A stretch of 64,000 nt of DNA, from positions 3,672,501 to 3,736,500 of the forward strand of contig NZ_CP041091.1 of the NCBI RefSeq assembly GCF_006494815.1, read 5' to 3'. This stretch comes from Nocardioides sambongensis (GTDB taxonomy: Bacteria; Actinomycetota; Actinomycetes; Propionibacteriales; Nocardioidaceae). Made by a program: the position numbers and the translations under genes. Every line of letters begins with the position of its first letter. Position 1 is the stretch's first letter. The notes beneath the pieces are model-generated. The model saw only the letters and a program-made list of their open reading frames with translations. It ran no database searches and was not told where the DNA came from. Shown one piece after another: positions 1-64,000 of the stretch.

Positions 1-1
1 G

Positions 2-298
2 CGGCTCTCCGTCTCCACCGGGTACGGCGTCGCCGAGCTCGTGGTGCACGGCGACGCGGACCTGGTCGGCAAGACGCTCGGCGAGGCGGGCCTGCGGGAC
101 CGCGACATCACCGTGCTCACCCTGCACCGCGGCACCTCGGTCATCCCGAACCCCTACCCGCGCCACGTGCTCGAGGCGGAGGACCGGCTGCTCTGCTTCG
201 GCAACCTGGAGGAGCTGCGGCGGATGATCCCGGAGCGCCGGCGCCGCCAGCGTCGGGTGAAGAAGCTGCCCAAGAAGCCCATCCACGACGAGGACTGA
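2..298 (+). CDS. TrkA-C/RCK domain protein, C-terminal fragment
   Basis: The gene enters from the left edge and only the last 98 codons are visible. The segment reads as an RCK_C (TrkA-C) domain: a GYGVAELVV strand, then a polar 'GKTLGEAGLRDRDITVLTL' region and a closing 'LEAEDRLLCFGNLEELRRM' strand-helix. Such domains bind small ligands and regulate potassium channels or transporters; here the N-terminal partner is outside the window, so a KTN-type potassium subunit, a cation/proton antiporter tail or a SLC13-type permease are all possible. The C-terminus is a basic tail rich in Arg and Lys. The family call is fairly secure, the exact function is not. Confidence 0.7.
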   Translation, partial: RLSVSTGYGVAELVVHGDADLVGKTLGEAGLRDRDITVLTLHRGTSVIPNPYPRHVLEAEDRLLCFGNLEELRRMIPERRRRQRRVKKLPKKPIHDED

Positions 299-335
299 GT
301 CTCGGGCCGGTCGGGTCTCGGGGCAGGATGGCCGC

Positions 336-1094
336 ATGACTGACGCCCCCGCCGAGCTGGTCCACCTCGACGTCGCCGACGGCGTCGCCACGATCACCCT
401 GGACTCGCCGCACAACCGCAACGCCCTCTCGAAGCAGCTGATCACCGAGCTGTCGGCCCACCTGGCCGCCGTGGACACCGACGACGCGGTGCGGGTGGTG
501 GTGCTGCGCTCCTCCGGCCGGGTCTTCTGCTCCGGCGCGGACCTCTCCGAGGCGTCGACGGTGCCGATGGAGGAGGGGGCGCGAGCGATCGTCGCGCTGC
601 AGCGCCAGATCGTCGCCCACGCCAAGCCGGTCGTGGTGGTGGTGGAGGGGGCGGCCCGGGCCGGCGGCATCGGCATCGTGGCGGCGGCGGATCTCGCGGT
701 CGTCGCCGAGGAGGCGACCTTCGCGCTGACCGAGGTCAAGCTCGGCCTGGCACCGGCGGTGATCTCGCTGACCGTGCTGCCCCGGATGACCTCGCGTGCG
801 GCCGGGCTGACCGCGCTGGGCGGGGAGGTCTTCACCGGGACGCAGGCCGCCGAGTTCGGCCTGGTCACCCGCGCCGTGCCGGCCGCGGAGCTGTCCGCCG
901 CGGTGGACGCCCAGGTGTCCTCGCTGGCCAGCGGCGCGCTGCAGGGTCTGCGGGAGACCAAGCAGCTGCTGGCCCGCGACCTGCTGGCCCGGATCGACTC
1001 CGACGGCGAGGAGCTGGTCCAGCTCAGCGCCCGGCTCTTCGGCTCCGACGCGGCCCGCGAGGCGATGACCGCCTTCCTGAGCCGCGGCAAGTAG
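336..1094 (+). CDS. Enoyl-CoA hydratase/isomerase (crotonase) family protein
   Basis: A 252-residue crotonase, the usual single-domain length. The first oxyanion-hole motif is FCSGADLSE near residues 63-71, and the second lies in GAARAGGIGIVAAADLAVV near 105-123. A glutamate in LTEVKLGLAP sits where the hydratase catalytic Glu is found. It probably hydrates or isomerises an acyl-CoA in fatty-acid, amino-acid or steroid side-chain catabolism; the substrate cannot be read from sequence. The ATG at 336 follows the upstream stop by 37 bases. A terminator-like palindrome begins seven bases after the stop, so it appears to be monocistronic or the end of its unit. Confidence 0.85.
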   Translation: MTDAPAELVHLDVADGVATITLDSPHNRNALSKQLITELSAHLAAVDTDDAVRVVVLRSSGRVFCSGADLSEASTVPMEEGARAIVALQRQIVAHAKPVVVVVEGAARAGGIGIVAAADLAVVAEEATFALTEVKLGLAPAVISLTVLPRMTSRAAGLTALGGEVFTGTQAAEFGLVTRAVPAAELSAAVDAQVSSLASGALQGLRETKQLLARDLLARIDSDGEELVQLSARLFGSDAAREAMTAFLSRGK

Positions 1095-1100
1095 TCACCG

Positions 1101-1137
1101 GTGCCGGTAGGTGTCATCAGGTGACACCGACCGGCAC
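1101..1137. repeat. Palindrome A1 (terminator-like, solo copy)
   Basis: A 16-bp stem with one mismatch and a 5-nt loop, starting 7 bases after the crotonase stop. Its 19-bp core (GGTGTCA, 5 nt, TGACACC) is the exact reverse complement of the core of the palindrome at 14986-15030 and shares both 7-bp arms with the one at 16071-16117. There is no T-run, so any terminator role would be of the U-less actinobacterial kind. The shared core shows it is a dispersed repeat and not just a random hairpin. Confidence 0.8.
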
Positions 1138-1164
1138 GACAAGGCGGTCCACGCGGCCATCCTC

Positions 1165-1178
1165 TAGAACCTGTTCTA
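1165..1178. promoter_or_regulatory. KstR-type operator
   Basis: The 14 bases TAGAACCTGTTCTA match the published KstR consensus TNNAACNNGTTNNA at every fixed position and form a perfect inverted repeat apart from the central dinucleotide. It sits 21 bases upstream of the GTG of the LLM oxidoreductase, suitable for blocking transcription. KstR is the TetR repressor of cholesterol catabolism in Mycobacterium and Rhodococcus. No steroid gene cluster lies in this window, so the regulator must be encoded elsewhere; a related TetR repressor with the same motif is also possible. Confidence 0.7.
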
Positions 1179-1199
1179 TTCCGGTCCTAGGGTGAGCGC

Positions 1200-2081
1200 G
1201 TGGACTTCGCGATGGTGACCGCCTACCAGCCGGTCGAGGACCTGATCCCGCTCGCCCGTGCGGCCGAGGAGGCCGGCTTCCGCTCGTTCAGCCTGGCCGA
1301 CCACGTGGTCGACCTGGAGGAGCTGGCCACGCCCTACCCCTACACCGCCGACGGCGCCCGCCGCTGGCCCACCGACGTCGACTGGCCCGACCCGTGGGTC
1401 ACCGTGGGCGCGCTGGCCGCGGTCACCGAGCGGCTGGAGTTCTTCACCTCCGTCTACGTCGCCGCCCTGCGCGACCCGTTCAGCGTGGCCAAGGCCGTCG
1501 GCACCGCGGCCGCGATCTCCGGCGGACGGGTCACCCTCGGCATCGGCGTCGGCTGGTGCCGGGAGGAGTTCGACCTGCTCGGCCGCGACTTCTCCACCCG
1601 CGGCCGGCGCACCGACGAGGGCCTGGCCCTGATGAAGGAGCTGTGGACGCCGGGCTGGACCGACTTCGACGGCGAGTTCTACTCCTGCGACCGCCTGGTG
1701 ATGCGCCCGCACCCGCCCGGCCCGATCCCGATCTGGGTGGGCGGCCTCTCCGACGTCGCGCTGCGTCGCGCCGCGCGCCACGACGGCTGGATCGGCGACA
1801 TGGCGACCGTGGACGAGGCGGTCGAGGTGGCCGGTCGGCTGCGCGAGCTGCGGGTCGCGGCGGGCATCGACCCGAGCACGCCGTACGACGTCGCGCCGGC
1901 GCTCACCGACGCGCTCACCCCCGACGACTTCCTGCGCGCGGTCGAGGGCGGCGTGACGCTGACCATGACGATGCCGTGGATGTACTACTACGGGCACCGG
2001 GCGACGCTGGAGCAGAAGCTCGAGGCGATCGAGCGGTTCCGCGCCGACGTGATGGAGCCGGTCTTCGCACGCACCCGCTGA
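1200..2081 (+). CDS. LLM-class F420-dependent oxidoreductase
   Basis: A 293-residue luciferase-like monooxygenase-fold protein resembling the actinobacterial F420-dependent (TIGR03619-like) branch. Visible hallmarks are DLIPLARAAEEAGFRSFSLADHV at the N-terminus, the GGRVTLGIGVGWCREEFDLLG core strand and PIPIWVGGLSDVALRRAARHDGW, which in the family lines the cofactor pocket. It probably reduces or oxidises an unsaturated or carbonyl substrate with F420; FMN use cannot be excluded. The start is GTG at 1200, directly behind the KstR-type operator, which links it by inference to steroid or lipid catabolism. Confidence 0.83.
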   Translation: MDFAMVTAYQPVEDLIPLARAAEEAGFRSFSLADHVVDLEELATPYPYTADGARRWPTDVDWPDPWVTVGALAAVTERLEFFTSVYVAALRDPFSVAKAVGTAAAISGGRVTLGIGVGWCREEFDLLGRDFSTRGRRTDEGLALMKELWTPGWTDFDGEFYSCDRLVMRPHPPGPIPIWVGGLSDVALRRAARHDGWIGDMATVDEAVEVAGRLRELRVAAGIDPSTPYDVAPALTDALTPDDFLRAVEGGVTLTMTMPWMYYYGHRATLEQKLEAIERFRADVMEPVFARTR

Positions 2082-2147
2082 CCGCGCACCGCGTCCGGTC
2101 GCGAAACCCGTTGGACGGTCTCGCGGCCGGCGCCTACCGTCCCGCGC

Positions 2148-2546
2148 ATGGCGATGTTCCACTCCCACACCACCATCGACTGCCACGACGCGTTCGCGCT
2201 CAGCGAGTGGTGGCGGGTCGCGCTCGACTACGCGATGGACGCCGACGACCCGAACCTGCCGGGCCACGAGGAGTGCATGATCCGCGACCCCGACTCCGGC
2301 CACTCGCTGCTCTTCATCGAGGTGCCCGACGCCGAGCTGCCGGCCAAGCGGGTCCACCTCGACCTGCGGCCCCGTGAGCGGACGCAGGACGACGAGGTCG
2401 GCTGGCTGGTCGGGCACGGTGCCACGATCCTCGCCGACCGCCGCGGCACGTACGGTCCCGGCACCGGGTGGGTGACCATGGCCGACCCCGAGGGGAACCA
2501 GTTCTGCGTGCTGCGCTCCCCGGCCGAGCTCGCCGCCGCGGACTGA
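2148..2546 (+). CDS. VOC (glyoxalase/bleomycin-resistance fold) family protein
   Basis: A 132-residue protein with the paired beta-alpha-beta-beta-beta modules of the vicinal oxygen chelate fold. It begins with a FHSHTTIDCHDAFALSEWW module and closes with the typical MADPEGNQFCVL strand. These small single-domain proteins act as dioxygenases, isomerases or binding proteins; the substrate is not recognisable. It follows the LLM oxidoreductase by 66 bases on the same strand but has no shared operator that I can see. Confidence 0.78.
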   Translation: MAMFHSHTTIDCHDAFALSEWWRVALDYAMDADDPNLPGHEECMIRDPDSGHSLLFIEVPDAELPAKRVHLDLRPRERTQDDEVGWLVGHGATILADRRGTYGPGTGWVTMADPEGNQFCVLRSPAELAAAD

Positions 2547-2614
2547 ACCGGGAGCGAGCCCGAGCGCACGGCGCACGCCGGATGCGACCGGCCGAGAAAA
2601 ACTCTCAGCAGCGA

Positions 2615-2641
2615 TGTCGAGATCCGGGGTGCCCCGGCGAC
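2615..2641 (+). promoter_or_regulatory. ECF42-type promoter of the DoxX-YciI-ECF42 operon
   Basis: TGTCGA at 2615-2620 and CGAC at 2638-2641 are separated by 17 bases. The published ECF42 promoter signature is TGTCGA at -35 with CGA/TC at -10. It lies 44 bases upstream of the first operon ATG at 2686. Because the third gene of the operon is itself an ECF42 sigma factor, this implies autoregulation. The match is seen; the assignment is inference from the published group consensus. Confidence 0.65.
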
Positions 2642-2685
2642 GTAGGGATGACAACGAGCTCATCACCGACACCGAGGAGCACCCC

Positions 2686-3114
2686 ATGAGCACCACAGCC
2701 ATCACCGACGACCGGGTCCCGCACACCGCCCGCAGCGCGGCCCGTCCCCACCCCCAGGTCGTCGCGGGCCGCATCATCACCGCCCTGGCGAGCGCCTTCC
2801 TGGCCTTCGACGCGACCACCCACCTGGCCCGCGAGACCCACGTCATGGAGTTCAACGCCGAGATCGGGGCACCCGCGTGGTTCCCGGTCGTTTGCGGCGC
2901 GGTGCTCGCCGTCTGCCTCGTCGGCTACCTGGTGCCGCGCACCCGGGCGATGGGGACGATCCTGCTCACGGCCTACCTCGGCGGGGCGTGCGCGATCAAC
3001 CTGGCCACGGCAGCGACGACCGCCAACGTCGTGTTCGCCGTCGCGATGGCCGTCCTGGTCTGGGCCGGGGCGTGGCCGCGCGACGCACGCCTGCGCGCAC
3101 TGCTGCAGAACTGA
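2686..3114 (+). CDS. DoxX-like membrane protein
   Basis: A 142-residue protein with four predicted membrane segments (roughly residues 24-40, 62-82, 88-108 and 112-132) of the DoxX-like family. The ATG at 2686 is preceded by GAGGAG, so it is preferred over an in-frame upstream ATG at 2614 that lies within the promoter. It is the first gene of a three-gene unit with a DGPF protein and an ECF42 sigma factor. DoxX-like proteins are frequent in such clusters and may serve as membrane redox or stress targets, but the function is unknown. Confidence 0.75.
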   Translation: MSTTAITDDRVPHTARSAARPHPQVVAGRIITALASAFLAFDATTHLARETHVMEFNAEIGAPAWFPVVCGAVLAVCLVGYLVPRTRAMGTILLTAYLGGACAINLATAATTANVVFAVAMAVLVWAGAWPRDARLRALLQN

Positions 3115-3144
3115 AACACTGAGCACGGACACGAGGAGACACCG

Positions 3145-3513
3145 ATGAAGTTCATCTGCATGGTCCACGAGACCCGCCGTCCGACCCCGGAGCCGCCGCC
3201 GGAGCTGTTCGCCGCGATCGGCGCACTGCAGGCGGAGAACACCGCCGACGGCAGCATCGTCGAGGTGGGCGGGCTGCGGCCGGTCCAGGAGGTCGGCGCG
3301 ATCGTCACCTTGACCGGCGGGTCGGTCAGCACCACCGACGGGCCGTTCGTGGAGACCAAGGAGCTGGTCGGCGGCTACGCCGTCTACGACGTCCCCGACG
3401 CCTCGGCCGCCGCCGAGAAGTCCGCCCGGTTCCTGGCGGTGCACCAGGAGGCGTGGCCGGGCTGGGAGGGCTGGATCGAGGTCCGCGCGTACTACGAGGC
3501 ACCCGCCCCGTGA
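3145..3513 (+). CDS. YciI/DGPF-domain protein
   Basis: A 122-residue member of the YCII family. The defining DGPF motif is present in STTDGPFVETKELVGGY near residues 64-80, together with the N-terminal strand MKFICMVHETR and the C-terminal VEVRAYYEAPAP. DGPF proteins are the signature genetic partner of ECF42 sigma factors and are thought to be enzymes or sensors of uncharacterised small molecules. It lies 30 bases after the DoxX-like gene and ends three bases before the sigma factor GTG, so all three genes are likely one transcript. Confidence 0.88.
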   Translation: MKFICMVHETRRPTPEPPPELFAAIGALQAENTADGSIVEVGGLRPVQEVGAIVTLTGGSVSTTDGPFVETKELVGGYAVYDVPDASAAAEKSARFLAVHQEAWPGWEGWIEVRAYYEAPAP

Positions 3514-3516
3514 TCG

Positions 3517-4770
3517 GTGGGCATGGACGCTGCTGACGCCGTCGAGGAGGCGTGGCGAACCGAGTCGCCACGCCTCCTCGGCGCGCTGCTGCGGATCACC
3601 CGCGACCTGGACCGCGCCGAGGACGTCGCCCAGGAGGCGCTCGCCCAGGCGCTGGCGCAGTGGCCCGAGAGCGGCGTACCCGACAACCCCGCGGCGTGGC
3701 TGATGACCACCGCCCGCCGGCGGGCGATGGATCTGTTCCGCGCCGGCGAGCGCCGGCAGCGCGCCTACGCCGAGGTCGCGGCCGGCGTCGGGGAGGCCGT
3801 CGAGGAGGCTGCCGAGGACGCCTACGTCGAGGACCATGTCGAGGACGACGTGCTGCGGCTGATGTTCCTGTGCTGCCATCCGTCGCTGAGCGACGACACC
3901 CGCACCGTGCTGACGCTGCGGATGGTCGCGGGACTCAGCAGCCGCGAGATCGCCCGCGCCTACCTGACCTCGGAGTCGACCGTGGCGACACGGATCTCCC
4001 GGGCCAAGCGGACCCTGGCGACCGCCCGAGCCGCGCTCGAGGAGGAGCCGGTCGGCGCCGAGCGGAAGGAGCGCCTCGCCTCGGTGATGGGCGTGATCTA
4101 CCTGCTCTTCAACGAGGGGTACGCCGCCACCGCGGGCGAGGACTGGATGCGTCCGGCGCTGTGCGCCGAGGCCGTCCGCGTCGCCGCCATCCTCGCCACC
4201 GTCGTCCCCGACGAGCCCGAGGCGCACGCGCTGCTGGCTCTGCTCGAGCTCCAGGCCTCGCGGCTGCCGGCCAGGATCGACGAGGATGGTGCGCCCGTGC
4301 TCCTCGACGACCAGGACCGCAGCCGCTGGGACGCCGCCGCCATCTCCCGCGGGTACGCCGCCCTCCGGATCGCGGGCGACCTGGGCGGCGACGGGCCCTA
4401 CGTCGTCCAGGCCGCGATCGCTGCCGAGCACGCCCGCGCGCCGTCGGTGGCCGCGACCGACTGGGTGCGGATCGCGGCGTTGTACGCCCGGCTCGCCCGC
4501 GCCACCGACTCAGCGGTGATCGAGCTCAACCGTGCGGTCGCCCTCGCGATGGCCTACGGAGCCGAGACCGGGCTGCGCGTCGTCGACGACCTCGCCGCGA
4601 CTCCCGCGCTGGCCGGCTACCACCTGCTGCCGGCCGTCCGCGGCGACCTGCTGGCCCGTCTCGGACGCGACGCCGAGGCGGCGGCGGAGTTCGCCCGCGC
4701 CGCCGCGCTCGCCGGCAACGACCGGGAGCGGGCGCTGCTGCAGGACCGTGCGGATCGGCTGTCGCGCTGA
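3517..4770 (+). CDS. ECF42-family RNA polymerase sigma factor with DUF6596 extension
   Basis: 417 residues from GTG 3517; ATG 3523 is an alternative start. The first about 170 residues hold sigma region 2 (LLGALLRITRDLDRAEDVAQEALAQAL) and region 4 (LTLRMVAGLSSREIARAYLTSESTVATRISRAK). The remaining about 230 residues form the helical DUF6596 extension typical of ECF42, which replaces a conventional anti-sigma factor. Coupling to the DGPF gene upstream is the hallmark of this group. It presumably transcribes its own operon from the promoter at 2615-2641. Confidence 0.9.
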   Translation: MGMDAADAVEEAWRTESPRLLGALLRITRDLDRAEDVAQEALAQALAQWPESGVPDNPAAWLMTTARRRAMDLFRAGERRQRAYAEVAAGVGEAVEEAAEDAYVEDHVEDDVLRLMFLCCHPSLSDDTRTVLTLRMVAGLSSREIARAYLTSESTVATRISRAKRTLATARAALEEEPVGAERKERLASVMGVIYLLFNEGYAATAGEDWMRPALCAEAVRVAAILATVVPDEPEAHALLALLELQASRLPARIDEDGAPVLLDDQDRSRWDAAAISRGYAALRIAGDLGGDGPYVVQAAIAAEHARAPSVAATDWVRIAALYARLARATDSAVIELNRAVALAMAYGAETGLRVVDDLAATPALAGYHLLPAVRGDLLARLGRDAEAAAEFARAAALAGNDRERALLQDRADRLSR

Positions 4771-4834
4771 TCGACCCGCCGCACCCGGGAATCAGCCCGC
4801 CTCGGGTAGAGTTTCTCCTCTTGTCGCAGGCGCT

Positions 4835-4850
4835 GTGACGTCGTCGTCAC
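4835..4850. promoter_or_regulatory. Inverted repeat upstream of helD-like gene
   Basis: GTGACG, 4 nt, CGTCAC: perfect 6-bp arms, 52 bases before the helD-like start. This is a plausible operator for a dimeric regulator. No family-specific consensus was recognised. Confidence 0.35.
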
Positions 4851-4901
4851 CGCCGCGCGCCACACCATGGGACGACGTGAGAACGGGCAGGGACGACACC
4901 G

Positions 4902-7130
4902 GTGACGGATGAGGTTGCCAAGCGGGAGATCGCGACCGAGCAGGCGTTCGTGGATCGGGTCTACACCCAGCTCGAACGCGCCGGTCACACGGCCCGGGGG
5001 CTCGCCGAGGAGGGCCACTCCCGCGGCCGGCTGGGCCACGAGGGCGGGTTGGTCGAGCGGGACGCGATGGTCTTCCAGGCGGCCAGACGGATGGCACAGC
5101 TCGACGCCGCCCACGAGGGCCTCGTCTTCGGGCGCCTGGACCTGACCGACGAGGTCGACCCCGCGCCCCGCTACGTGGGCCGGATCGGGCTGCGCGACGA
5201 CGACCACGAGTCCCTGCTGATCGACTGGCGCGCCCCTGCCGCCGCCGTCTTCTACCAGGCCACCGCCGCCACGCCGCAGAACGTGATCCGCCGGCGGGTG
5301 CTGCGTGCCGGCGGACGCGAGGTGCTCGGCGTCGAGGACGAGTTGCTGGACGCCGACGCCCAGGCGCGCGCGGAGCAGGCCGGCCGGGAGCTGCCGATCA
5401 TCGGCGAGGGCGCCCTGATGGCGCAGCTCTCCCGTGCCCGGGACCGCTCGATGCACTCGATCGTGGCGACCATCCAGGCCGAGCAGGACAAGGCGATCCG
5501 CGCTCCCAGCAAGGGTGTGGTCGCGATCTCCGGAGGCCCCGGCACCGGCAAGACGGTGGTCGCGCTGCACCGCGCGGCGTACCTGCTCTACACCGATCGT
5601 CGCCGCTACGAGTCCGGCGGCGTGCTGGTCGTCGGACCCTCGGGCGTCTTCATGCGCTACATCGAGCGGGTGCTGCCCAGCCTCGGCGAGACCGCGGTCG
5701 CGCTCCGCTCGCTCGGCGAGGTGGTCGACGGGGTCCGCGCCACCCGCCACGACGAGCCGGCGGTCGCCGACGTGAAGGGCTCGGCGCGGATGGCGGAGCT
5801 GATGCGCCGGGTCGCCCGCCAGCAGGCGCCCGGCTCCCCGCAGGAGTTCCGGGTCTTCTGGCGCGACGACCGGCTGGTGCTGGACCGGCGCCGACTCGGC
5901 CAGATCCGTCGCAGCCTGATGTCGCAGGGCCGCCGCAACAAGCAGGTCCCGCGGGTCTCCGCGGCCCTGCTCGACGCGCTGTGGCGACAGGTCCGCAGCG
6001 AGCGGGGTCGCGACCTGGGCCGCGAGGCGTTCGACGAGGACATGCTCGGGCGCCAGGACTTCCTCGACTTCGCGCTGGCCTGGTGGCCGCCGCTGGACGC
6101 GCCGATAGTGCTCACCTGGCTGCGCGACCCCGAGCTGCTGCACCGTGTCGCGGACGGACTGCTGAGCGCCGAGGAGCAGCAGCTGGTGCACAAGACCTGG
6201 GGTGAGCTCGACCCGGACCGTCCGATCGGCCCGCAGATCGCGATCGAGGACGTGCCGCTGCTCGACGAGCTGCGCTACCTGCTCGGCGACGTGCCGCAGC
6301 GCAGCGACGACGAGCGGGACGACCCGCTGGCGCTGATCGAGGGCGCGGTCGACATCCAGGAGCTGATGACCGCCGCGGACCGGGAGTTCGCCCCGTCCGG
6401 GCGCGCCTGGCGGCCGCCGACGCACAGCATCGAGGACGACGGCTACGCCCACGTGCTGATCGACGAGGCCCAGGACCTCACCCCGATGCAGTGGCGGATG
6501 GTCGGCCGTCGGGGCCGTACGGCGTCGTGGACCATCGTCGGCGACCCGGCGCAGTCCTCGTGGCCGGTGCCGGCCGAGGCCGCCGAGGCCCGCGCCGCCG
6601 CCCTGGAGCGCAAGGCGCTGCACGAGTTCCACCTCTCCACGAACTACCGCAACTCGGCCGAGATCTACGCCTACGCCGCCGCGTACGCCGAGCGGGTCGG
6701 GCTGGACGCCGACCTGCCGGACGCGGTGCGCCGTACCGGTGCGGAGCCGGTGGAGGTCACCCTGGACGACCCGGCGGGCCTCGAGGCGGCCACCCGCGCA
6801 GCGGTCGTCGAGATCGCCGGCCGGGTCGCCGGCACCGTCGGCATCGTGGTGCCGGCCGCCCGCCGCTCGGAGGTGAACTCCTGGCTCGCGTCCTGGCCCG
6901 AGCTGGCCGAGGACGCCCCGGCCGCCGCGGCCTCGGCCCGCGACGCGTCGCGCACTCCGTCGGGGGAGGACCGGGTCGTGGTGCTCACCGGGCTGGACAC
7001 CAAGGGCCTGGAGTTCGACGGGATCGTCGTGGTGCGCCCCCAAGAGATCGAGGGCGAGTCGCAGACCGGACGGGCGACGCTCTACGTCGTCCTCACCCGG
7101 GCCACCCAGCTGCTCACCACGGTCGGCTGA
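4902..7130 (+). CDS. HelD-like RNA polymerase recycling motor ATPase
   Basis: A 742-residue UvrD/Rep-like superfamily 1 protein. It has a coiled N-terminal arm (residues 1-60), a Walker A GGPGTGKT at 211-218, an IDEAQD Walker B/motif II at about 520-525, a GDPAQSSWPVP motif and a TGLDTKGLEFDGIVVV motif near the C-terminus. This arrangement is typical of HelD proteins, which pull stalled RNA polymerase off DNA and in some actinomycetes give rifamycin tolerance (HelR). A generic DNA helicase is less likely because of the N-terminal arm. The start is GTG. A hairpin follows the stop. Confidence 0.87.
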   Translation: MTDEVAKREIATEQAFVDRVYTQLERAGHTARGLAEEGHSRGRLGHEGGLVERDAMVFQAARRMAQLDAAHEGLVFGRLDLTDEVDPAPRYVGRIGLRDDDHESLLIDWRAPAAAVFYQATAATPQNVIRRRVLRAGGREVLGVEDELLDADAQARAEQAGRELPIIGEGALMAQLSRARDRSMHSIVATIQAEQDKAIRAPSKGVVAISGGPGTGKTVVALHRAAYLLYTDRRRYESGGVLVVGPSGVFMRYIERVLPSLGETAVALRSLGEVVDGVRATRHDEPAVADVKGSARMAELMRRVARQQAPGSPQEFRVFWRDDRLVLDRRRLGQIRRSLMSQGRRNKQVPRVSAALLDALWRQVRSERGRDLGREAFDEDMLGRQDFLDFALAWWPPLDAPIVLTWLRDPELLHRVADGLLSAEEQQLVHKTWGELDPDRPIGPQIAIEDVPLLDELRYLLGDVPQRSDDERDDPLALIEGAVDIQELMTAADREFAPSGRAWRPPTHSIEDDGYAHVLIDEAQDLTPMQWRMVGRRGRTASWTIVGDPAQSSWPVPAEAAEARAAALERKALHEFHLSTNYRNSAEIYAYAAAYAERVGLDADLPDAVRRTGAEPVEVTLDDPAGLEAATRAAVVEIAGRVAGTVGIVVPAARRSEVNSWLASWPELAEDAPAAAASARDASRTPSGEDRVVVLTGLDTKGLEFDGIVVVRPQEIEGESQTGRATLYVVLTRATQLLTTVG

Positions 7131-7158
7131 GCACGGCCGACCAGCCGGCACAGAAGAG

Positions 7159-7196
7159 GGGGTGGTCCGCCGTGTCCCCGGTCGACGGACCACCCC
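7159..7196. terminator. Hairpin between helD-like and LuxR-type genes
   Basis: A 14-bp stem with one mismatch (GGGGTGGTCCG arm and its complement) around a 10-nt loop, beginning 28 bases after the helD-like stop. It lies between two convergent genes and could terminate both. There is no T-run. Confidence 0.65.
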
Positions 7197-7254
7197 GTGC
7201 CTCGCGCGGCCTCCCACATGGCCTGACCGCGAGGATGATGCGGAACCTCCCCGG

Positions 7255-7508
7255 CTACCTGTCCCCCAGGCCTGGCGCAGGGTGAGGACCGCAAGCAGTC
7301 GCCGGTCGACGTCGGCCGACGGCGTGAGGTCGAGGGCGCGGAAGATCGCGCCAGCGTGCTGGGCGACGCCGTCCGGACTGGTGCCCATCCGTGCCGCGAT
7401 CGACTCCTCGGAGTGGCCGAGCGCGATCAGTCGCAGGGTGCGCAGGTCACGGTGGTCGAGCTGGCCGACGCGCGTCGTCGCCGCGGCGTAGGTCTGGTCC
7501 AGGCTCAT
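7255..7508 (-). CDS. Small LuxR-type HTH protein (apparent frameshift near the stop)
   Basis: About 84 residues once one base is restored. The ATG at 7508 leads into RVGQLDHRDLRTLRLIALGHSEESIAARMGTS, a GerE/LuxR-like helix-turn-helix, then AIFRALDLTPSADVDRRLLAVLTLRQAW. Read literally, the frame then runs on for hundreds of codons antisense to helD. Adding one G to the five-G run (7263-7267, C on the plus strand) ends the protein at LRQAWGDR and a TAG at 7255. It is divergent from the sigma factor gene of the CHAT island and may regulate it. No receiver domain is present. Confidence 0.6.
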
Positions 7509-7590
7509 CGTCGTCTCCTCGCAGAAGTAGGGGTGTTCGGCCGTGGGAGCGCCGGCCGAACACACCACCCAGAGCAGCCGGTACCCGTTC

Positions 7591-7649
7591 CTGATACGTC
7601 GCACCGGAAAAACTTTCCGCGGGACCGATCGGCCGGTCTCACGTATCAG
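7591..7649. promoter_or_regulatory. Nested inverted repeats in the divergent LuxR/sigma promoter
   Basis: Outer 9-bp perfect arms CTGATACGT (7591-7599) and ACGTATCAG (7641-7649) enclose an inner palindrome CGGAAA, 3 nt, TTTCCG at 7605-7619. The block lies midway between the divergent starts at 7508 and 7723. This is a strong candidate operator and promoter for the island; the binding protein is unknown, and the adjacent LuxR-type HTH protein is the natural suspect. Confidence 0.5.
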
Positions 7650-7722
7650 CGACGCTGGTCCGGCGCTCCTATCTGCGAGACGATGCACCCACAGGATTCC
7701 CGTCCCACGGGAGGAGCCGGGT

Positions 7723-8319
7723 GTGACCGTGACGGATCCGCTGTCGACGATCGTGTCGGCGGCTCGGAAGGGAGACCAGCATGCTTGGGACACCCTGGTC
7801 GACCGCTTCCTCCCGCTCGTCGGAGCGGTGGTGCGCGGTCACCGACTCAACGCGGCCGACGGCGACGACGTCAGCCAGACGGTCTGGCTGCGACTCGTCG
7901 AGCACCTCGGCGACCTCCGTGAGCCCGCCGCGCTGCCGGGATGGCTGCGCACCACGACCCGCAACGAGTGCCTGCGGGTGCTCTCCGCGCGCGGGCGGAT
8001 GCGACCGACCGACCCGCAGGACGAGGCCGGCGGCCTGGACGCGATCGCCGAGGACGTCGCCGAGTCCGACCTGCTCGCCGCCGAGCGGCACCGGCTGCTC
8101 CTCGCGGCCCTCGCGGAGCTGCCGGCCGCTCGGCGCGACCTGCTGCTCCTCCTGCTGGAGGACCCACCGGTCGCCTACGAGGAGATCAGCCGACGGCTCG
8201 GTATCCCGGTCGGCAGCATCGGCCCGACCCGGGCGCGCGCGCTGGACCAGCTGCGCCGTACCGCTTCCCTGCGCGGCCTGGCCGGCGACGAAGCCACCGG
8301 AGGAGGGGACGCGGGATGA
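7723..8319 (+). CDS. ECF-type RNA polymerase sigma factor of the CHAT island
   Basis: 198 residues from GTG 7723, chosen because GAGGAG lies at 7711-7716; a longer in-frame reading back to 7543 would cross the palindromic promoter. Region 2 is seen in VDRFLPLVGAVVRGHRLNAADGDDVSQTVWLRL and region 4 in AYEEISRRLGIPVGSIGPTRARALDQLRR. No cognate anti-sigma factor with a zinc motif or membrane segment is next to it. The following ATG overlaps its stop region (8316), so it is translationally coupled to the unknown protein. It probably controls the subtilase and CHAT genes. Confidence 0.85.
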   Translation: MTVTDPLSTIVSAARKGDQHAWDTLVDRFLPLVGAVVRGHRLNAADGDDVSQTVWLRLVEHLGDLREPAALPGWLRTTTRNECLRVLSARGRMRPTDPQDEAGGLDAIAEDVAESDLLAAERHRLLLAALAELPAARRDLLLLLLEDPPVAYEEISRRLGIPVGSIGPTRARALDQLRRTASLRGLAGDEATGGGDAG

Positions 8320-8801
8320 GTGAGGAACGCGACGACCTGACTGGGGCGGGCGACGACGAGCTCTTCGCCGCGCTCGGCGAGGCGGTGGCCGCGCAGGCCG
8401 ACGACCAGCGCCGCCGCGCGGCCGCCCGGGCCGCCTTCACCTGGCGCACCGTCGACGCCGAGCTGGCCGAGTTGCTGCACGACTCCGCACTGGACGCAGG
8501 CGCCGCCGTGCGATCCGTTGCCGCCGCTCCCCGCACGCTCTCCTTCGGCCGCCGCCACGATCAGGACGGCGTCACCCTCGAGCTCGAGATCACCGACGGG
8601 GACCTCCTCGGCGAAGTCATCGGTACGACGCAGCCCGGCGCCACCACCACGGTCACCGTGCAGCGTCCCGGTGTCGCCGACGTCGAGGTCGCCGTCGACC
8701 AGAGTGGGTTCTTCACCGTGCCCGGCATCGGCACCGGGCCGCTCCGGCTCCGGGTGCGGGGTGCCGGCACCGGGCTCACCACCGACTGGGTGACCCTCTG
8801 A
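8316..8801 (+). CDS. Unknown protein coupled to sigma factor (CHAT island)
   Basis: 161 residues, not assigned to a named family. The N-terminal half is helical and acidic to basic (DDELFAALGEAVAAQADDQRRRAAARAAFTWRT), and an FTWRTVDAELAELLHDSA helix may be a docking segment. The C-terminal half is beta-rich, with TLELEITDGDLLGEVIG and a FFTVPGIGTGPLRLRVRG end that resembles small Ig-like or carboxypeptidase-regulatory-like sandwiches. No signal peptide, membrane helix or zinc site is present. Overlap with the sigma gene makes an anti-sigma or co-regulator role plausible, which is inference only. Confidence 0.6.
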   Translation: MSEERDDLTGAGDDELFAALGEAVAAQADDQRRRAAARAAFTWRTVDAELAELLHDSALDAGAAVRSVAAAPRTLSFGRRHDQDGVTLELEITDGDLLGEVIGTTQPGATTTVTVQRPGVADVEVAVDQSGFFTVPGIGTGPLRLRVRGAGTGLTTDWVTL

Positions 8802-8819
8802 CCGCTGAACGGTGGCGGG

Positions 8820-10277
8820 TCAGGTCAGCGGCCCCACCGTCTTGATGGTGCCGCCACGCGGGTCGGTGGAGGTGGTCGCGCCAGCCATCACCGCGGCCAG
8901 CGCCTGCTGGGCCGACTCGCCGGTGGCCTGCATGTGGGCCGCGATCAGCCCGGTGACGATCGGGGTGGAGAACGACGTACCGCTCCACTGGGCGACGCCG
9001 GAGAAGGTGCGCACCTCGCCGACGTGCGGGGGCTCGTAGCAGGTGTAGGAGCCGTGCGGGAACGCGTTGACGTGGTCACGCCCCCGGGCATAGACGTCCA
9101 CCCAGCGGCCGACGTTGGAGAAGTCGGAGACACCGCCGTCCTGGTCGACCGACCCCACCGAGACCACCCAGGGGAACGCGGCCGGCCAGAACGGCTCGTC
9201 GCTGGCGTCGTTGCCGGCGGCGGCCACGATCAGCACGTCGTCGCGCTTCTCGAGCTGGTGGGTGGCGGCGAGCATGGTGAAGGAGAGCAGCGCCATCCCG
9301 CCGCGGGAGTGGGTGCCCGCGGAGATGCTGATGATCTGCGGGTGGTCGTCGTCGGTGAGCGCCTCGTGCAGCTGCTGGACGATCTCGGACTCGTAGATCG
9401 CGCCGCCGTGGGTCAGCACGCCCTCCACCTCGACCCGGGTCTCCGGCGCCATGCAGGCGATCACGCCGGCGACGAAGGTGCCGTGACCGGCGTAGGGGTG
9501 GATGGCCGACGGGTTGACGATCTCGACGTCGGAGGGATCGGCGAAGATGTCGTCGACCTCCAGCCAGGGTGACTCGGCGCTGCCGACCGCGTCGGTCCAC
9601 AGCCCGGAGTCGACGACCCCGACGCGGACCTTCTTCTCCTCCGCGACCTTCTCCGGGCAGGGCGCGACCGGTGGCCAGGGGACGGGGGTGCGGCGGCTCA
9701 CCATCTCCGGCTCGGTCGCCGGGCACATGCCGCCCTTGGAGCCGGTGAGGTAGACGATGTGGTCGGGAGAGACCTCCTCGGACCCGACCACGCCGGCCCG
9801 CTCCAGGTCGTTCAGGATCTGCAGCACGTCGGCGCTCTCGGACTTGTCGTCCCGGCTGCGACGCGTCGGCAGCCCCACCAGGACCAGGCCCTCGGTGGGC
9901 TTGGAGAGGACCCGGAGGTCGCCGCGATAGCGGTCGTCGTTGGCCAGGTACTCGCGGACCCGCTCGACGACCGGCTCCGCCACCAGGGCGTGCCCGGTGC
10001 GGTAGAGGTAGCGCGTGTCGGCGTCGTCGCGCGGTGGCCGCAGGCCCTTCTCCGCCGCGGTCGCGATGTTGTCGCCGAAGGCGTCGCGGAGGACCTTGAC
10101 CTGGGCGCGCTTGATGGCGGCGTCGAGGTCCTCCTCCTCGGACGGCTGGGGCGTCGGATCCGGGTCGGCGACCCCCGCGGGCGCGGCGGGGCCCTTGCCG
10201 AACGGGATCAGGCCGCGCAGTCGCCGCAGCAGTGCGGCGATCAGGTCGGAGGGCTGGGACGGTCGTTCTGCGTTCAT
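8820..10277 (-). CDS. Cytosolic S8 family serine peptidase (subtilase)
   Basis: 485 residues from the ATG at 10277. The complete subtilisin triad is visible: Asp223 in VGVVDSGLW, His265 in GHGTFVAGVI and Ser435 in SGTSFSTPIVTG, with the oxyanion Asn356 in AAAGND. Residues 1-210 form a non-catalytic N-terminal region with a Pro/Glu-rich linker and a segment (VLVGLP, VLQILNDLERAGVV) that could be a propeptide-like or adaptor fold. There is no signal peptide or membrane anchor, so it probably acts inside the cell, unusual for a subtilase. It is divergent from the CHAT gene across a 118-bp promoter region. Confidence 0.9.
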   Translation of the reverse strand: MNAERPSQPSDLIAALLRRLRGLIPFGKGPAAPAGVADPDPTPQPSEEEDLDAAIKRAQVKVLRDAFGDNIATAAEKGLRPPRDDADTRYLYRTGHALVAEPVVERVREYLANDDRYRGDLRVLSKPTEGLVLVGLPTRRSRDDKSESADVLQILNDLERAGVVGSEEVSPDHIVYLTGSKGGMCPATEPEMVSRRTPVPWPPVAPCPEKVAEEKKVRVGVVDSGLWTDAVGSAESPWLEVDDIFADPSDVEIVNPSAIHPYAGHGTFVAGVIACMAPETRVEVEGVLTHGGAIYESEIVQQLHEALTDDDHPQIISISAGTHSRGGMALLSFTMLAATHQLEKRDDVLIVAAAGNDASDEPFWPAAFPWVVSVGSVDQDGGVSDFSNVGRWVDVYARGRDHVNAFPHGSYTCYEPPHVGEVRTFSGVAQWSGTSFSTPIVTGLIAAHMQATGESAQQALAAVMAGATTSTDPRGGTIKTVGPLT

Positions 10278-10395
10278 GGCCGCTCCTGGCGGTGTGAGAA
10301 CAGACGGAGAATTCAGTCCGGGAGCGGCGCTACCGTAGTCCCGGTCGGCGGTGCCGGTAAAGGGAACCCAGGGGAGCCGGAGGTCGAGGACAGCG

Positions 10396-12969
10396 ATGGA
10401 GGAGCTGCCGGACCAGTTGGTGGACGACCTGTTGGACCAGCTGTTGGACCAGGCGCTGGACCAGCCCGACGAGGCGCGCCGACGGGCGCAGGCGCTGCTC
10501 GACGCCGACCCGGACCCACGCACCCGGGCCTACGCCGCACAGGCCCTGGGCATCGTGCTGCGGGACGAGGGCCGCTCCGAGGAGGCGCTGGCCGTGCTGC
10601 GCCAGGCGGTGCGCTGGGCACGCAGCGCCGGCGACCCCGACCGCGTCCGCGACGTCCGCGCCACCCTCGGCGTCGCGCTGGCCTGGGCCGGGCGCCCCCG
10701 CGCGGCGTTGCGGGAGCTGGAGGCGGCCCGGGACGGCGCGAGGGGTGTCCTGGCCGCGAAGATCGCGATGCGGGAGGCCGGCGTGCTCGCGCTGCGCGGC
10801 GGCCAGGCCGCCGCGGTGCCGCTGCTCCGCTCCGCGCTGGAGGCGCTGCAGGGCTCCGGCGACACGGCCTGGGAGGCGCGCGCCCGGATCTGGCTCGGCT
10901 ACGTCCTGATGCAGCTCGGCCGGGTCGACCAGGCGGAGGCGGAGTTCGCCGCCGCCGCCGGGATCCTGGAGCAGGCCGGGGCCTGGATCGACCGGCTGTC
11001 GAGCCTGGCCAACCTCGCCGAGGTCGCCCTGCGCCGCGGCGACCACGCGCTCGCGCTGCGCCGCTACGCCGAGACCGCGCAGGCCTACCGGGCGGCCGGC
11101 TGGCCGGTGCGGGCGGAGTTCGTCATGGAGTTCGCCAGCGCCTACCGGACCGCTGGGCTGGCCGGTGAGGCGGTGGAGATGTTCCACGGCTACCAGGGCG
11201 AGATCGCCCCGCTGGAGCAGGCGGAGTTCCTCGCGGCGCTGGCCGGTGCGCTGATCGATGCCGACCAGCCCGCCGAGGCGGCCGAGGCCGCCCGGCGCGC
11301 GGCAGACCTGTTCCGCCGGCAGGACCGGCCGTGGTTCCAGCTGCGCGCCCGGCTGACCGCGGTCCGCGCCCGCCTGGCCCTGGAGGACCGCCGCGGACTC
11401 GCCGCAGAGGCACGGTCGGTGGCGGCGCAGCTGCACGCGCAGTCCGCGCACGAGGCGCCACTCGCGCTGACCGTCGCCGGGAGGCTCGCCCGGGGCGCCG
11501 CCCGGCAGACCCACTGGGACCAGGCGGCGTCGTACCGGTCCCATCCGAATGCGCTGGTCCGCGCCGGCGCCTGGCAGGCACGGGCCCTGGACCGGGAGGA
11601 GGCGGGCGACCGGGGCGGCGTGCTGCGCGCGGCCGCCGCGGGCCTGGACGCGATCGACGAGCACCGTCGGCTGATCGGCTCCACCGAGCTGCGGGCGCTG
11701 GCGACGGCGCACGGTCGCGACCTCGGCGGGGTCGCGCTCCGCCACGCCGCCACCGATCCGCGCACCCTGCTGCGCTGGAGCGAGCGCATCCGGGCGACCG
11801 CGCTGGCCCAGGCGCCGGCGACCTCGGACCTGACGACCATCCCGGAGGCGCTCGCGGCGCTGCGGGACAACGGGCGCCGGCTGACCGAGGCACGGCAGGA
11901 GGGCGAGCCGACCGACGCCCTCGAGCGTGAGCGGCTACGGCTGGAGCGAGCGGTGCGCGCCGAGAGCCACACCCTCTCGGCCACCCTCGCCGACGAGCAG
12001 CGGCCGATCGGGGTCGAGGAGCTGGTCGCCGCCGTCGGCGACGGCTGCCTGGTCGAGCTGGTCGACGTCGACGGCACCCTGCACGTGCTCCTCGTCCACG
12101 GCGGCCGGGTACGACGCCGCGTGGCCGGCCCCACCGCCGACGTCGCCGCGCTGCTGGCCCCCGCCGCGATGCTGCTGCGCCGGGCCGCCCGGGGCCGGCC
12201 GGCCGACCTGGCCGGGCTGGGGGCGCGGCTCCAGACGGCGGTCCTGGGCGACGCGGTCCGGCTGATCCCCGACGGCCCCGTGGTGCTGGCACCGACCGCG
12301 CGGCTGCACGGGCTGCCCTGGGCGATCCTGCCCGCGCTCGCCGACCGGCCGTTCAGCATCGTGCCGTCCGCCGGCCAGTGGCTGCGTGCCACCGCTGCGC
12401 CCCGCCCGCCGCGGCGTGAGCGCCGTACCGTGCTGGTCTGCGGCCCCGGCCTGGCCACCGGAGGGGCGGAGGTGCCGCTGCTCGCCGAGCGCCACCCGGA
12501 CGCCGCGCTGCTGGCCGGCGGCGACGCCACGCTGGAGCCGGTGCTCGACCGTCTCGACGGTGCCGACCTGGTGCACCTCGCCGCGCACGGCCACTTCCGC
12601 GCCGACAGTCCGCTCTTCTCCTCCCTCGACCTCGCCGACGGCCCGCTCACGGTGCACGACCTGGAGCGGGTCCGGCGGGCGCCGTACCGGGTGGTGCTGT
12701 CGGCGTGTGAGTCCGGCGTCCTCGCCCCGGTCGGCGCCGAGGAGCTGCTCGGACTCGCCTCGTCGCTGTTCTCGCTCGGCACGGCGGGCCTGGTCTCCAG
12801 CGTCGCCGAGGTCAACGACGCCGCCACCGCCGAGCTGATGGTCGGGCTGCACGACGCGCTGGCGGCGGGCGAGTCACCGGCCACCGCCCTGCACCGGGTC
12901 CGGCGCAGGGCCGCGGGCGACCCGGTGGCGGCCGGGACGGCCGCGGCGTTCGTGGCGCTGGGCGCCTGA
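10396..12969 (+). CDS. TPR-CHAT caspase-like protease
   Basis: 857 residues from ATG 10396. The start is Leu/Asp/Gln-rich (LVDDLLDQLLDQALDQP), followed by TPR-like helical repeats over roughly residues 30-450. The C-terminal CHAT domain (about 600-857) has the catalytic dyad His731 in HLAAHGHF and Cys771 in VVLSACESGV. CHAT proteases are relatives of caspases and separases, and bacterial examples cut partner proteins upon sensing. The neighbours (subtilase, sigma factor, unknown protein) suggest a proteolytic cascade. Its substrate and trigger are unknown; the subtilase next door is an obvious candidate partner. Confidence 0.88.
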   Translation: MEELPDQLVDDLLDQLLDQALDQPDEARRRAQALLDADPDPRTRAYAAQALGIVLRDEGRSEEALAVLRQAVRWARSAGDPDRVRDVRATLGVALAWAGRPRAALRELEAARDGARGVLAAKIAMREAGVLALRGGQAAAVPLLRSALEALQGSGDTAWEARARIWLGYVLMQLGRVDQAEAEFAAAAGILEQAGAWIDRLSSLANLAEVALRRGDHALALRRYAETAQAYRAAGWPVRAEFVMEFASAYRTAGLAGEAVEMFHGYQGEIAPLEQAEFLAALAGALIDADQPAEAAEAARRAADLFRRQDRPWFQLRARLTAVRARLALEDRRGLAAEARSVAAQLHAQSAHEAPLALTVAGRLARGAARQTHWDQAASYRSHPNALVRAGAWQARALDREEAGDRGGVLRAAAAGLDAIDEHRRLIGSTELRALATAHGRDLGGVALRHAATDPRTLLRWSERIRATALAQAPATSDLTTIPEALAALRDNGRRLTEARQEGEPTDALERERLRLERAVRAESHTLSATLADEQRPIGVEELVAAVGDGCLVELVDVDGTLHVLLVHGGRVRRRVAGPTADVAALLAPAAMLLRRAARGRPADLAGLGARLQTAVLGDAVRLIPDGPVVLAPTARLHGLPWAILPALADRPFSIVPSAGQWLRATAAPRPPRRERRTVLVCGPGLATGGAEVPLLAERHPDAALLAGGDATLEPVLDRLDGADLVHLAAHGHFRADSPLFSSLDLADGPLTVHDLERVRRAPYRVVLSACESGVLAPVGAEELLGLASSLFSLGTAGLVSSVAEVNDAATAELMVGLHDALAAGESPATALHRVRRRAAGDPVAAGTAAAFVALGA

Positions 12970-13040
12970 CCAGCACCCCCAGCACGTCCGGGCAGCGGAT
13001 CGGGCGCGGCACCGGCGAGCCCGGAGCCTAGGCTTCGGGC

Positions 13041-14968
13041 ATGCCTGAACAGCCGCTCACCGCCTCCGAAGCCATCGCGGCCATCCAGGGGCACCAGGCG
13101 TGGGCGATCATCCGGCGCTCCACCCGTTCCGGCGACCGGGACACCGTCGGCGTGATCGGCGGCCCCCGCTGGGTGGCCGACTCGATCATGGACATCCCGC
13201 TCGAGCAGGGGGTGCCGGAGCCGGGGCGCACCTGCGACCGGCTGGTCGCCGTACCGTTCCGCCAGATCGGTGAACGCGGCTTCGACGCCCACGACGACGG
13301 CACCCCGCTGGTCGTGGTCGATGTGGCCGAGGAGCACGAGTTCTCCGTCGCCGACGTGGTCGACGCGATCGAGGACACCGGGCTGGAGTTCACCGACCGC
13401 GGCGGCTTCGAGACCAGCGACGAGGACTACGCCGAGGTCGTCGAGGCGATCATCCGCGACGAGATCGGCCAGGGCGAGGGCGCCAACCTGGTGGTCGGGC
13501 GCAACTACCGCGCGGTCGTCGCCGACTGGGACGCCTCGAAGGCGCTGACCGTGTTCCGCCGGTTGCTGGAGCGCGAGCGCGGCGCCTACTGGACGTTCCT
13601 CTTCTACACCGGCGACCGCTACCTGGTCGGCGCCAGCCCGGAGCGCCACGTCTCGGTGCACGGCGGCGACGTCCGGATGAACCCGATCTCCGGCACCTTC
13701 CACCTGCGCGCCCCGGCCGGGGAGACCCGGTCCACCGAGGAGCGGCTGCGCGACTTCCTGCGCGACGAGAAGGAGATCTACGAGCTCTTCATGGTGGTGG
13801 ACGAGGAGCTGAAGATGATGTGCGACATCTGCACCGAGGGTGGCCAGGTGCTCGGTCCGTTCCTCAAGCCGATGACGCACCTGATCCACACCGAGTACCT
13901 GCTGGCCGGCCGCACCACCCGCGACGTGCGCGAGGTGCTGCGCGACACCATGTACGCCGCCACCGTCACCGGCTCCCCGGTGGAGAACGCCTGCCGGCTG
14001 ATCAAGGCCTACGAGCCCGAGGGCCGCGGCTACTACGCCTCGGCGCTGGCGCTCTTCGGCCGGGACGCCGCCGGCGATGCGGTGGTCGACTCGCCGATCG
14101 TGATCCGTACCGCCGACGTCTCCCCGGACGGCGCGCTGAAGGTGACCGCCGGCGCCACCTTGGTGCGCGACTCCGACCCCGCCTACGAGGTCGCCGAGAC
14201 CCACGCCAAGGCCGGGGGATCCTCTCCGCGTTCGGCCTGGTGCCGCCCGCGCCGGTGGTCGAGGGCGCCGCCGGCACGCTCGCCGAGCTGGTCGCCGACG
14301 AGGAGACGCTGATCGCCCTGGCCGCCCGCAACGGCCGGCTCTCCGGGTTCTGGCTCGCCGACCAGGCCGGCACCCCCGCCGACCCCCGCCTGGCCGGCAG
14401 GTCGTGCGTCATCCTGGACGGCGAGGACGACTTCGTGAACATGCTGCGCCACATGCTGGCCCGGATGGGTGTCTCCTCGGCCGTGGTCCGCCACGAGGAG
14501 TACGTCGAGGGCTGCCTGGACGGCTACGACCTGGTCATCATCGGCCCCGGGCCCGGCGACCCCCGGGACGACGCCGACCCGAAGATGGCCAACCTGCGCG
14601 CCGCCGTCGCCTCGCTGCTGGCCGCCGAGCGTCCCTTCCTCGCCGTCTGCCTCGGCCACCAGGCGCTGTGCCACCAGCTCGGCATCCCGCTGGCCTACAA
14701 GGACATCGTCTTCCAGGGCACCCAGGCGTCGGTCTGGCTGGACGGCAGCCCGGAGCGGGTCGGCTTCTACAACACCTTCGTCGGCCGGGTCGGGCCGGAC
14801 GTGGCGCTGCCCGCCGGGGTGAGCGTCGACGCCGACCCGGAGACCGGTGACGTGCACGCGCTGCGCGGGCCGCACTATCGCGGGGTGCAGTTCCATGCCG
14901 AGTCGATCCTCACCGAGCACGGTTTCGCGATCGTGCACGACCTGGTCGCGGGGGTCCTCCTCGACTGA
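13041..14968 (+). CDS. PhzE-like anthranilate/ADIC synthase, fused TrpE-TrpG domains (frameshifted)
   Basis: About 642 residues when one base is restored. Residues 1-390 are a chorismate-utilising TrpE-like domain with RMNPISGTFHLRAPAG, DEKEIYELFMVVDEELKMM and TVTGSPVENACRLI, which look closer to PhzE than to TrpE. The C-terminal part is a glutamine amidotransferase with the nucleophile in AVCLGHQ and an FHAES His-Glu motif. The reading frame breaks at the five-G run 14214-14218: HAKAGG must join ILSAFGLVPPAP. Expected products are 2-amino-2-deoxyisochorismate or anthranilate. No other phenazine genes are visible, so it may serve another aromatic pathway. Confidence 0.78.
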
Positions 14969-14985
14969 GCTTGCTCTGGGCGCCT

Positions 14986-15030
14986 TGCGGTGCTCGTTGG
15001 TGTCACCTGATGACACCAACGGGCACCACA
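14986..15030. repeat. Palindrome A2, left bracket of the DUF559 gene
   Basis: A stem of about 20 bp with one wobble pair and one mismatch around a 5-nt loop (CCTGA), 18 bases after the phzE-like stop. Its core is identical to the reverse complement of A1, and its arm (GGTGCTCGTTGGTGTCA) differs by one base from the arm of A3. It could serve as a terminator for the phzE-like gene. Confidence 0.85.
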
Positions 15031-15108
15031 GCGGGGGACGACCTCTGCCCTCCACAGACGGGCGCCGGGGTGGCGCACGGTGGGGGTCGTTGCGGCGATC
15101 GTGCCGGG

Positions 15109-16065
15109 GTGCCGCGATTCGACCTGAGTGACCCCTACCTGGGCCACCTGCTCCGCTGGGTGCAGGACGGCGTGATCGCCCGCTCTCAGCTCATCGATGC
15201 GGGCGCCGGGGAGAACGACATCCGGCGTCTCCTCCGGCGACGTGACCTCGTGATGGTGCATCCGGGCGTCTACGTCACGCACACCGGTGAGCTCACTCAC
15301 CAGCAGCGCGAGTGGGTGGCGGTGCTCGCGGCTCATCCCGCGGCGCTGTGTGATCGCTCGGCGCTCGCCGAGGTGCTGCCGCGCCGCGGTCGCGTCGTTC
15401 AGGTTGCGGTCGAGCGCGGACGTTCCGTGTCCGTGCCGCGCTGGGCTGCTGTTCACCGGATCTCCCACCTTGCGGACCGGATCGATCCGCGATCCGCGCC
15501 GCCACGCGTGGCGCTCGAGCATGCGCTCCTCGACGTGATGTCGAGCCAGATCAAGGCGGGCGACCTGGCCGGTGCGTTCTCGGACCTGAGCCAGGTGCTC
15601 TTCAGCAGGAGGACGACGGTCGACCGGGTGGTGGCGGCGTTGGACGGCCGCGCCCGCGTGTCTGGCCGCGCCGTGGTCGCAGCGCTCCTCGAGGATGCCC
15701 GGACGGGTGCCTGCTCGGTGCTCGAGCGGGGATACCTGCGTGATGTGGAGCGTGCTCACGGGCTGCCGCGTGGCACTCGTCAGCACGCGAGCGGGGCGAC
15801 CGGGCGTCGTACGGTCCACGATGTCCGGTACGACGACTACGGCACGATCGTCGAACTCGACGGAGCGGCGTTCCACGGCAGTCCGGCGGCACGGGACAGG
15901 GATGCCCGTCGGGATCTCGCCGAGGCAGCCACCCACGACGCGGTGACCCTGCGGATCACCTATGGCCTCGTCTTCGGCGACGCCTGTCGGACGGCCGGCT
16001 GGGTCGCTCGGGTCCTCCAGCGGCGTGGGTGGACCGGCCGCATCCACGCCTGCCCGCGATGCTGA
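15109..16065 (+). CDS. AbiEi-like winged-helix plus DUF559 (PD-(D/E)XK-like) protein
   Basis: 318 residues from GTG 15109. The N-terminal part (ARSQLIDAGAGENDIRRLLR, then VMVHPGVYVT) is the winged-helix of AbiEi-type antitoxin proteins. The C-terminal part resembles DUF559/Vsr-like endonucleases, with HDVRYDDYGTIVELDGAAFH carrying the D-(x)n-ExD core, and a basic helix DRDARRDLAEAATHD. No AbiEii-type nucleotidyltransferase toxin is adjacent. It separates the phzE-like gene from pabA, has less extreme codon bias than its neighbours by eye, and lies between the near-identical palindromes A2 and A3. Nuclease activity is inferred from family resemblance. Confidence 0.75.
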   Translation: MPRFDLSDPYLGHLLRWVQDGVIARSQLIDAGAGENDIRRLLRRRDLVMVHPGVYVTHTGELTHQQREWVAVLAAHPAALCDRSALAEVLPRRGRVVQVAVERGRSVSVPRWAAVHRISHLADRIDPRSAPPRVALEHALLDVMSSQIKAGDLAGAFSDLSQVLFSRRTTVDRVVAALDGRARVSGRAVVAALLEDARTGACSVLERGYLRDVERAHGLPRGTRQHASGATGRRTVHDVRYDDYGTIVELDGAAFHGSPAARDRDARRDLAEAATHDAVTLRITYGLVFGDACRTAGWVARVLQRRGWTGRIHACPRC

Positions 16066-16070
16066 CGCCG

Positions 16071-16117
16071 TTGTGGTGCGCGTTGGTGTCAGTTGGTGAC
16101 ACCAACGCGCACCACAA
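16071..16117. repeat. Palindrome A3, right bracket of the DUF559 gene
   Basis: A perfect 21-bp stem with a 5-nt loop (GTTGG), 6 bases after the DUF559 gene stop. Seventeen bases of the arm match A2 with one difference. Such a long perfect stem exceeds what a terminator needs. Downstream, pabA begins at 16150. Confidence 0.88.
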
Positions 16118-16149
16118 GCGCAGAACTGCTGCTGCGGGAGAATGGGCGG

Positions 16150-16736
16150 GTGCGCACTCCCGACGTGGTGGTCGTCGACCACCACGACTCCTACACCGGC
16201 AACCTGGTGCACCTGATCGCCGGTGTCACCGGGGTGCTGCCGCGGGTGGTGCAGCACGACGAGACCGAGCCCGACGACGTGCTGCGCCACGAGTTCGTGG
16301 TGCTCTCGCCCGGCCCCGGCCACCCGCGGACCCGCGGGACTTCGCGGTCGGTCGCGAGGTGCTGCTCTCGGCCCGCCGGCCGGTGCTCGGGGTCTGCCTG
16401 GGGATGCAGGGGATGGTCACCGGCTACGGCGGCGTGGTCGACCGAGTGCCGCCCGGGCACGGCGTCGCGGCCCGGATCACGCACGACGGGTCCGGGCTGT
16501 TCACCGGGCTGCCGCAGGAGTTCCGGGCCGTCCGCTACCACTCGCTGGCGGTGCTCGACCTGCCCGACGGGATGCGGGCCACCGCGCTGGACGCGCTGAC
16601 CGGCGTCACGATGGGGATCGTGCACACCGACCTGCCACTCGCCGGCGTGCAGTTCCACCCCGAGTCGATCCTCTCCGAGCACGGGGCCGCGCTGGTCACC
16701 AACTTCCTCACCGGAGCCGGGGTGGACGCGTGGTGA
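16150..16736 (+). CDS. pabA: Aminodeoxychorismate synthase glutaminase component (frameshifted)
   Basis: About 195 residues, the usual PabA/TrpG length. The N-terminus VVVVDHHDSYTGNLVHLIAG and the SPGPGHP motif are in one frame; DPRDFAVGREVL, the nucleophile motif GVCLGMQGM, and GVQFHPESILSEHG are in the next. One base is missing at the CCC run 16323-16325. The enzyme releases ammonia from glutamine for aminodeoxychorismate synthesis (folate). Its stop overlaps the pabB GTG at 16733, so the pair is coupled. A TrpG role is possible, but the following gene is PabB-like. Confidence 0.82.
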
Positions 16737-18015
16737 CCCCCGGCGATCCCGCGGAGGCGTTCGCCCGTGTCCAGGCCGAGCACGAACGCTGCTTCTGGCT
16801 CGACGGCGGCGGCGCCCGCGACTGGTCCAGCGGCCGGTCGGTGCTCGGGTGGCTCGACGCCGACGACGTGTCGCTCAGCTATCACGCGGCGCGTCGCGAG
16901 GTCACCCGCCACGTTGGCGGACGGGCCGAGGTCGTCGGGGACGACCCGTTCGTCGTACTGGAGACGGAGTTGGCGGCCGGCGGACCGACGGACCAGTGGT
17001 TCGGCTACTTCGGGTACGCCGCCCGCCCCGACCTCCCCGCGGCGCCGGACCCGCACCTGCCCGACGCGGTGTGGATGCGGCCGGGGCACCTGCGGACGTT
17101 CGAGCGGCCGGGGGACACGGCGCTCGACCCGCTCACCCGGCTCGCCCCGCTCCCGCCTCGGGCCTCCGACCCTACCCTCCCGTCGCCTACCTCGATGCTT
17201 TCGCCGAGGTCCAGGAGCACCTGCACGCCGGCGACTCCTACGAGGTCAACCTGACCCACCGGCTGGAGCGGACCAGCCCGCTCGGCCCCGGCGAGGTCTA
17301 CCAGCGGCTGCGGGCGCTCAACCCGGCGCCGTACGCGGGCTTCCTGCAGCACGACGTGGCCGGGGCGCGGGCGTGGCTGCTCAGCTCCAGCCCCGAGCGC
17401 TATGCGCTGCTCACCGACGACCGCACGCTGGAGGCGAAGCCGATCAAGGGCACCACGCCGCGCGACCCGGCCCCGGCCGCGGACGAGGCGGCACGGGACC
17501 GGCTCCGCACCGACGAGAAGTTCACGGCGGAGAACCTGATGATCGTCGACCTGCTCCGCAACGACCTGGCCGGCGTGTGCGAGGTCGGCAGCGTCGAGGT
17601 GCCGCACCTGATGGAGGTGGAGTCCTACGCGTCGGTGCACCAGCTGGTCTCCACGGTCCGCGGTCGGCTGCGCCCCGACGTGGGCACGGTCGCGGCGCTG
17701 CGCTCGCTCTTCCCGGCCGGGTCGATGACCGGCGCACCCAAGCTGCGCACGATGCAGATCATCGACGCCGTCGAGGCCACCCCGCGGGGCGTCTACGCCG
17801 GTGCGTTCGGATGGGTGGCCGGCGATGGCCGGGCGGATCTCGGCGTGGTGATCCGGAGCCTGACCACCGCCGGCGACGGCACCTACCGGATCGGCACCGG
17901 CGGCGGGATCACCGTCGCCAGCGCCGCCGCGGAGGAGTACGCCGAGACCCGCTGGAAGGCCGAGCGGGTGCTGGCCGCGCTCGACGGACCCGGGACGCTC
18001 AGCGCAGGTCGGTGA
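16733..18015 (+). CDS. pabB: Aminodeoxychorismate synthase component I (frameshifted)
   Basis: About 427 residues. The N-terminal half has WFGYFGYAARPDLP; the catalytic half has HAGDSYEVNLTHRLE, LSSSPERY, the PabB-type PIKGTTPRD (TrpE has PIAGTRPRG), KFTAENLMIVDLLRNDLAGV and GSMTGAPKLRTMQIID. It turns chorismate plus ammonia into 4-amino-4-deoxychorismate. The frame breaks near 17170 (CCC run), where RASD must continue as PYPPVAYLDAFAEVQ. The start GTG overlaps the pabA stop. The 3' end overlaps the convergent reductase gene by 17 bases. Confidence 0.85.
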
Positions 18016-19213
18016 GCTCGGCCGGGTTGACCACCGTGCCGACGATCTCGCGCAACCGGTCGTCCTTCTCCCAGATGTTGACCGCCATCGCGGCGCTCAC
18101 CCGGTGCTGCGCGTCGAGCCAGTAGGCGATGAACTCGTTGTCGTCCAGCGACCCGCGGATCTCGACGGTGTCGGACGCCGAGCCGTGGCCGACGTACTCC
18201 ATGCCGAACTCGAACTGGTCGGTGTAGAAGTACGGCAGCCAGTCGTAGCCGACCTCCTGACCGAGCATCGACTTGGCCACCGCCTTGCCCTGGCGGATCG
18301 CGTTGTCCCAGTGCTCCACCCGCAGCGGCCCGAGGACGGTGTTGACCGCGAGGGCGACGTCACCGGCGGCCCACACCTGCGGGTCCGTGGTGCGCAGGTG
18401 CTGGTCGACGGTGATGCCGCCGCCGTCGGCGGGGGAGGCGACCCCGAGACCGGCCCGCTCGGCGAGCTCGACCCGCGGCGCGGCACCGATCGCGACGACG
18501 ACCAGGTCGGCCTCCTCGACGCCGTCCGCGGTGCGCACGCCGGTCGGTGCGGCGTCGGGCTGTCCGCCGACGGTCTCGATCCCGAGCACCTCCACCCCGG
18601 TGCGCACGTCGACGCCGTGCTGGCGGTGCAGCGCGACGAGGTGGTCGGCGAGCCGGGGTCCGAGCACGCCCCGCAACGGCTGCTCGGCCTGCTCCAGCAC
18701 GGTCGTCTCCATCCCGGCGTTGCGCGCGGCCGCGGCCAGCTCCAGGCCGATCCAGCCGCCGCCGATGAAGATCGCGCGCCCACCGGACCCGAACGCCTCC
18801 AGCAGGCCGTCGGCGTCCTCCACCGTCCGCAGGTACGACGCCCCGCCGGCCCCCGGCAGATCCGGCACCCGTGGCTCCGCACCGGTGGCCAGCAGCAGCG
18901 CGTCGTACTCCAGCGTCTCGCCGCCGGAGACCGACACCGTGTGTGCGGCCAGGTCGACGGCGGTGGCCTCGGTGCCGGTGAGGAGACGGACGTCGTGCTC
19001 GTCGTACCAGGCCTGGTCCTGGACCAGCGCGTCGTCGAACGACTTGTCGCCGCTCAGGTAGGACTTGGAGAGCGGTGGGCGCTCGTAGGGCAGGTGGGGC
19101 TCGGCGCCGACCAGGGTGATCGCGCCCGTGTAGCCCTCCTCGCGCAGGGTGGTGATGGCGGTGGCGCCGGCGAGGCCGCCACCGATGACGACGATCTTCT
19201 GCGGCTCGCTCAT
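17999..19213 (-). CDS. NAD(P)/FAD-dependent ferredoxin reductase-like oxidoreductase
   Basis: 404 residues with two Rossmann motifs: FAD-binding IVVIGGGLAGATAITTLRE at the N-terminus and NAD(P)-binding AIFIGGGWIGLELAAAARN near residues 140-158, plus the WAAGDVALA FAD motif. It has the length and layout of rubredoxin/rhodocoxin/putidaredoxin reductases, which pass electrons to ferredoxins for P450s or dioxygenases. No ferredoxin or P450 gene is beside it, so the partner is not known. It also resembles AIF-family reductases. Confidence 0.85.
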   Translation of the reverse strand: MSEPQKIVVIGGGLAGATAITTLREEGYTGAITLVGAEPHLPYERPPLSKSYLSGDKSFDDALVQDQAWYDEHDVRLLTGTEATAVDLAAHTVSVSGGETLEYDALLLATGAEPRVPDLPGAGGASYLRTVEDADGLLEAFGSGGRAIFIGGGWIGLELAAAARNAGMETTVLEQAEQPLRGVLGPRLADHLVALHRQHGVDVRTGVEVLGIETVGGQPDAAPTGVRTADGVEEADLVVVAIGAAPRVELAERAGLGVASPADGGGITVDQHLRTTDPQVWAAGDVALAVNTVLGPLRVEHWDNAIRQGKAVAKSMLGQEVGYDWLPYFYTDQFEFGMEYVGHGSASDTVEIRGSLDDNEFIAYWLDAQHRVSAAMAVNIWEKDDRLREIVGTVVNPAELTDLR

Positions 19214-19253
19214 GTCCCCATCGTGCTGGGCGGACGGCCGCGAACCAAGGGCG

Positions 19254-19868
19254 TCAGGACGAGGGGGTCGGCGACGCGTCGTCCGCGGGCTGCTCGACGC
19301 CGATCCCGGCGTCGTTGGCGTGGCCGGCGACCGCGGTCAGCGTGGCCTCCACGGCCGCGACGACGGCGTCCACGTCGTACGGCTTCGGGTCGACCACGTT
19401 GACCACCTGGAACAGGTCGCCGGTCTCCACGAAGCCGGTGACGTAGAGCTGCTTCTTCCGGGCGTCGACGACGACCCGGGCGGCATCGGCCCCCTCGATC
19501 TCCGGCTCCCGCACGTCGGCGGTGTCCTGCTGGCCCATCGCGTCCCAGAGCTGGTCGAGGTCGCCGTCGAACAGCTGGTAGTTGACCGAGACCACCGGGT
19601 CGCCGGAGTCGCCGGCCGGGGCGAACCGGCAGTCCGGCTCGGTCGCGGTGCCGTTCCGCTCGGTGGTCCGGATCCCGAACTGCTCCTGGATGAACGCGGC
19701 GTCCAGGGTGTCGCACGGGTTCCACAGCGCCGGGGTCTCGGAGGGCAGGTCGGGCTGGGCGGACGACGCCTCGTCGTCCCCGCAACCGGCCAGCAGCAAC
19801 GGCAGGCCGAGGGCGACCAGGGCGGCCCCGATCCGGCGGCCCCGGCCGGTGGCTCCGGGATCAGGCAT
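19254..19868 (-). CDS. DUF3558-like lipoprotein
   Basis: 204 residues from the ATG at 19868, which overlaps the histidine kinase stop. A signal peptide with lipobox LLLAGC ends at about residue 28, so it should be anchored to the outer face of the membrane. The mature part starts with NPCDTLDAAFIQEQFGI, typical of DUF3558 proteins of actinomycetes. It has two further cysteines and an acidic tail. As it is the last gene of the response regulator-kinase unit, it may be a sensor partner for the kinase; no function is established. Confidence 0.75.
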   Translation of the reverse strand: MPDPGATGRGRRIGAALVALGLPLLLAGCGDDEASSAQPDLPSETPALWNPCDTLDAAFIQEQFGIRTTERNGTATEPDCRFAPAGDSGDPVVSVNYQLFDGDLDQLWDAMGQQDTADVREPEIEGADAARVVVDARKKQLYVTGFVETGDLFQVVNVVDPKPYDVDAVVAAVEATLTAVAGHANDAGIGVEQPADDASPTPSS

Positions 19869-21270
19869 CCTCGCGCTCCCGTCCGGGCAGCCGGAGCACC
19901 AGACGCGCGCCGCCGCTGGCGTTCTCGGTGGCCTGGACCGACCCGGAGTGCCGGCCGGCCACCTGGTGCACGATGGAGAGGCCGAGCCCCGACCCGGGCA
20001 TCGTCCGGGCGTCCGGCGAGCGCCAGAACCGGTCGAAGACCCGGGTGCGGTCGGCCTCCGCGATCCCCGGTCCCTGGTCGTCGACGGTGAGCACACCATC
20101 GCTGAGTCGGACGGTCACCTGGCCTCCTTCGGGGCTCCACTTGGCGGCGTTGTCGAGCAGGTTGGTCACCGCACGCTCCAGCTCGGCGGCGTCGCCCTCG
20201 ACCCACCACGGACGGGTGAAGACCTCGAAGGCGACGCCCGGGGCGCGGCGCCGGACCCGCTGCACGGCGTGGTCGACCACCTCGGCCAGGTCGAGCGGCT
20301 CGACCTGCACCGGGGCCGGCTCCTCGCGGGCCAGGGCGGTGAGGTCGCCGATCAGCGTGGTCAGCTCCTCGATCTGGGCGCGCACGTCGGCGAGCAGCTC
20401 GGCCCGCGCGCTCTCCGGCAGCGTGCCCGGGTCGTCGTCGGCCATGGTGAGCAGCTCGATGTTGGTGCGCAGCGCGGTGAGCGGCGTGCGCAGCTCGTGG
20501 CTCGCGTCGGCGACCAGCTGGCGCTGCCGCACCCGGGACGCGTCGAGCGCGGTGAGCATGTGGTTGAACGCGGTGGCGAGGCGGGCGATCTCGTCGTCGC
20601 CCTCCACCCGCAGCGGGGTGAAGTCCTCGGTGCGGGCGACGTTCTCCACCGCGGAGGTGAGGCGGCGCACCGGGCGCAGGCCGTTGCTGGCCACCCCCCA
20701 CCCGGCGAACGCCGCGGTGATCACGCCGAGCACGCCGAAGGCGAGGGTCACCCAGCCCAGCCGCGCCAGGATCCGGTCCTGCCGTTCCAGGGACTGGGCG
20801 AAGATCAGCGCGGTGCCGTCCTGCTGGGTCGGCACCGCCACCACCCGGTAGCGCTGGCCGGCGATCAGCACGGTGCGCAGGCTGGAGTCGCTCTTGCCCT
20901 GGGCCACCGCGAGCTCCTCGCGGCCCAGCTCGATGTCCGTGCCGCGGTCGAGGATCCGGCCGTGGCCGTCCTCGTCGAGGAAGGCGATCCGCACGTCGGC
21001 GGCGCCGATCGCCCACGACGGCACCGCCTCCCGGGTGCCGAGGGTGAGCAGGGTGTCGGTGCTCGCCGCGGCCTCCGCCCGGTCCTGCAGCGCGTCGTCG
21101 AGGCTGTGCTGCATCTGGACCCGTGCGGTGACGTAGGCGCCGACCGCGACGAACGCGACGGAGAGACCAACCGCCATCGTGGTCAGCAGCACCACCCGGC
21201 TGGCCAGCGACCGGCGGTAGTGCCAACGCCCGTCGGGTCCGTGACCGAGCGCCGTGGTCCGCGATCTCAT
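19861..21270 (-). CDS. Sensor histidine kinase (MprB-like)
   Basis: 469 residues. A first membrane segment at about 26-47, an extracytoplasmic loop of about 110 residues, a second segment at about 163-183, then HAMP, the HisKA motif DASHELRTPLTALRTNIELL (phospho-His in the middle) and HATPase motifs NLLDNAAKWSP, DQGPGI and GSGLGLSIVHQVA. It probably senses an envelope signal and phosphorylates the response regulator just upstream. The layout resembles MprB/CseC, but the specific ortholog is not certain. The lipoprotein gene downstream may be a signal partner. Confidence 0.88.
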   Translation of the reverse strand: MRSRTTALGHGPDGRWHYRRSLASRVVLLTTMAVGLSVAFVAVGAYVTARVQMQHSLDDALQDRAEAAASTDTLLTLGTREAVPSWAIGAADVRIAFLDEDGHGRILDRGTDIELGREELAVAQGKSDSSLRTVLIAGQRYRVVAVPTQQDGTALIFAQSLERQDRILARLGWVTLAFGVLGVITAAFAGWGVASNGLRPVRRLTSAVENVARTEDFTPLRVEGDDEIARLATAFNHMLTALDASRVRQRQLVADASHELRTPLTALRTNIELLTMADDDPGTLPESARAELLADVRAQIEELTTLIGDLTALAREEPAPVQVEPLDLAEVVDHAVQRVRRRAPGVAFEVFTRPWWVEGDAAELERAVTNLLDNAAKWSPEGGQVTVRLSDGVLTVDDQGPGIAEADRTRVFDRFWRSPDARTMPGSGLGLSIVHQVAGRHSGSVQATENASGGARLVLRLPGREREDA

Positions 21271-21289
21271 GCCGGTGCGTCAGCCATCC

Positions 21290-22012
21290 TCACGCGTCGG
21301 CCGCCTTCAGCACGTAGCCGATCCCGCGGACGGTGTGGATCAGCCGGGACTCGCCCTCGGCCTCGGTCTTGCGGCGCAGGTAGCCGACGTAGACCTCCAG
21401 GGAGTTGGCGGTGGTCGGGAAGTCGAAGCCCCAGACCTCCTCCAGGATGAAGCTGCGGTCCAGCACCCGGCGCGGGCGCCGCAGGAACATCTCCAGCAGG
21501 GTGAACTCGGTCCGGGTCAGCTCGATCGACCGGCCGCCCCGGGTCACCTCGCGGGTGGTCACGTTCATCGTCAGATCGGCGAAGGAGAGGATCTCCTCCT
21601 CCTCGCCGGGCTCGGCCGGCACCACGCGCCGCAGCAGCGCCCGCAGCCGTGCGAGCAGCTCCTGGAGCGCGAACGGCTTGGTCAGGTAGTCGTCGGCCCC
21701 GGCGTCGAGGCCCTCCACCCGGTCGCCGACGGCGTCGCGGGCGGTCAGCACCAGGATCGGTACGTCGTTGCCCGCCTCGCGCAGCGCCCGGGTCGTCTCC
21801 AGCCCGTCCAGCCGCGGCATCATCACGTCCATCACGACCACGTCGGGCGCCACCGACGCGATCCCCGCGAGCGCTTCGGCGCCGTCACCGGCCAGGTGCA
21901 CGTCGTAGCCGTTGAACTCCAGCGAGCGGCGCAGCGACTCCCGGACGGCGCGGTCGTCGTCGACGACGAGGACGCGGTGGGGGGTGGGCGTGGTGGACAC
22001 GGCGTCCATCAT
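21290..22012 (-). CDS. OmpR-family response regulator (MprA-like)
   Basis: 240 residues: receiver domain with the acidic pair VDDD, phospho-acceptor Asp in [13 protein letters not shown], conserved Thr in LVLTARD and Lys in YLTKPF; then an OmpR winged helix ([21 protein letters not shown] to [12 protein letters not shown]). It is the first gene of the kinase unit, 19 bases ahead of the kinase start. It resembles MprA, the envelope-stress regulator of mycobacteria. The start may be at either of two adjacent ATG codons (22012 or 22009). Confidence 0.88.
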
Positions 22013-22075
22013 GACGGATCGGTCTGAGCGGTCGCTGAGAACGCTCCGAGTGGTCGCGCGGTGCGGGTCGACGGG

Positions 22076-22945
22076 TCAGAGATAGCGGCTGGCCAGGGTG
22101 GCCGCGCGGGCGCCGTACTGGCCGCCGAAGAGGCAGGCGTGCACCAGGAGCGGGAAGAGCTGGTGGAAGCCGACCCGCTCCTCCCATCCGTCGGCCAGCG
22201 GGGTCGTCTCGGTGTAGGCCTCCAGCACCAGCGGCAGCTGCGGCAGGCCGAAGAGCGCGAGCATCGCCAGGTCGACCTCGCGGTGGCCGCCGTAGCCGGC
22301 GGGGTCGATGGCGAAGACCTGACCGCCCGCGCCCCACAGCACGTTGCCGTTCCACAGGTCGCCGTGCAGTCGCGCCGGAGACTCCTCCGGTACGACGTCG
22401 GCCACGCGCTCCACCGCCCGTTCCACCACCACCGCGTCCGCGGGCGAGACCAGCCCCTTGTCCCGCGCCACGCGCAGGTACGGCGTGATCCGCCGGGTCA
22501 CGTAGAACTCCGCCCAGGTCGCCGCGGGCTGGTTGTTCAGCGGCAGCCGGCCGATGTAGCCGTCCGGGTTCCCGTCGTACGCACCGAAGCCGGGGGCGCC
22601 GGCCGCGTGGGTGCGGGCCAGTGCGCGTCCGAAGCCGGCGGCGGCCTCGGCCTGCGGCCGGACGGTCTCGACCCAGTCCAGGACGAGGCAGTCCTCGGCG
22701 ACCGCGAGCACCTCGGGCACCGCCACGCCGTCGCCGACGTCGCCGAGCCAGCCGAGCCCGGCCGCCTCCCGCTCGAAGAGGCCGGGCAGCGGAGGGGTGA
22801 GGGTCTTCAGCAGGGCGGTGCGGCCGTTGGAGAGTCGCAGCTTGACCGCGGTGGCGATGTCGCCGCCGGCGATCGGGGAGGTCGCGATCACCGCGCTGCC
22901 GAGGAGCTGCTCGGCGCGCTCGGCGATCACAGGCTGTCGTGCCAC
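22076..22945 (-). CDS. Fructosamine kinase family protein
   Basis: 289 residues, complete. The kinase-fold signature is RLHGDLWNGNVLWG (catalytic loop with Asp and Asn) followed by FAIDPAGYGGHREVDLAML, the metal-binding Asp region typical of fructosamine kinase/ketosamine-3-kinase. It probably phosphorylates glycated amines to trigger their breakdown (protein deglycation); some family members have other small substrates. Monocistronic by spacing. The start at 22945 gives the family's usual N-terminus. Confidence 0.82.
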   Translation of the reverse strand: MARQPVIAERAEQLLGSAVIATSPIAGGDIATAVKLRLSNGRTALLKTLTPPLPGLFEREAAGLGWLGDVGDGVAVPEVLAVAEDCLVLDWVETVRPQAEAAAGFGRALARTHAAGAPGFGAYDGNPDGYIGRLPLNNQPAATWAEFYVTRRITPYLRVARDKGLVSPADAVVVERAVERVADVVPEESPARLHGDLWNGNVLWGAGGQVFAIDPAGYGGHREVDLAMLALFGLPQLPLVLEAYTETTPLADGWEERVGFHQLFPLLVHACLFGGQYGARAATLASRYL

Positions 22946-22981
22946 CTGTGCATCACCTCCGCGGTGCGGGGGCCGGCTCGT

Positions 22982-23395
22982 TCAGGCCTGGCCCTTGAGT
23001 GCCTTGGGGATCTCGCGACCCTGCTCGATCGCGCGTTCGGGTGCCTTGACCTTCTTGAACTTGCGGATGCCGACCCAGATGAAGACCGCGGCGGCGAAGA
23101 CGTAGAGACCGAAGACGATCAGGAACGCCCAGTGCAGGTCGAGGCCGTCGCCGTTCCAGTGGATGAAGTAGGCGAGCGACACCGACAGCATGATGATCGC
23201 GAGGATCAGCAGGAAGACGGCGACGGCGAAGAACGCCGCGCCCGCGCCACCGGCGGTGACGCTGACCTTCAGCTCGGACTTGGCGAGCTGGATCTCCTTG
23301 CGCAGCAGTGTGGAGAAGTCGGTCTGCGCGTCCTTGATCAGTCGCCCGATGGTCGGCTCTTCCGGGCGCTGGTCGGTGAGCGGGTCGGTGGCCAT
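22982..23395 (-). CDS. Phage holin family (holin-X, PF07332-like) membrane protein
   Basis: 137 residues from the ATG at 23395. It has an amphipathic N-terminal helix (LIKDAQTDFSTLLRKEIQLAKSEL) and two membrane segments (AAFFAVAVFLLILAIIMLSV and WAFLIVFGLYVFAAAVFIWV), then a basic tail. This pattern is that of actinobacterial 'holin-X' proteins, which are chromosomal membrane proteins of unknown function and not evidence for a prophage. It is divergent from nhaA. Confidence 0.75.
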   Translation of the reverse strand: MATDPLTDQRPEEPTIGRLIKDAQTDFSTLLRKEIQLAKSELKVSVTAGGAGAAFFAVAVFLLILAIIMLSVSLAYFIHWNGDGLDLHWAFLIVFGLYVFAAAVFIWVGIRKFKKVKAPERAIEQGREIPKALKGQA

Positions 23396-23404
23396 GCGGC
23401 CGAC

Positions 23405-23422
23405 CCTACCCATATCGGTAGG
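23405..23422. promoter_or_regulatory. Inverted repeat in the holin-X/nhaA divergent region
   Basis: CCTACC, 6 nt (CATATC), GGTAGG: perfect 6-bp arms 10 bases upstream of the holin-X start codon and 77 bases before nhaA. A plausible operator for either gene; no known consensus. Confidence 0.3.
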
Positions 23423-23498
23423 ATCGCTGACAGGTGAGCCGGGAAGTCTGGTCGGCGCTGACCGGCCCTGCCCGCACATCGACCCCCGGAGGAATCCG

Positions 23499-24929
23499 TT
23501 GCCCCTCTCCCAGCATCCCGAACGAGCTCCCGAGGAGCTCTGGCGCCAGGGACCGACCTACCTCGCCAGTGACCGGCGTCTGGCCAAGTACGTCGCCAGG
23601 CCGATCCGCGAGTTCCTGCACATCGAGGCTGGCGGCTCCCTGCTGCTGCTCGCCGCCACGATCGCGGCTCTGCTCTGGGTGAACCTGCCCTTCGACGGCT
23701 GGGCCGAGGCGTACGAGAACTTCTGGCACACGCCGCTGAGCATCGAGGTCAGCGGCTTCCACCTCGAGGAGGACCTGCACCACTGGGTCAACGACGGCCT
23801 GATGGCGATCTTCTTCTTCGTCGTCGGACTCGAGATCAAGTACGAGATCGTCCACGGCGACCTGCGCGACCCGAAGACGGCGGCGATGCCGATCGTCGCC
23901 GCGATCGGCGGCATGGCGGTGCCGGCCGGCCTCTACTTCGCGATCGCCGGCAGCGGCGAGACCGCGTCGGGCTGGGGCATCCCGATGGCCACCGACATCG
24001 CGTTCGCGGTCGGCGTGCTGGGCGTGCTCGGCCGGCGGATCCCGTCCACCGCACGCCTCTTCCTGCTCACCCTGGCGATCGTGGACGACATCGGCGCGAT
24101 CATCGTGATCGCGGTCTTCTACACCAGCGACCTCTCCCTGGTGTGGCTCGGCATCGCGATCGCCCTGCTGGCCGTGATGGCCGCGCTGCGGGCGGTGCGG
24201 GTCTGGTCCGGCGTCGTGCACGCCGTGCTGGCGGTGACCATCTGGTACGCGATGCTCGAGTCCGGGGTGCACGCCACCCTGGCCGGCGTGGCGGTCGGCC
24301 TGCTGACCCCGGCGATCGCGCTGCTCGAACCCCGGGTGGCCAAGGACTATGCGGTCACCGCCTTGAAGGACCGCGACCTGGACGCGGAGGAGGTGCACCG
24401 GCTGCGCTTCCTGCTGGAGGAGTCCGTGCCGGTCGCCGAGCGGCTCCAGTCGCGGCTGCATCCCGTGTCGTCCTACGTGGTGCTGCCGATCTTCGCCCTC
24501 GCCAACGCCGGGGTGGTGCTGACCGGCGGTGTCCTCGGCGACGCGGTCACCTCGACCGTCGCCCTGGCCATCGCGACGGGCCTGGTGATCGGTAAGCCGG
24601 TCGGCATCGCGCTGGCCTGCTTCATCGCGGTGAAGGTGGGCCTGGGCCGCCTGCCCGCCGGCACCACCTGGCCGCAGATCTTCGGCCTCGGATCGGTGGC
24701 CGGCATCGGGTTCACCGTCTCGCTCTTCATCGCCGAGCTCTCCTTCGACTCCGAGATGCTCACCGCCGACGCGAAGGTCGGCATCCTGCTGGCCTCGGTG
24801 GTCTCCGCGGTGATCGGCGTGGTGCTGCTGCTCGCGGTCACCCGCGGTGCGCCCGACGAGGACGACGTCGACGGCGCGGAGCCCGCGCCCGTGCCGGGCT
24901 CCGGCCACGGGCAGGACGCGCCGGTCTGA
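23499..24929 (+). CDS. nhaA: Na+/H+ antiporter NhaA
   Basis: 476 residues. The start is TTG at 23499, decided by a strong GGAGGA seven bases upstream; no ATG gives a fit. The N-terminal amphipathic segment is followed by about 11-12 membrane helices. The catalytic Asp pair is Asp196-Asp197 in LAIVDDIGAI. Other NhaA hallmarks are FFFVVGLEIKYE and GIPMATDIAFAVGVL. It extrudes sodium in exchange for protons at alkaline pH. The acidic C-terminal tail (DEDDVDGAEP) may be regulatory. Confidence 0.93.
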   Translation: MPLSQHPERAPEELWRQGPTYLASDRRLAKYVARPIREFLHIEAGGSLLLLAATIAALLWVNLPFDGWAEAYENFWHTPLSIEVSGFHLEEDLHHWVNDGLMAIFFFVVGLEIKYEIVHGDLRDPKTAAMPIVAAIGGMAVPAGLYFAIAGSGETASGWGIPMATDIAFAVGVLGVLGRRIPSTARLFLLTLAIVDDIGAIIVIAVFYTSDLSLVWLGIAIALLAVMAALRAVRVWSGVVHAVLAVTIWYAMLESGVHATLAGVAVGLLTPAIALLEPRVAKDYAVTALKDRDLDAEEVHRLRFLLEESVPVAERLQSRLHPVSSYVVLPIFALANAGVVLTGGVLGDAVTSTVALAIATGLVIGKPVGIALACFIAVKVGLGRLPAGTTWPQIFGLGSVAGIGFTVSLFIAELSFDSEMLTADAKVGILLASVVSAVIGVVLLLAVTRGAPDEDDVDGAEPAPVPGSGHGQDAPV

Positions 24930-24938
24930 CGGGTCGTT

Positions 24939-24971
24939 CCTGGGCTCCCCCGAGGAACGGTGGAGCCCAGG
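24939..24971. terminator. Hairpin downstream of nhaA
   Basis: CCTGGGCTCC and its exact complement (10 bp) around a 13-nt loop, starting 10 bases after the nhaA stop. An alternative short stem CGTTCCT/AGGAACG overlaps it. It lies between convergent genes. Confidence 0.6.
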
Positions 24972-25001
24972 CGGTGTGCCCTCAGACCCGGTGGGGCCGG
25001 C

Positions 25002-25418
25002 TCAGGCCTCGGGGAGGACCAGCCGGGAGCCCAGCACCCGGGTCACGGTGATCCGGACGGCCACCCGCTCGGGGTTGGGCTCCGGGGTGCGGTACCGGTC
25101 GGCGTACCGCTCGCAGGCGCGCGCCACCGATGCCTCGTCGGACAGCACCTCGCCGGTGCCGACCAGCGTGGACCAACGACCGCCGTCGACCTGGGTGACC
25201 GCCAGGCGCGGGTCGCGGCGCAGGTTGGTCACCTTCTGCGATCCGCGCCGGGTGATGATCCAGGCGCACTGCTGGTCCACGTCGACGGTCGCGCCGACGG
25301 GCACCAGGTGGGGTGCGCCGTCCCGGTCCAGCGTGGAGAGGCTGCACAGGTGCCGCTCGCTCCAGAAGTCCACCAGCGGTGCGGGCAGTGCGGACCAATC
25401 GGGCGTCCAGGCGGGCAT
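25002..25418 (-). CDS. Pyridoxamine 5'-phosphate oxidase-fold protein
   Basis: 138 residues from the ATG at 25418, which has a perfect AGGAGG six bases before it. An upstream in-frame reading to 25541 runs through a palindrome and is rejected. The split-barrel fold is recognised from FWSERHLCSLSTLDRDGAPHLVPVGATVD and SQKVTNLRRDPRLAVTQVDGGRW. Such proteins bind FMN or F420 and often reduce quinones, biliverdin or other substrates. Substrate and cofactor are not determinable here; the F420-type (Rv1155-like) is plausible. Confidence 0.78.
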   Translation of the reverse strand: MPAWTPDWSALPAPLVDFWSERHLCSLSTLDRDGAPHLVPVGATVDVDQQCAWIITRRGSQKVTNLRRDPRLAVTQVDGGRWSTLVGTGEVLSDEASVARACERYADRYRTPEPNPERVAVRITVTRVLGSRLVLPEA

Positions 25419-25434
25419 GCGTCCTCCTCGTGTT

Positions 25435-25544
25435 GAGTTGGGGGTTCGGTCCCCTCGAATAATGACCTCGGGCCCCTCGAGTCGTGAGTTCGGGCCCCGG
25501 AAAAGGCCCGAACCCCCGACTCGAGGGGCCCGAAAGCCCAACTC
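25435..25544. repeat. Large nested palindrome C between the PNPOx-fold gene and acs
   Basis: Inner stem: 28 bp with 2 mismatches (25469-25496 paired with 25505-25532) around an 8-nt loop. Outer arms GAGTTGGG (25435-25442) and CCCAACTC (25537-25544) close the structure. A further partial copy of the inner arm (GGGGGTTCGG, then CCCCTCGA) lies at 25440-25458. It follows the acs stop on the minus strand by 22 bases, so it may terminate acs, but it is far larger than a terminator needs to be. Confidence 0.75.
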
Positions 25545-25566
25545 GACCGTCTGGTCGCGGGCGGGG

Positions 25567-27564
25567 TCAGTCCTCGGTGGAGGTGGACTGGCCGGCGGAG
25601 ATCAGGTCCATGATCGAGGCGTCGGCCAACGTCTGGGTGTCACCGATCTCGCGCTTCTCGGCGACGTCGCGGAGCAGGCGGCGCATGATCTTGCCCGAGC
25701 GGGTCTTGGGGAGCTCGGGGACGATCATGATCTCGCGCGGCTTGGCGATCGGGCCGATCTCGCGGCGGACGTGGTCGGAGAGCTCCTTGACGATCTCCGG
25801 CCCACCGTCCCCGGCCTCCTCGCGGAGGATCACGTAGGCGACCACGGCCTGGCCGGTGTCGGGGTCGGTGGCGCCGACCACGGCGGACTCGGCGACCTTC
25901 GGGTGCGAGACCAGGGCCGACTCGATCTCGGTGGTGGAGAGCCGGTGGCCGGACACGTTCATCACGTCGTCGACCCGGCCGAGCACCCAGATGTCCCCGT
26001 CGGTGTCCTTCTTCGCGCCGTCGCCGGCGAAGTAGAAGCCCTGCTTCCGGAACCGCGACCAGTAGGTGTCGACGTAGCGGTCGTCGTCGCCCCAGATGGT
26101 GCGCAGCATGGACGGCCACGGCTTGGTGACCACCAGGTAGCCGCCGGACCCGTTCGGCACCGAGTTGCCCTCGTCGTCGACCACGTCGGCGCTGATCCCG
26201 GGGATCGCGGTCATCGCGGAGCCGGGCTTGCCCGCGGTGACGCCGGGGAGCGGGGAGATCATCACCGCGCCGGTCTCGGTCTGCCACCAGGTGTCCACCA
26301 CCGGGGTGCGGTCGCCGCCGATGACGTGGCGGTACCAGACGTAGGCCTCGGGATTGATCGGCTCGCCCACCGAGCCGAGGATCCGCAGGCTCGACATGTC
26401 GAACCGGTCCGGCACGTCGGGTCCCTGCTTCATGAACGACCGGATCGCGGTGGGCGCGGTGTAGAAGAGGGTGACCTTGTAGTCGGCGATGATCTGCCAC
26501 CAGCGGCCCCGCTCGGGGGAGTCCGGGGTGCCTTCGTAGAGCACCTGGGTGACACCGTTGGCCAGCGGTCCGTAGACGATGTAGGAGTGGCCGGTGACCC
26601 AGCCGATGTCGGCGGTGCACCAGTAGACGTCCGTCTCCGGCTTGAGGTCGAAGACCGCGTTGTGGGTGTAGGCGGCGCCGGTCAGGTAGCCACCGGTGGT
26701 GTGCAGGATGCCCTTCGGCTTGCCCGTGGTGCCGGAGGTGTACATGACGTAGAGCGGGTGCTCGGAGTCGAACGCCTCGCAGGCGTGCTCGGTCGAGGCG
26801 GAGCCGACCGCGTCGTGCCACCACACGTCGACGGCGTCGTCCCAGCCGTTCTCGCCCAGGTCCTGCCCGGTACGACGCACCACCAGCACCTTCTCGACCT
26901 TGTCGGTCTTGGTGCGGGCCTCGTCCACGGCCGGCTTCAGCGCGGAGGGGGCGCCGCGGCGGTAGCCGCCGTCGGCAGTGACCACGACCTTGGCGCCGCA
27001 GTCGTCGATCCGGGAGGCCAGCGCGTCGGCGGAGAAGCCGCCGAAGACCACGGTGTGGGGGGCGCCGAGGCGGGCGCAGGCCAGCATCGCGACGATCGCC
27101 TCGGGGATCATCGGCATGTAGATCGCGACCCGGTCGCCGGTGCCGACGCCGAGGTCGGTCAGCGCGTTGGCGGCCTGGGAGACCTCGTCCTTCAGCTGCG
27201 CGTAGGTGATGTCACGGGTGTCGTCGACCGGCTCGCCGACCCAGTGGATGGCGACCTTGTCGCCGTTGCCGGCCTCGACGTGCCGGTCCACGCAGTTGTA
27301 GGAGGCGTTCAGCGTGCCGCCGACGAACCACTTTGCGAACGGCGCGTTCGACCAGTCGAGCACCTGGTCCCACTTCTTGTCCCAGGAGAGGCGCTCGGCC
27401 TGGGTGGCCCAGAAGGCGTCGGAGTCGGCGGCGGCCTCGTCGTAGGCGTCCGCCTTCACGTTGGCCTCGGCCGCGAGCGCGGCGGGCGGCTCGAACCGAC
27501 GGTCCTCCTTGAGCAGGTTCGCAAGGGTCTGCTCGGTCTGGCTCGGGGTGGACTGGTCGCTCAC
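25567..27564 (-). CDS. acs: Acetyl-CoA synthetase
   Basis: 665 residues from GTG 27564 (GGAG precedes it); a longer in-frame start at 27606 has no ribosome site. Adenylation motif [11 protein letters not shown] lies at about 275-285, and the acetylation-sensitive Lys625 in RSGKIMRR near the C-terminus. The enzyme makes acetyl-CoA from acetate via acetyl-AMP, with catalysis by the ANL-fold domain rotation. It sits next to actP and a DUF485 gene, together forming acetate uptake and activation functions, all on the minus strand. Likely controlled post-translationally by acetylation of the Lys. Confidence 0.95.
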
Positions 27565-27674
27565 GGTGCTCTCCTGCTCGATGGACGATCGAAGGTGCGG
27601 TGCCACAGATCACACTAGGACCCCGGTGGATTCCGGTCACCCGGGGTCGGACCGCGACGGTGCGGGGGATGGAT

Positions 27675-27717
27675 CAGGGGCGATGGGGTCCGGGTCTCCC
27701 CGGCCCCACCGCCCCTG
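27675..27717. terminator. Long hairpin downstream of actP
   Basis: A 19-pair stem with one mismatch and one bulge around a 4-nt loop (CAGGGGCG arm and its complement at the base), 25 bases after the actP stop on the minus strand. It probably terminates actP transcription before acs. Confidence 0.65.
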
Positions 27718-27741
27718 GTCACTGGTGGGTCGTGCGGTGGA

Positions 27742-29451
27742 TCAGACGTCGCCCTGGGCGTGCTTGGCGACGAGGTCGGTGCGACCGGGGTAGCGGATCT
27801 CCTCGACCAGCTCCTGCATCGTCGCCGACGGCTTGGTGGTGAACTGCGAGACCACGATGGTCACCGCGAAGTTCACCAGCATGCCGATGAAGCCGAAGCC
27901 GACCGGTGCGATGTCGAGGATCGGGTCCTTGCCCAGGAAGAACCATGCGGACTCCGACGGCAGCGTCCAGACGAAGTACGCCGCGGTGATCGCGAGACCG
28001 ACCGCCATACCGGCGGCCGCGCCGGCGGCCGTGCACTTCTTCCAGAAGATCCCGAGCACCAGGATCGGGAAGAAGCTCGCTGCCGCGAGGCCGAACGCCA
28101 GTGCCACCACTTGTCCGGCGAACCCGGGCGGGTTGATGCCGAGCCAGCCGGCCACGAGGACAGCGACGGCCATCGAGATCCGGGCGACCAGCAGCTGCCG
28201 CTTCTCGGGGGCCGCCGGGTTGATCCGCTTGTGGTAGACGTCGTTGGCGACCGCCGAGGAGATCACCAGCAGCAGACCCGAGGCCGTCGACAGTGCGGCC
28301 GCCAGGCCGCCCGCCGCCACCAGGCCGACGATCGGAGCGGGCAGGCCGCCGATCTCCGGCGAGGCCAGCACCAGGATGTCGTTGTTGATCAGCACCTCGT
28401 TGCCGGCGCTGCCGGCGAAGTCGATCGCGCCGTTGCCGTTGAGGTCGACGATGGCGCCTCCGTCCACGCCGGTGATCAGGCCGACGTCGGCCCACTTGTC
28501 GAACCAGGACTGGTCCGCCAGCGTTCCGGCCGAGGACGTCTGCAGGATGTTGTACTTCGCGAACGCCGCCACGGTGGGAGCGGTGGTGTAGAGCAGGGCG
28601 ATGAAGAAGATCGCCCACAGCGCCGAGTAGCGCGCCGCCCGCACGTTCTTGGCCGTGTAGAACCGGACGATCACGTGCGGCAGGCCCGCCGTACCGAACA
28701 TCAGGGTCGCGGTCAGCAGGAACATGTTGAACTGGCCGGACCCGGTCAGTGCGTCGGTGTAGGAGCCGAAGCCCAGCTCGGACTGGAGACCCTCGAGCTC
28801 GGCCAGGATCTGGCCGAAGCCGACCTGGGGCAGCGGCCAGTCGGTGATCTTGGCCGAGATCGCGACCGCCGGGATCAGGTAGGCCACGATCAGCACGGAG
28901 TACTGGCAGACCTGGGTCCAGGTGATGCCCTTCATGCCGCCGAGGACGGCGTAGAAGAGCACGATCGCCATGCCGATCAGCACACCGACCTCGGTGTCGA
29001 CCTGCAGGAAGCGGCCGAACACGACGCCGACACCGGCCATCTGGCCGACCACGTAGGTCAGCGAGACGACGATCGCGCAGACCACCGCGATCAGCCGGGC
29101 GGTCTCGTTGTAGCGGTCGCCGACGAAGTCCGGGATCGTGTACTTGCCGAACTTGCGCAGGTACGGCGCGAGGAGCAGCGCCAGCAGCACGTAGCCGCCG
29201 GTCCACCCCATCAGGTACGCCGACCCGCCGTAGCCGTTGTAGGCCAGCGCGATCAGGCCGGCCATGGAGATGAACGACGCGGCGCTCATCCAGTCCGCGG
29301 CGATGGCGGCGCCGTTGGCCGGGGCCGGGATGCCGCCGCCGGCGACGTAGAAGCCGGAGGTGTCGGAGACCCGGCTGGCGTAGGCGACGTAGATGTAGAC
29401 GCTGAAGGTGAGGACGACGAAGACGAGCGTCCAGACTTGGATCTCGCTCAC
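27742..29451 (-). CDS. actP: Cation/acetate symporter
   Basis: 569 residues from GTG 29451. A sodium:solute symporter (SSS, SLC5) protein with about 13 membrane segments; WMSAASFISMAGLIALAYNGYGG and LMGWTGGYVLLALLLAPYLRKFG are family hallmarks. Acetate is the likely substrate given acs alongside and the DUF485 partner. A periplasmic-side insertion at about 305-345 contains NGNGAIDFAG. It is translationally coupled: the DUF485 gene stop overlaps its GTG. Confidence 0.9.
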   Translation of the reverse strand: MSEIQVWTLVFVVLTFSVYIYVAYASRVSDTSGFYVAGGGIPAPANGAAIAADWMSAASFISMAGLIALAYNGYGGSAYLMGWTGGYVLLALLLAPYLRKFGKYTIPDFVGDRYNETARLIAVVCAIVVSLTYVVGQMAGVGVVFGRFLQVDTEVGVLIGMAIVLFYAVLGGMKGITWTQVCQYSVLIVAYLIPAVAISAKITDWPLPQVGFGQILAELEGLQSELGFGSYTDALTGSGQFNMFLLTATLMFGTAGLPHVIVRFYTAKNVRAARYSALWAIFFIALLYTTAPTVAAFAKYNILQTSSAGTLADQSWFDKWADVGLITGVDGGAIVDLNGNGAIDFAGSAGNEVLINNDILVLASPEIGGLPAPIVGLVAAGGLAAALSTASGLLLVISSAVANDVYHKRINPAAPEKRQLLVARISMAVAVLVAGWLGINPPGFAGQVVALAFGLAAASFFPILVLGIFWKKCTAAGAAAGMAVGLAITAAYFVWTLPSESAWFFLGKDPILDIAPVGFGFIGMLVNFAVTIVVSQFTTKPSATMQELVEEIRYPGRTDLVAKHAQGDV

Positions 29452-29732
29452 GAGTGGTGCACCTCGCCCTCGTAGTCGTCGACGTCGATGCCGTACTTCT
29501 TGTCGAGCTTGTCCATCCGCCACACGTAGATGGCGATGAGGGCCACGAACACCAGGATCGAACCCTGGTTGGCGAACCAGAAGCCGAGCGGGAACCCGCC
29601 GATCTCGATGTTGTTCAGGGCGTCGGCGAAGAAGATCCCGGCCCCGAAGGAGACCAGGGCCCAGATCGCCAGCAGCACACTCATCAGTCGTACGTTCTGG
29701 CGCCAGTAATCCCGGCGCGCTTGCTCATCCAC
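29448..29732 (-). CDS. DUF485 membrane protein, actP partner
   Basis: 94 residues from GTG 29732, preceded by GGAGGG. Two membrane segments (LMSVLLAIWALVSFGAGIFF and ILVFVALIAIYVW) and the FPLGFWFANQGS loop identify the DUF485 family, which is regularly found directly before actP-type symporters. The gene's stop overlaps the symporter start. Its role is unproven but is presumed to be an accessory subunit. Confidence 0.88.
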   Translation of the reverse strand: MDEQARRDYWRQNVRLMSVLLAIWALVSFGAGIFFADALNNIEIGGFPLGFWFANQGSILVFVALIAIYVWRMDKLDKKYGIDVDDYEGEVHHS

Positions 29733-30045
29733 GGCACCCTCCACAGGTCGGTCGCGCGTCGCGGGGTCCCGGGTTGTGACCTCCGCCACCGATGAGGCAA
29801 GCAATCGGCGAACAGCGGGGTCAAGACGAATCTGTGGCCCCGGTCACACTTTGCGCCGAGCGGGCCGTATTGCGCGCCGAGTGGGCACTGGGCGCCGACA
29901 GCGCGCCGAGAGCGGTCGTTTTCGACCGCTCGTCGCGTGTTTGCGACCGCTCGTCGTGCCGGGGGTGCCGTTGAGGGGGCCGTCGGGCGCGCGGAGCCGC
30001 CGTCGGGGGCTGCGTGAGGCGCGTCACGCCGGTTACCGTCGCTCC
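29733..30045. promoter_or_regulatory. Gene-free region upstream of the acetate operon, with repeats
   Basis: About 310 bases without a convincing gene. Four copies of GCGCCGA(G/C) occur at 29853, 29874, 29892 and 29903. The 13-bp direct repeat CGACCGCTCGTCG occurs at 29923-29935 and 29944-29956, and GAGCGGTCG with its complement makes a 9-bp hairpin with a TTTT loop at 29910-29931. This looks like an array of regulator half-sites for the divergent acetate and membrane-protein genes. The protein is unknown. Confidence 0.4.
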
Positions 30046-30480
30046 ATGGCGACCACGCAGCCCGGGAACCGGATCTCCCTCGTCCCCTCCAACCGCGCCC
30101 GGCAGCCGATGCATCCCGCGCGGAAGCGGCTGATCATCGCGGTGCTGCTGGTCGGCGTGGGCTCGTTCCTCCCGTGGATCTACGTGGGCGGTGTCCCGAA
30201 GTCGGGCGCGCTCGGCCCCGGCCTGTGGACCTTCTACGGCGCGATGCTCGGTCTCGCCGGGGTGCTCCTCCCGTTCCACAAGGTCGGTGCGGTGCACGCC
30301 GGGCTGATGGCGGCCGCGGCGATCGCGGTGCCGGCGTGGCAGGTGCTGCACCTGGTCGGCCTGGTCGGCCTCGCCGGCTGGATGCCGGGCCCCGGTCTGG
30401 TGATGGTCTTCGGTGGCGGCGTGGTCGCGATCGGCTGCGCGGTGCGGCTCTACCGGGCGCCGGCACCGACGGCCGCCTGA
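30046..30480 (+). CDS. Small four-helix membrane protein, unknown function
   Basis: 144 residues from ATG 30046. Four membrane segments are evident (RLIIAVLLVGVGSFLPWIYV, LWTFYGAMLGLAGVLLPF, HAGLMAAAAIAVPAWQVL and PGLVMVFGGGVVAIGCAVRL), with a short basic N-terminus. The WIYVGGVPKSG loop lies on the outside if the N-terminus is cytosolic. I do not recognise a named family. It is monocistronic: divergent from the acetate operon and followed by a perfect hairpin. Confidence 0.65.
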   Translation: MATTQPGNRISLVPSNRARQPMHPARKRLIIAVLLVGVGSFLPWIYVGGVPKSGALGPGLWTFYGAMLGLAGVLLPFHKVGAVHAGLMAAAAIAVPAWQVLHLVGLVGLAGWMPGPGLVMVFGGGVVAIGCAVRLYRAPAPTAA

Positions 30481-30493
30481 ACGACTGCGACGC

Positions 30494-30522
30494 GTGCCCC
30501 GGGCGGTCCCCGCCCGGGGCAC
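30494..30522 (+). terminator. Perfect GC-rich hairpin terminator
   Basis: GTGCCCCGGGCGG, TCC loop, and exact complement: a 13-bp stem with a 3-nt loop, 14 bases after the preceding stop. It separates that gene from the siderophore promoter. Confidence 0.8.
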
Positions 30523-30620
30523 CGTCATGTCCGCGCGCTCTCCTGTCCGCGCAGCGTCAGGTCGGCTGCGCTGTGAGGATCACCACGTGGACCCCGGGTG
30601 ACAGACGCGACCGAGACTGG

Positions 30621-30639
30621 TTAGGTCAGGCTTACCTAT
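30621..30639. promoter_or_regulatory. IdeR/DtxR iron box
   Basis: TTAGGTCAGGCTTACCTAT matches the 19-bp consensus TTAGGTTAGGCTAACCTAA at 16 of 19 positions with intact inverted-repeat symmetry in the half sites. It sits 22 bases upstream of the first siderophore gene. DtxR/IdeR bound to iron would repress the operon. This is the strongest regulatory site in the window. Confidence 0.88.
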
Positions 30640-30661
30640 CTCGGACCACCAGGAGCTCGCT

Positions 30662-32164
30662 GTGCCCCGACCACCGTTGCACCACGTCTTCCACCCGGAG
30701 AACGCGGACCACTACGAAGCCACCGTGCGGACCGGCCTCCAGCACCTGCTCGGTCATCTGGACCGGGTCGATGGGCCCTCGCGCGGCACCACGCCCGCCG
30801 AGGCCGAGGCGCGGGTCGCCGCGGTCGACCTGGACACCCCGCTGGGCGACCTGGACGGCGTGCTCGCGGAGATGTCGCACCTCTGGCTCGACGACGCCGT
30901 CTGGTTCCACGAGCCGGCCTACGCCGCGCACCTGAACTGCCCGGTCGTCGTACCGGCGCTGCTGGCCGAGCTCTTCGTGGCCTCGGTGAACAGCTCGCTG
31001 GACACCTTCGACCAGAGTGTCGGCGGGACCTACATGGAGCGTCGCCTGATCGAGTGGACCGCCGAGCGGATCGGCTTCGGCGCCTCGGCGGACGTGCTGG
31101 CCAGTGCCGAGGAGCGGCCGGACGGCATCTTCACCTCCGGCGGCACCCAGTCCAACCTGCAGGCGCTGCTGCTGGCCCGCGGGCGGATGCAGCGGGTGCC
31201 CGCGGAGCGGTTGCGCATCTTCGCCTCCGCCGACGGCCACTTCTCGGTGCAGAAGGCGGCCCGGATGCTCGGTCTGGGCGACATCGCCGTGGTGAGCGTG
31301 CCGGTCGACGCCGACCACCGGATGGACCCGGCCGCCCTGGAGCGCTCGCTGGCCGCGAGCACCTCGCTGGGTCTGGCGCCGATGGCGATCGTGGCCACCG
31401 CCGGCACCACCGACTTCGGCGCCATCGACCCGCTGCCGGCGATCGCGGACCTGGCCCGCGCCTACGACACCTGGCTGCACGTGGACGCCGCCTACGGCGG
31501 CGGCCTGCTGGTCTCGCCCACCCGTCGCGGCCTGCTGGACGGCATCGACCGGGCCGACTCGGTCACCGTCGACTACCACAAGACCTTCTTCCAGCCGGTC
31601 TCCTCCAGCGCGCTGATCGTGCGGGACGTCTCGCTGCTGGCGCCGGTCACCTGGCACGCGGACTACCTCAACCCGCGCGACGCGCAGACCCCCAACCAGG
31701 TGGACAAGTCGATCCAGACCACGCGCCGCTTCGACGCCCTCAAGCTCTGGCTGACGCTGCGCACGATGGGACCCGACCTGATCGGCGAGTACGTCGACAC
31801 CGTGATCGAGCTCGCCGCCGAGGTGTACGCCCGCGCGGTGGAGCTGCCCGGACTGGAGTTCGTCGCGGCGCCCTCGCTGAGCACCCTGGTGTTCCGCTAC
31901 GTCCCGCCGGGCGCGCAGGGCGTGGCGGCGCCCGTGCTGGACGAGCAGGTGCTGGCGCAGCTCAACAACGGCGTCCGCGGTGCGCTCTACGCCTCCGGCG
32001 CGGCGATGGTGGCGGCCACCAAGGTCGAGGGCCGCCAGTACCTCAAGCTCACCCTGCTCAACCCGATGGCGACCGCCGAGGACATCCTCGGCGTGCTCGA
32101 CCTGGTCCGCGATCACGGCGCCCGGATCGCCGCCGAGCTGCCCCGGGTGGAGGTGGCCCGATGA
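30662..32164 (+). CDS. PLP-dependent group II decarboxylase of the siderophore operon (DesA-like)
   Basis: 500 residues from GTG 30662 (AGGAG upstream). PLP lysine is Lys307 in VTVDYHKTFF; the cofactor Asp lies in WLHVDAAYGGGLL; TSGGTQSNLQALLLAR is another family motif. It matches DesA-type lysine decarboxylase or a diaminobutyrate/ornithine decarboxylase, giving cadaverine or putrescine as the hydroxamate backbone. The chain length of the diamine cannot be read from sequence. First gene under the iron box; its stop overlaps the next start. Confidence 0.85.
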   Translation: MPRPPLHHVFHPENADHYEATVRTGLQHLLGHLDRVDGPSRGTTPAEAEARVAAVDLDTPLGDLDGVLAEMSHLWLDDAVWFHEPAYAAHLNCPVVVPALLAELFVASVNSSLDTFDQSVGGTYMERRLIEWTAERIGFGASADVLASAEERPDGIFTSGGTQSNLQALLLARGRMQRVPAERLRIFASADGHFSVQKAARMLGLGDIAVVSVPVDADHRMDPAALERSLAASTSLGLAPMAIVATAGTTDFGAIDPLPAIADLARAYDTWLHVDAAYGGGLLVSPTRRGLLDGIDRADSVTVDYHKTFFQPVSSSALIVRDVSLLAPVTWHADYLNPRDAQTPNQVDKSIQTTRRFDALKLWLTLRTMGPDLIGEYVDTVIELAAEVYARAVELPGLEFVAAPSLSTLVFRYVPPGAQGVAAPVLDEQVLAQLNNGVRGALYASGAAMVAATKVEGRQYLKLTLLNPMATAEDILGVLDLVRDHGARIAAELPRVEVAR

Positions 32165-33486
32165 CCGCCCCCGGCACGGGCCACGTGCACGACTTCGTCG
32201 GCATCGGCCTCGGTCCGTTCAACCTCGGGCTGGCCGCGCTGGCCGACCCGCTGCGCGAGTCCGGCGAGCTGGACGGGGTGTTCCTCGAGGCCCGCGACCG
32301 CTTCGACTGGCACCCCGGGATGCTGCTCGCCGACGCCACCCTCCAGGTGCCGTTCCTGGCCGACCTGGTGACGATGGCCGACCCCACCTCGCGCTGGTCG
32401 TTCCTCAACTACCTCAAGGAGTCCGGCCACCTCTACCCGTTCTACATCCGGGAGAGCTTCTACCCGCTGCGCCGCGAGTACGACGACTACTGCCGCTGGG
32501 CGGCGGAGCGGATCGGCGGCATCCGGTTCGGCCAGCGCGTCACCGCCGTGGAGCACGACGGCTCGGCCTACCTGGTGCGCAGCGCCACCGGCGAGGTCGT
32601 CCGCGCTCGCCGGGTGGTCCTCGGCATCGGCACCTCCCCCCGGATCCTGGACTGCGTCCGGGCGGCGGGCGGGCCGGCGGTGCACTCCGCGGACTACCTG
32701 GCCCACAAGGAGACGCTGCAGCAGCAGGAGTCGATCACCGTGGTGGGCAGCGGCCAGAGCGCCGCCGAGATCTATCACGACCTGCTCAGCGAGGCGCCCG
32801 ACCACGGCTACGAGCTGACCTGGCTGACCCGGAGCCCCCGGTTCTTCCCGATGGAGTACACCAAGCTCACCCTCGAGATGACCTCTCCGGAGTACGCCGC
32901 CTACCACCGCCGGCTGCCCGAGGAGACCCGCGACCGGCTCGGCCGCGAGCAGCGGCACCTCTACAAGGGGATCAGCGGCGACCTGATCGACGCGATCTTC
33001 GACCTGCACTACGCGCAGCGGGTCAACGGGCACGGCCCGCGCACCACCCTGCTCACCCACACCGCGGTCACCGGCGCCCGCTGGCGCGCCGGCGGCTACG
33101 ACCTCGAGCTGCACCACACCGAGACCGGGGAGGACTTCGGGCTGCGCACCGGCGGCCTGGTCCTGGCCACCGGGTACGCCGCCACCGAGCCGTCGTTCCT
33201 GGCCCCCGTCGAGGGCCGGATCCGTCGCGACGCCCGCGGCCGCTACGACGTGGCCGGCAACTACTCCGTCGACCTCGAGCGCGGCGAGCTGTTCGTGCAG
33301 AACGCCGAGGAGCACACCCACTCGCTGATCGCACCCGACCTCGGGATGGGCGCCTACCGGAACTCGGTGATCCTGGCCGCCCTGACCGGTCGGGAGGTCT
33401 ACCCGATCGAGAAGTCCATCGCGGTGCAGACGTTCGGGGTGCCCGACCGGCTGCGCCGACCCCAGCACGTGGAGGCGAACCGATGA
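32161..33486 (+). CDS. L-lysine/ornithine N-monooxygenase-like flavoprotein (DesB-like)
   Basis: 441 residues, start overlapping the upstream stop by four bases. FAD-binding GIGLGPFNLGLAALA, an NADPH-binding VVGSGQSAAEIYHDLL and the ATGYA motif identify the siderophore N-hydroxylating monooxygenases (IucD/SidA/DesB group). The substrate would be cadaverine or putrescine, N-hydroxylated before acylation. Intact catalytic features throughout. Confidence 0.9.
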   Translation: MTAPGTGHVHDFVGIGLGPFNLGLAALADPLRESGELDGVFLEARDRFDWHPGMLLADATLQVPFLADLVTMADPTSRWSFLNYLKESGHLYPFYIRESFYPLRREYDDYCRWAAERIGGIRFGQRVTAVEHDGSAYLVRSATGEVVRARRVVLGIGTSPRILDCVRAAGGPAVHSADYLAHKETLQQQESITVVGSGQSAAEIYHDLLSEAPDHGYELTWLTRSPRFFPMEYTKLTLEMTSPEYAAYHRRLPEETRDRLGREQRHLYKGISGDLIDAIFDLHYAQRVNGHGPRTTLLTHTAVTGARWRAGGYDLELHHTETGEDFGLRTGGLVLATGYAATEPSFLAPVEGRIRRDARGRYDVAGNYSVDLERGELFVQNAEEHTHSLIAPDLGMGAYRNSVILAALTGREVYPIEKSIAVQTFGVPDRLRRPQHVEANR

Positions 33487-35858
33487 AGCACGAGATCACC
33501 TTCGAGCCCCTCGACCCCACCGACACCGCGCAGGTCGGCCTGGTGCACGACTGGGTCACCCACCCGCGATCGGTCTACTGGATGATGCAGGAGGCGAGCC
33601 GTGAGGACGTGCGCGCCGAGTACGCCCGGATCGCGGCCGACCCGCACCACGACGCCTGGCTGGGCCGGGTCGACGGCCGCCCCCTCTTCCTCGCCGAGAC
33701 CTACGACCCGGCACACGCCGACGGCCTGCGCGGGCTGCCCGAGCTGCAGCCCGGCGACGGCGGCATGCACGTGCTGGTCGCGCCGCCGGCCGGCACACCG
33801 GTGCCCGGCCTGACCACCGCGGTCTTCGACGCGGTGATGGCGTTCTGCTTCGCCGACCGCCGGGTGCGCCGGGTGGTCGTGGAGCCCGACGCGCGCAACG
33901 CGGCGATCCGGGCCAAGAACGTGGCGGCCGGCTTCACCGAGCTGCGCGAGATCCCGCTGCCCGGCAAGACCGCGATGCTGTCGGTCTGTGCCCGGGAGGA
34001 CTGGGACGCCCCCGACCTGGTCCGGCTGCCGGGCCGGGACGGCTTCGCGGTGCAGGCACCGGAGGTGCCGGCGGAGGGGGCTGCCGACGCGGCGGACCAC
34101 CTCACCCCCGCGCTCTTCGCCCGCGCCCAGCGCCACCTGGTGGCCAAGGCGCTGGGGGAGTACAGCCATGAGCGGCTGATCGCGCCGGAGCCGGTGGGTC
34201 CCCCGGCCGACGAGCGGTGGCGTCTGGAGGCCGGCGGGTCGACGTACACCTTCCGGGCACGGCGGCACCTGCTCGAGCACTGGGTGGTCGACCCGGGCTC
34301 GATCGAGCGCACCGTCGACGGCCGGCCGGCGCAGCCGGACGCCCAGGACCTGGTCGCCGAGCTGGCGCCGGTGCTCGGCATCCCGGACGCGCTGCTGCCG
34401 ACCTACCTGGAGGAGATCGCGGCGACCCTGGCCGCGGCGGCGTGGAAGCTGGCCCGCCGCGACGTGCCGGTCGCCGATCTGGTCGACGCCGACTACCAGA
34501 CCATCGAGGCGTCGATGACCGAGGGTCACCCGGCCTTCGTCGCCAACAACGGCCGGATCGGCTTCGGCCTCGACGACTACCGCGCCTACGCTCCCGAGGC
34601 GGGGCAACCGGTCCGGATGCAGTGGCTCGCGGCGCGCCGCAGCCTCACCGGCCTGCACCTGGGGGCGGGAGTCACCGAGGACCAGCTGTACGACGCCGAG
34701 CTGACCCGCGAGGTCCGCGACCGGTTCGAGCGGCGGCTGCGTGCCCTCGGGCTCGACCCGGCCGACTACCTGTACCTTCCGGTGCACCCGTGGCAGTGGG
34801 TGAACAAGGTGGCGATCACCTTCGCCCCCGACGTCGCCCGCCGCGACCTGGTGCACCTCGGGGCCGGCGCCGACGACCACACGCCGCAGCAGTCGATCCG
34901 CACCTTCTTCAACACCAGCCGGCCCGAGCGGCATTACGTGAAGACCGCGCTGGCGATCCAGAACATGGGGTTCGTCCGCGGCCTCTCCCCGAAGTACATG
35001 GAGGCCACTCCGGCGATCAACGACTGGGTGGCGCGGACGGTCGAGGCGGACGCCGAGCTCGCCGCCTGCGGCTTCGGGGTGCTGCGCGAGCTCGCGTCGG
35101 TCGGCTACACCGGCGACGCCTTCCACCGCGCGGCCACCCCGTCGCCGTACCGCAAGATGCTGGCGGCGCTGTGGCGGGAGAGTCCGGTGCCCCGGCTGCG
35201 CGACGGTGAGCAGCTGACCACGATGGCCGCGCTGCTGCACCGCGACGCGGACGGGGACGCGCTGGTGACGGCCTGGATCAAGGCCTCGCCGGTGGACGCC
35301 CACGACTGGGTGCGCGCCTACCTGCGGGCCTACCTGCGGCCGCTGGTGCACTGCCTGCTCGGCTACGACCTGGTCTTCATGCCGCACGGGGAGAACCTGG
35401 TGCTGCGGATGCGCGAGCACACCCCGGTCGGTGCCTTCTACAAGGACATCGGCGAGGAGGTCGCGGTGATGGGCGACGTGCCGCTGCCGCCGGAGGTGGA
35501 GCGGATCCGCGGCTCCTTCCCGCCGGACGTCATGGCGCTGGCGGTGCACACCGACATCTTCGATGGCGTGCTGCGCTTCGTCGCCGCGATCCTCGCCGAG
35601 GACGGGATGCTGGCCGACGAGGAGTTCTGGGCGCTGGTCCGCGAGTGCCTGCTCCAGCACCTCGCCGACCACCCCGAGTTGGCCGAGCGGGCGGCGTTCT
35701 ACGACCTGCTCCGGCCGACCTTCCAGCACAGCTGCCTCAACCGCCTCCAGCTGCGCAACACCCTGGAGATGGTCGACATCGCCGACCAGTCGCAGTCGCT
35801 GATCTTCGCCGGCACGCTGGACAACCCGGCGAGCGCGACCGCACCGGTCGCGACGTGA
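33483..35858 (+). CDS. Fused acyltransferase (DesC-like) and IucA/IucC siderophore synthetase (DesD-like)
   Basis: 791 residues. Residues 1-180 are a DesC/RhbD-type GNAT acyltransferase (VHDWVTHPRSVYWMMQ, RRVVVEPDARNAAIRAKN). From about 220 the NIS synthetase domain has EGHPAFVANNGRIGFGLDDY, YLPVHPWQWVNKV, SIRTFFNTSRPERHYVKTAL and the FerC-like tail MPHGENLVLRM and GAFYKDIGEE. The first domain adds an acyl group to the N-hydroxy-diamine; the second joins hydroxamates in an ATP-dependent manner. In classical des loci these are separate genes. Starts and ends overlap neighbours by four bases. Confidence 0.9.
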   Translation: MKHEITFEPLDPTDTAQVGLVHDWVTHPRSVYWMMQEASREDVRAEYARIAADPHHDAWLGRVDGRPLFLAETYDPAHADGLRGLPELQPGDGGMHVLVAPPAGTPVPGLTTAVFDAVMAFCFADRRVRRVVVEPDARNAAIRAKNVAAGFTELREIPLPGKTAMLSVCAREDWDAPDLVRLPGRDGFAVQAPEVPAEGAADAADHLTPALFARAQRHLVAKALGEYSHERLIAPEPVGPPADERWRLEAGGSTYTFRARRHLLEHWVVDPGSIERTVDGRPAQPDAQDLVAELAPVLGIPDALLPTYLEEIAATLAAAAWKLARRDVPVADLVDADYQTIEASMTEGHPAFVANNGRIGFGLDDYRAYAPEAGQPVRMQWLAARRSLTGLHLGAGVTEDQLYDAELTREVRDRFERRLRALGLDPADYLYLPVHPWQWVNKVAITFAPDVARRDLVHLGAGADDHTPQQSIRTFFNTSRPERHYVKTALAIQNMGFVRGLSPKYMEATPAINDWVARTVEADAELAACGFGVLRELASVGYTGDAFHRAATPSPYRKMLAALWRESPVPRLRDGEQLTTMAALLHRDADGDALVTAWIKASPVDAHDWVRAYLRAYLRPLVHCLLGYDLVFMPHGENLVLRMREHTPVGAFYKDIGEEVAVMGDVPLPPEVERIRGSFPPDVMALAVHTDIFDGVLRFVAAILAEDGMLADEEFWALVRECLLQHLADHPELAERAAFYDLLRPTFQHSCLNRLQLRNTLEMVDIADQSQSLIFAGTLDNPASATAPVAT

Positions 35859-37933
35859 GGATCACCCGGGACGCCCACGGTGTCCCGCACGTGGTCGCCG
35901 GCTCCCTGCTCGAGCTCGCGCGCGGGCAGGGGATGGCGACGGCGCAGGACCGGGCCTGGCAGCTCGAGGTGGAGCGACGCCGCGGCGAGGGGACCTGCGC
36001 GGAGATCTTCGGGCCCGCCGCCCTGGAGTGGGACCGGCTGGCCCGCCGCTCGCTGTTGGCCGACGGCGCACGCCGTGCCTACGCGGGTCTGGCGGCCGAG
36101 GACCGCGCGTTCCTCGACGCGTACGCCGCCGGCGCCAACGAGGTCCTCGGTGAGGCGACGGTGCCCGAGCTGACCCCGCTGCGGCTGCAGCCGGGTCGCT
36201 GGAGCGGGTGGACCCCGATCGCCGTCTTCGCCGTCCAGCACCTGCTCTTCGGCAATGTCGGCAACAAGCTGTGGCGTCACCGGTTGGCAGGGGCGAGCGC
36301 CCGAGCCGGCGCGGACGGTCTGGTGGACCTCTTCCGGATCGAGGGGCTGCCGGGTGGCAGCAACGCGGTCGCCGTGGGCGGCTCGCGGACCGCGAGCGGC
36401 CTGCCGATGGTCGCGGGCGACCCGCACCGGGTGCTCGAGGCGCCGGGTTGCTACGCCCAGGTGCGGCTCACCTGCACCGACCCGGCCGACTCCTTCGAGG
36501 TGGTCGGGCTGACCTTCCCCGGTGTGCCGGGCGTGCAGCACTTCGGCCACACCGGCGACGTGGCCTGGGGCGTCACCAACGCCGTGGCCGACGCCGAGGA
36601 CCTCTACGTCGAGGAGCTGCGCCGCGAGGGAGACGCGGTGCTCTGTCGCGGACCGCACGGCTGGCAGCCGGTGGGCCGGCGGGTCTCCCGGATCGACGTA
36701 CGACGCGGCGACGGCACCCATGACACGGTCGAGGTCGAGGTGGTGGTCACCGACCGCGGCCCCGTCGTGCTCGGCGACCCGGACCGCGCCGCCGACGGGC
36801 TGGACGCGGGTGCCGCGATCAGCCTGCGCACGCCGCCCTTCGTGACCGGCTCCTGGGGCTTCTCGGCGATCCCCGCCCTGCTGCGCGCACGCAAGACCGC
36901 CGACGTCACGGCCGCCTTCGAGCAGTGGGTGGCTCCGGTCAACAACCTGCTCGTCGCCGACCGCGCGGGCTCCGTCGAGCACCGGGTGGTCGGACGGGTG
37001 CCGGTGCGCGACGGCGTCGACCAGACAGGACGGTTGCCGCGGGGCGCGGACGGCCACCGCTGGACCGGGTGGGTCGAGGACCTCCCGGTGCGCCACGGCG
37101 AGCTGCTGGTCTCCGCCAACGACCGGGTCGACGACGCCTGGGCCCGGATCGGCGACGACTTCGCGCCCGCCTGGCGCCGCGACCGGATCACGGCGCTGCT
37201 CGAGGGCGCCGGGTCTCTGACCCCGACGCAGCTGGCGGCGGTCCTCGCCGACGTCCGCCAGACCGCCGGGGCCGGGCTGCTCGACCAGCTCCCCGACGCT
37301 GCCGCCGGCGCGAGCGACGGCGCCCAGGCGTTGGCCGCCGACCTGCTCGCCTGGGACCGCGCGATGCGCGCCGGGTCGACCTCGGCCGCCCGCTTCGCCG
37401 CGCTGCGGTCGGCGGTCACCGACCTGCTCCACGACGCGCTCGGGCTCGCCGCCGCCGACGGGTCCCCGCACGGGGATCTCTTCGCCCCGTGGTTCGACCT
37501 GCGCGGCCGGATCCGCACCGCGCTGCCCGCCCTGCTGGAGCGTCCCGAGGTGATCGGCGTCGAACCGGCGGCCCTGGTCCGCGACGCGCTGGAGCGCACG
37601 GCCGCCGCGGGCGATCCTCCGCTGGCCTGGGGCACCGCCCACGTCGCCGTACCGCTGACGCCGCACCAGCAGTTCGGCTGGTCCGCCCCACCCGGGGCCC
37701 CGGACCCGGTGCCCGTCGGCGGCGACGAGGAGTGCGTGCAGGCGACCCGGGCGCTCGGCGGCACCGGTGCCAGCGTGCACGGCCCGGTCGCCCGCTATGT
37801 GTGGGACCTCGGCGGCGCCAGCCGCTGGGTGGTCCCGCTGGGCGCGCACGGCGACGGCCGCTCCCCGCACCACCACGACCAGCAGCCGGCCTGGGCCGCC
37901 GGCGAGACCATCCCGCTCGAGGAGGACCTCTGA
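35855..37933 (+). CDS. Penicillin acylase-family Ntn hydrolase in the siderophore operon
   Basis: 692 residues from GTG 35855, overlapping the synthetase stop. The conserved nucleophile is Ser169 in LPGGSNAVAVGGSRT, where autoproteolysis would split the small and large chains; HFGHTGDVAWGVTNAVADAEDLYVEE and the AWGTAHVAV end are further family motifs. No signal peptide is present, unlike exported penicillin acylases or PvdQ. Located in the same operon, it may remove or exchange acyl groups on hydroxamates, or quench related lactones. Substrate is unknown. Confidence 0.83.
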   Translation: MRITRDAHGVPHVVAGSLLELARGQGMATAQDRAWQLEVERRRGEGTCAEIFGPAALEWDRLARRSLLADGARRAYAGLAAEDRAFLDAYAAGANEVLGEATVPELTPLRLQPGRWSGWTPIAVFAVQHLLFGNVGNKLWRHRLAGASARAGADGLVDLFRIEGLPGGSNAVAVGGSRTASGLPMVAGDPHRVLEAPGCYAQVRLTCTDPADSFEVVGLTFPGVPGVQHFGHTGDVAWGVTNAVADAEDLYVEELRREGDAVLCRGPHGWQPVGRRVSRIDVRRGDGTHDTVEVEVVVTDRGPVVLGDPDRAADGLDAGAAISLRTPPFVTGSWGFSAIPALLRARKTADVTAAFEQWVAPVNNLLVADRAGSVEHRVVGRVPVRDGVDQTGRLPRGADGHRWTGWVEDLPVRHGELLVSANDRVDDAWARIGDDFAPAWRRDRITALLEGAGSLTPTQLAAVLADVRQTAGAGLLDQLPDAAAGASDGAQALAADLLAWDRAMRAGSTSAARFAALRSAVTDLLHDALGLAAADGSPHGDLFAPWFDLRGRIRTALPALLERPEVIGVEPAALVRDALERTAAAGDPPLAWGTAHVAVPLTPHQQFGWSAPPGAPDPVPVGGDEECVQATRALGGTGASVHGPVARYVWDLGGASRWVVPLGAHGDGRSPHHHDQQPAWAAGETIPLEEDL

Positions 37934-38463
37934 TGACACCCACCACCACCGCCGTGACCGTGCGGCCCGTCGATCCCACCGCCGACGCCGACCTGCTGCA
38001 CTCCTGGGTGAGCGCGGAACGGGCCGCGTTCTGGGGGATGGCGGGGATGTCGGTGACGGAGGTCGCCGAGGTCTACGGCTGGATCGACGACCAGGACCAC
38101 CTCGCCGCCCACCTGCTGCTGCTCGAGGGCCGCCCGGTCGGGCTGCTGCAGACCTACGACCCGTTCGTCGACGAGATCGGCGGGTTCTACGAGCGCCGCC
38201 CCGGCGACGTCGGCGTGCATCTGCTGCTCGCCGACGACCCGGCGCGGGTGCGTCGTACCGCCGACGTGGTGGCGGGTGGGATGCGGTTCCTCTTCGGCGA
38301 CCCCGACTGCCGGCGGCTGGTGATGGAGCCCGACGCCCGCAACGCCGCCTCGGTGGCGCTCGCCGAGCGGCTGGGCGCCGAGCGTGGTCCCCTGGTCGAC
38401 CTGAAGACCTCGATCAGCGAGAAGCCGGCGCAGTTCTTCTTCATCCCGCGGCCGGAGCAGTGA
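37933..38463 (+). CDS. Second DesC-like GNAT acyltransferase
   Basis: 176 residues of the siderophore acyltransferase (PF13523-like) family: VRPVDPTADADLLHSWVS, LLQTYDPF and CRRLVMEPDARNAASVALAERLG align with the N-terminal domain of the fused synthetase upstream. Its start overlaps the acylase stop (TGATG). Two acyltransferases in one operon suggest two acyl donors, for example succinyl-CoA for internal units and acetyl-CoA for an end cap. That division is inference. Confidence 0.85.
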   Translation: MTPTTTAVTVRPVDPTADADLLHSWVSAERAAFWGMAGMSVTEVAEVYGWIDDQDHLAAHLLLLEGRPVGLLQTYDPFVDEIGGFYERRPGDVGVHLLLADDPARVRRTADVVAGGMRFLFGDPDCRRLVMEPDARNAASVALAERLGAERGPLVDLKTSISEKPAQFFFIPRPEQ

Positions 38464-38476
38464 GCCGGTGAGGTGA

Positions 38477-38500
38477 GTGAGGCCGTGAGGTTCAGTTGAC
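38477..38500 (+). promoter_or_regulatory. Candidate NnaR-type box and -35 upstream of narK
   Basis: GTGAGG (38477), GTGAGG (38485), then 4 nt and GTTGAC (38495-38500). The same three words with identical spacing precede nasA and the nasB-nirB operon. A further GTGAGG lies at 38468. TTGAC can be a -35 element. The narK start is 92 bases downstream. Confidence 0.55.
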
Positions 38501-38591
38501 GCAATGAAATCCCTGCGCCCATCGGCCCGTCACACCGGCTTCCCAGGATGAGGGTCATCCTCTGACCCCTGTCCCCGCCAGGAGCCCCGCG

Positions 38592-40097
38592 ATGACCCTC
38601 ACCTCACCCCCCGACAGCACCGCCACCGCCCCGCCGCAACGTCGTACCGGACGCTGGATCGACGACTGGAACCCCGAGGACGAGGCGTTCTGGGAGGCCG
38701 AGGGCTCCAAGATCGCCCGCCGCAACCTGATCTGGTCGATCTTCTCCGAGCACCTCGGCTTCTCCGTGTGGCTGATCTGGAGCGTCTCCTCGGCCTTCCT
38801 GCTCGCCCAGGGCTTCGAGTTCACCGCCCAGCAGCTCTTCTTCCTGGTCGCGATCCCCAACCTGGTCGGCTCGCTGCTGCGGGTGCCCTACACGCTGATG
38901 GTCGGCAAGGTCGGCGGGCGGAACTGGACCATGATCAGCGCCAGCCTGCTGCTGGTGCCGACGCTGCTCTTCGCGTGGGCGGTGACCAACCCGTCGACGC
39001 CGTACTGGGCGTTCTGCCTGATCGCGGCCACCGCGGGCTTCGGCGGCGGCAACTTCTCCTCGTCGATGGCCAACATCAACTTCTTCTACCCGACCGCGAA
39101 GAAGGGGGCCGCCCTCGGCCTCAACGCGGCCGGCGGCAACATCGGCGTCGCGATCATCCAGCTGCTGCTGCCGATCATCGTCGGCGGCGCCGGTCTCTTC
39201 GGGATCGTGCAGGCCTCCGACGGCGGCATCCACCTGGAGCGGGCCGCCTGGGTCTACGCCGGGCTGGCCGTGGCCGCGACGGTCGCGGCGTACTTCTTCA
39301 TGGACAACCTGGGCACCGCCAAGACCGACACCCGGTCGCAGCTGTCGGTGATGAAGAACAAGCAGACCTGGATCATGGCGTTCCTCTACATCGGCACCTT
39401 CGGCTCCTTCATCGGCTACTCCGCCGCGATGCCGCTGCTGATCAAGCTCAACTTCTGGGTCCCGGACCCCTCGCCGCTCGGCACCGGCATCTACTTCGCC
39501 TACTACGCCTTCCTCGGCGCGCTGGTCGGCTCCATCACCCGGCCCCTCGGCGGCTGGCTCGCCGACAAGTACGGCGGCGCGAAGGTCACCCTGGGTGCTT
39601 TCATCGGGCTGATCACCTCCACCGCACTGGTGCTGTGGACGCTGATGCAGCTGACCCCCAACCCGAACGCCAGCGTGACGATCGCCGAGGACAACAAGTC
39701 CTGGTTCCCGCTGTTCCTCTTCTTCTTCCTGCTGGTCTTCGCCTCGACCGGGATCGGCAACGGTTCGACGTACAAGATGATCCCGGCGATCTTCAAGACC
39801 GAGGCGTCGCGGATCGGCGAGCACGGCAGCCCCGAGCGGGCGGCCGCGGTGGCCAACTCCACCAAGCGGGCGTCGGCGGCGATCGGCATCATCGGCGCCG
39901 TCGGCGCGGTCGGCGGGTTCCTGATCCCGATCACCTTCTCCTCGCCGTGGGTGACCGCGCCGATGGAGGCGACGAAGACCGCGTTCCTGATCTTCACCGT
40001 GTTCTACATGGTCTGCGCGACCGTCACCTGGGCGGTCTACCTGCGCAAGCCGGCTGCCGCCCGGGCCGCGACGTCGTACGCCGGCGTCGGTATCTGA
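38592..40097 (+). CDS. narK: Nitrate/nitrite transporter (NarK-type MFS)
   Basis: 501 residues with 12 predicted membrane segments. Nitrate-transporter features include GGNFSSSMANINFFYPTAKKGAALGLNAAGGN, the nitrate signature glycine-rich helix region, and the second signature near RPLGGWLADKYGGAKVT. A charged N-terminus (DDWNPEDEAFWEAEGSKIARRNL) is typical of the actinobacterial NarK. It imports nitrate for the assimilatory enzymes encoded downstream. It is preceded by the shared nitrate box and followed by a perfect 21-bp hairpin. Confidence 0.93.
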   Translation: MTLTSPPDSTATAPPQRRTGRWIDDWNPEDEAFWEAEGSKIARRNLIWSIFSEHLGFSVWLIWSVSSAFLLAQGFEFTAQQLFFLVAIPNLVGSLLRVPYTLMVGKVGGRNWTMISASLLLVPTLLFAWAVTNPSTPYWAFCLIAATAGFGGGNFSSSMANINFFYPTAKKGAALGLNAAGGNIGVAIIQLLLPIIVGGAGLFGIVQASDGGIHLERAAWVYAGLAVAATVAAYFFMDNLGTAKTDTRSQLSVMKNKQTWIMAFLYIGTFGSFIGYSAAMPLLIKLNFWVPDPSPLGTGIYFAYYAFLGALVGSITRPLGGWLADKYGGAKVTLGAFIGLITSTALVLWTLMQLTPNPNASVTIAEDNKSWFPLFLFFFLLVFASTGIGNGSTYKMIPAIFKTEASRIGEHGSPERAAAVANSTKRASAAIGIIGAVGAVGGFLIPITFSSPWVTAPMEATKTAFLIFTVFYMVCATVTWAVYLRKPAAARAATSYAGVGI

Positions 40098-40105
40098 GGG
40101 TTGGC

Positions 40106-40164
40106 GCGCCCCATTCGGATTGGTCGGGAATTGCCCCAGATCTCGACCAATCCGAATGGGGCGC
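40106..40164. terminator. Perfect 21-bp hairpin between narK and gdhA
   Basis: GCGCCCCATTCGGATTGGTCG at 40106-40126 is exactly complementary to 40144-40164, with a 17-nt loop. It lies between convergent narK and gdhA stops and probably terminates both. The stem is much longer than typical. Confidence 0.78.
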
Positions 40165-40184
40165 CCTCAGACCGCCACCACCGC

Positions 40185-43804
<3,620 letters not shown>

Positions 43805-43811
43805 GCGCCCA

Positions 43812-43862
43812 CGACGAGGAGGTGGTCGTTCCCGAGCAACAGGAGCAGCCACTTCCTCGGCG
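43812..43862. repeat. Palindrome B1, left bracket of the second DUF559-type gene
   Basis: An 18-bp stem with three wobble pairs and one mismatch around a 9-nt loop, beginning 8 bases after the nasA stop. In reverse complement, B2 aligns with it over about 47 bases; both contain GGAGCAGCCAC and CCTCGG. No T-run. Confidence 0.78.
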
Positions 43863-43920
43863 TCGCCAAGGGGTGTGGAAGAGCCGCACACGAGAGTGAG
43901 TCTTCGGCGACGCTGGCCGG

Positions 43921-44970
43921 GTGAGGAAGCGGACCCGGCACATGAGTCCACCTGCCGTGGACCGACGCCGGCCCGGGCTGGTGTGGCCGGTCGCCATCGA
44001 TCCCGCCGGCATCACCGGGCCGACGCGTGCGCAGGCGCGCGGTCCGCACTGGAGGCGCGACGCCCAGGGGCTCTACCTCCCGACCGGTCTCGACCCCGAT
44101 CTCGCGACCGACCAGCGGATCGTCACCGCTGCCGCAGCCGCGCCGGAGGGAAGCGCCGTGACCGGGTGGGCCGCCCTGCGCTGGGCCGGGGTCCGGTTCC
44201 TCGACGGCACGGCGCAACGCCGGCCGCTTCCGGTTCCGGTCGCCGCCCCGGCCTCCGCCTATGCCGGGCGGCCGGGGACGCTGGTCAGCACGGCCGACCA
44301 CCTGCGCCGGGAGACGGTCGAGATCGACGGGCTGACGGTGGGCTCCGCGGCGTCCGCGACCGCGTTCGAGGTGATGCGCGCGACGACCCTGGTCCAGGCG
44401 GTCGCCGTGATCGATCGGGTCGCGGCCGCCGACCTGGCCTCCCTGGATGAACTGCGCGCGTTTCGGAGGACGCTGCAGGGGCTGCGTAACGTCCGACGCC
44501 TGGACCGTGCGCTGGAGCATGCGGTCGAGAACTGCTGGTCGCCGATGGAGACGGTGCTCCGGATGTGCTGGCACGAACGTGGCATCACCAACGTGGTCTG
44601 CAATCGCCCGGTGTTCGCGTTGGACGGCACGTTCCTCGGTACGCCCGACGTCCTCGACCTCGACACCGGCACGGCCGCTGAGTACGACGGGGCGCTCCAC
44701 CTCGCCGGACGGCAGCGGGCCACGGACATCCGGCGCGAGGCGACGTTCCGGCGAGCCGGCCTGGAATACGTCGAGATGGTCGCCGCCGATCTGCCCGACC
44801 CCGGTGGCTTCCTGCAACGCACCGACGACGCCCGCCGCCGTGCTGCCGGGCTGGTGCGTGGGTGGACGCTCACACCGCCACCGTGGTGGGTGCAGACGCA
44901 CGCCGTCGCGCTCCGACGCGGCCTGGAGCCCCGGCAGCGGGCGCGGTTCCTTCGATGGCAGGCCAGCTGA
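43921..44970 (+). CDS. AbiEi/DUF559-type protein inserted in the nitrate cluster
   Basis: 349 residues from GTG 43921. The N-terminal part (TRAQARGPHWRRDAQGLYLPTG, VTGWAALRWAGVRFLDG) is like AbiEi-type winged-helix proteins. The C-terminal part has TPDVLDLDTGTAAEYDGALH, giving the D-(x)n-ExD of PD-(D/E)XK nucleases, then a basic DIRREATFRRAGLEYVEM motif. It has no toxin partner and no link to nitrate metabolism, yet it splits nasA from its reductase. Palindromes B1 and B2 flank it. Confidence 0.72.
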   Translation: MRKRTRHMSPPAVDRRRPGLVWPVAIDPAGITGPTRAQARGPHWRRDAQGLYLPTGLDPDLATDQRIVTAAAAAPEGSAVTGWAALRWAGVRFLDGTAQRRPLPVPVAAPASAYAGRPGTLVSTADHLRRETVEIDGLTVGSAASATAFEVMRATTLVQAVAVIDRVAAADLASLDELRAFRRTLQGLRNVRRLDRALEHAVENCWSPMETVLRMCWHERGITNVVCNRPVFALDGTFLGTPDVLDLDTGTAAEYDGALHLAGRQRATDIRREATFRRAGLEYVEMVAADLPDPGGFLQRTDDARRRAAGLVRGWTLTPPPWWVQTHAVALRRGLEPRQRARFLRWQAS

Positions 44971-44978
44971 CGTCCACG

Positions 44979-45025
44979 CCGAGGATGTGGCTGCTCCGCG
45001 GTCGTGGGAGCAACCACTTCCTCGG
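44979..45025. repeat. Palindrome B2, right bracket of the second DUF559-type gene
   Basis: A 19-bp stem with two mismatches and a 9-nt loop, 8 bases after the DUF559-type gene stop. Its reverse complement is closely related to B1 (see B1). Confidence 0.78.
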
Positions 45026-45044
45026 GCTCGCCGTGAGCGTCACG

Positions 45045-45068
45045 GTGAGGCCGTGAGGAGTAGTTGAC
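45045..45068 (+). promoter_or_regulatory. Candidate NnaR-type box and -35 upstream of nasB-nirB
   Basis: GTGAGG (45045), GTGAGG (45053), 4 nt, GTTGAC (45063-45068), 48 bases upstream of the first ATG. It lies just outside palindrome B2, so it was probably the original promoter for this operon even before the insertion. Confidence 0.55.
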
Positions 45069-45116
45069 ACTTTCGTGTAACACACGACCCGGGGCACGAA
45101 ACGTCCTCCGCGTTCC

Positions 45117-46673
45117 ATGGTGGTCATGACCGAGAGCCCCCGCCCCGAGGAGTCGCGACCGCGGCTCGTCGTCGTCGGCTCCGGCATGGCCGCCACCCGC
45201 CTGGTCGAGGAGCTGGTGCTCCGCGGGGCGCACACCACGCACCGGATCACGGTGCTCGGCGACGAGCCGGTGGCGCCGTACAACCGGATCCTGCTCTCCG
45301 CCGTGCTCGAGGGCACCCACCGCCCCGAGGCGCTCACCCTCCGCAGCACCGAGTGGTACGACGACCACGGCATCACGCTCCACCTCGACGCCCGGGTGCT
45401 CGGCGTCGACCCCGCGCGCCGCGACGTGATGCTCGTCGACGGCACCCTGGTCGACTACGACACCCTGGTGCTGGCCACCGGGTCGATCCCGGCGCTGCCG
45501 CCGATCCGCGGCCTGGTCCGGATGGACGGCTCGCTGCACCCGGCGGTGCACGCCTTCCGCTCCCTGGCCGAGTGCGAACGACTGCTCGGGGCGATCGCCG
45601 AGACCGACCCCGACGGCCGGCCGGTCAACCGGCGCGCGGTCGTCGTCGGCGGCGGGTTGCTCGGGCTCCAGGTCGCCCGGGCGCTGGGCACCCGCGGGCT
45701 CGACACCGAGATCGTCGAGGGCGCCGACCACCTGCTGCACCGCCAGATCGACACCGCGGCCGGACGGATCATCGCCCGCGACCTGAAGAGGCTGGGCGTG
45801 GCCGTCTACACCGGCGCCCGGGCTGTTCGGCTCAACGACGCGCCGAGCAGCCCGGTGCAGAGCCCCGTCGGCGCGGTGAAGGTGGTCGACCCGCTGCCCA
45901 GCAACCCGGGCCGGGTGGCGCTCCGCCTGGACAACGGGTTCACCCTGGACGCCGACCTGGTGGTGCTCACCGCCGGCGGACGCCCGTCCACCGCGCTGGC
46001 CCGCGGCGCCGGGCTCGAGGTCCGCCGCGGCATCGTCGTCGACGACCGGCTGACCACCTCCGACCCGCACATCCACGCGATCGGCGACTGCGTCCAGCAC
46101 GACGGCCGGGTGACCGGCTTCGTGCCGCCCGCCTGGGAGCAGGCCGGGGTGCTGGCCGAGGTGCTGGTCGGCGAGCCCGCCAAGTACGACGGCAGCCGGC
46201 TGGTCGCCCGACTGCGTGCCACCGACCTGGACGTGGCCGTGCTCGGCGACGCCGCCGCCGAGATCGAGGCCGGTGGCGAGGTCGTCGAGGTGTCCAACCC
46301 GATCGCCGGGTCGCACCGCCGCCTGGTGGTGCGCGAGGGCCGGATCGTCGCAGCCACCCTGGTCGGCGACCTGGCCCGGGTCGGCCTGATCACCCAGCAC
46401 TTCGACCGGGGCACCGTCCTCGGTCCCGCCGAGCCGGGCAACCTGCTGATGCCCGAACGCACCGTCTCCGCGGGCAGCGCCGCCCGCGCCCTGCCCGATG
46501 ACGCCGAGGTCTGCGCCTGTGCCGGCGTCAGCGCCGGTCGGATCCGGGCCTGCTCCTCGCTCGAGGAGGTCCGCGACACCACGCGCGCCACCACCGGATG
46601 CGGCGGTTGCGCGAGCACGGTCCGCGACCTCCTCGGCGACCAGGCCCTGGTCTCCACTGCGAAAGGAAACTGA
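45117..46673 (+). CDS. nasB: NAD(P)H/FAD nitrate reductase electron-transfer subunit (NasB/NirB-N type)
   Basis: 518 residues (an ATG nine bases downstream is an alternative). N-terminal FAD-binding VVVGSGMAATRLVEELVLRG, NAD-binding VVVGGGLLGLQVARALG, then a C-terminal bacterioferritin-associated-ferredoxin-like [2Fe-2S] domain with CACAGVSAGRI and TGCGGCASTV. This arrangement matches electron donors of assimilatory nitrate reductases and resembles the N-terminal half of NirB. It probably transfers electrons from NAD(P)H to the nitrate reductase. It is the first gene after the shared nitrate box and stops three bases before nirB. Confidence 0.85.
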   Translation: MVVMTESPRPEESRPRLVVVGSGMAATRLVEELVLRGAHTTHRITVLGDEPVAPYNRILLSAVLEGTHRPEALTLRSTEWYDDHGITLHLDARVLGVDPARRDVMLVDGTLVDYDTLVLATGSIPALPPIRGLVRMDGSLHPAVHAFRSLAECERLLGAIAETDPDGRPVNRRAVVVGGGLLGLQVARALGTRGLDTEIVEGADHLLHRQIDTAAGRIIARDLKRLGVAVYTGARAVRLNDAPSSPVQSPVGAVKVVDPLPSNPGRVALRLDNGFTLDADLVVLTAGGRPSTALARGAGLEVRRGIVVDDRLTTSDPHIHAIGDCVQHDGRVTGFVPPAWEQAGVLAEVLVGEPAKYDGSRLVARLRATDLDVAVLGDAAAEIEAGGEVVEVSNPIAGSHRRLVVREGRIVAATLVGDLARVGLITQHFDRGTVLGPAEPGNLLMPERTVSAGSAARALPDDAEVCACAGVSAGRIRACSSLEEVRDTTRATTGCGGCASTVRDLLGDQALVSTAKGN

Positions 46674-46676
46674 TCC

Positions 46677-49273
46677 ATGTCCCTGCACCTGAGGAAGCAG
46701 CTCGTCGTGGTGGGCCACGGGATGGTCGGCCACCGTTTCGTCCAGGCCGCGATCGAGCGTGGCCTGACCGAGACCTACGACATCATCGTGCTCGGCGAGG
46801 AGCCGCGGCCGGCGTACGACCGGGTGGCGCTCACCTCGTTCTTCGAGCTCGGCGCGGAGGCCCTCTCCTTCCTGCCGGGCGGGGTCTACGAGGACCCGCG
46901 GGTCACCCTGCGGCTCGGCGCCGAGGTGACCGCCCTGGACGCCGACGCGCAGACGATCACCCTCGCCGACGGCGAGACCCTGGCCTACGACGAGCTGGTG
47001 CTGGCCACCGGCGCCGCGCCGTTCGTGCCGCCGGTGCCCGGCAAGGACCTCGGCAACGTCTTCGTCTACCGCACCATCGAGGACCTCGAGGCGATCCGCG
47101 AGGCGGCGGCCGGCGCCACCGCCGGAGCGGTGATCGGCGGCGGCCTGCTCGGCCTGGAGGCGGCCAACGCGCTGCACCAGCTCGGGGTGCAGACCCACGT
47201 GGTGGAGATGGCGCCGCGGCTGATGGCGGTGCAGATCGACGACGCCGGCGGCGCCACCCTGAAGCGGCACATCACCGAGCTCGGCCTCACCGTGCACACC
47301 GGCGTGATGACCGAGCTGATCGACGGCGACGCGGACGGCAAGGTCTCGGGCATCAAGTTCAAGGACGAGGACACGCTGCCGCTGGACATCGTGATCTTCT
47401 CCGCCGGCATCCGTCCGCGCGACCTGGTCGCCCGCGAGGCCGGCCTGGAGGTCGCCGAGCGCGGCGGCGTGCTGGTCGACGAGCAGTGCCGGTCCTCGGT
47501 CGCCAACATCTGGGCGATCGGCGAGTGCGCCGCTCCGGGCGGCCGGATGTACGGCCTGGTCGCGCCGGGCTACACGATGGCCGAGGTCGTCGTGGACACG
47601 CTGCTCGGCGGCGCCGCCGGCTCCTTCACCGGCGCCGACATGTCAACCAAGCTCAAGCTGCTCGGTGTCGACGTCGCCTCCTTCGGCGACGCCTTCGCCA
47701 CCACCCCGGACTCCCTCGAGCTGGTCTTCTCCGACGCGGTCGCCGGCGTCTACAAGAAGCTGGTGGTCGCGGAGAACGCGACCGGAGCCTTCGAGCTGCT
47801 CGGCGGCATCCTGGTCGGCGACGCCAGCGCCTACGGCGTGCTCCGCCCGATGGTGGGCAGCGGGATGGAGCTGCCGGACAACCCCGAGGAGCTGATCCTC
47901 CCGGCCAGCCGGGGCGGCGTGGAGCTGGGCCTCCCGGACAGCGCCCAGGTCTGCTCGTGCAACAACGTGACCAAGGCCGAGATCGTCGCCGCCGTCTCCG
48001 ACGAGGCCACGCACTTCGAGGGCGGCCCGTGCGGCGACGCCGGCTGCGTCACCAAGTGCACCAAGGCCGGCGCCACCTGCGGCTCCTGCAAGACCGTGGT
48101 GAAGAAGATCGTCGAGGACCACTTCGCCGCGGTCGGCAAGACCGTGGACAAGTCGCTGTGCCAGCACATCCCGATGACGCGCGCCGAGCTCTTCGAGGTG
48201 ATCGCGATCCACGGCTACACCCGCTTCGACGACATCATCGCCGGCCACGGCAGCGGCCGCGGCTGCGACATCTGCAAGCCGGCGATCGCCTCGATCCTGG
48301 CCAGCCTGCTCAACCACCACGTCCTGGAGGGCGGCAACCGCACGCTGCAGGACACCAACGACGCCTACCTGGCCAACATCCAGAAGAACGGCACCTACTC
48401 CGTCGTGCCGCGGATCCCCGGTGGCGAGATCACCCCGGAGAAGCTGATCGTGATCGGCGAGGTGGCCAAGGACTTCGGGCTCTACACCAAGATCACCGGG
48501 GCCAGCGGATCGACCTGTTCGGCGCCCGGCTGGAGGACCTGCCGGTGATCTGGAAGCGGCTGGTCGACGCGGGCTTCGAGTCGGGCCACGCCTACGGGAA
48601 GTCGCTGCGCACGGTGAAGTCCTGCGTCGGGTCGACCTGGTGCCGCTACGGCGTACAGGACTCGGTCGGTCTCGCCATCGAGCTGGAGCTGCGCTACCGC
48701 GGGCTGCGCTCACCGCACAAGCTCAAGGGCGGGGTCTCCGGGTGCGCCCGCGAGTGCGCGGAGGCCCGCAGCAAGGACTTCGGCGTGATCGCCACCGAGA
48801 AGGGCTGGAACCTCTACGTCGGCGGCAACGGCGGCGCCACCCCGGCCCACGCCCAGCTCCTCGCCGGCGACCTGGACACCCCCACCCTGATCCGCTACCT
48901 GGACCGGTTCCTCATGTACTACATCCGCACCGCCGACCGGCTGCAGCGCACGGCGCCGTGGGTGGACAGCCTGGACGGTGGCCTGGAGCGGGTCCGCGAG
49001 GTCGTCGTCGACGACGTGCTCGGGCTCGGTTCGGAGCTGGAGGAGGCGATGAGCAAGCACGTCGACTCCTACTTCGACGAGTGGAAGGCGACCGTGGAGG
49101 ACCCGGCCAAGCTGGAGCGCTTCGTCTCCTTCGTCAACGCCCCCGGCACCCCCGACCCCAACATCTCGTTCCGCGACGAGCGCGGACAGATCGCGCCCGC
49201 GGTGGCCGACGGCCCGGTCGCGGTCGGCCCGGTCGAGCTCGGCGCGACGATCCCGGTGGGAGGCCCCCGATGA
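46677..49273 (+). CDS. nirB: Nitrite reductase large subunit (frameshifted)
   Basis: About 865 residues once one base is restored. It has FAD and NAD Rossmann motifs (VVVGHGMVGHRFVQAA, AVIGGGLLGLEAANALH), a bfd-like [2Fe-2S] domain (VCSCNNVTKAEIVAAV), and a C-terminal siroheme/4Fe-4S domain with CVGSTWCRYGVQDS and GGVSGCARECAEARSKDFG. It reduces nitrite to ammonium with NADH. The frame breaks at the GGGG run 48498-48501 (TKITG must join GQRIDLFGARLEDLP); restoring one G gives full length. Ends overlapping nirD. Confidence 0.9.
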
Positions 49274-49680
49274 CCGCGACGGAGACCGGTGCTCGGGCGA
49301 ACGGCACGATGGGGGAGGACAGGGTGGAGAACGGCACCGTGGTCTGCCCGCTCACCCGGATCGAGGTCGAGGGCGGCGTGGCCGCGCTGGTGGACGGCGA
49401 GGCGGTCGCGGTCTTCCGCACCTTCGAGGACGAGGTTTACGCCCTCTCCAACTACGATCCCTTCTCGAGGGCATCGGTCCTCTCCCGCGGCATCGTCGGC
49501 ACCCGCACCATCGACGGCGTCGAGGTGCCGTTCGTGGCGAGCCCGATGCACAAGCAGGCCTTCGACCTGCGGACCGGGCGCTGCCTCGACGAGGAGTCGG
49601 TGACCGTGACGACGTACGACGTCCACGTCGTCGACGGCCAGGTGATCGTCGGCCGACGACGGGAGAGCGGGGCAGGGTGA
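49270..49680 (+). CDS. nirD: Nitrite reductase small subunit
   Basis: 136 residues, ATG overlapping the nirB stop. The Rieske-like fold is clear (AVAVFRTFEDEVYALSNYDPFSRASVLSRGIVG, VASPMHKQAFDLRTGRC) but the Cys-His ligand pairs of true Rieske proteins are absent, as is normal for NirD. It supports NirB activity. Its stop overlaps the nnaR GTG. Confidence 0.93.
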   Translation: MTATETGARANGTMGEDRVENGTVVCPLTRIEVEGGVAALVDGEAVAVFRTFEDEVYALSNYDPFSRASVLSRGIVGTRTIDGVEVPFVASPMHKQAFDLRTGRCLDEESVTVTTYDVHVVDGQVIVGRRRESGAG

Positions 49681-50789
49681 CCGAGCAGCCGTTGGCCGGC
49701 TTCCGGATCGGGGTGACCGCGGCCCGGCGCGCCGAGGAGCAGGTGAACCTGCTGGAGCGCCGTGGTGCTGTGGTGCTGCACGCACCGGCGCTCTCCGTCG
49801 ACCCCAACCAGATCGACGAGGTCGCGCTGCGCGCGGCCACCGAGCAGGTGCTCACCCAGCCGGTCGACATCTTCGTCGCCAACACCGGCATCGGGATGAA
49901 GTCGTGGCTCACCGCCGCCGAGCGGTGGGGCCTGGGCGAGAAGCTGGTCGCCCACCTGGGCACCGCCGAGATCCTGGCCCGGGGTCCGAAGAGCGTCGGC
50001 GCGCTGCGCCGGTTCGGGCTGCGCGAGCTGTGGGCGCCGGAGTCGGAGAAGTTCGAGGACGTGCTCGACCACCTGCGCCGCCGGGACCTGACCGGGAAGC
50101 GGATCGTGGTGCAGGAGCACGGGCAGTCGCTGTCGATGGCGGCGCACGCGCTGCGTCGTAGCGGTGCCGTGGTGACCACGGTCGCCGTCTACCGGGTGGA
50201 GGGCGCCGACGACCCCGAGCCGATCTTCGGCCTGATCGAGGAGATCGCCGCCCGCCGGGTGGACGCGGTCACCTTCACCGCGGCGCCGGCGGTCGCGGCG
50301 CTGATGGAGGCCGCCGTCTCCACCGGCCACCGCGACGAGGTGATCACCGCCTTCCAGGCCGACGTGATCGCCTCCTGCGTCGGGCCGGTGACCGCTGCCG
50401 CCTTCGAGATGTGGGGGGTGCCCTCGATCTATCCCGAGCGCTCCCGGCTGGCCGCGATGGTCAAGCAGCTCGAGGTCGAGCTGCCCTCCCGCGCCGGCGG
50501 TACGACGCTGGAGGTGGCCGGCCACACGCTGCTGCTGCACGGCGAGGACGTCCTGCTCGACGGGGTCGAGGTGAAGCTCTCCCCGGCGCCGCTCGCGGTG
50601 CTGCAGGCGCTGCTGGTCAACCCGGGCACGGTGGTGGCCCGTCGCGACCTGCTCGCCGCTCTGCCCTCGGGCACCGCCGGCTCCGAGCACGCGGTGGAGA
50701 TGGCCGTCGCGCGGCTGCGCGCGGCGATGGGGACCCGCTGCATCCAGACCGTGGTGAAGCGCGGCTACCGGCTGGCGGTGACCGGATGA
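49677..50789 (+). CDS. nnaR: Uroporphyrinogen-III synthase-like nitrate/nitrite regulator (NnaR)
   Basis: 370 residues. Residues 1-255 form a HemD fold (FRIGVTAARRAEEQVNLLERRGAVVLHAPAL, FVANTGIGMKSWLTAAERWG). Residues 265-370 are an OmpR-type winged helix (LSPAPLAVLQALLVNPGTVVARRDLLAAL, MGTRCIQTVVKRGYRLAV). This is the hallmark of NnaR of Streptomyces and mycobacteria, which activates nitrate/nitrite genes with GlnR. It could bind the repeated boxes upstream of narK, nasA and nasB. Coupled to nirD and sirB by overlaps. Confidence 0.9.
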   Translation: MTEQPLAGFRIGVTAARRAEEQVNLLERRGAVVLHAPALSVDPNQIDEVALRAATEQVLTQPVDIFVANTGIGMKSWLTAAERWGLGEKLVAHLGTAEILARGPKSVGALRRFGLRELWAPESEKFEDVLDHLRRRDLTGKRIVVQEHGQSLSMAAHALRRSGAVVTTVAVYRVEGADDPEPIFGLIEEIAARRVDAVTFTAAPAVAALMEAAVSTGHRDEVITAFQADVIASCVGPVTAAAFEMWGVPSIYPERSRLAAMVKQLEVELPSRAGGTTLEVAGHTLLLHGEDVLLDGVEVKLSPAPLAVLQALLVNPGTVVARRDLLAALPSGTAGSEHAVEMAVARLRAAMGTRCIQTVVKRGYRLAVTG

Positions 50790-51561
50790 GCGCCCCAGCA
50801 CGTCCCCCGCTTCCCCCGATGCGGTCCTCCCCCGGACCGCGCGGCGGGGACCACCCCGCGAGGACCCCGCACCTGGTGACGATCGCGCACGGCACCCGGA
50901 CGGCGGTCGGCAACACCGTGGCCCGGGCGATCACCGACGCGGCCGCCGAGCGCCTGGGCTGGTCCGCGACCGCCTCGTACGTCGAGCTGTGCGCCCCGCT
51001 CTTCGCCGACGTCGTCGCCGCGTGCGAGCTGCCCGCCGACGGACCGGTGGTGGCGGTGCCGCTGCTGCTGTCGGTGGGGGTGCACGTGCGCCAGGACCTG
51101 CCCGGCGCGGTCCGGGACGCCGGTCGCGACGACGTGGTGCTCGGTGGCGCCCTCGGCCCCGACCCGCTGCTGGCCGCCGCGCAGGCGGACCGGCTGCGCG
51201 GCGCCGGGGCGCGTCCCGGGCAGCCGGTGGTGCTGGTCGCGGCCGGGTCGTCGGACCCGGACGCACTCGCCGACCTCGACGCGGCCGCCGGTCACCTGGC
51301 GCACGCGTGGGGTGCGCCGGTGCGGGTGGCCACCCTCACCGGGCTCGGCCCGCGGGTGGAGCAGGTGGTGCGGCGGGGGACGCGGTGTCGCCGTACCTGC
51401 TGGCGACCGGACACTTCCACCGCCGGCTCGCCACGGTGGCACAGGAGGCGGGCGCAGTGGTGGTGGCGGACGTGATCGGCCCGCACCCGTGCGTCGTCGA
51501 GCTGGTCGTCGAGCGGGCCTGGGCGCAGGCGGGGCGGATCGGGCTGCGCGCGAGCGCCTGA
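50786..51561 (+). CDS. sirB: Sirohydrochlorin ferrochelatase (frameshifted)
   Basis: About 258 residues with one base restored. The N-terminal half has the CbiX/SirB motif HLVTIAHGTRTAVGNTVARAI and a VELCAPLFADVVA sequence; the second half has VVLVAAGSSDPDALADLD and, after the break, SPYLLATGHFHRRL. It inserts iron into sirohydrochlorin to make siroheme, required by NirB. The frame is lost at the GGGGG run 51375-51379; one extra G restores it. The start overlaps the nnaR stop. Confidence 0.85.
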
Positions 51562-51562
51562 G

Positions 51563-52663
51563 CTAGGTGTTGTCGCCGGTGCCGGCGAGCAAGGGCCCCA
51601 GGTAGAGCTGGAGCAGGTGGGGCACCCGGCGGAGGTCGAGGCCGGTGATCGCCTCGATCCGGGCCAGCCGCCCGCGCAGGGTGTTGCGGTGCACGTGGAG
51701 GGCGGCCGCGCAGTCGCCGGGGTGCAGGTCGTGCTCGATCCAGGCGCGCAGGGTGGTCCGCAGCTCGCCGTGCCGGTCGGCGGCGAGGAGCGCCCGCCAC
51801 GGCGCGGAGACGGCGTCGGCGCGCCGGTCGCCGCGCAGGCCGCAGAGCAGCGCCACGAACGGCAGGTCGCGTACGTCGTACAGCTCGTCGGCGAGGTGGG
51901 AGACGGCGAGCGTGTCGAGGGCGGCGAGCCAGGCCTGGCGGAGGCCGTCCTCGCCACCGAAGGCGTCGCTCTCCGCGGCGACCAGCGCGGTGGGGTGCGC
52001 GGTGATCGCCTGCCGGACCTCGGCGCCGCTGCGCGAGGAGTCGGCAGGCCACCAGACGGCGAGCTCGTCGGTGCGGCTGCGGGTGTGCAGCACGTCGGGG
52101 AGGTGTCCGACGGTCCACTGAACGGTGCGGACCGCCTCGGTGCCGTGGTCGTCGGCCGGCCGGACGACGGCACAGTGACGGGGGAGGTCGAGGTCGACGC
52201 CCAGGTCGGCGGCGCGCCGGCGCGCCGGGGCGTGGTCGACGCGGCCCTCGAGGATCTCGACGAGCAGGTCGTCGCGGTCCTGCTGCAGCCGCTGCCCGCT
52301 CTCCAGCTCGCCGGACTGCTCCAGGATCAGCTCGGCGGTGACCCGGATCAGGTCGGCCAGCACCTGCACCTCCTCGGGCGCCCCGGAGATGCCGACCACG
52401 CCGACCACCGCGCCGCGGTGGTGCAGCGGCACGTTCACGCCCGGCTGGACGCCGCGCAGCGGGTGCGCCTCGGCGGCCTCGATGGCGACGACCCGGTCGC
52501 CCTGGGCGGCGACGAGGGCGCCCTCGTGCTGGTGCCGGAGCCGGTCCGGGTCGCTGCTGGCCAGGATCACGCCGCGCTCGCTCATCACGTTCACGTTGCG
52601 CCCGATCACGGTGCTGGTGCGCTCGACGATCCGCTGCGCGACGTCGGCGGTCAGGGGGTTCAC
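51563..52663 (-). CDS. CdaR/PucR-family sugar diacid regulator
   Basis: 366 residues from GTG 52663. An N-terminal sugar-diacid-recognition domain (VAQRIVERTSTVIGRNVNVMSERGVILASSD, PLHHRGAVVGVVGISGAPEEV), a GGDEF-like middle and a C-terminal helix-turn-helix with AALHVHRNTLRGRLARIEAITGLDL. CdaR activates glycerate/glucarate genes in response to the diacid. It is divergent from the GntP permease and glycerate kinase it probably controls. Longer in-frame starts at 53083 read into the permease region and are rejected. Confidence 0.88.
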   Translation of the reverse strand: MNPLTADVAQRIVERTSTVIGRNVNVMSERGVILASSDPDRLRHQHEGALVAAQGDRVVAIEAAEAHPLRGVQPGVNVPLHHRGAVVGVVGISGAPEEVQVLADLIRVTAELILEQSGELESGQRLQQDRDDLLVEILEGRVDHAPARRRAADLGVDLDLPRHCAVVRPADDHGTEAVRTVQWTVGHLPDVLHTRSRTDELAVWWPADSSRSGAEVRQAITAHPTALVAAESDAFGGEDGLRQAWLAALDTLAVSHLADELYDVRDLPFVALLCGLRGDRRADAVSAPWRALLAADRHGELRTTLRAWIEHDLHPGDCAAALHVHRNTLRGRLARIEAITGLDLRRVPHLLQLYLGPLLAGTGDNT

Positions 52664-52814
52664 GTGCCCAGTATCCCGCTCGGCGTGTGCATCTGACCAG
52701 TGTGTGCGTGCCGGTGTAGCGCCGTGCTGGGCACCTGCACGTGGCGGTCGTCTCGTGTCGGGCGGGATAGTGGGTCGGTCGTCGTCGGGACGGCGGTGCA
52801 GCCGAGGAGGTCCT

Positions 52815-54188
52815 ATGTCCGACGTGTTCGTGCTGGTCGGGGTCGTGGTGGCCCTGGTGCTGGCGGCGAGTGTGCTGAAGCTGCACCCGTTCGCGGCGCT
52901 GCTGCTCGCGGCGCTGTTCGGCGGGATGGCCTTCGGTCTGCCGCTGCTCGACGACGGCGACACCCTCGGCCTGGTCTCGGTGATCACCACCGGGTTCGGC
53001 GCGACCCTCGGATCGATCGGGCTGGTGATCATCCTCGGCACCGTGATCGGGGTGATCCTGGACAAGTCCGGCGCGGCGATCACGATGGCCGACTGGATCG
53101 TCAGACGGATCGGTCAGCGCTATCCGACGGTGACGATGACGGTGATCGGCTACATCGTGTCGATCCCGGTGTTCTGCGACTCCGGCTACGTCATCCTCAA
53201 CTCGCTCAAGGAGTCGATGGCCACCCGCAACCGGGTCTCCCCGGTCGCGATGTCGGTGGCCCTGGCCACCGGCCTGTTCGCGACGCACACCCTGGTCCCG
53301 CCGACCCCCGGGCCGATCGCCGCGGCCGGCAACCTGGGCCTCAGCGACCAGCTCGGCCTGGTCATCGCCGTCGGCCTGCCGCTGGCCGTGGTGGCCGCGA
53401 TCGCGGGCAACCTGTGGGCACGGCGCTTCCGCGACGTGCAGCCCGACGGCATCGCCGCGGAGGACGTGGAGGAGCGGATCGCGGCGTTCGGGCGGCTGCG
53501 CGACGAGCTCGGCACGCTGCCGGGGGCCACCGCCTCGTTCGCCCCGATCTTCGTGCCGCTGCTGCTGATCATGCTCGGCTCGATCGCGGCGTACCCGACC
53601 GAGCCGCTGGGCGACAACGTCGTCGTGGACGCGCTGCGATTCGTCGGGCAGCCGGTGATCGCGCTCCTGGTGGGCCTGGTCTGTGCGCTCACCCTGCTGC
53701 CGCGGGCCGGCTTCATGGACCGGCTCAACGAGCGGATCTCCGACGGCATCCTCGCCGCGGCGCCGATCCTGCTGATCACCGGTGCCGGTGGTGCCTTCGG
53801 CGCGGTCATCAAGGCCACCCCGGTCGGCACCTACCTCGGGGAGCAGCTCTCCGGACTCGGGATCGGCGTCTTCGTTCCCTTCCTGATCGCCGCCGCGCTG
53901 AAGACCGCGCAGGGCTCGTCGACGGTGGCGCTGGTCACCACCTCGGTGCTGGTGGCGCCGTTGCTGGGCGAGCTCGGCCTGGACAGCGACTTCGGCCGGG
54001 TGCTGGTCGTGATGGCGATCGGCGCGGGTGCGATGGTCGTGTCCCACGCGAACGACAGCTACTTCTGGGTGGTCAGCCAGTTCAGCCGGATGAGCGTGAA
54101 GCAGGCGTACGCCGCGCAGACTGCCGCCACCGCGCTGCAGGGTCTCGCCACCATCGCCGTGGTCTTCGTCCTCTCCCTGTTCGTCTGA
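52815..54188 (+). CDS. GntP-family permease
   Basis: 457 residues with about 12-14 membrane segments, start ATG 52815 after GAGGAGG. Family features: IPVFCDSGYVILNSLKES, ATGLFATHTLVPPTPGPIAAAGNLG and ALKTAQGSSTVALVTTS. GntP transporters import gluconate, glycerate or related hydroxyacids with protons. The glycerate kinase immediately downstream argues for glycerate (or a precursor) as the substrate. Confidence 0.9.
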   Translation: MSDVFVLVGVVVALVLAASVLKLHPFAALLLAALFGGMAFGLPLLDDGDTLGLVSVITTGFGATLGSIGLVIILGTVIGVILDKSGAAITMADWIVRRIGQRYPTVTMTVIGYIVSIPVFCDSGYVILNSLKESMATRNRVSPVAMSVALATGLFATHTLVPPTPGPIAAAGNLGLSDQLGLVIAVGLPLAVVAAIAGNLWARRFRDVQPDGIAAEDVEERIAAFGRLRDELGTLPGATASFAPIFVPLLLIMLGSIAAYPTEPLGDNVVVDALRFVGQPVIALLVGLVCALTLLPRAGFMDRLNERISDGILAAAPILLITGAGGAFGAVIKATPVGTYLGEQLSGLGIGVFVPFLIAAALKTAQGSSTVALVTTSVLVAPLLGELGLDSDFGRVLVVMAIGAGAMVVSHANDSYFWVVSQFSRMSVKQAYAAQTAATALQGLATIAVVFVLSLFV

Positions 54189-54214
54189 CCGGGCTCCGGC
54201 GGAGAGGGATCGTC

Positions 54215-55383
54215 GTGCGCGTGCTGATCGCCCCGGACTCGTTCAAGGGCAGCCTCTCCAGCCCGGAGGTGGCGGCCGCGATCGAGCGGGGGTGGCTGCG
54301 CGGCGACCCGGAGGCGACCTGCGTCCGGGTCCCGCTCGCCGACGGCGGTGAGGGCACCGTCCGGGCGCTGGTGGACGCCACCGACGGGCGGCTGGAGACC
54401 CGCGCCGTCACCGGCCCTGCGGGGACGCCGGTGGAGGCCGCCTTCGGACTGCTCGGCGGCACCGGCCCGCTCACCGCCGTGGTGGAGGTGGCCGCCGCTT
54501 CGGGTCCGCCGCCCGCGGACGCCTCGCCGGAGGACGCCGGGCGGGCGACGTCGTACGGCACCGGTGAGCTGATCGCCGCCGCGCTCGACCTCGGCGCCCG
54601 CCGGCTGGTCCTCGGGCTGGGCGGCAGCGCCTGCACCGACGGGGGCGCGGGTCTGCTCCAGGCGCTCGGCGCCCGGTTCGTCGACGCCGACGGCTCCGAC
54701 CTCGGGTACGGCGGCGCGGCTCTCGGCGATCTCGCCGCCATCGACGTCGCGGGGCTGCACCCGGGGCTGGCGGACTGCGAGGTGGTCGCGGCCTGCGACG
54801 TGGACAACCCGCTCACCGGGCCCCGCGGTGCCGCCGCGGTCTTCGGTCCGCAGAAGGGGGCCGACGAGGGGGCGGTCGCCCTGCTCGACGCGCACCTGAC
54901 GCATCTGGCCGGCCTCGTGGTGGAGCGGTTCGGCGGCGACCCGGAGGTGCCGGGCAGCGGCGCCGCGGGCGGGATCGGCTTCGCGGTGCTGGCGGTGCTC
55001 GGGGGCAGCCTGCGCCCCGGGATCGACATCGTCGCGGACGCCGTCGGGCTGGACGACCTGCTGGACGAGCTGCAGGGTGAGGCGGCCCTGGTGCTGACCG
55101 GTGAGGGGTGCCTGGACGGGCAGTCGCTGGCGGGCAAGGTGCCGTTCGGGGTGCTGCGCCGGGCCCGGGAGCGGGGTCTGCCGGTGGTCGGGCTGGCCGG
55201 GTCGCTCGGCGCGGGGCGGACCAGGTGCTGGAGGCCGGGATGACCGCGGCGTTCAGCGTCACGCCGGGCGTGGCCACCCTCGACGAGGCGCTCGGCTCGG
55301 CCGCCGCCAACCTGGAGTGCACGGCCCGGGCACTGGCCGCGGTGTGGTCGGTGGCTCAGCGCTCGACGGCGAGCTCGGCGTAG
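54215..55383 (+). CDS. Glycerate 2-kinase (GarK/GlxK family; frameshifted)
   Basis: About 389 residues with one base restored. The start is GTG 54215. Hallmarks: VLIAPDSFKGSLSSPEVAAAI, VPLADGGEGTVRALVDA, LGLGGSACTDGGAGLLQALG and GAAGGIGFAVLAVLGG. It phosphorylates glycerate to 2-phosphoglycerate. The frame is broken at GGGG 55213-55216, so VGLAGSLGAG must continue as ADQVLEAGMTAAFSVTPGV. The last 28 bases overlap the convergent rrf2 gene. It follows the GntP permease by 26 bases. Confidence 0.88.
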
Positions 55384-55823
55384 TCCTCGGCGTCGAAGCC
55401 GGCGGTGGCGAGGACGTCGCCGAGGGTGGTCCGGCCCAGCTCGTCGACGATCGCGTTCGTGACGCGCTGGTCGACCTCGGACAGCACGCCCTGGATGGTG
55501 GCACCCACCGCACAGGCGGGGTTCGGGCCGTGGATCCCGAGCACCGGGTCGTCGGCCTGGAGCAGCCGCCACACCTGCGCGAGGGTCACCGCTCCGGGTT
55601 CGACGGCCAGCTCCCACCCGCCGTGGGCGCCGGCCCGTGAGCGGACCAGCCCGGCTGCGCGGAGGGGACCCAACACCTTGCGCACGTGCACGGGGTTGAC
55701 CGAGGTGCTGCCGGCCAGCTCCTCCGACCCGACCGGGGTCCGGCGACCGGCGGCGGCGCCGGCCGCCAGGTAGGTCAGCACGTGCACGGCCACCGCGAAC
55801 TGGGTGTTGGTCGACCTGGCCAT
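55356..55823 (-). CDS. Rrf2-family transcriptional regulator
   Basis: 155 residues from the ATG at 55823. The winged helix (FAVAVHVLTYLA, ELAGSTSVNPVHVRKVLGPLRAAGLVRSRAGAHGGW) is typical Rrf2. Only one Cys is present (in PNPACAVG), so a three-Cys iron-sulfur cluster of the IscR/NsrR type cannot form; this fits the YwnA/CymR-like branch. It is divergent from an NmrA-type oxidoreductase and probably represses it via the inverted repeat between them. Confidence 0.85.
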   Translation of the reverse strand: MARSTNTQFAVAVHVLTYLAAGAAAGRRTPVGSEELAGSTSVNPVHVRKVLGPLRAAGLVRSRAGAHGGWELAVEPGAVTLAQVWRLLQADDPVLGIHGPNPACAVGATIQGVLSEVDQRVTNAIVDELGRTTLGDVLATAGFDAEDYAELAVER

Positions 55824-55848
55824 ACCCCCATCTTGCCTTATTGCCACC

Positions 55849-55877
55849 ATGATGACTACATTCATAACCGTCATCAT
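55849..55877. promoter_or_regulatory. Inverted repeat operator between rrf2 and the NmrA gene
   Basis: ATGATGAC (55849-55856) and GTCATCAT (55870-55877) are perfect 8-bp arms separated by 13 bases, in an unusually AT-rich 80-bp island. GACTAC is repeated at 55854 and 55881. Probable Rrf2 binding site. Confidence 0.6.
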
Positions 55878-55902
55878 CACGACTACAGATAGGACCTCGC
55901 TC

Positions 55903-56757
55903 ATGACCATCGCCGTCACCGGAGCCTCGGGCCAGCTCGGCCGACTCGTCGCCGACCAGCTCCTCGCCACCATCGACCCCGCCGAGGTCGTCCTGCTCAC
56001 CCGCGACCCGGCCAACCTCGCCGACTACGCCGAGCGCGGAGCCAGCGTCCGTGCCGCCGACTTCGGCCGGCCGGACGGTCTCGCCGAGGCCCTCGCCGGC
56101 GTCGAGCGGATGCTGCTGATCTCCACCGACGCCGTCGGCGCCCGCCTCGAGGGCCACCTGGCCGCGATCGACGCCGCGGCCGCCGCCGGGGTGCAGCACG
56201 TCGCCTACACCTCGGTCCCCGAGCCGACCTCCGACAACCCTGCGGCCGTGGTCCCCGACCACGCGGCCACCGAGGAGGCCCTGCGGGCCAGCGGCATGGC
56301 GTGGACCATGCTGCGCAACAACCTCTACGCCGAGATGCAGCTCGACACCGTCGCCCAGGCCGCTGCCAGCGGACAGCTGATCACCAACACCGGCGACGCC
56401 GGCGCCGCCTACGTGACCCGCGCGGACTGCGCCGCGGTCGCGGTCGGGGTGCTGACCGGCGAGGGGCACCGGGGCAAGGAGTACGACGTGACCGGCCCGG
56501 CCGCGGTGACCGCCTCCGACCTGGCCGGGCTCGCGAGCGAGCAGGCAGGTCGTGCCGTCGAAGTGGTCGTCGTCGACGACAACGTCTACGGCGATGGCCT
56601 GGTCGCGGGTGGCCTGCCGGCTGCGTGGGCGCCGATGCTGACCTCGTTCGGCGCTGCGATCCGGCTCGGCAAGCTGAGCCGGGTCACCGACGTCGTCCAG
56701 ACCGTCGGCGGCCGGGCGCCGACCTCCCTGGCCGCCCTGCTGTCCGCCGAGGCCTGA
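55903..56757 (+). CDS. NmrA-like NAD(P)-binding oxidoreductase (SDR-type)
   Basis: 284 residues from ATG 55903, chosen over in-frame upstream codons that overlap the operator. The N-terminal motif is TIAVTGASGQLGRLVADQLL, followed by VERMLLISTDAVG and AYVTRADCAAVAVGVLTGEGHRGKEYDVTGP. It resembles QorB/NmrA quinone reductases or redox sensors. Under control of the divergent Rrf2 protein, it would respond to electrophile or redox stress. No active-site Tyr-Lys pair of classical SDRs is obvious. Confidence 0.83.
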   Translation: MTIAVTGASGQLGRLVADQLLATIDPAEVVLLTRDPANLADYAERGASVRAADFGRPDGLAEALAGVERMLLISTDAVGARLEGHLAAIDAAAAAGVQHVAYTSVPEPTSDNPAAVVPDHAATEEALRASGMAWTMLRNNLYAEMQLDTVAQAAASGQLITNTGDAGAAYVTRADCAAVAVGVLTGEGHRGKEYDVTGPAAVTASDLAGLASEQAGRAVEVVVVDDNVYGDGLVAGGLPAAWAPMLTSFGAAIRLGKLSRVTDVVQTVGGRAPTSLAALLSAEA

Positions 56758-56783
56758 GGCGCGGGTCGAGGCCCGGAGGCACG

Positions 56784-57563
56784 TCAGTCGGTGCCGGCAT
56801 CGACGACGTCGACCACGAGGCGTGCGGGTGCGGTGAGGGCGAACACCCGGAACCGGGCCGGGTCGCCGTCGATGCCGGCGAGCACCTGCGTGTCGCCCTC
56901 GAAGGTGCCGGCCACGTAGACCTCGGCGACGCCGCCGGGCACGGACGCGAGGCGTCGGGGTCCGTCGTAGTACCCGGGAGCCGGCCAGGTGGTGCCGGAG
57001 GCGTGGATGTCCACCACCGTGGCGCCACGGAGAGCGACGACGTCGCCGCTCCCCTCGAGTGTGGCCGTGCCGACCTCGTCGACCGCCCAGCCGGGGGTGC
57101 CCGTGCCGGAGAACTCCAGCACCACCCGGTCGAAGCGGGCGTGGTCGACCACCCGGACGTCGGTGAGCACGAGTCGCCCGCTGCCCGTGCCGGCTCCGGT
57201 CTGCGCTCCACTCTCCGCGGGGAAGGGGGGAGGGCGGTGGGCAGGGCGATCGTCGGCGGGCTCGGTCGGCATCGCGGTGGACTCGCTGGACTCAGTGGAC
57301 TCAGTGGCCGCGATGGTCCCCGGCGTCGCGCTGTCGATGGCCGTGCTGGTGTCGTCCGTGCCGCCGGCTGCGTCCGTGCCGCCGCAGGCGGTCAGAGCCG
57401 TGGCGGTGAGGCACGCCAGCAGGGTGGTCGCGAGGCACCGTGACCCGAGCCCGGGCAACGCTCGGCGATCGGTCGGGCGATCGGTCGGGTGATCGGTCGG
57501 GTGATCGGTCGGGTGATCTCGGCCACCGCGTGGATCGGTCCTGGCGATTCTCCTGCTGCCCAT
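56784..57563 (-). CDS. AMIN-like domain lipoprotein
   Basis: 259 residues as read from ATG 57563. The lipobox LTAC (about residue 60) follows a hydrophobic stretch, then a Ser/Thr/Pro-rich linker and a C-terminal domain with DHARFDRVVLEFSGTGTPGW, PGYYDGPRRL and RVFALTAPARLVVDVVD, typical of the actinobacterial AMIN-like family. The N-terminal DHPT repeats come from a 12-bp tandem repeat; a TTG at 57458 just past it would give a clean signal peptide and may be the real start. It probably acts at the envelope. Confidence 0.7.
   Translation of the reverse strand: MGSRRIARTDPRGGRDHPTDHPTDHPTDRPTDRRALPGLGSRCLATTLLACLTATALTACGGTDAAGGTDDTSTAIDSATPGTIAATESTESSESTAMPTEPADDRPAHRPPPFPAESGAQTGAGTGSGRLVLTDVRVVDHARFDRVVLEFSGTGTPGWAVDEVGTATLEGSGDVVALRGATVVDIHASGTTWPAPGYYDGPRRLASVPGGVAEVYVAGTFEGDTQVLAGIDGDPARFRVFALTAPARLVVDVVDAGTD
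57467..57518. repeat. 12-bp tandem repeat at the lipoprotein 5' end
   Basis: Four copies of GATCGGTCGGG(T/C) plus a GATC remnant. Read on the minus strand it adds a DHPT tetrapeptide repeat before the signal peptide of the AMIN-like lipoprotein. The whole-codon unit length allows slippage without frameshift. Confidence 0.85.
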
Positions 57564-57608
57564 ACCCGCACGACGCCCGACGGAGGCCGTCGGTTGACCT
57601 GGTCGGGA

Positions 57609-57851
57609 TCACCGGTCCTCGCCCCAGTTGGCCACGATCACGGCGACCGGCGGGATCACCGCAGCGACGACCGACATGGCCACGGCCGCCGGCGGAGACC
57701 ACAGCCGGACCAGGATCCAGGCGAACAGGATCAGCGCCAGGCAGGTGCCCATCAGGGCGAAGTACCACCGCTGCCGCCGGCGCAGGCGCTCGCCCTGCGA
57801 CCGGCGTACCTGGCTGATGGTGAAACGTTGGCGTCGCCTCATCGTCGTCAC
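57609..57851 (-). CDS. DUF3099 membrane protein
   Basis: 80 residues. A highly basic N-terminus (MRRRQRFTISQVRRSQGERLRRRQ) is followed by two membrane segments (WYFALMGTCLALILFAWILV and VAMSVVAAVIPPVAVIVAN) and a WGEDR tail. This matches the DUF3099 family of small actinobacterial membrane proteins, of unknown function. It is divergent from nothing obvious; a 45-bp gap separates it from the AMIN-like gene start upstream. Confidence 0.8.
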   Translation of the reverse strand: MTTMRRRQRFTISQVRRSQGERLRRRQRWYFALMGTCLALILFAWILVRLWSPPAAVAMSVVAAVIPPVAVIVANWGEDR

Positions 57852-57935
57852 CTACCCGACACCCGTACCGCGACCGCGCACGACATGCTCCCAGCATGCG
57901 CCGGGGGCGGTGATCGATCGGCGGCGCCGGTGCGG

Positions 57936-58424
57936 CTACTCCGGGATCGGCGGGCCGACGACCTCCAGCCCGTAGCGCGGCCCGATCTCCACCCACCGCG
58001 GGACCTCCACCTCCGGGGCCAGCGCGTCCGGACCGGGAAGGCGGTGCTCGGCGGCGGGGGCACCCACCTCGTCGTAGAGGTGGAGCAGGCCGGCCGGGGC
58101 GGTGAGCGCCAGCAGCCGGGCGGGCCGGTCCCCGCGGATCCGGAACGCGTGGGGGAGCCCCTGCGGGAGGTGGATGAAGCAGCCCTCGTAGAGCTCGAAG
58201 GTCTGTTCGTCGGCCCGGTAGGAGAGCCGGCCCTCCAACACGTAGAACGCCTCGGCCTCGCGGGTGTGCCGGTGCAGCGGCGTGGCCACGCCGGGCGGCT
58301 GCGTGACCAGCGCGACGCCGAGGCGCGAGCTCTGGCCCGGCTCGAGGAGGTGCTCGAACAGCGACTGCATCGCCCAGGTCGCCCGCCCGGCGCCAGGCTC
58401 GTGGACCACCAGCTGCTCGTCCAT
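57936..58424 (-). CDS. Cupin-domain protein
   Basis: 162 residues. Two cupin motifs are visible: TPLHRHTREAEAFYVLEGRLSY (His, His, Glu metal ligands) and FIHLPQGLPHAFRI (His). It is a single-domain cupin, probably metal-binding, possibly an isomerase, dioxygenase or quercetinase-like enzyme. It is divergent from a TetR regulator, which likely controls it. Confidence 0.83.
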   Translation of the reverse strand: MDEQLVVHEPGAGRATWAMQSLFEHLLEPGQSSRLGVALVTQPPGVATPLHRHTREAEAFYVLEGRLSYRADEQTFELYEGCFIHLPQGLPHAFRIRGDRPARLLALTAPAGLLHLYDEVGAPAAEHRLPGPDALAPEVEVPRWVEIGPRYGLEVVGPPIPE

Positions 58425-58446
58425 GGCGCGCCGCCCTCATATTCGA

Positions 58447-58461
58447 CCGAAACCACTTCGG
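58447..58461. promoter_or_regulatory. Inverted repeat between the cupin and TetR genes
   Basis: CCGAA, 5 nt, TTCGG: perfect 5-bp arms in the 55-bp divergent promoter. Probable binding site for the adjacent TetR protein. Confidence 0.45.
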
Positions 58462-58479
58462 ACCAATACAGTAGGCTCC

Positions 58480-59208
58480 ATGGCGGAGCCGGTCAAGCGT
58501 CGACGGACCTACGATGCGTCGCGACGCCGCGCGGCTGCCGAGCGCACCCGGTCGGCGATCCTGGAAGCCGCGCAGGAGCTCTTCGCCGAAGGCGGTTATG
58601 CGGCGACCTCGGTCCGGGCGGTGGCCGATCGGGCGCAGGTCTCCGTCGACACGGTCTATGCCACGGTCGGCCGCAAACCGCAGCTGCTCCTCGCCGTCCA
58701 CGACATGGTCCTCGCCGAAGGTCCGGTCCCGGTCGCCGCCGAGCAACGCGACTACGTCCGCGCGGTGCGGGCGGCGCCCACGGCCGCGGCCAAGCTGCGC
58801 ACCTACGCCGCGGCGATGGGTCGCCTGCTCCCGCACACCGTGCCGATCATGTCGGCGTTGCGCGAGGCCGGGGCCGCCGACCCCGCCTGCGCCGAGCAGC
58901 ATCGACTGATCTCGGAACGCCGGGCCGCCAACATGCGGCTGCTCGCCGCCGACCTGCGCGAGACCGGAGAGCTCCGCGCCGACCTCACCGACGCCGCCGT
59001 CGCCGACCTGATCTGGTCCCTCAACAGCCCGGAGTGGTTCACCCTGATCACGTCCAGGGGCCACTCGCCGGCCGAGTACGGCGACCTTCTCGCCGACGTG
59101 CTGTGCCGAACGCTGCTGGCCGCCGTGGAGCCGGTCGCGCCGACACCGGCGTCCCCGGCGAGACCGGCTCCCCCGGCGAGACCGCCGTCGCGGGACGCGT
59201 CGGTCTGA
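58480..59208 (+). CDS. TetR/AcrR-family transcriptional regulator
   Basis: 242 residues from ATG 58480. The N-terminal helix-turn-helix is AILEAAQELFAEGGYAATSVRAVADRAQVSVDTVYATVGRKPQLL. The C-terminal ligand-binding part is helical, ending in a Pro/Ala-rich tail (PTPASPARPAPPARPPSRD). It is divergent from the cupin gene and likely represses it and itself. Confidence 0.88.
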   Translation: MAEPVKRRRTYDASRRRAAAERTRSAILEAAQELFAEGGYAATSVRAVADRAQVSVDTVYATVGRKPQLLLAVHDMVLAEGPVPVAAEQRDYVRAVRAAPTAAAKLRTYAAAMGRLLPHTVPIMSALREAGAADPACAEQHRLISERRAANMRLLAADLRETGELRADLTDAAVADLIWSLNSPEWFTLITSRGHSPAEYGDLLADVLCRTLLAAVEPVAPTPASPARPAPPARPPSRDASV

Positions 59209-59220
59209 CACGATCACCGC

Positions 59221-60300
59221 ATGCGGCGGTGGACACCTCTCGGGTTGTTGGGCGCGCTCCTGCCCGCCCTGCTCGGCTGTGGTGCCGACCAAGCCGGCGC
59301 TCGGGTCGAGCCGGGCGAGCCCGTGGCGACCGCGGGTGAGGTCCGGTTCTCGTTGCCGACGCCGCACCGGGTGGTGGTGGAGCGTCGTACGGCCGACGGG
59401 TGGGGGAGCCCGGAGGTGGTGTTCGAGGACCCCGGCCGTGAATGCGGCAGCATCGACGCCGTCGCCGCAGGCTCCGCGGTCGCGGCCACCATCGGCTGCG
59501 ACGAGCACTTCGCAGCCGACCAGGTGCCGACCGAGAGCGTGGCGCTGATCAGCGCCGACACGGAGTCGTGGACACACCGTGACCTGGCGGGGGAGGCCTC
59601 CGGGACCCCCGGTCTCGCACCCCAGGGCGGTCATGCGGTCTGGGTCCAGGGCGAGGACCTGGTGACCTGGGACGCCGGGTCGTTCGGCACCGCCCCCGCC
59701 CCGGACCGGGCGGCACAAGTCGTCACCGTGGACGACGGTGGCACGGTCCTGGGACTCGGCGTCGGGATCTCCGCCGGCCGGTGCGCGGTGCAGGTCCGGG
59801 CCGCCGGCGCGACGGCCACGCAGGACGTGGTGCCCGTCGCCGCGGCCGCCGCGCTGCCGTGCGCGGAGGTCGAGCTGGCCCTGGTCGGGCCCGCGGAGGT
59901 CCGCGGTGAGGTGTCGGGTCGGCCCGGCACGGGGTTCGTCGTACGTGGTGATGACGGTGGGTGGTCCCTCGCCTCGCCACCCCCGCTCGCCGCACCGGGG
60001 CTGGAGGTCTACTCCGACGACGCCTCCGTGGCGGTGTGGAACCAGGTCGCCGGGAACACCCGGGGTGACCTCGTCGCGGTCGGCTCGCCGGATCGCCAGC
60101 ACGTCACCGCGCAGCGCTACGACCCCCAGCGGCAGCGCTGGACGCCGGCACGGGTCGTGTACGTCGCCGACGGCCCCACCTGTCGGCGCAGCGTCGGCGA
60201 CTCCGGGGTGCTGCAGGGGGCGAGGTTCCGGCTGCGTCTGGTGTGTGACGGCACGCCGGTCGTCCTGCGCAGCGGCACCGGCGCGACCTGGCGGACGTAG
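59221..60300 (+). CDS. Hypothetical lipoprotein with beta-propeller-like sequence
   Basis: 359 residues with a signal peptide and lipobox LLGC at about residue 20 (GLLGALLPALLGCGADQ). The mature part is beta-rich, with repeated short strands (HAVWVQGEDLVTWDAGSFG, DDASVAVWNQVAGNTRGDLVAVG), suggesting a propeller-like fold. I do not recognise a named family. Four Cys residues in the mature part beyond the lipobox could form disulfides. It is 12 bases after the TetR gene. Confidence 0.6.
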   Translation: MRRWTPLGLLGALLPALLGCGADQAGARVEPGEPVATAGEVRFSLPTPHRVVVERRTADGWGSPEVVFEDPGRECGSIDAVAAGSAVAATIGCDEHFAADQVPTESVALISADTESWTHRDLAGEASGTPGLAPQGGHAVWVQGEDLVTWDAGSFGTAPAPDRAAQVVTVDDGGTVLGLGVGISAGRCAVQVRAAGATATQDVVPVAAAAALPCAEVELALVGPAEVRGEVSGRPGTGFVVRGDDGGWSLASPPPLAAPGLEVYSDDASVAVWNQVAGNTRGDLVAVGSPDRQHVTAQRYDPQRQRWTPARVVYVADGPTCRRSVGDSGVLQGARFRLRLVCDGTPVVLRSGTGATWRT

Positions 60301-60336
60301 GCGCGAGCGCCGGAGTCGACGCGGGCGGGCGTCCGC

Positions 60337-61557
60337 TCACCCGATCCGCGGCTCCTGCCGGACCGGCACCAATGGCACCGCCAGCAGCGGCAGCAACGCA
60401 GCCACCGCGAACCCCCACCCGTAGCCGAGGTGGGTGATCAGCAGGCCAGCGACCGGCGGGACCAGGGCGGCCACCAGGTACTGCGAGGTGTTCTGGATGC
60501 CGAGCGCCCGTCCGGACCAGAACGGCCCGGCGCGCTCGGCGACCGCGGCGTAGGCCAGGCCGTTGTCGGCGACGGTCACCGCGGAGGCGACGACGAGCAG
60601 CACCACCGCGACCACGGTGACCACGGGGCCGGAGAGGCCGGCGGTGATGCCGAGCAGCAGCATGGTGCCGGCGGCCGCCCAGGCGATCCACCGCATCGGC
60701 CGCAACCGGCTCCGTACGACGTCGGAGAGCTGCCCGGCGCCGATCCGGCCGAGGGCGCCGATGAGCTGGGTCGCGGCGACCACGCCGCCGGCGGCGCCGG
60801 CCGCCCAGCCGAGGTCGTCGACGAGCCAGGTGAGGCCGTAGGTCCACACCACGAACTGGGGGACCACGAGCATCGCGGAGGTGCCGTGGATCCGGGAGAG
60901 GTAGCGGTCGGAGCGGTAGGGGTTCGGGCGTGCGGCGGCGTCGGTGGCCGGTGGGCGCGGCGGGTCGATGAGGACCACCGCGACCAGCACCAGCGCGGCC
61001 GCGGCCAGCGCCGTGGGCACCACGATCGCGGCGTGGACGCCGTACTGCTCGGCAAGGACGGCCATGGTCAACGCGCCGACGCCGACACCGAGGGGTTGGG
61101 CGCACTGGCGGATGCCCATCGCCAGGCCACGGCGGTCGGGCGGGAACCAGCCGACGACGACTCGGCCGGAGGCGGCGTTGGTGGCGCCGGAGGCCGCCCC
61201 CGCCACGAACAGCGCGGCGGCCATCGCGGCCACGCCGCCGACCAGGGTGGCCGCGAGCCCGGCGAGGCTGACGGCGAACAGCCCGGTCACCATGGCGAAC
61301 CGCTCACCGCGCCGGTCGACGACGAGGCCCCAGGCGACCAAGGTGCACATCAGGCCGGCCATCGGGGCGGCGGCGACGGTGCCCGCCTCGGCGAGGGACA
61401 TGCCGGCCTCGCGGTGCAGCGTGGGGATGAGGAAGGCGGGACCGTGCACCATCGTGGCCGAGGAGGCCTGGGCCGCCGTACTGACGGCCAGCATCGACCA
61501 TCGGCGACCCGCACCCAACTGACCCCGGGCCGGGCGGGTGTCGACGGGCGGGGACAT
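60337..61557 (-). CDS. Major facilitator superfamily transporter
   Basis: 406 residues with 12 predicted membrane segments. The loop 2-3 motif is VVDRRGERFAMVTG, and VVVGWFPPDRRGLAMGIRQCAQPLG is typical of MFS sub-families that include OFA-like and YfcJ-type carriers. Substrate unknown. A CGAGATCTCG palindrome lies 38 bases upstream of the start on its strand and may be an operator. Confidence 0.8.
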   Translation of the reverse strand: MSPPVDTRPARGQLGAGRRWSMLAVSTAAQASSATMVHGPAFLIPTLHREAGMSLAEAGTVAAAPMAGLMCTLVAWGLVVDRRGERFAMVTGLFAVSLAGLAATLVGGVAAMAAALFVAGAASGATNAASGRVVVGWFPPDRRGLAMGIRQCAQPLGVGVGALTMAVLAEQYGVHAAIVVPTALAAAALVLVAVVLIDPPRPPATDAAARPNPYRSDRYLSRIHGTSAMLVVPQFVVWTYGLTWLVDDLGWAAGAAGGVVAATQLIGALGRIGAGQLSDVVRSRLRPMRWIAWAAAGTMLLLGITAGLSGPVVTVVAVVLLVVASAVTVADNGLAYAAVAERAGPFWSGRALGIQNTSQYLVAALVPPVAGLLITHLGYGWGFAVAALLPLLAVPLVPVRQEPRIG

Positions 61558-61595
61558 GTCCCCAGGCTAGGACGTGGCGTCCCGATTGGTGAGAT

Positions 61596-61605
61596 CGAGA
61601 TCTCG
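61596..61605. promoter_or_regulatory. Palindrome upstream of the MFS gene
   Basis: CGAGATCTCG, a perfect 10-bp palindrome 38 bases before the MFS start codon. Candidate operator; unidentified regulator. Confidence 0.3.
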
Positions 61606-61637
61606 GAATGTGGATGCAGGTGGGGGACTTATCGGCC

Positions 61638-61685
61638 GAAACCCGCACGACACGCCGGTGCGCCTCGGCGTGTCGCGCGGGTTTC
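61638..61685. terminator. 20-bp hairpin downstream of the GH65 gene
   Basis: GAAACCCGC arm: a 20-bp stem with one mismatch around an 8-nt loop. A further GAAACCCGCA half-copy follows at 61700. It begins 26 bases after the GH65 stop on the minus strand. Confidence 0.72.
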
Positions 61686-61710
61686 CCCGGTCAGCCGGTG
61701 AAACCCGCAC

Positions 61711-64000
61711 TCACTCCCCGGACGGCACGATCGCCGAGATCACCGTGCCATCGGAGCGCTGCGTCCCCTTCGGGTGCGGCGGCTCGCCGTTCAGCCGCGG
61801 ACCCTGGTGGGTCAGCGGCACCGTCACCATCCCGCCGTCGCTGGAGTCCGCGTCACGCTGCACGGTCACCGCCCTGCCGCGGACGTCGAAGGTCACCGGG
61901 CCGGTGCCCTCCTCGATGCACAGCTCGAGCTCGTCGGCACGCACGGTGACCCGGACCCGGGTGCCGTGCAGGGTGATCCGGTAGACCAGCGCGTCCCAGG
62001 AGGTGGGCAGCCGCGGGTCGATCTTCCACTGCGACCCGCCGTGCGCTGAGCCGATGTCACGGAAGCCGCCGAAGCCGCAGACCAGCGCCGACCAGACGCC
62101 GCCGGTGGAGGCGACGTGCACGCCGTCGGCGGTGTTGGAGTGCCGGTCGTCGAGGTCGACGAAGAGCGAGGAGAGGAAGTAGCGCAGCGCCAGGTCGTGG
62201 TAGCCGACCTCGGCCGCGATGATCGACTGCACCACGGCCGACAGCGTCGAGTCGCCGGTGGTGATCGGGTCGTAGTAGTCGAAGTCGGCCTTCTTCTGCT
62301 CCGGCGTGAACTCCTCCCCCTGCAGGAAGAGCGCCAGCACCACGTCGGCCTGCTTGAGCACCTGGAACCGGTAGATCACCAGCGGGTGGTAGTGCAGCAG
62401 CAGCGGCCGCTTCTCCAGCGGCGTGTTCTCCAGGTCCCACATCTCCCGCTCCAGGAAGTGCATGTCCTGGGGGTGGATGCCGAGGTGCTCCTCGAAGGGG
62501 ATCGCCATCGCCCGGGCGCAGTCGGCCCACTCGGCGACCTCGTCCTCCCGCACTCCCGTACGACGCACCAGCTGCGCGTGCGCCTCCGGGTCGTTCGCGG
62601 CCAGGTCCTCGACCGCGCGGGCCGCGCGACGGAGGTTGAAGCGCGCGAGCACGTTCGTGTAGAGGTTGTCGTTCACCACGGTCGTGTACTCGTCCGGACC
62701 GGTGACACCGTGGATGTGGAAGGTGCGCCGGGACTCGTCGCGCCAGAAGCCCAGGTCGGCCCAGAGCCGGGCGGTCTCGACGAGGATGTCGATCGCCTCC
62801 CGGTGCAGGAAGTCCTGGTCGCCGGTGGCGCCGACGTACTGGCTCAGGGCGTAGGCGATGTCGGCGTCGATGTGATACTGCGCGGTGCCCGCCGCGTAGT
62901 AGGCCGAGGCCTCCTGACCGTTGATGGTGCGCCACGGGAAGAGCGCGCCCTTCTGGGCCAGCTCCCGTGCTCGCCGCCGCGCGGAGTCCAGCAGGGTGTA
63001 GCGGAAGCGCAGCGCGTTCCGGGCGGCCCACGGCATCGTGTAGGTGAGGAACGGCATCACGTAGACCTCGGTGTCCCAGAAGTAGTGACCGCCGTAGCCC
63101 GAGCCGCTCACCCCCTTCGCCGCGATGCCCAGCGACTCGGCGCGGGCCGAGGCCTGCAGGATCGAGAAGAGGTTCCAGCGGATCGCCTGCTGCAGCGCCG
63201 GCTGGCCGTGCACCTCGACGTCGCTGCGCGACCAGAAGGTGTCCAGCCAGGCGCGCTGGTCGGCGAACTGCTGCTCCAGACCCTGCTCGTGGGTGCGGTC
63301 CAGGGTCCGCTCGCAGCGGTCGAGCAGCTCGCGCGGCGGCACCGACTCCGCGGTGTGGAAGGCCACGGTCTTGGTCAGCGTGATCGGTACGCCGGGCTCC
63401 GCGGCGACCCGGTAGATCACCTTCGCCATGTCCGCCTCGGACTCCACCCGGGAGGAGAACGGGACGCCGGCCTCCAGGTGGTGGTCGGCGACCACGCCGA
63501 GGCTCATCCGGGACTCCGCGGTCCGGTAGGCCAGGCAGAGTCGTCCGGTCTCCGGGTTCGCGTGGTCGAACGCCGGCTCGAGCACCCGCCGCTGGAACGT
63601 CTCCGCCTTGCGCGGGTCGCCGCCGTCGGCCACCTTGCGATCCACCGACTGGTCGGCGAACTCGTGCCAGACGTCCTGCCGGTTCAGCAGCTGCGAGGAG
63701 AGGGCGACCGAGGCCCGCTGGTCCAGCAGGGTCACCTCGAACGTCATCACGCACAGGTGGCGCTGCCCCAGCGGCACCATCCGCCGCGACCGGACCCGGA
63801 CCTTCTTGCCGGCCGGCGTGCGCCAGATCAGGTCCCGCACCAGCACGCCCTCCCGCACGTCCAGGCTCCGCTCGTACTCGAGCAGGTCCGCGACCGAGAG
63901 GTGCAGCGGCTCGTCGTCGACGTAGAGACGGATCACCTTGGGGTCCGGCACGTTGACGATGGTCTGGCCCACCCGCGCGAACCCGTAGGCCTCCTCGGCG
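61711..64000 (-). CDS. GH65 family glycoside phosphorylase/hydrolase, N-terminus cut off
   Basis: 763 residues are visible; the gene continues past the right edge because EEAYGFARVGQTIVNVPD precedes the first in-frame GTG. Conserved GH65 parts are YFWDTEVYVMPFLTYTMP, FPWRTINGQEASAY, the general acid Glu in GVTGPDEYTTVVNDNLYTN, and phosphate-site-like residues in ASTGGVWSALVCGFGG. Candidates are maltose, trehalose or kojibiose phosphorylase; the substrate is not fixed by what is visible. The usual partner, a beta-phosphoglucomutase, would lie outside the window. Confidence 0.88.
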   Translation of the reverse strand, partial: AEEAYGFARVGQTIVNVPDPKVIRLYVDDEPLHLSVADLLEYERSLDVREGVLVRDLIWRTPAGKKVRVRSRRMVPLGQRHLCVMTFEVTLLDQRASVALSSQLLNRQDVWHEFADQSVDRKVADGGDPRKAETFQRRVLEPAFDHANPETGRLCLAYRTAESRMSLGVVADHHLEAGVPFSSRVESEADMAKVIYRVAAEPGVPITLTKTVAFHTAESVPPRELLDRCERTLDRTHEQGLEQQFADQRAWLDTFWSRSDVEVHGQPALQQAIRWNLFSILQASARAESLGIAAKGVSGSGYGGHYFWDTEVYVMPFLTYTMPWAARNALRFRYTLLDSARRRARELAQKGALFPWRTINGQEASAYYAAGTAQYHIDADIAYALSQYVGATGDQDFLHREAIDILVETARLWADLGFWRDESRRTFHIHGVTGPDEYTTVVNDNLYTNVLARFNLRRAARAVEDLAANDPEAHAQLVRRTGVREDEVAEWADCARAMAIPFEEHLGIHPQDMHFLEREMWDLENTPLEKRPLLLHYHPLVIYRFQVLKQADVVLALFLQGEEFTPEQKKADFDYYDPITTGDSTLSAVVQSIIAAEVGYHDLALRYFLSSLFVDLDDRHSNTADGVHVASTGGVWSALVCGFGGFRDIGSAHGGSQWKIDPRLPTSWDALVYRITLHGTRVRVTVRADELELCIEEGTGPVTFDVRGRAVTVQRDADSSDGGMVTVPLTHQGPRLNGEPPHPKGTQRSDGTVISAIVPSGE

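Follow-up and report, generated by a model that had tools for sequence, protein, structure and literature searches.

In the accessible portions of two reports, the REPtron is described as a set of palindromes around a Y1 transposase gene, with solitary copies of the palindrome near gene 3' ends (PMC3733652, PMC6006769). Its enzyme (RAYT or TnpA-REP) is of the HUH-Y1 type, and the available parts of this literature tie REP-type palindromes to that one enzyme class, the Y1 transposases. Two other kinds of protein enter the comparison. The AbiEi antitoxin of type IV toxin-antitoxin systems is reported, in the accessible part of its description, to bind a pair of inverted repeats, each 23 bp long, with 3 bp between them (PMC7319586), and the EDxHD enzyme I-Bth0305I is reported, in a source likewise available in part, to form a dimer on a target almost 60 bp long (PMC3943268).

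The locus considered here belongs to a window of 64,000 nucleotides, the whole stretch of DNA that was analysed, from Nocardioides sambongensis (contig NZ_CP041091.1, positions 3,672,501 to 3,736,500), and contains a gene for a predicted nuclease between two palindromes. As in the REPtron, a single enzyme gene has its own palindromes on both sides, solitary palindromes are dispersed near gene 3' ends, and there are several palindrome types with cognate genes. In contrast to the REPtron, the palindromes of this family are longer (about 35-50 bp) and their copies far fewer, the six aligned 47-mers of the window's genome (the only copies examined for it) have no GTAG/CGTC tag at their ends, and the enzyme is a predicted AbiEi fold joined to a Vsr/EDxHD nuclease and not a Y1/HUH transposase. 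Because the enzyme class differs, the family is not a REPtron; thus the resemblance to REP/RAYT elements suggested by the original prediction holds as an analogy in flanking palindromes and solos and fails as membership, the enzyme being neither HUH nor Y1.

Compared with Vsr and the EDxHD homing endonucleases such as I-Bth0305I, the family would add an AbiEi-type DNA-binding half, and its gene is bracketed by full palindromes, whereas an EDxHD homing endonuclease splits its own target; like the genes of EDxHD homing endonucleases, the family gene is present or absent at otherwise conserved sites (the window site and a site beside miaB). With AbiEi and Rv2827c the window protein has the predicted AbiEi fold in common, but the window gene has no adjoining toxin gene, carries a predicted nuclease domain and has a matched second repeat behind it. 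No such element is described in openly licensed PubMed Central papers, among the matches listed and with most subscription literature outside this scope, nor is a palindrome-bracketed element described there, again among the matches listed, for DUF559 / MTES_1575 putative endonucleases.

The element in the window and its protein

The nuclease gene occupies positions 15109..16065 of the plus strand (318 aa, GTG start, stop codon ending at 16065). The upstream palindrome A2 has 20-nt arms at 14986-15005 and 15011-15030, which are 90% complementary around a 5-nt loop, and the downstream palindrome A3 has 21-nt arms at 16071-16091 and 16097-16117, which are 100% complementary, also around a 5-nt loop. 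These coordinates, arms and loops confirm that the predicted nuclease gene lies between near-identical palindromes of about 45 bp. As had been noted, a single position distinguishes the two 17-base left arms, GGTGC[T/G]CGTTGGTGTCA, and both palindromes carry GGTGTCA, 5 nt, TGACACC. From A2 to the gene start there are 78 bases, with the motif TCCACAG at 15051..15057 of the plus strand in between, and from the stop codon to A3 there are 5 bases. A2 is followed by GCGGG and A3 by GCGCAG, and in contrast to an intrinsic terminator neither hairpin has a T-run behind it.

On the upstream side the gene is preceded by a phzE-like gene (13041..14968, plus strand; ORFs 13041-14312 and 13820-14968, frame changing near 14204) with chorismate-binding PF00425 and glutamine amidotransferase PF00117 domains, and on the downstream side it is followed by a pabA-like gene (16150..16736, plus strand; PF00117 in both pieces, frame changing near 16330). 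The domain matches agree with the proposal that the nuclease gene separates phzE-like from pabA. These chorismate-binding/GATase and GATase genes are the direct neighbours, and an AbiEii toxin gene adjoining the window gene is absent. No target-site duplication was evident by eye, in a non-systematic look, at the window or miaB junctions. A solo palindrome of the A2/A3 family, A1, was found by core search and covariance model at 1096..1142 (core 1110-1128), 14 kb from the nuclease gene and 4 nt off a gene 3' end; within 1.5 kb of it (to the left, the 1.1 kb up to the window edge) there is no DUF559 match.

A1, A2 and A3 are three mismatch-free copies of the core GGTGTCAN5TGACACC, while shuffled windows with up to 2 mismatches tolerated gave a mean of 0.24 cores, and 1 of 100 shuffles attained three. 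In the 4.43-Mb genome from which the window comes there are 7 exact cores with 3-8-nt loops, and the reversed control pattern gave 0; a chance origin of the palindromes is rejected on the shuffles and this control. A known Rfam family was also rejected, since the palindromes gave merely sub-threshold, unrelated matches. Six of the 7 copies have longer GTGC...GCAC arms (3 or fewer mismatches tolerated), and among these six both sides are changed at 9 of 21 stem pairs, which 0 of 500 shuffles attain, with pairing retained in 90.5% of cells.

In Pfam the window protein gave sub-threshold matches to AbiEi_4 (17.5 bits, cut-off 25) and MTES_1575 (14.1, cut-off 38.2). The sole Foldseek match of its predicted structure at E <= 0.001 was AbiEi, and the nuclease half (Vsr/EDxHD, DUF559-like) came from a VIA-align comparison of the predicted structure only, with a middling Z; a sequence search of solved structures gave no match. 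The structural model supports an AbiEi-antitoxin-like half joined to a Vsr/EDxHD nuclease half. Beyond the original prediction of a PD-(D/E)XK-type protein in the place of a transposase, the protein looks like a fusion of an AbiEi fold with a Vsr/EDxHD part. D238, D251 and H256 are conserved residues. In the PADLOC defence library a single AbiEi model recognises 13 of 17 family members. In the protein search 2204 proteins were matched at E <= 1e-10 (7993 scored), and among the matches listed (the best 120 of 2204) the names were "type IV toxin-antitoxin system AbiEi family antitoxin domain-containing protein", very-short-patch-repair endonuclease and hypothetical protein. With 0 matches of the window protein in plasmid records and 1 in phage records a mainly plasmid- or phage-borne gene is rejected, and therefore no vehicle is seen.

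A gene family with matched flanking repeats

Homologues are found with a 3-member profile (E <= 1e-15) in 85 of 98 genus genomes, often several in each; when the order was searched with a 17-member profile (E <= 1e-20), 85 of 117 genomes were positive, covering 15 of 17 genera. The genus set consisted of 110 loci, that is, the first 30 and 80 chosen down a longer match list from which fragments and some short-contig matches were skipped; 108 of them were usable (L116 and L213, both truncated, were left out; the window gene itself is outside the 108), as were 52 of 54 loci from other genera and families (without L277 and L284, also truncated).

When a matched pair was defined by an upstream-versus-downstream local alignment score above 40, a cut-off of the analysts' own choice, matched repeats were found at 67 of the 108 genus loci, at 0/108 far flanks, in 11/640 comparisons of an upstream flank with the downstream flank of another locus, and at 1/138 other genes of the same loci, the window and L084. 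Plain terminators are rejected on the far flanks and the other genes. Outside the genus a matched pair is present at 32 of 52 loci (17/20 in family f2, 5/6 in f4, 9/22 in f3 and 1/4 in other genera of f1), with 0 in far flanks. Without a matched pair at this cut-off remained 41/108 genus loci, among them L104, the second family gene of the window's genome, and 20/52 other loci (13/22 in f3). Many of the matched repeats are imperfect palindromes; strong palindromes (analysts' score of 13 or more) stand upstream at 34, downstream at 50 and on one side or both at 64 of the 108 loci, and in none of the far windows. Among the 67 pairs the median end point of the upstream repeat is -87 relative to the start codon, the downstream repeat starts at a median of -6 relative to the stop codon, and the two align better as direct repeats in 44, as inverted repeats in 19 and equally in 4. 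Judged from the sequences compared, the family is a design that recurs in the order with palindromes differing from element to element. A genome-contig search with the window protein gave 0 related loci, and one with the L135 protein gave one locus, in Nocardioides sp. Root682, with palindromes on both sides.

Besides the repeats, TCCACAG occurs between -150 and +20 of the start, mostly between -110 and -50, at 98 of the 108 loci in a single orientation, and in 0/108 far controls; its median position is 7.5 nt behind the upstream repeat (62 elements). In the other groups it is present at 16/22 loci of f3, 5/6 of f4, 7/20 of f2 and 1/4 of other f1 genera. The pattern TTNTCCACA, which resembles a DnaA box, is fitted by 40/108 genus loci.

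The two repeats of an element turn over together. In 65 orthologous-site pairs of loci with a matched pair, within-element repeat identity was 0.84 and identity of the same side between species 0.44 (Wilcoxon p 1.5e-11, pairs not independent), the within-element value being the higher one in 59 of 65. Among pairs without flank homology, repeats were alike (score over 45) in 10/20 when proteins were more than 70% identical, in 6% at 60-70% and in 0.3% at 40-50% protein identity. Two elements of one genome (L163 and L164 in G113) have 80.6% identical proteins, no flank homology and related palindromes. Repeat similarity gave a partial r of 0.10 with the wHTH (2/500 permutations as high) and of 0.09 with the nuclease part (7/500), and no correlation with residues 61-198 (257/500), so that palindrome similarity appears to track, weakly, the wHTH and nuclease domains.

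Empty, single-palindrome and filled sites

The phzE-like protein was matched in 57 of 59 genus genomes (E <= 1e-60), and the window site was examined in the loci of 29 relatives, of 56 matching besides the window's own. In the stretches read the nuclease gene is present at this site in 0/29, and a core palindrome behind the phzE-like gene is also found in 0/29; one locus (L049) has a different palindrome there. The pabA gene follows the phzE-like gene within 100 nt in 17/29 and within 1 kb in 24/29 and was not found in 5/29, and in the nearest of these relatives (85% identity) the spacer is 32 nt. Because they are absent from the 29 relatives read there, the gene and its palindromes look like additions in the lineage of the window. 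The alignment proposed originally for finding an empty site has thus given a gene-free site in 29/29, and the one-palindrome state was found elsewhere, at the miaB site of genome G021.

A flank-homology cluster that adjoins miaB comprises 17 of the 108 loci. Three states of this site exist across species: empty, one palindrome, and palindrome-gene-palindrome in either orientation. Among 13 filled loci compared the gene points one way in 6 and the other way in 7. In G030 the stop codons are 26 nt apart and the site is palindrome-free, and in G021 a lone palindrome stands between miaB and the same convergent gene with no family gene; judged by eye, it belongs to the type that flanks the gene at the miaB site in G108 and G114. 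Of 50 miaB loci read (30 + 20) the family gene is present in 15 and absent in 35; a single element-type palindrome was met among the latter only in G021, and of the others several carry other inverted repeats or lack them, and in many the next gene downstream is a different one. In the rearranged locus of G098 (L345, G098:C1:1160500-1179500) 13.6 kb of other DNA separate the two flanks; each flank has one cognate palindrome, and no family gene lies between them. In a tree of 106 proteins (two of the 108 were left out by length) the label "miaB site" requires 5 changes versus 16.1 in shuffles, at least 2 of them on well-supported branches; the gene at this site is therefore mostly inherited, yet has come or gone several times. 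As a separate observation, the miaB-site elements L185, L188, L147 and L146 have an additional outer palindrome on each side, in 73-84 bp direct or inverted repeats.

Solo palindromes were traced with a covariance model built from the six long-armed copies of the window's genome and run on 59 genus genomes (E <= 1e-3, E-values rough). It was positive in 22 of 59, and some of the weaker matches (E up to 1e-3) may be chance. As to the proposed check for DUF559-type genes beside copies of the core, the best-hit locus has one within 1.5 kb in 6 of the 22 positive genomes, including the window's own, the source of the model. With the matched pairs at 67 of the 108 loci, this associates the palindromes with such genes, and both of the checks proposed originally favour the original reading. 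The gene is accordingly not found everywhere at the window locus, nor do the palindromes behave as plain terminators without a link to DUF559-type genes, the two outcomes that had been named as contrary to the original idea. Copy numbers are low, from 1 to 17 sites per genome. The window's genome has 4 long-armed solo palindromes. In G079 there are 17 model sites, 2 of which bracket a family gene (L084) at a locus unlike that of the window; the other 15 have no family gene in the stretches read, and 8 of these form pairs 45-103 bp apart, which look like REP dimers or miniature elements. At L085, L086, L087 and L088 of this genome two palindrome types are paired (GGTGCGCT... and GGGTGATC...) at these distances of 45-103 bp.

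The palindrome of the G110 element, searched in 98 genomes with 3 mismatches, gave 15 sites in 7 genomes, with 0 for the reversed control. Three sites are in elements, and 12 are without a family gene within 1.5 kb and without TCCACAG within 100 nt. The 12 solos represent 8 places, because L320, L322 and L323 are one place, L324 and L328 another, and L321 and L325 are the two ends of the G098 locus; there would be 7 if L319 and L329, with a common flank stretch, are one. When these 12 are taken with five solos of the window's genome, 14 of the 17 are no more than 51 nt away from the 3' end of a gene, as placed by a crude gene caller. Some solos are common to several species at the same site, and there are lineage-specific solo copies; the solos of the window's genome and of G021 have only the core in common. 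One orthologous solo place was traced in 16 genomes, of which 15 matched and seven kept both flanks or the right flank; the remaining eight, with a left flank match only, are uninformative. In G110, G030 and G017 this place has the G110-type palindrome, and in G105 a palindrome whose arms are those of the element in G105 itself. G098 and G007 carry different palindromes there, next to an inserted gene, and G117 carries another inverted repeat.

Proposed mechanism and rival explanations

The bracketing of the predicted nuclease gene in the same manner in about a hundred relatives of the order, each with its own palindrome, suggests a selfish or mobile DNA element of a kind not described so far, and the unit of palindrome, TCCACAG, nuclease gene and palindrome is probably a small element of this sort. 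More tentatively, with somewhat less than an even chance, it can be considered that these elements form an order-wide undescribed class, in which a fusion of AbiEi and Vsr/EDxHD recognises its own palindrome as a dimer and copies itself into palindrome sites, while repair drives all cognate palindromes to change together; such a class would be REPtron-like, a second invention with a restriction-type nuclease and no Y1 transposase. In detail, the AbiEi-type half would bind a half-site of about 21 bp, two protein molecules would be placed on one palindrome of about 47 bp, and the Vsr/EDxHD-type half would nick or cut there. Repair would then copy from another palindrome or from palindrome-gene-palindrome on the same or an incoming chromosome, which may spread the gene into palindrome sites in a homing-like manner and may keep cognate palindromes alike despite their quick evolution; recombination between the two repeats would remove the gene and leave one palindrome. 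By analogy with the AbiEi and I-Bth0305I targets, a dimer of the fusion would fit onto a 47-bp palindrome that consists of two 21-bp halves around a 5-bp centre. Homing into palindromes leaves the palindrome-free empty sites unexplained; the simplest guess for the arrival of palindromes there is a REP-like transposition to the 3' ends of genes. Also weighing against the proposed element are the 41/108 and 20/52 loci without a matched pair, the many imperfect palindromes, the mostly inherited gene at the miaB site with its single one-palindrome case, the solos common to several species, the low copy numbers, the weak relation of palindrome similarity to protein domains and the lack of a visible vehicle.

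It is also conceivable, though unlikely, that the palindromes are regulatory and the gene immobile, the upstream copy being the operator of AbiEi-type autoregulation and the downstream and solo copies being terminators or other regulatory sites. AbiEi and Rv2827c are indeed described, in the accessible part of one report, as binding inverted repeats in their own promoters (PMC7319586), and the median end of the upstream repeat at -87, the TCCACAG a median of 7.5 nt later and the proximity of 14 of 17 solos to gene 3' ends (within 51 nt, by the crude gene caller) would suit such a role. But an operator needs no near-identical copy behind the stop codon and no turnover in step with it, a terminator has no need to match an operator and A2 and A3 lack a T-run, and the gene and palindromes are present or absent at orthologous sites. 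That the palindromes are ordinary intrinsic terminators, alike by happenstance, can hardly be believed: A2 and A3 both lie shortly behind stop codons, but matched pairs are found in 0/108 far flanks and at 1/138 other genes, and the likeness is confined within the element.

There is little probability that the repeats are REP-like and spread by an unrelated enzyme, for example a Y1/RAYT-type transposase, with the nuclease gene as passenger or parasite. The location of REPs near the 3' ends of convergent genes, as given in the accessible part of PMC3733652, and the likeness of the paired palindromes of G079 to REP dimers speak for it; a passenger should not track the palindrome type, while in several genera and families many nuclease genes have a palindrome type of their own. 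A nuclease of defence or self-recognition, which would cut foreign DNA and be sequestered or marked by host palindromes, is suggested by the PADLOC AbiEi matches in 13/17 members and by same-site proteins down to 44% identical, but it appears quite improbable, as the PADLOC match is confined to the AbiEi half, the genes directly beside the window gene are metabolic and the flanking position of both palindromes is left unexplained.

If the proposal of a self-copying fusion is true, dispersed palindromes would have been paired with an enzyme of their own a second time, independently of the REPs, and the palindromes that recur at the 3' ends of genes in these genomes would be accounted for. The family is present in 15/17 genera searched, and its members have until now been annotated as AbiEi family antitoxin domain-containing or hypothetical protein. 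It offers dozens of natural enzyme-site pairs and with them a testable case of coevolution between nuclease and recognition site.

Apart from the element, the window contains further long inverted repeats at 25468-25533, 40106-40164 and 61638-61685, with arms of 29, 24 and 20 nt that are 93-96% complementary and by eye unrelated in sequence to A2/A3. At 13041-18015 phzE-like, pabA-like and pabB-like genes stand in a row, each apparently with one frame change (near 14204, 16330 and 17170, approximate positions judged by eye from the ORFs), and these three changes look like single-base assembly errors, decay being less likely.
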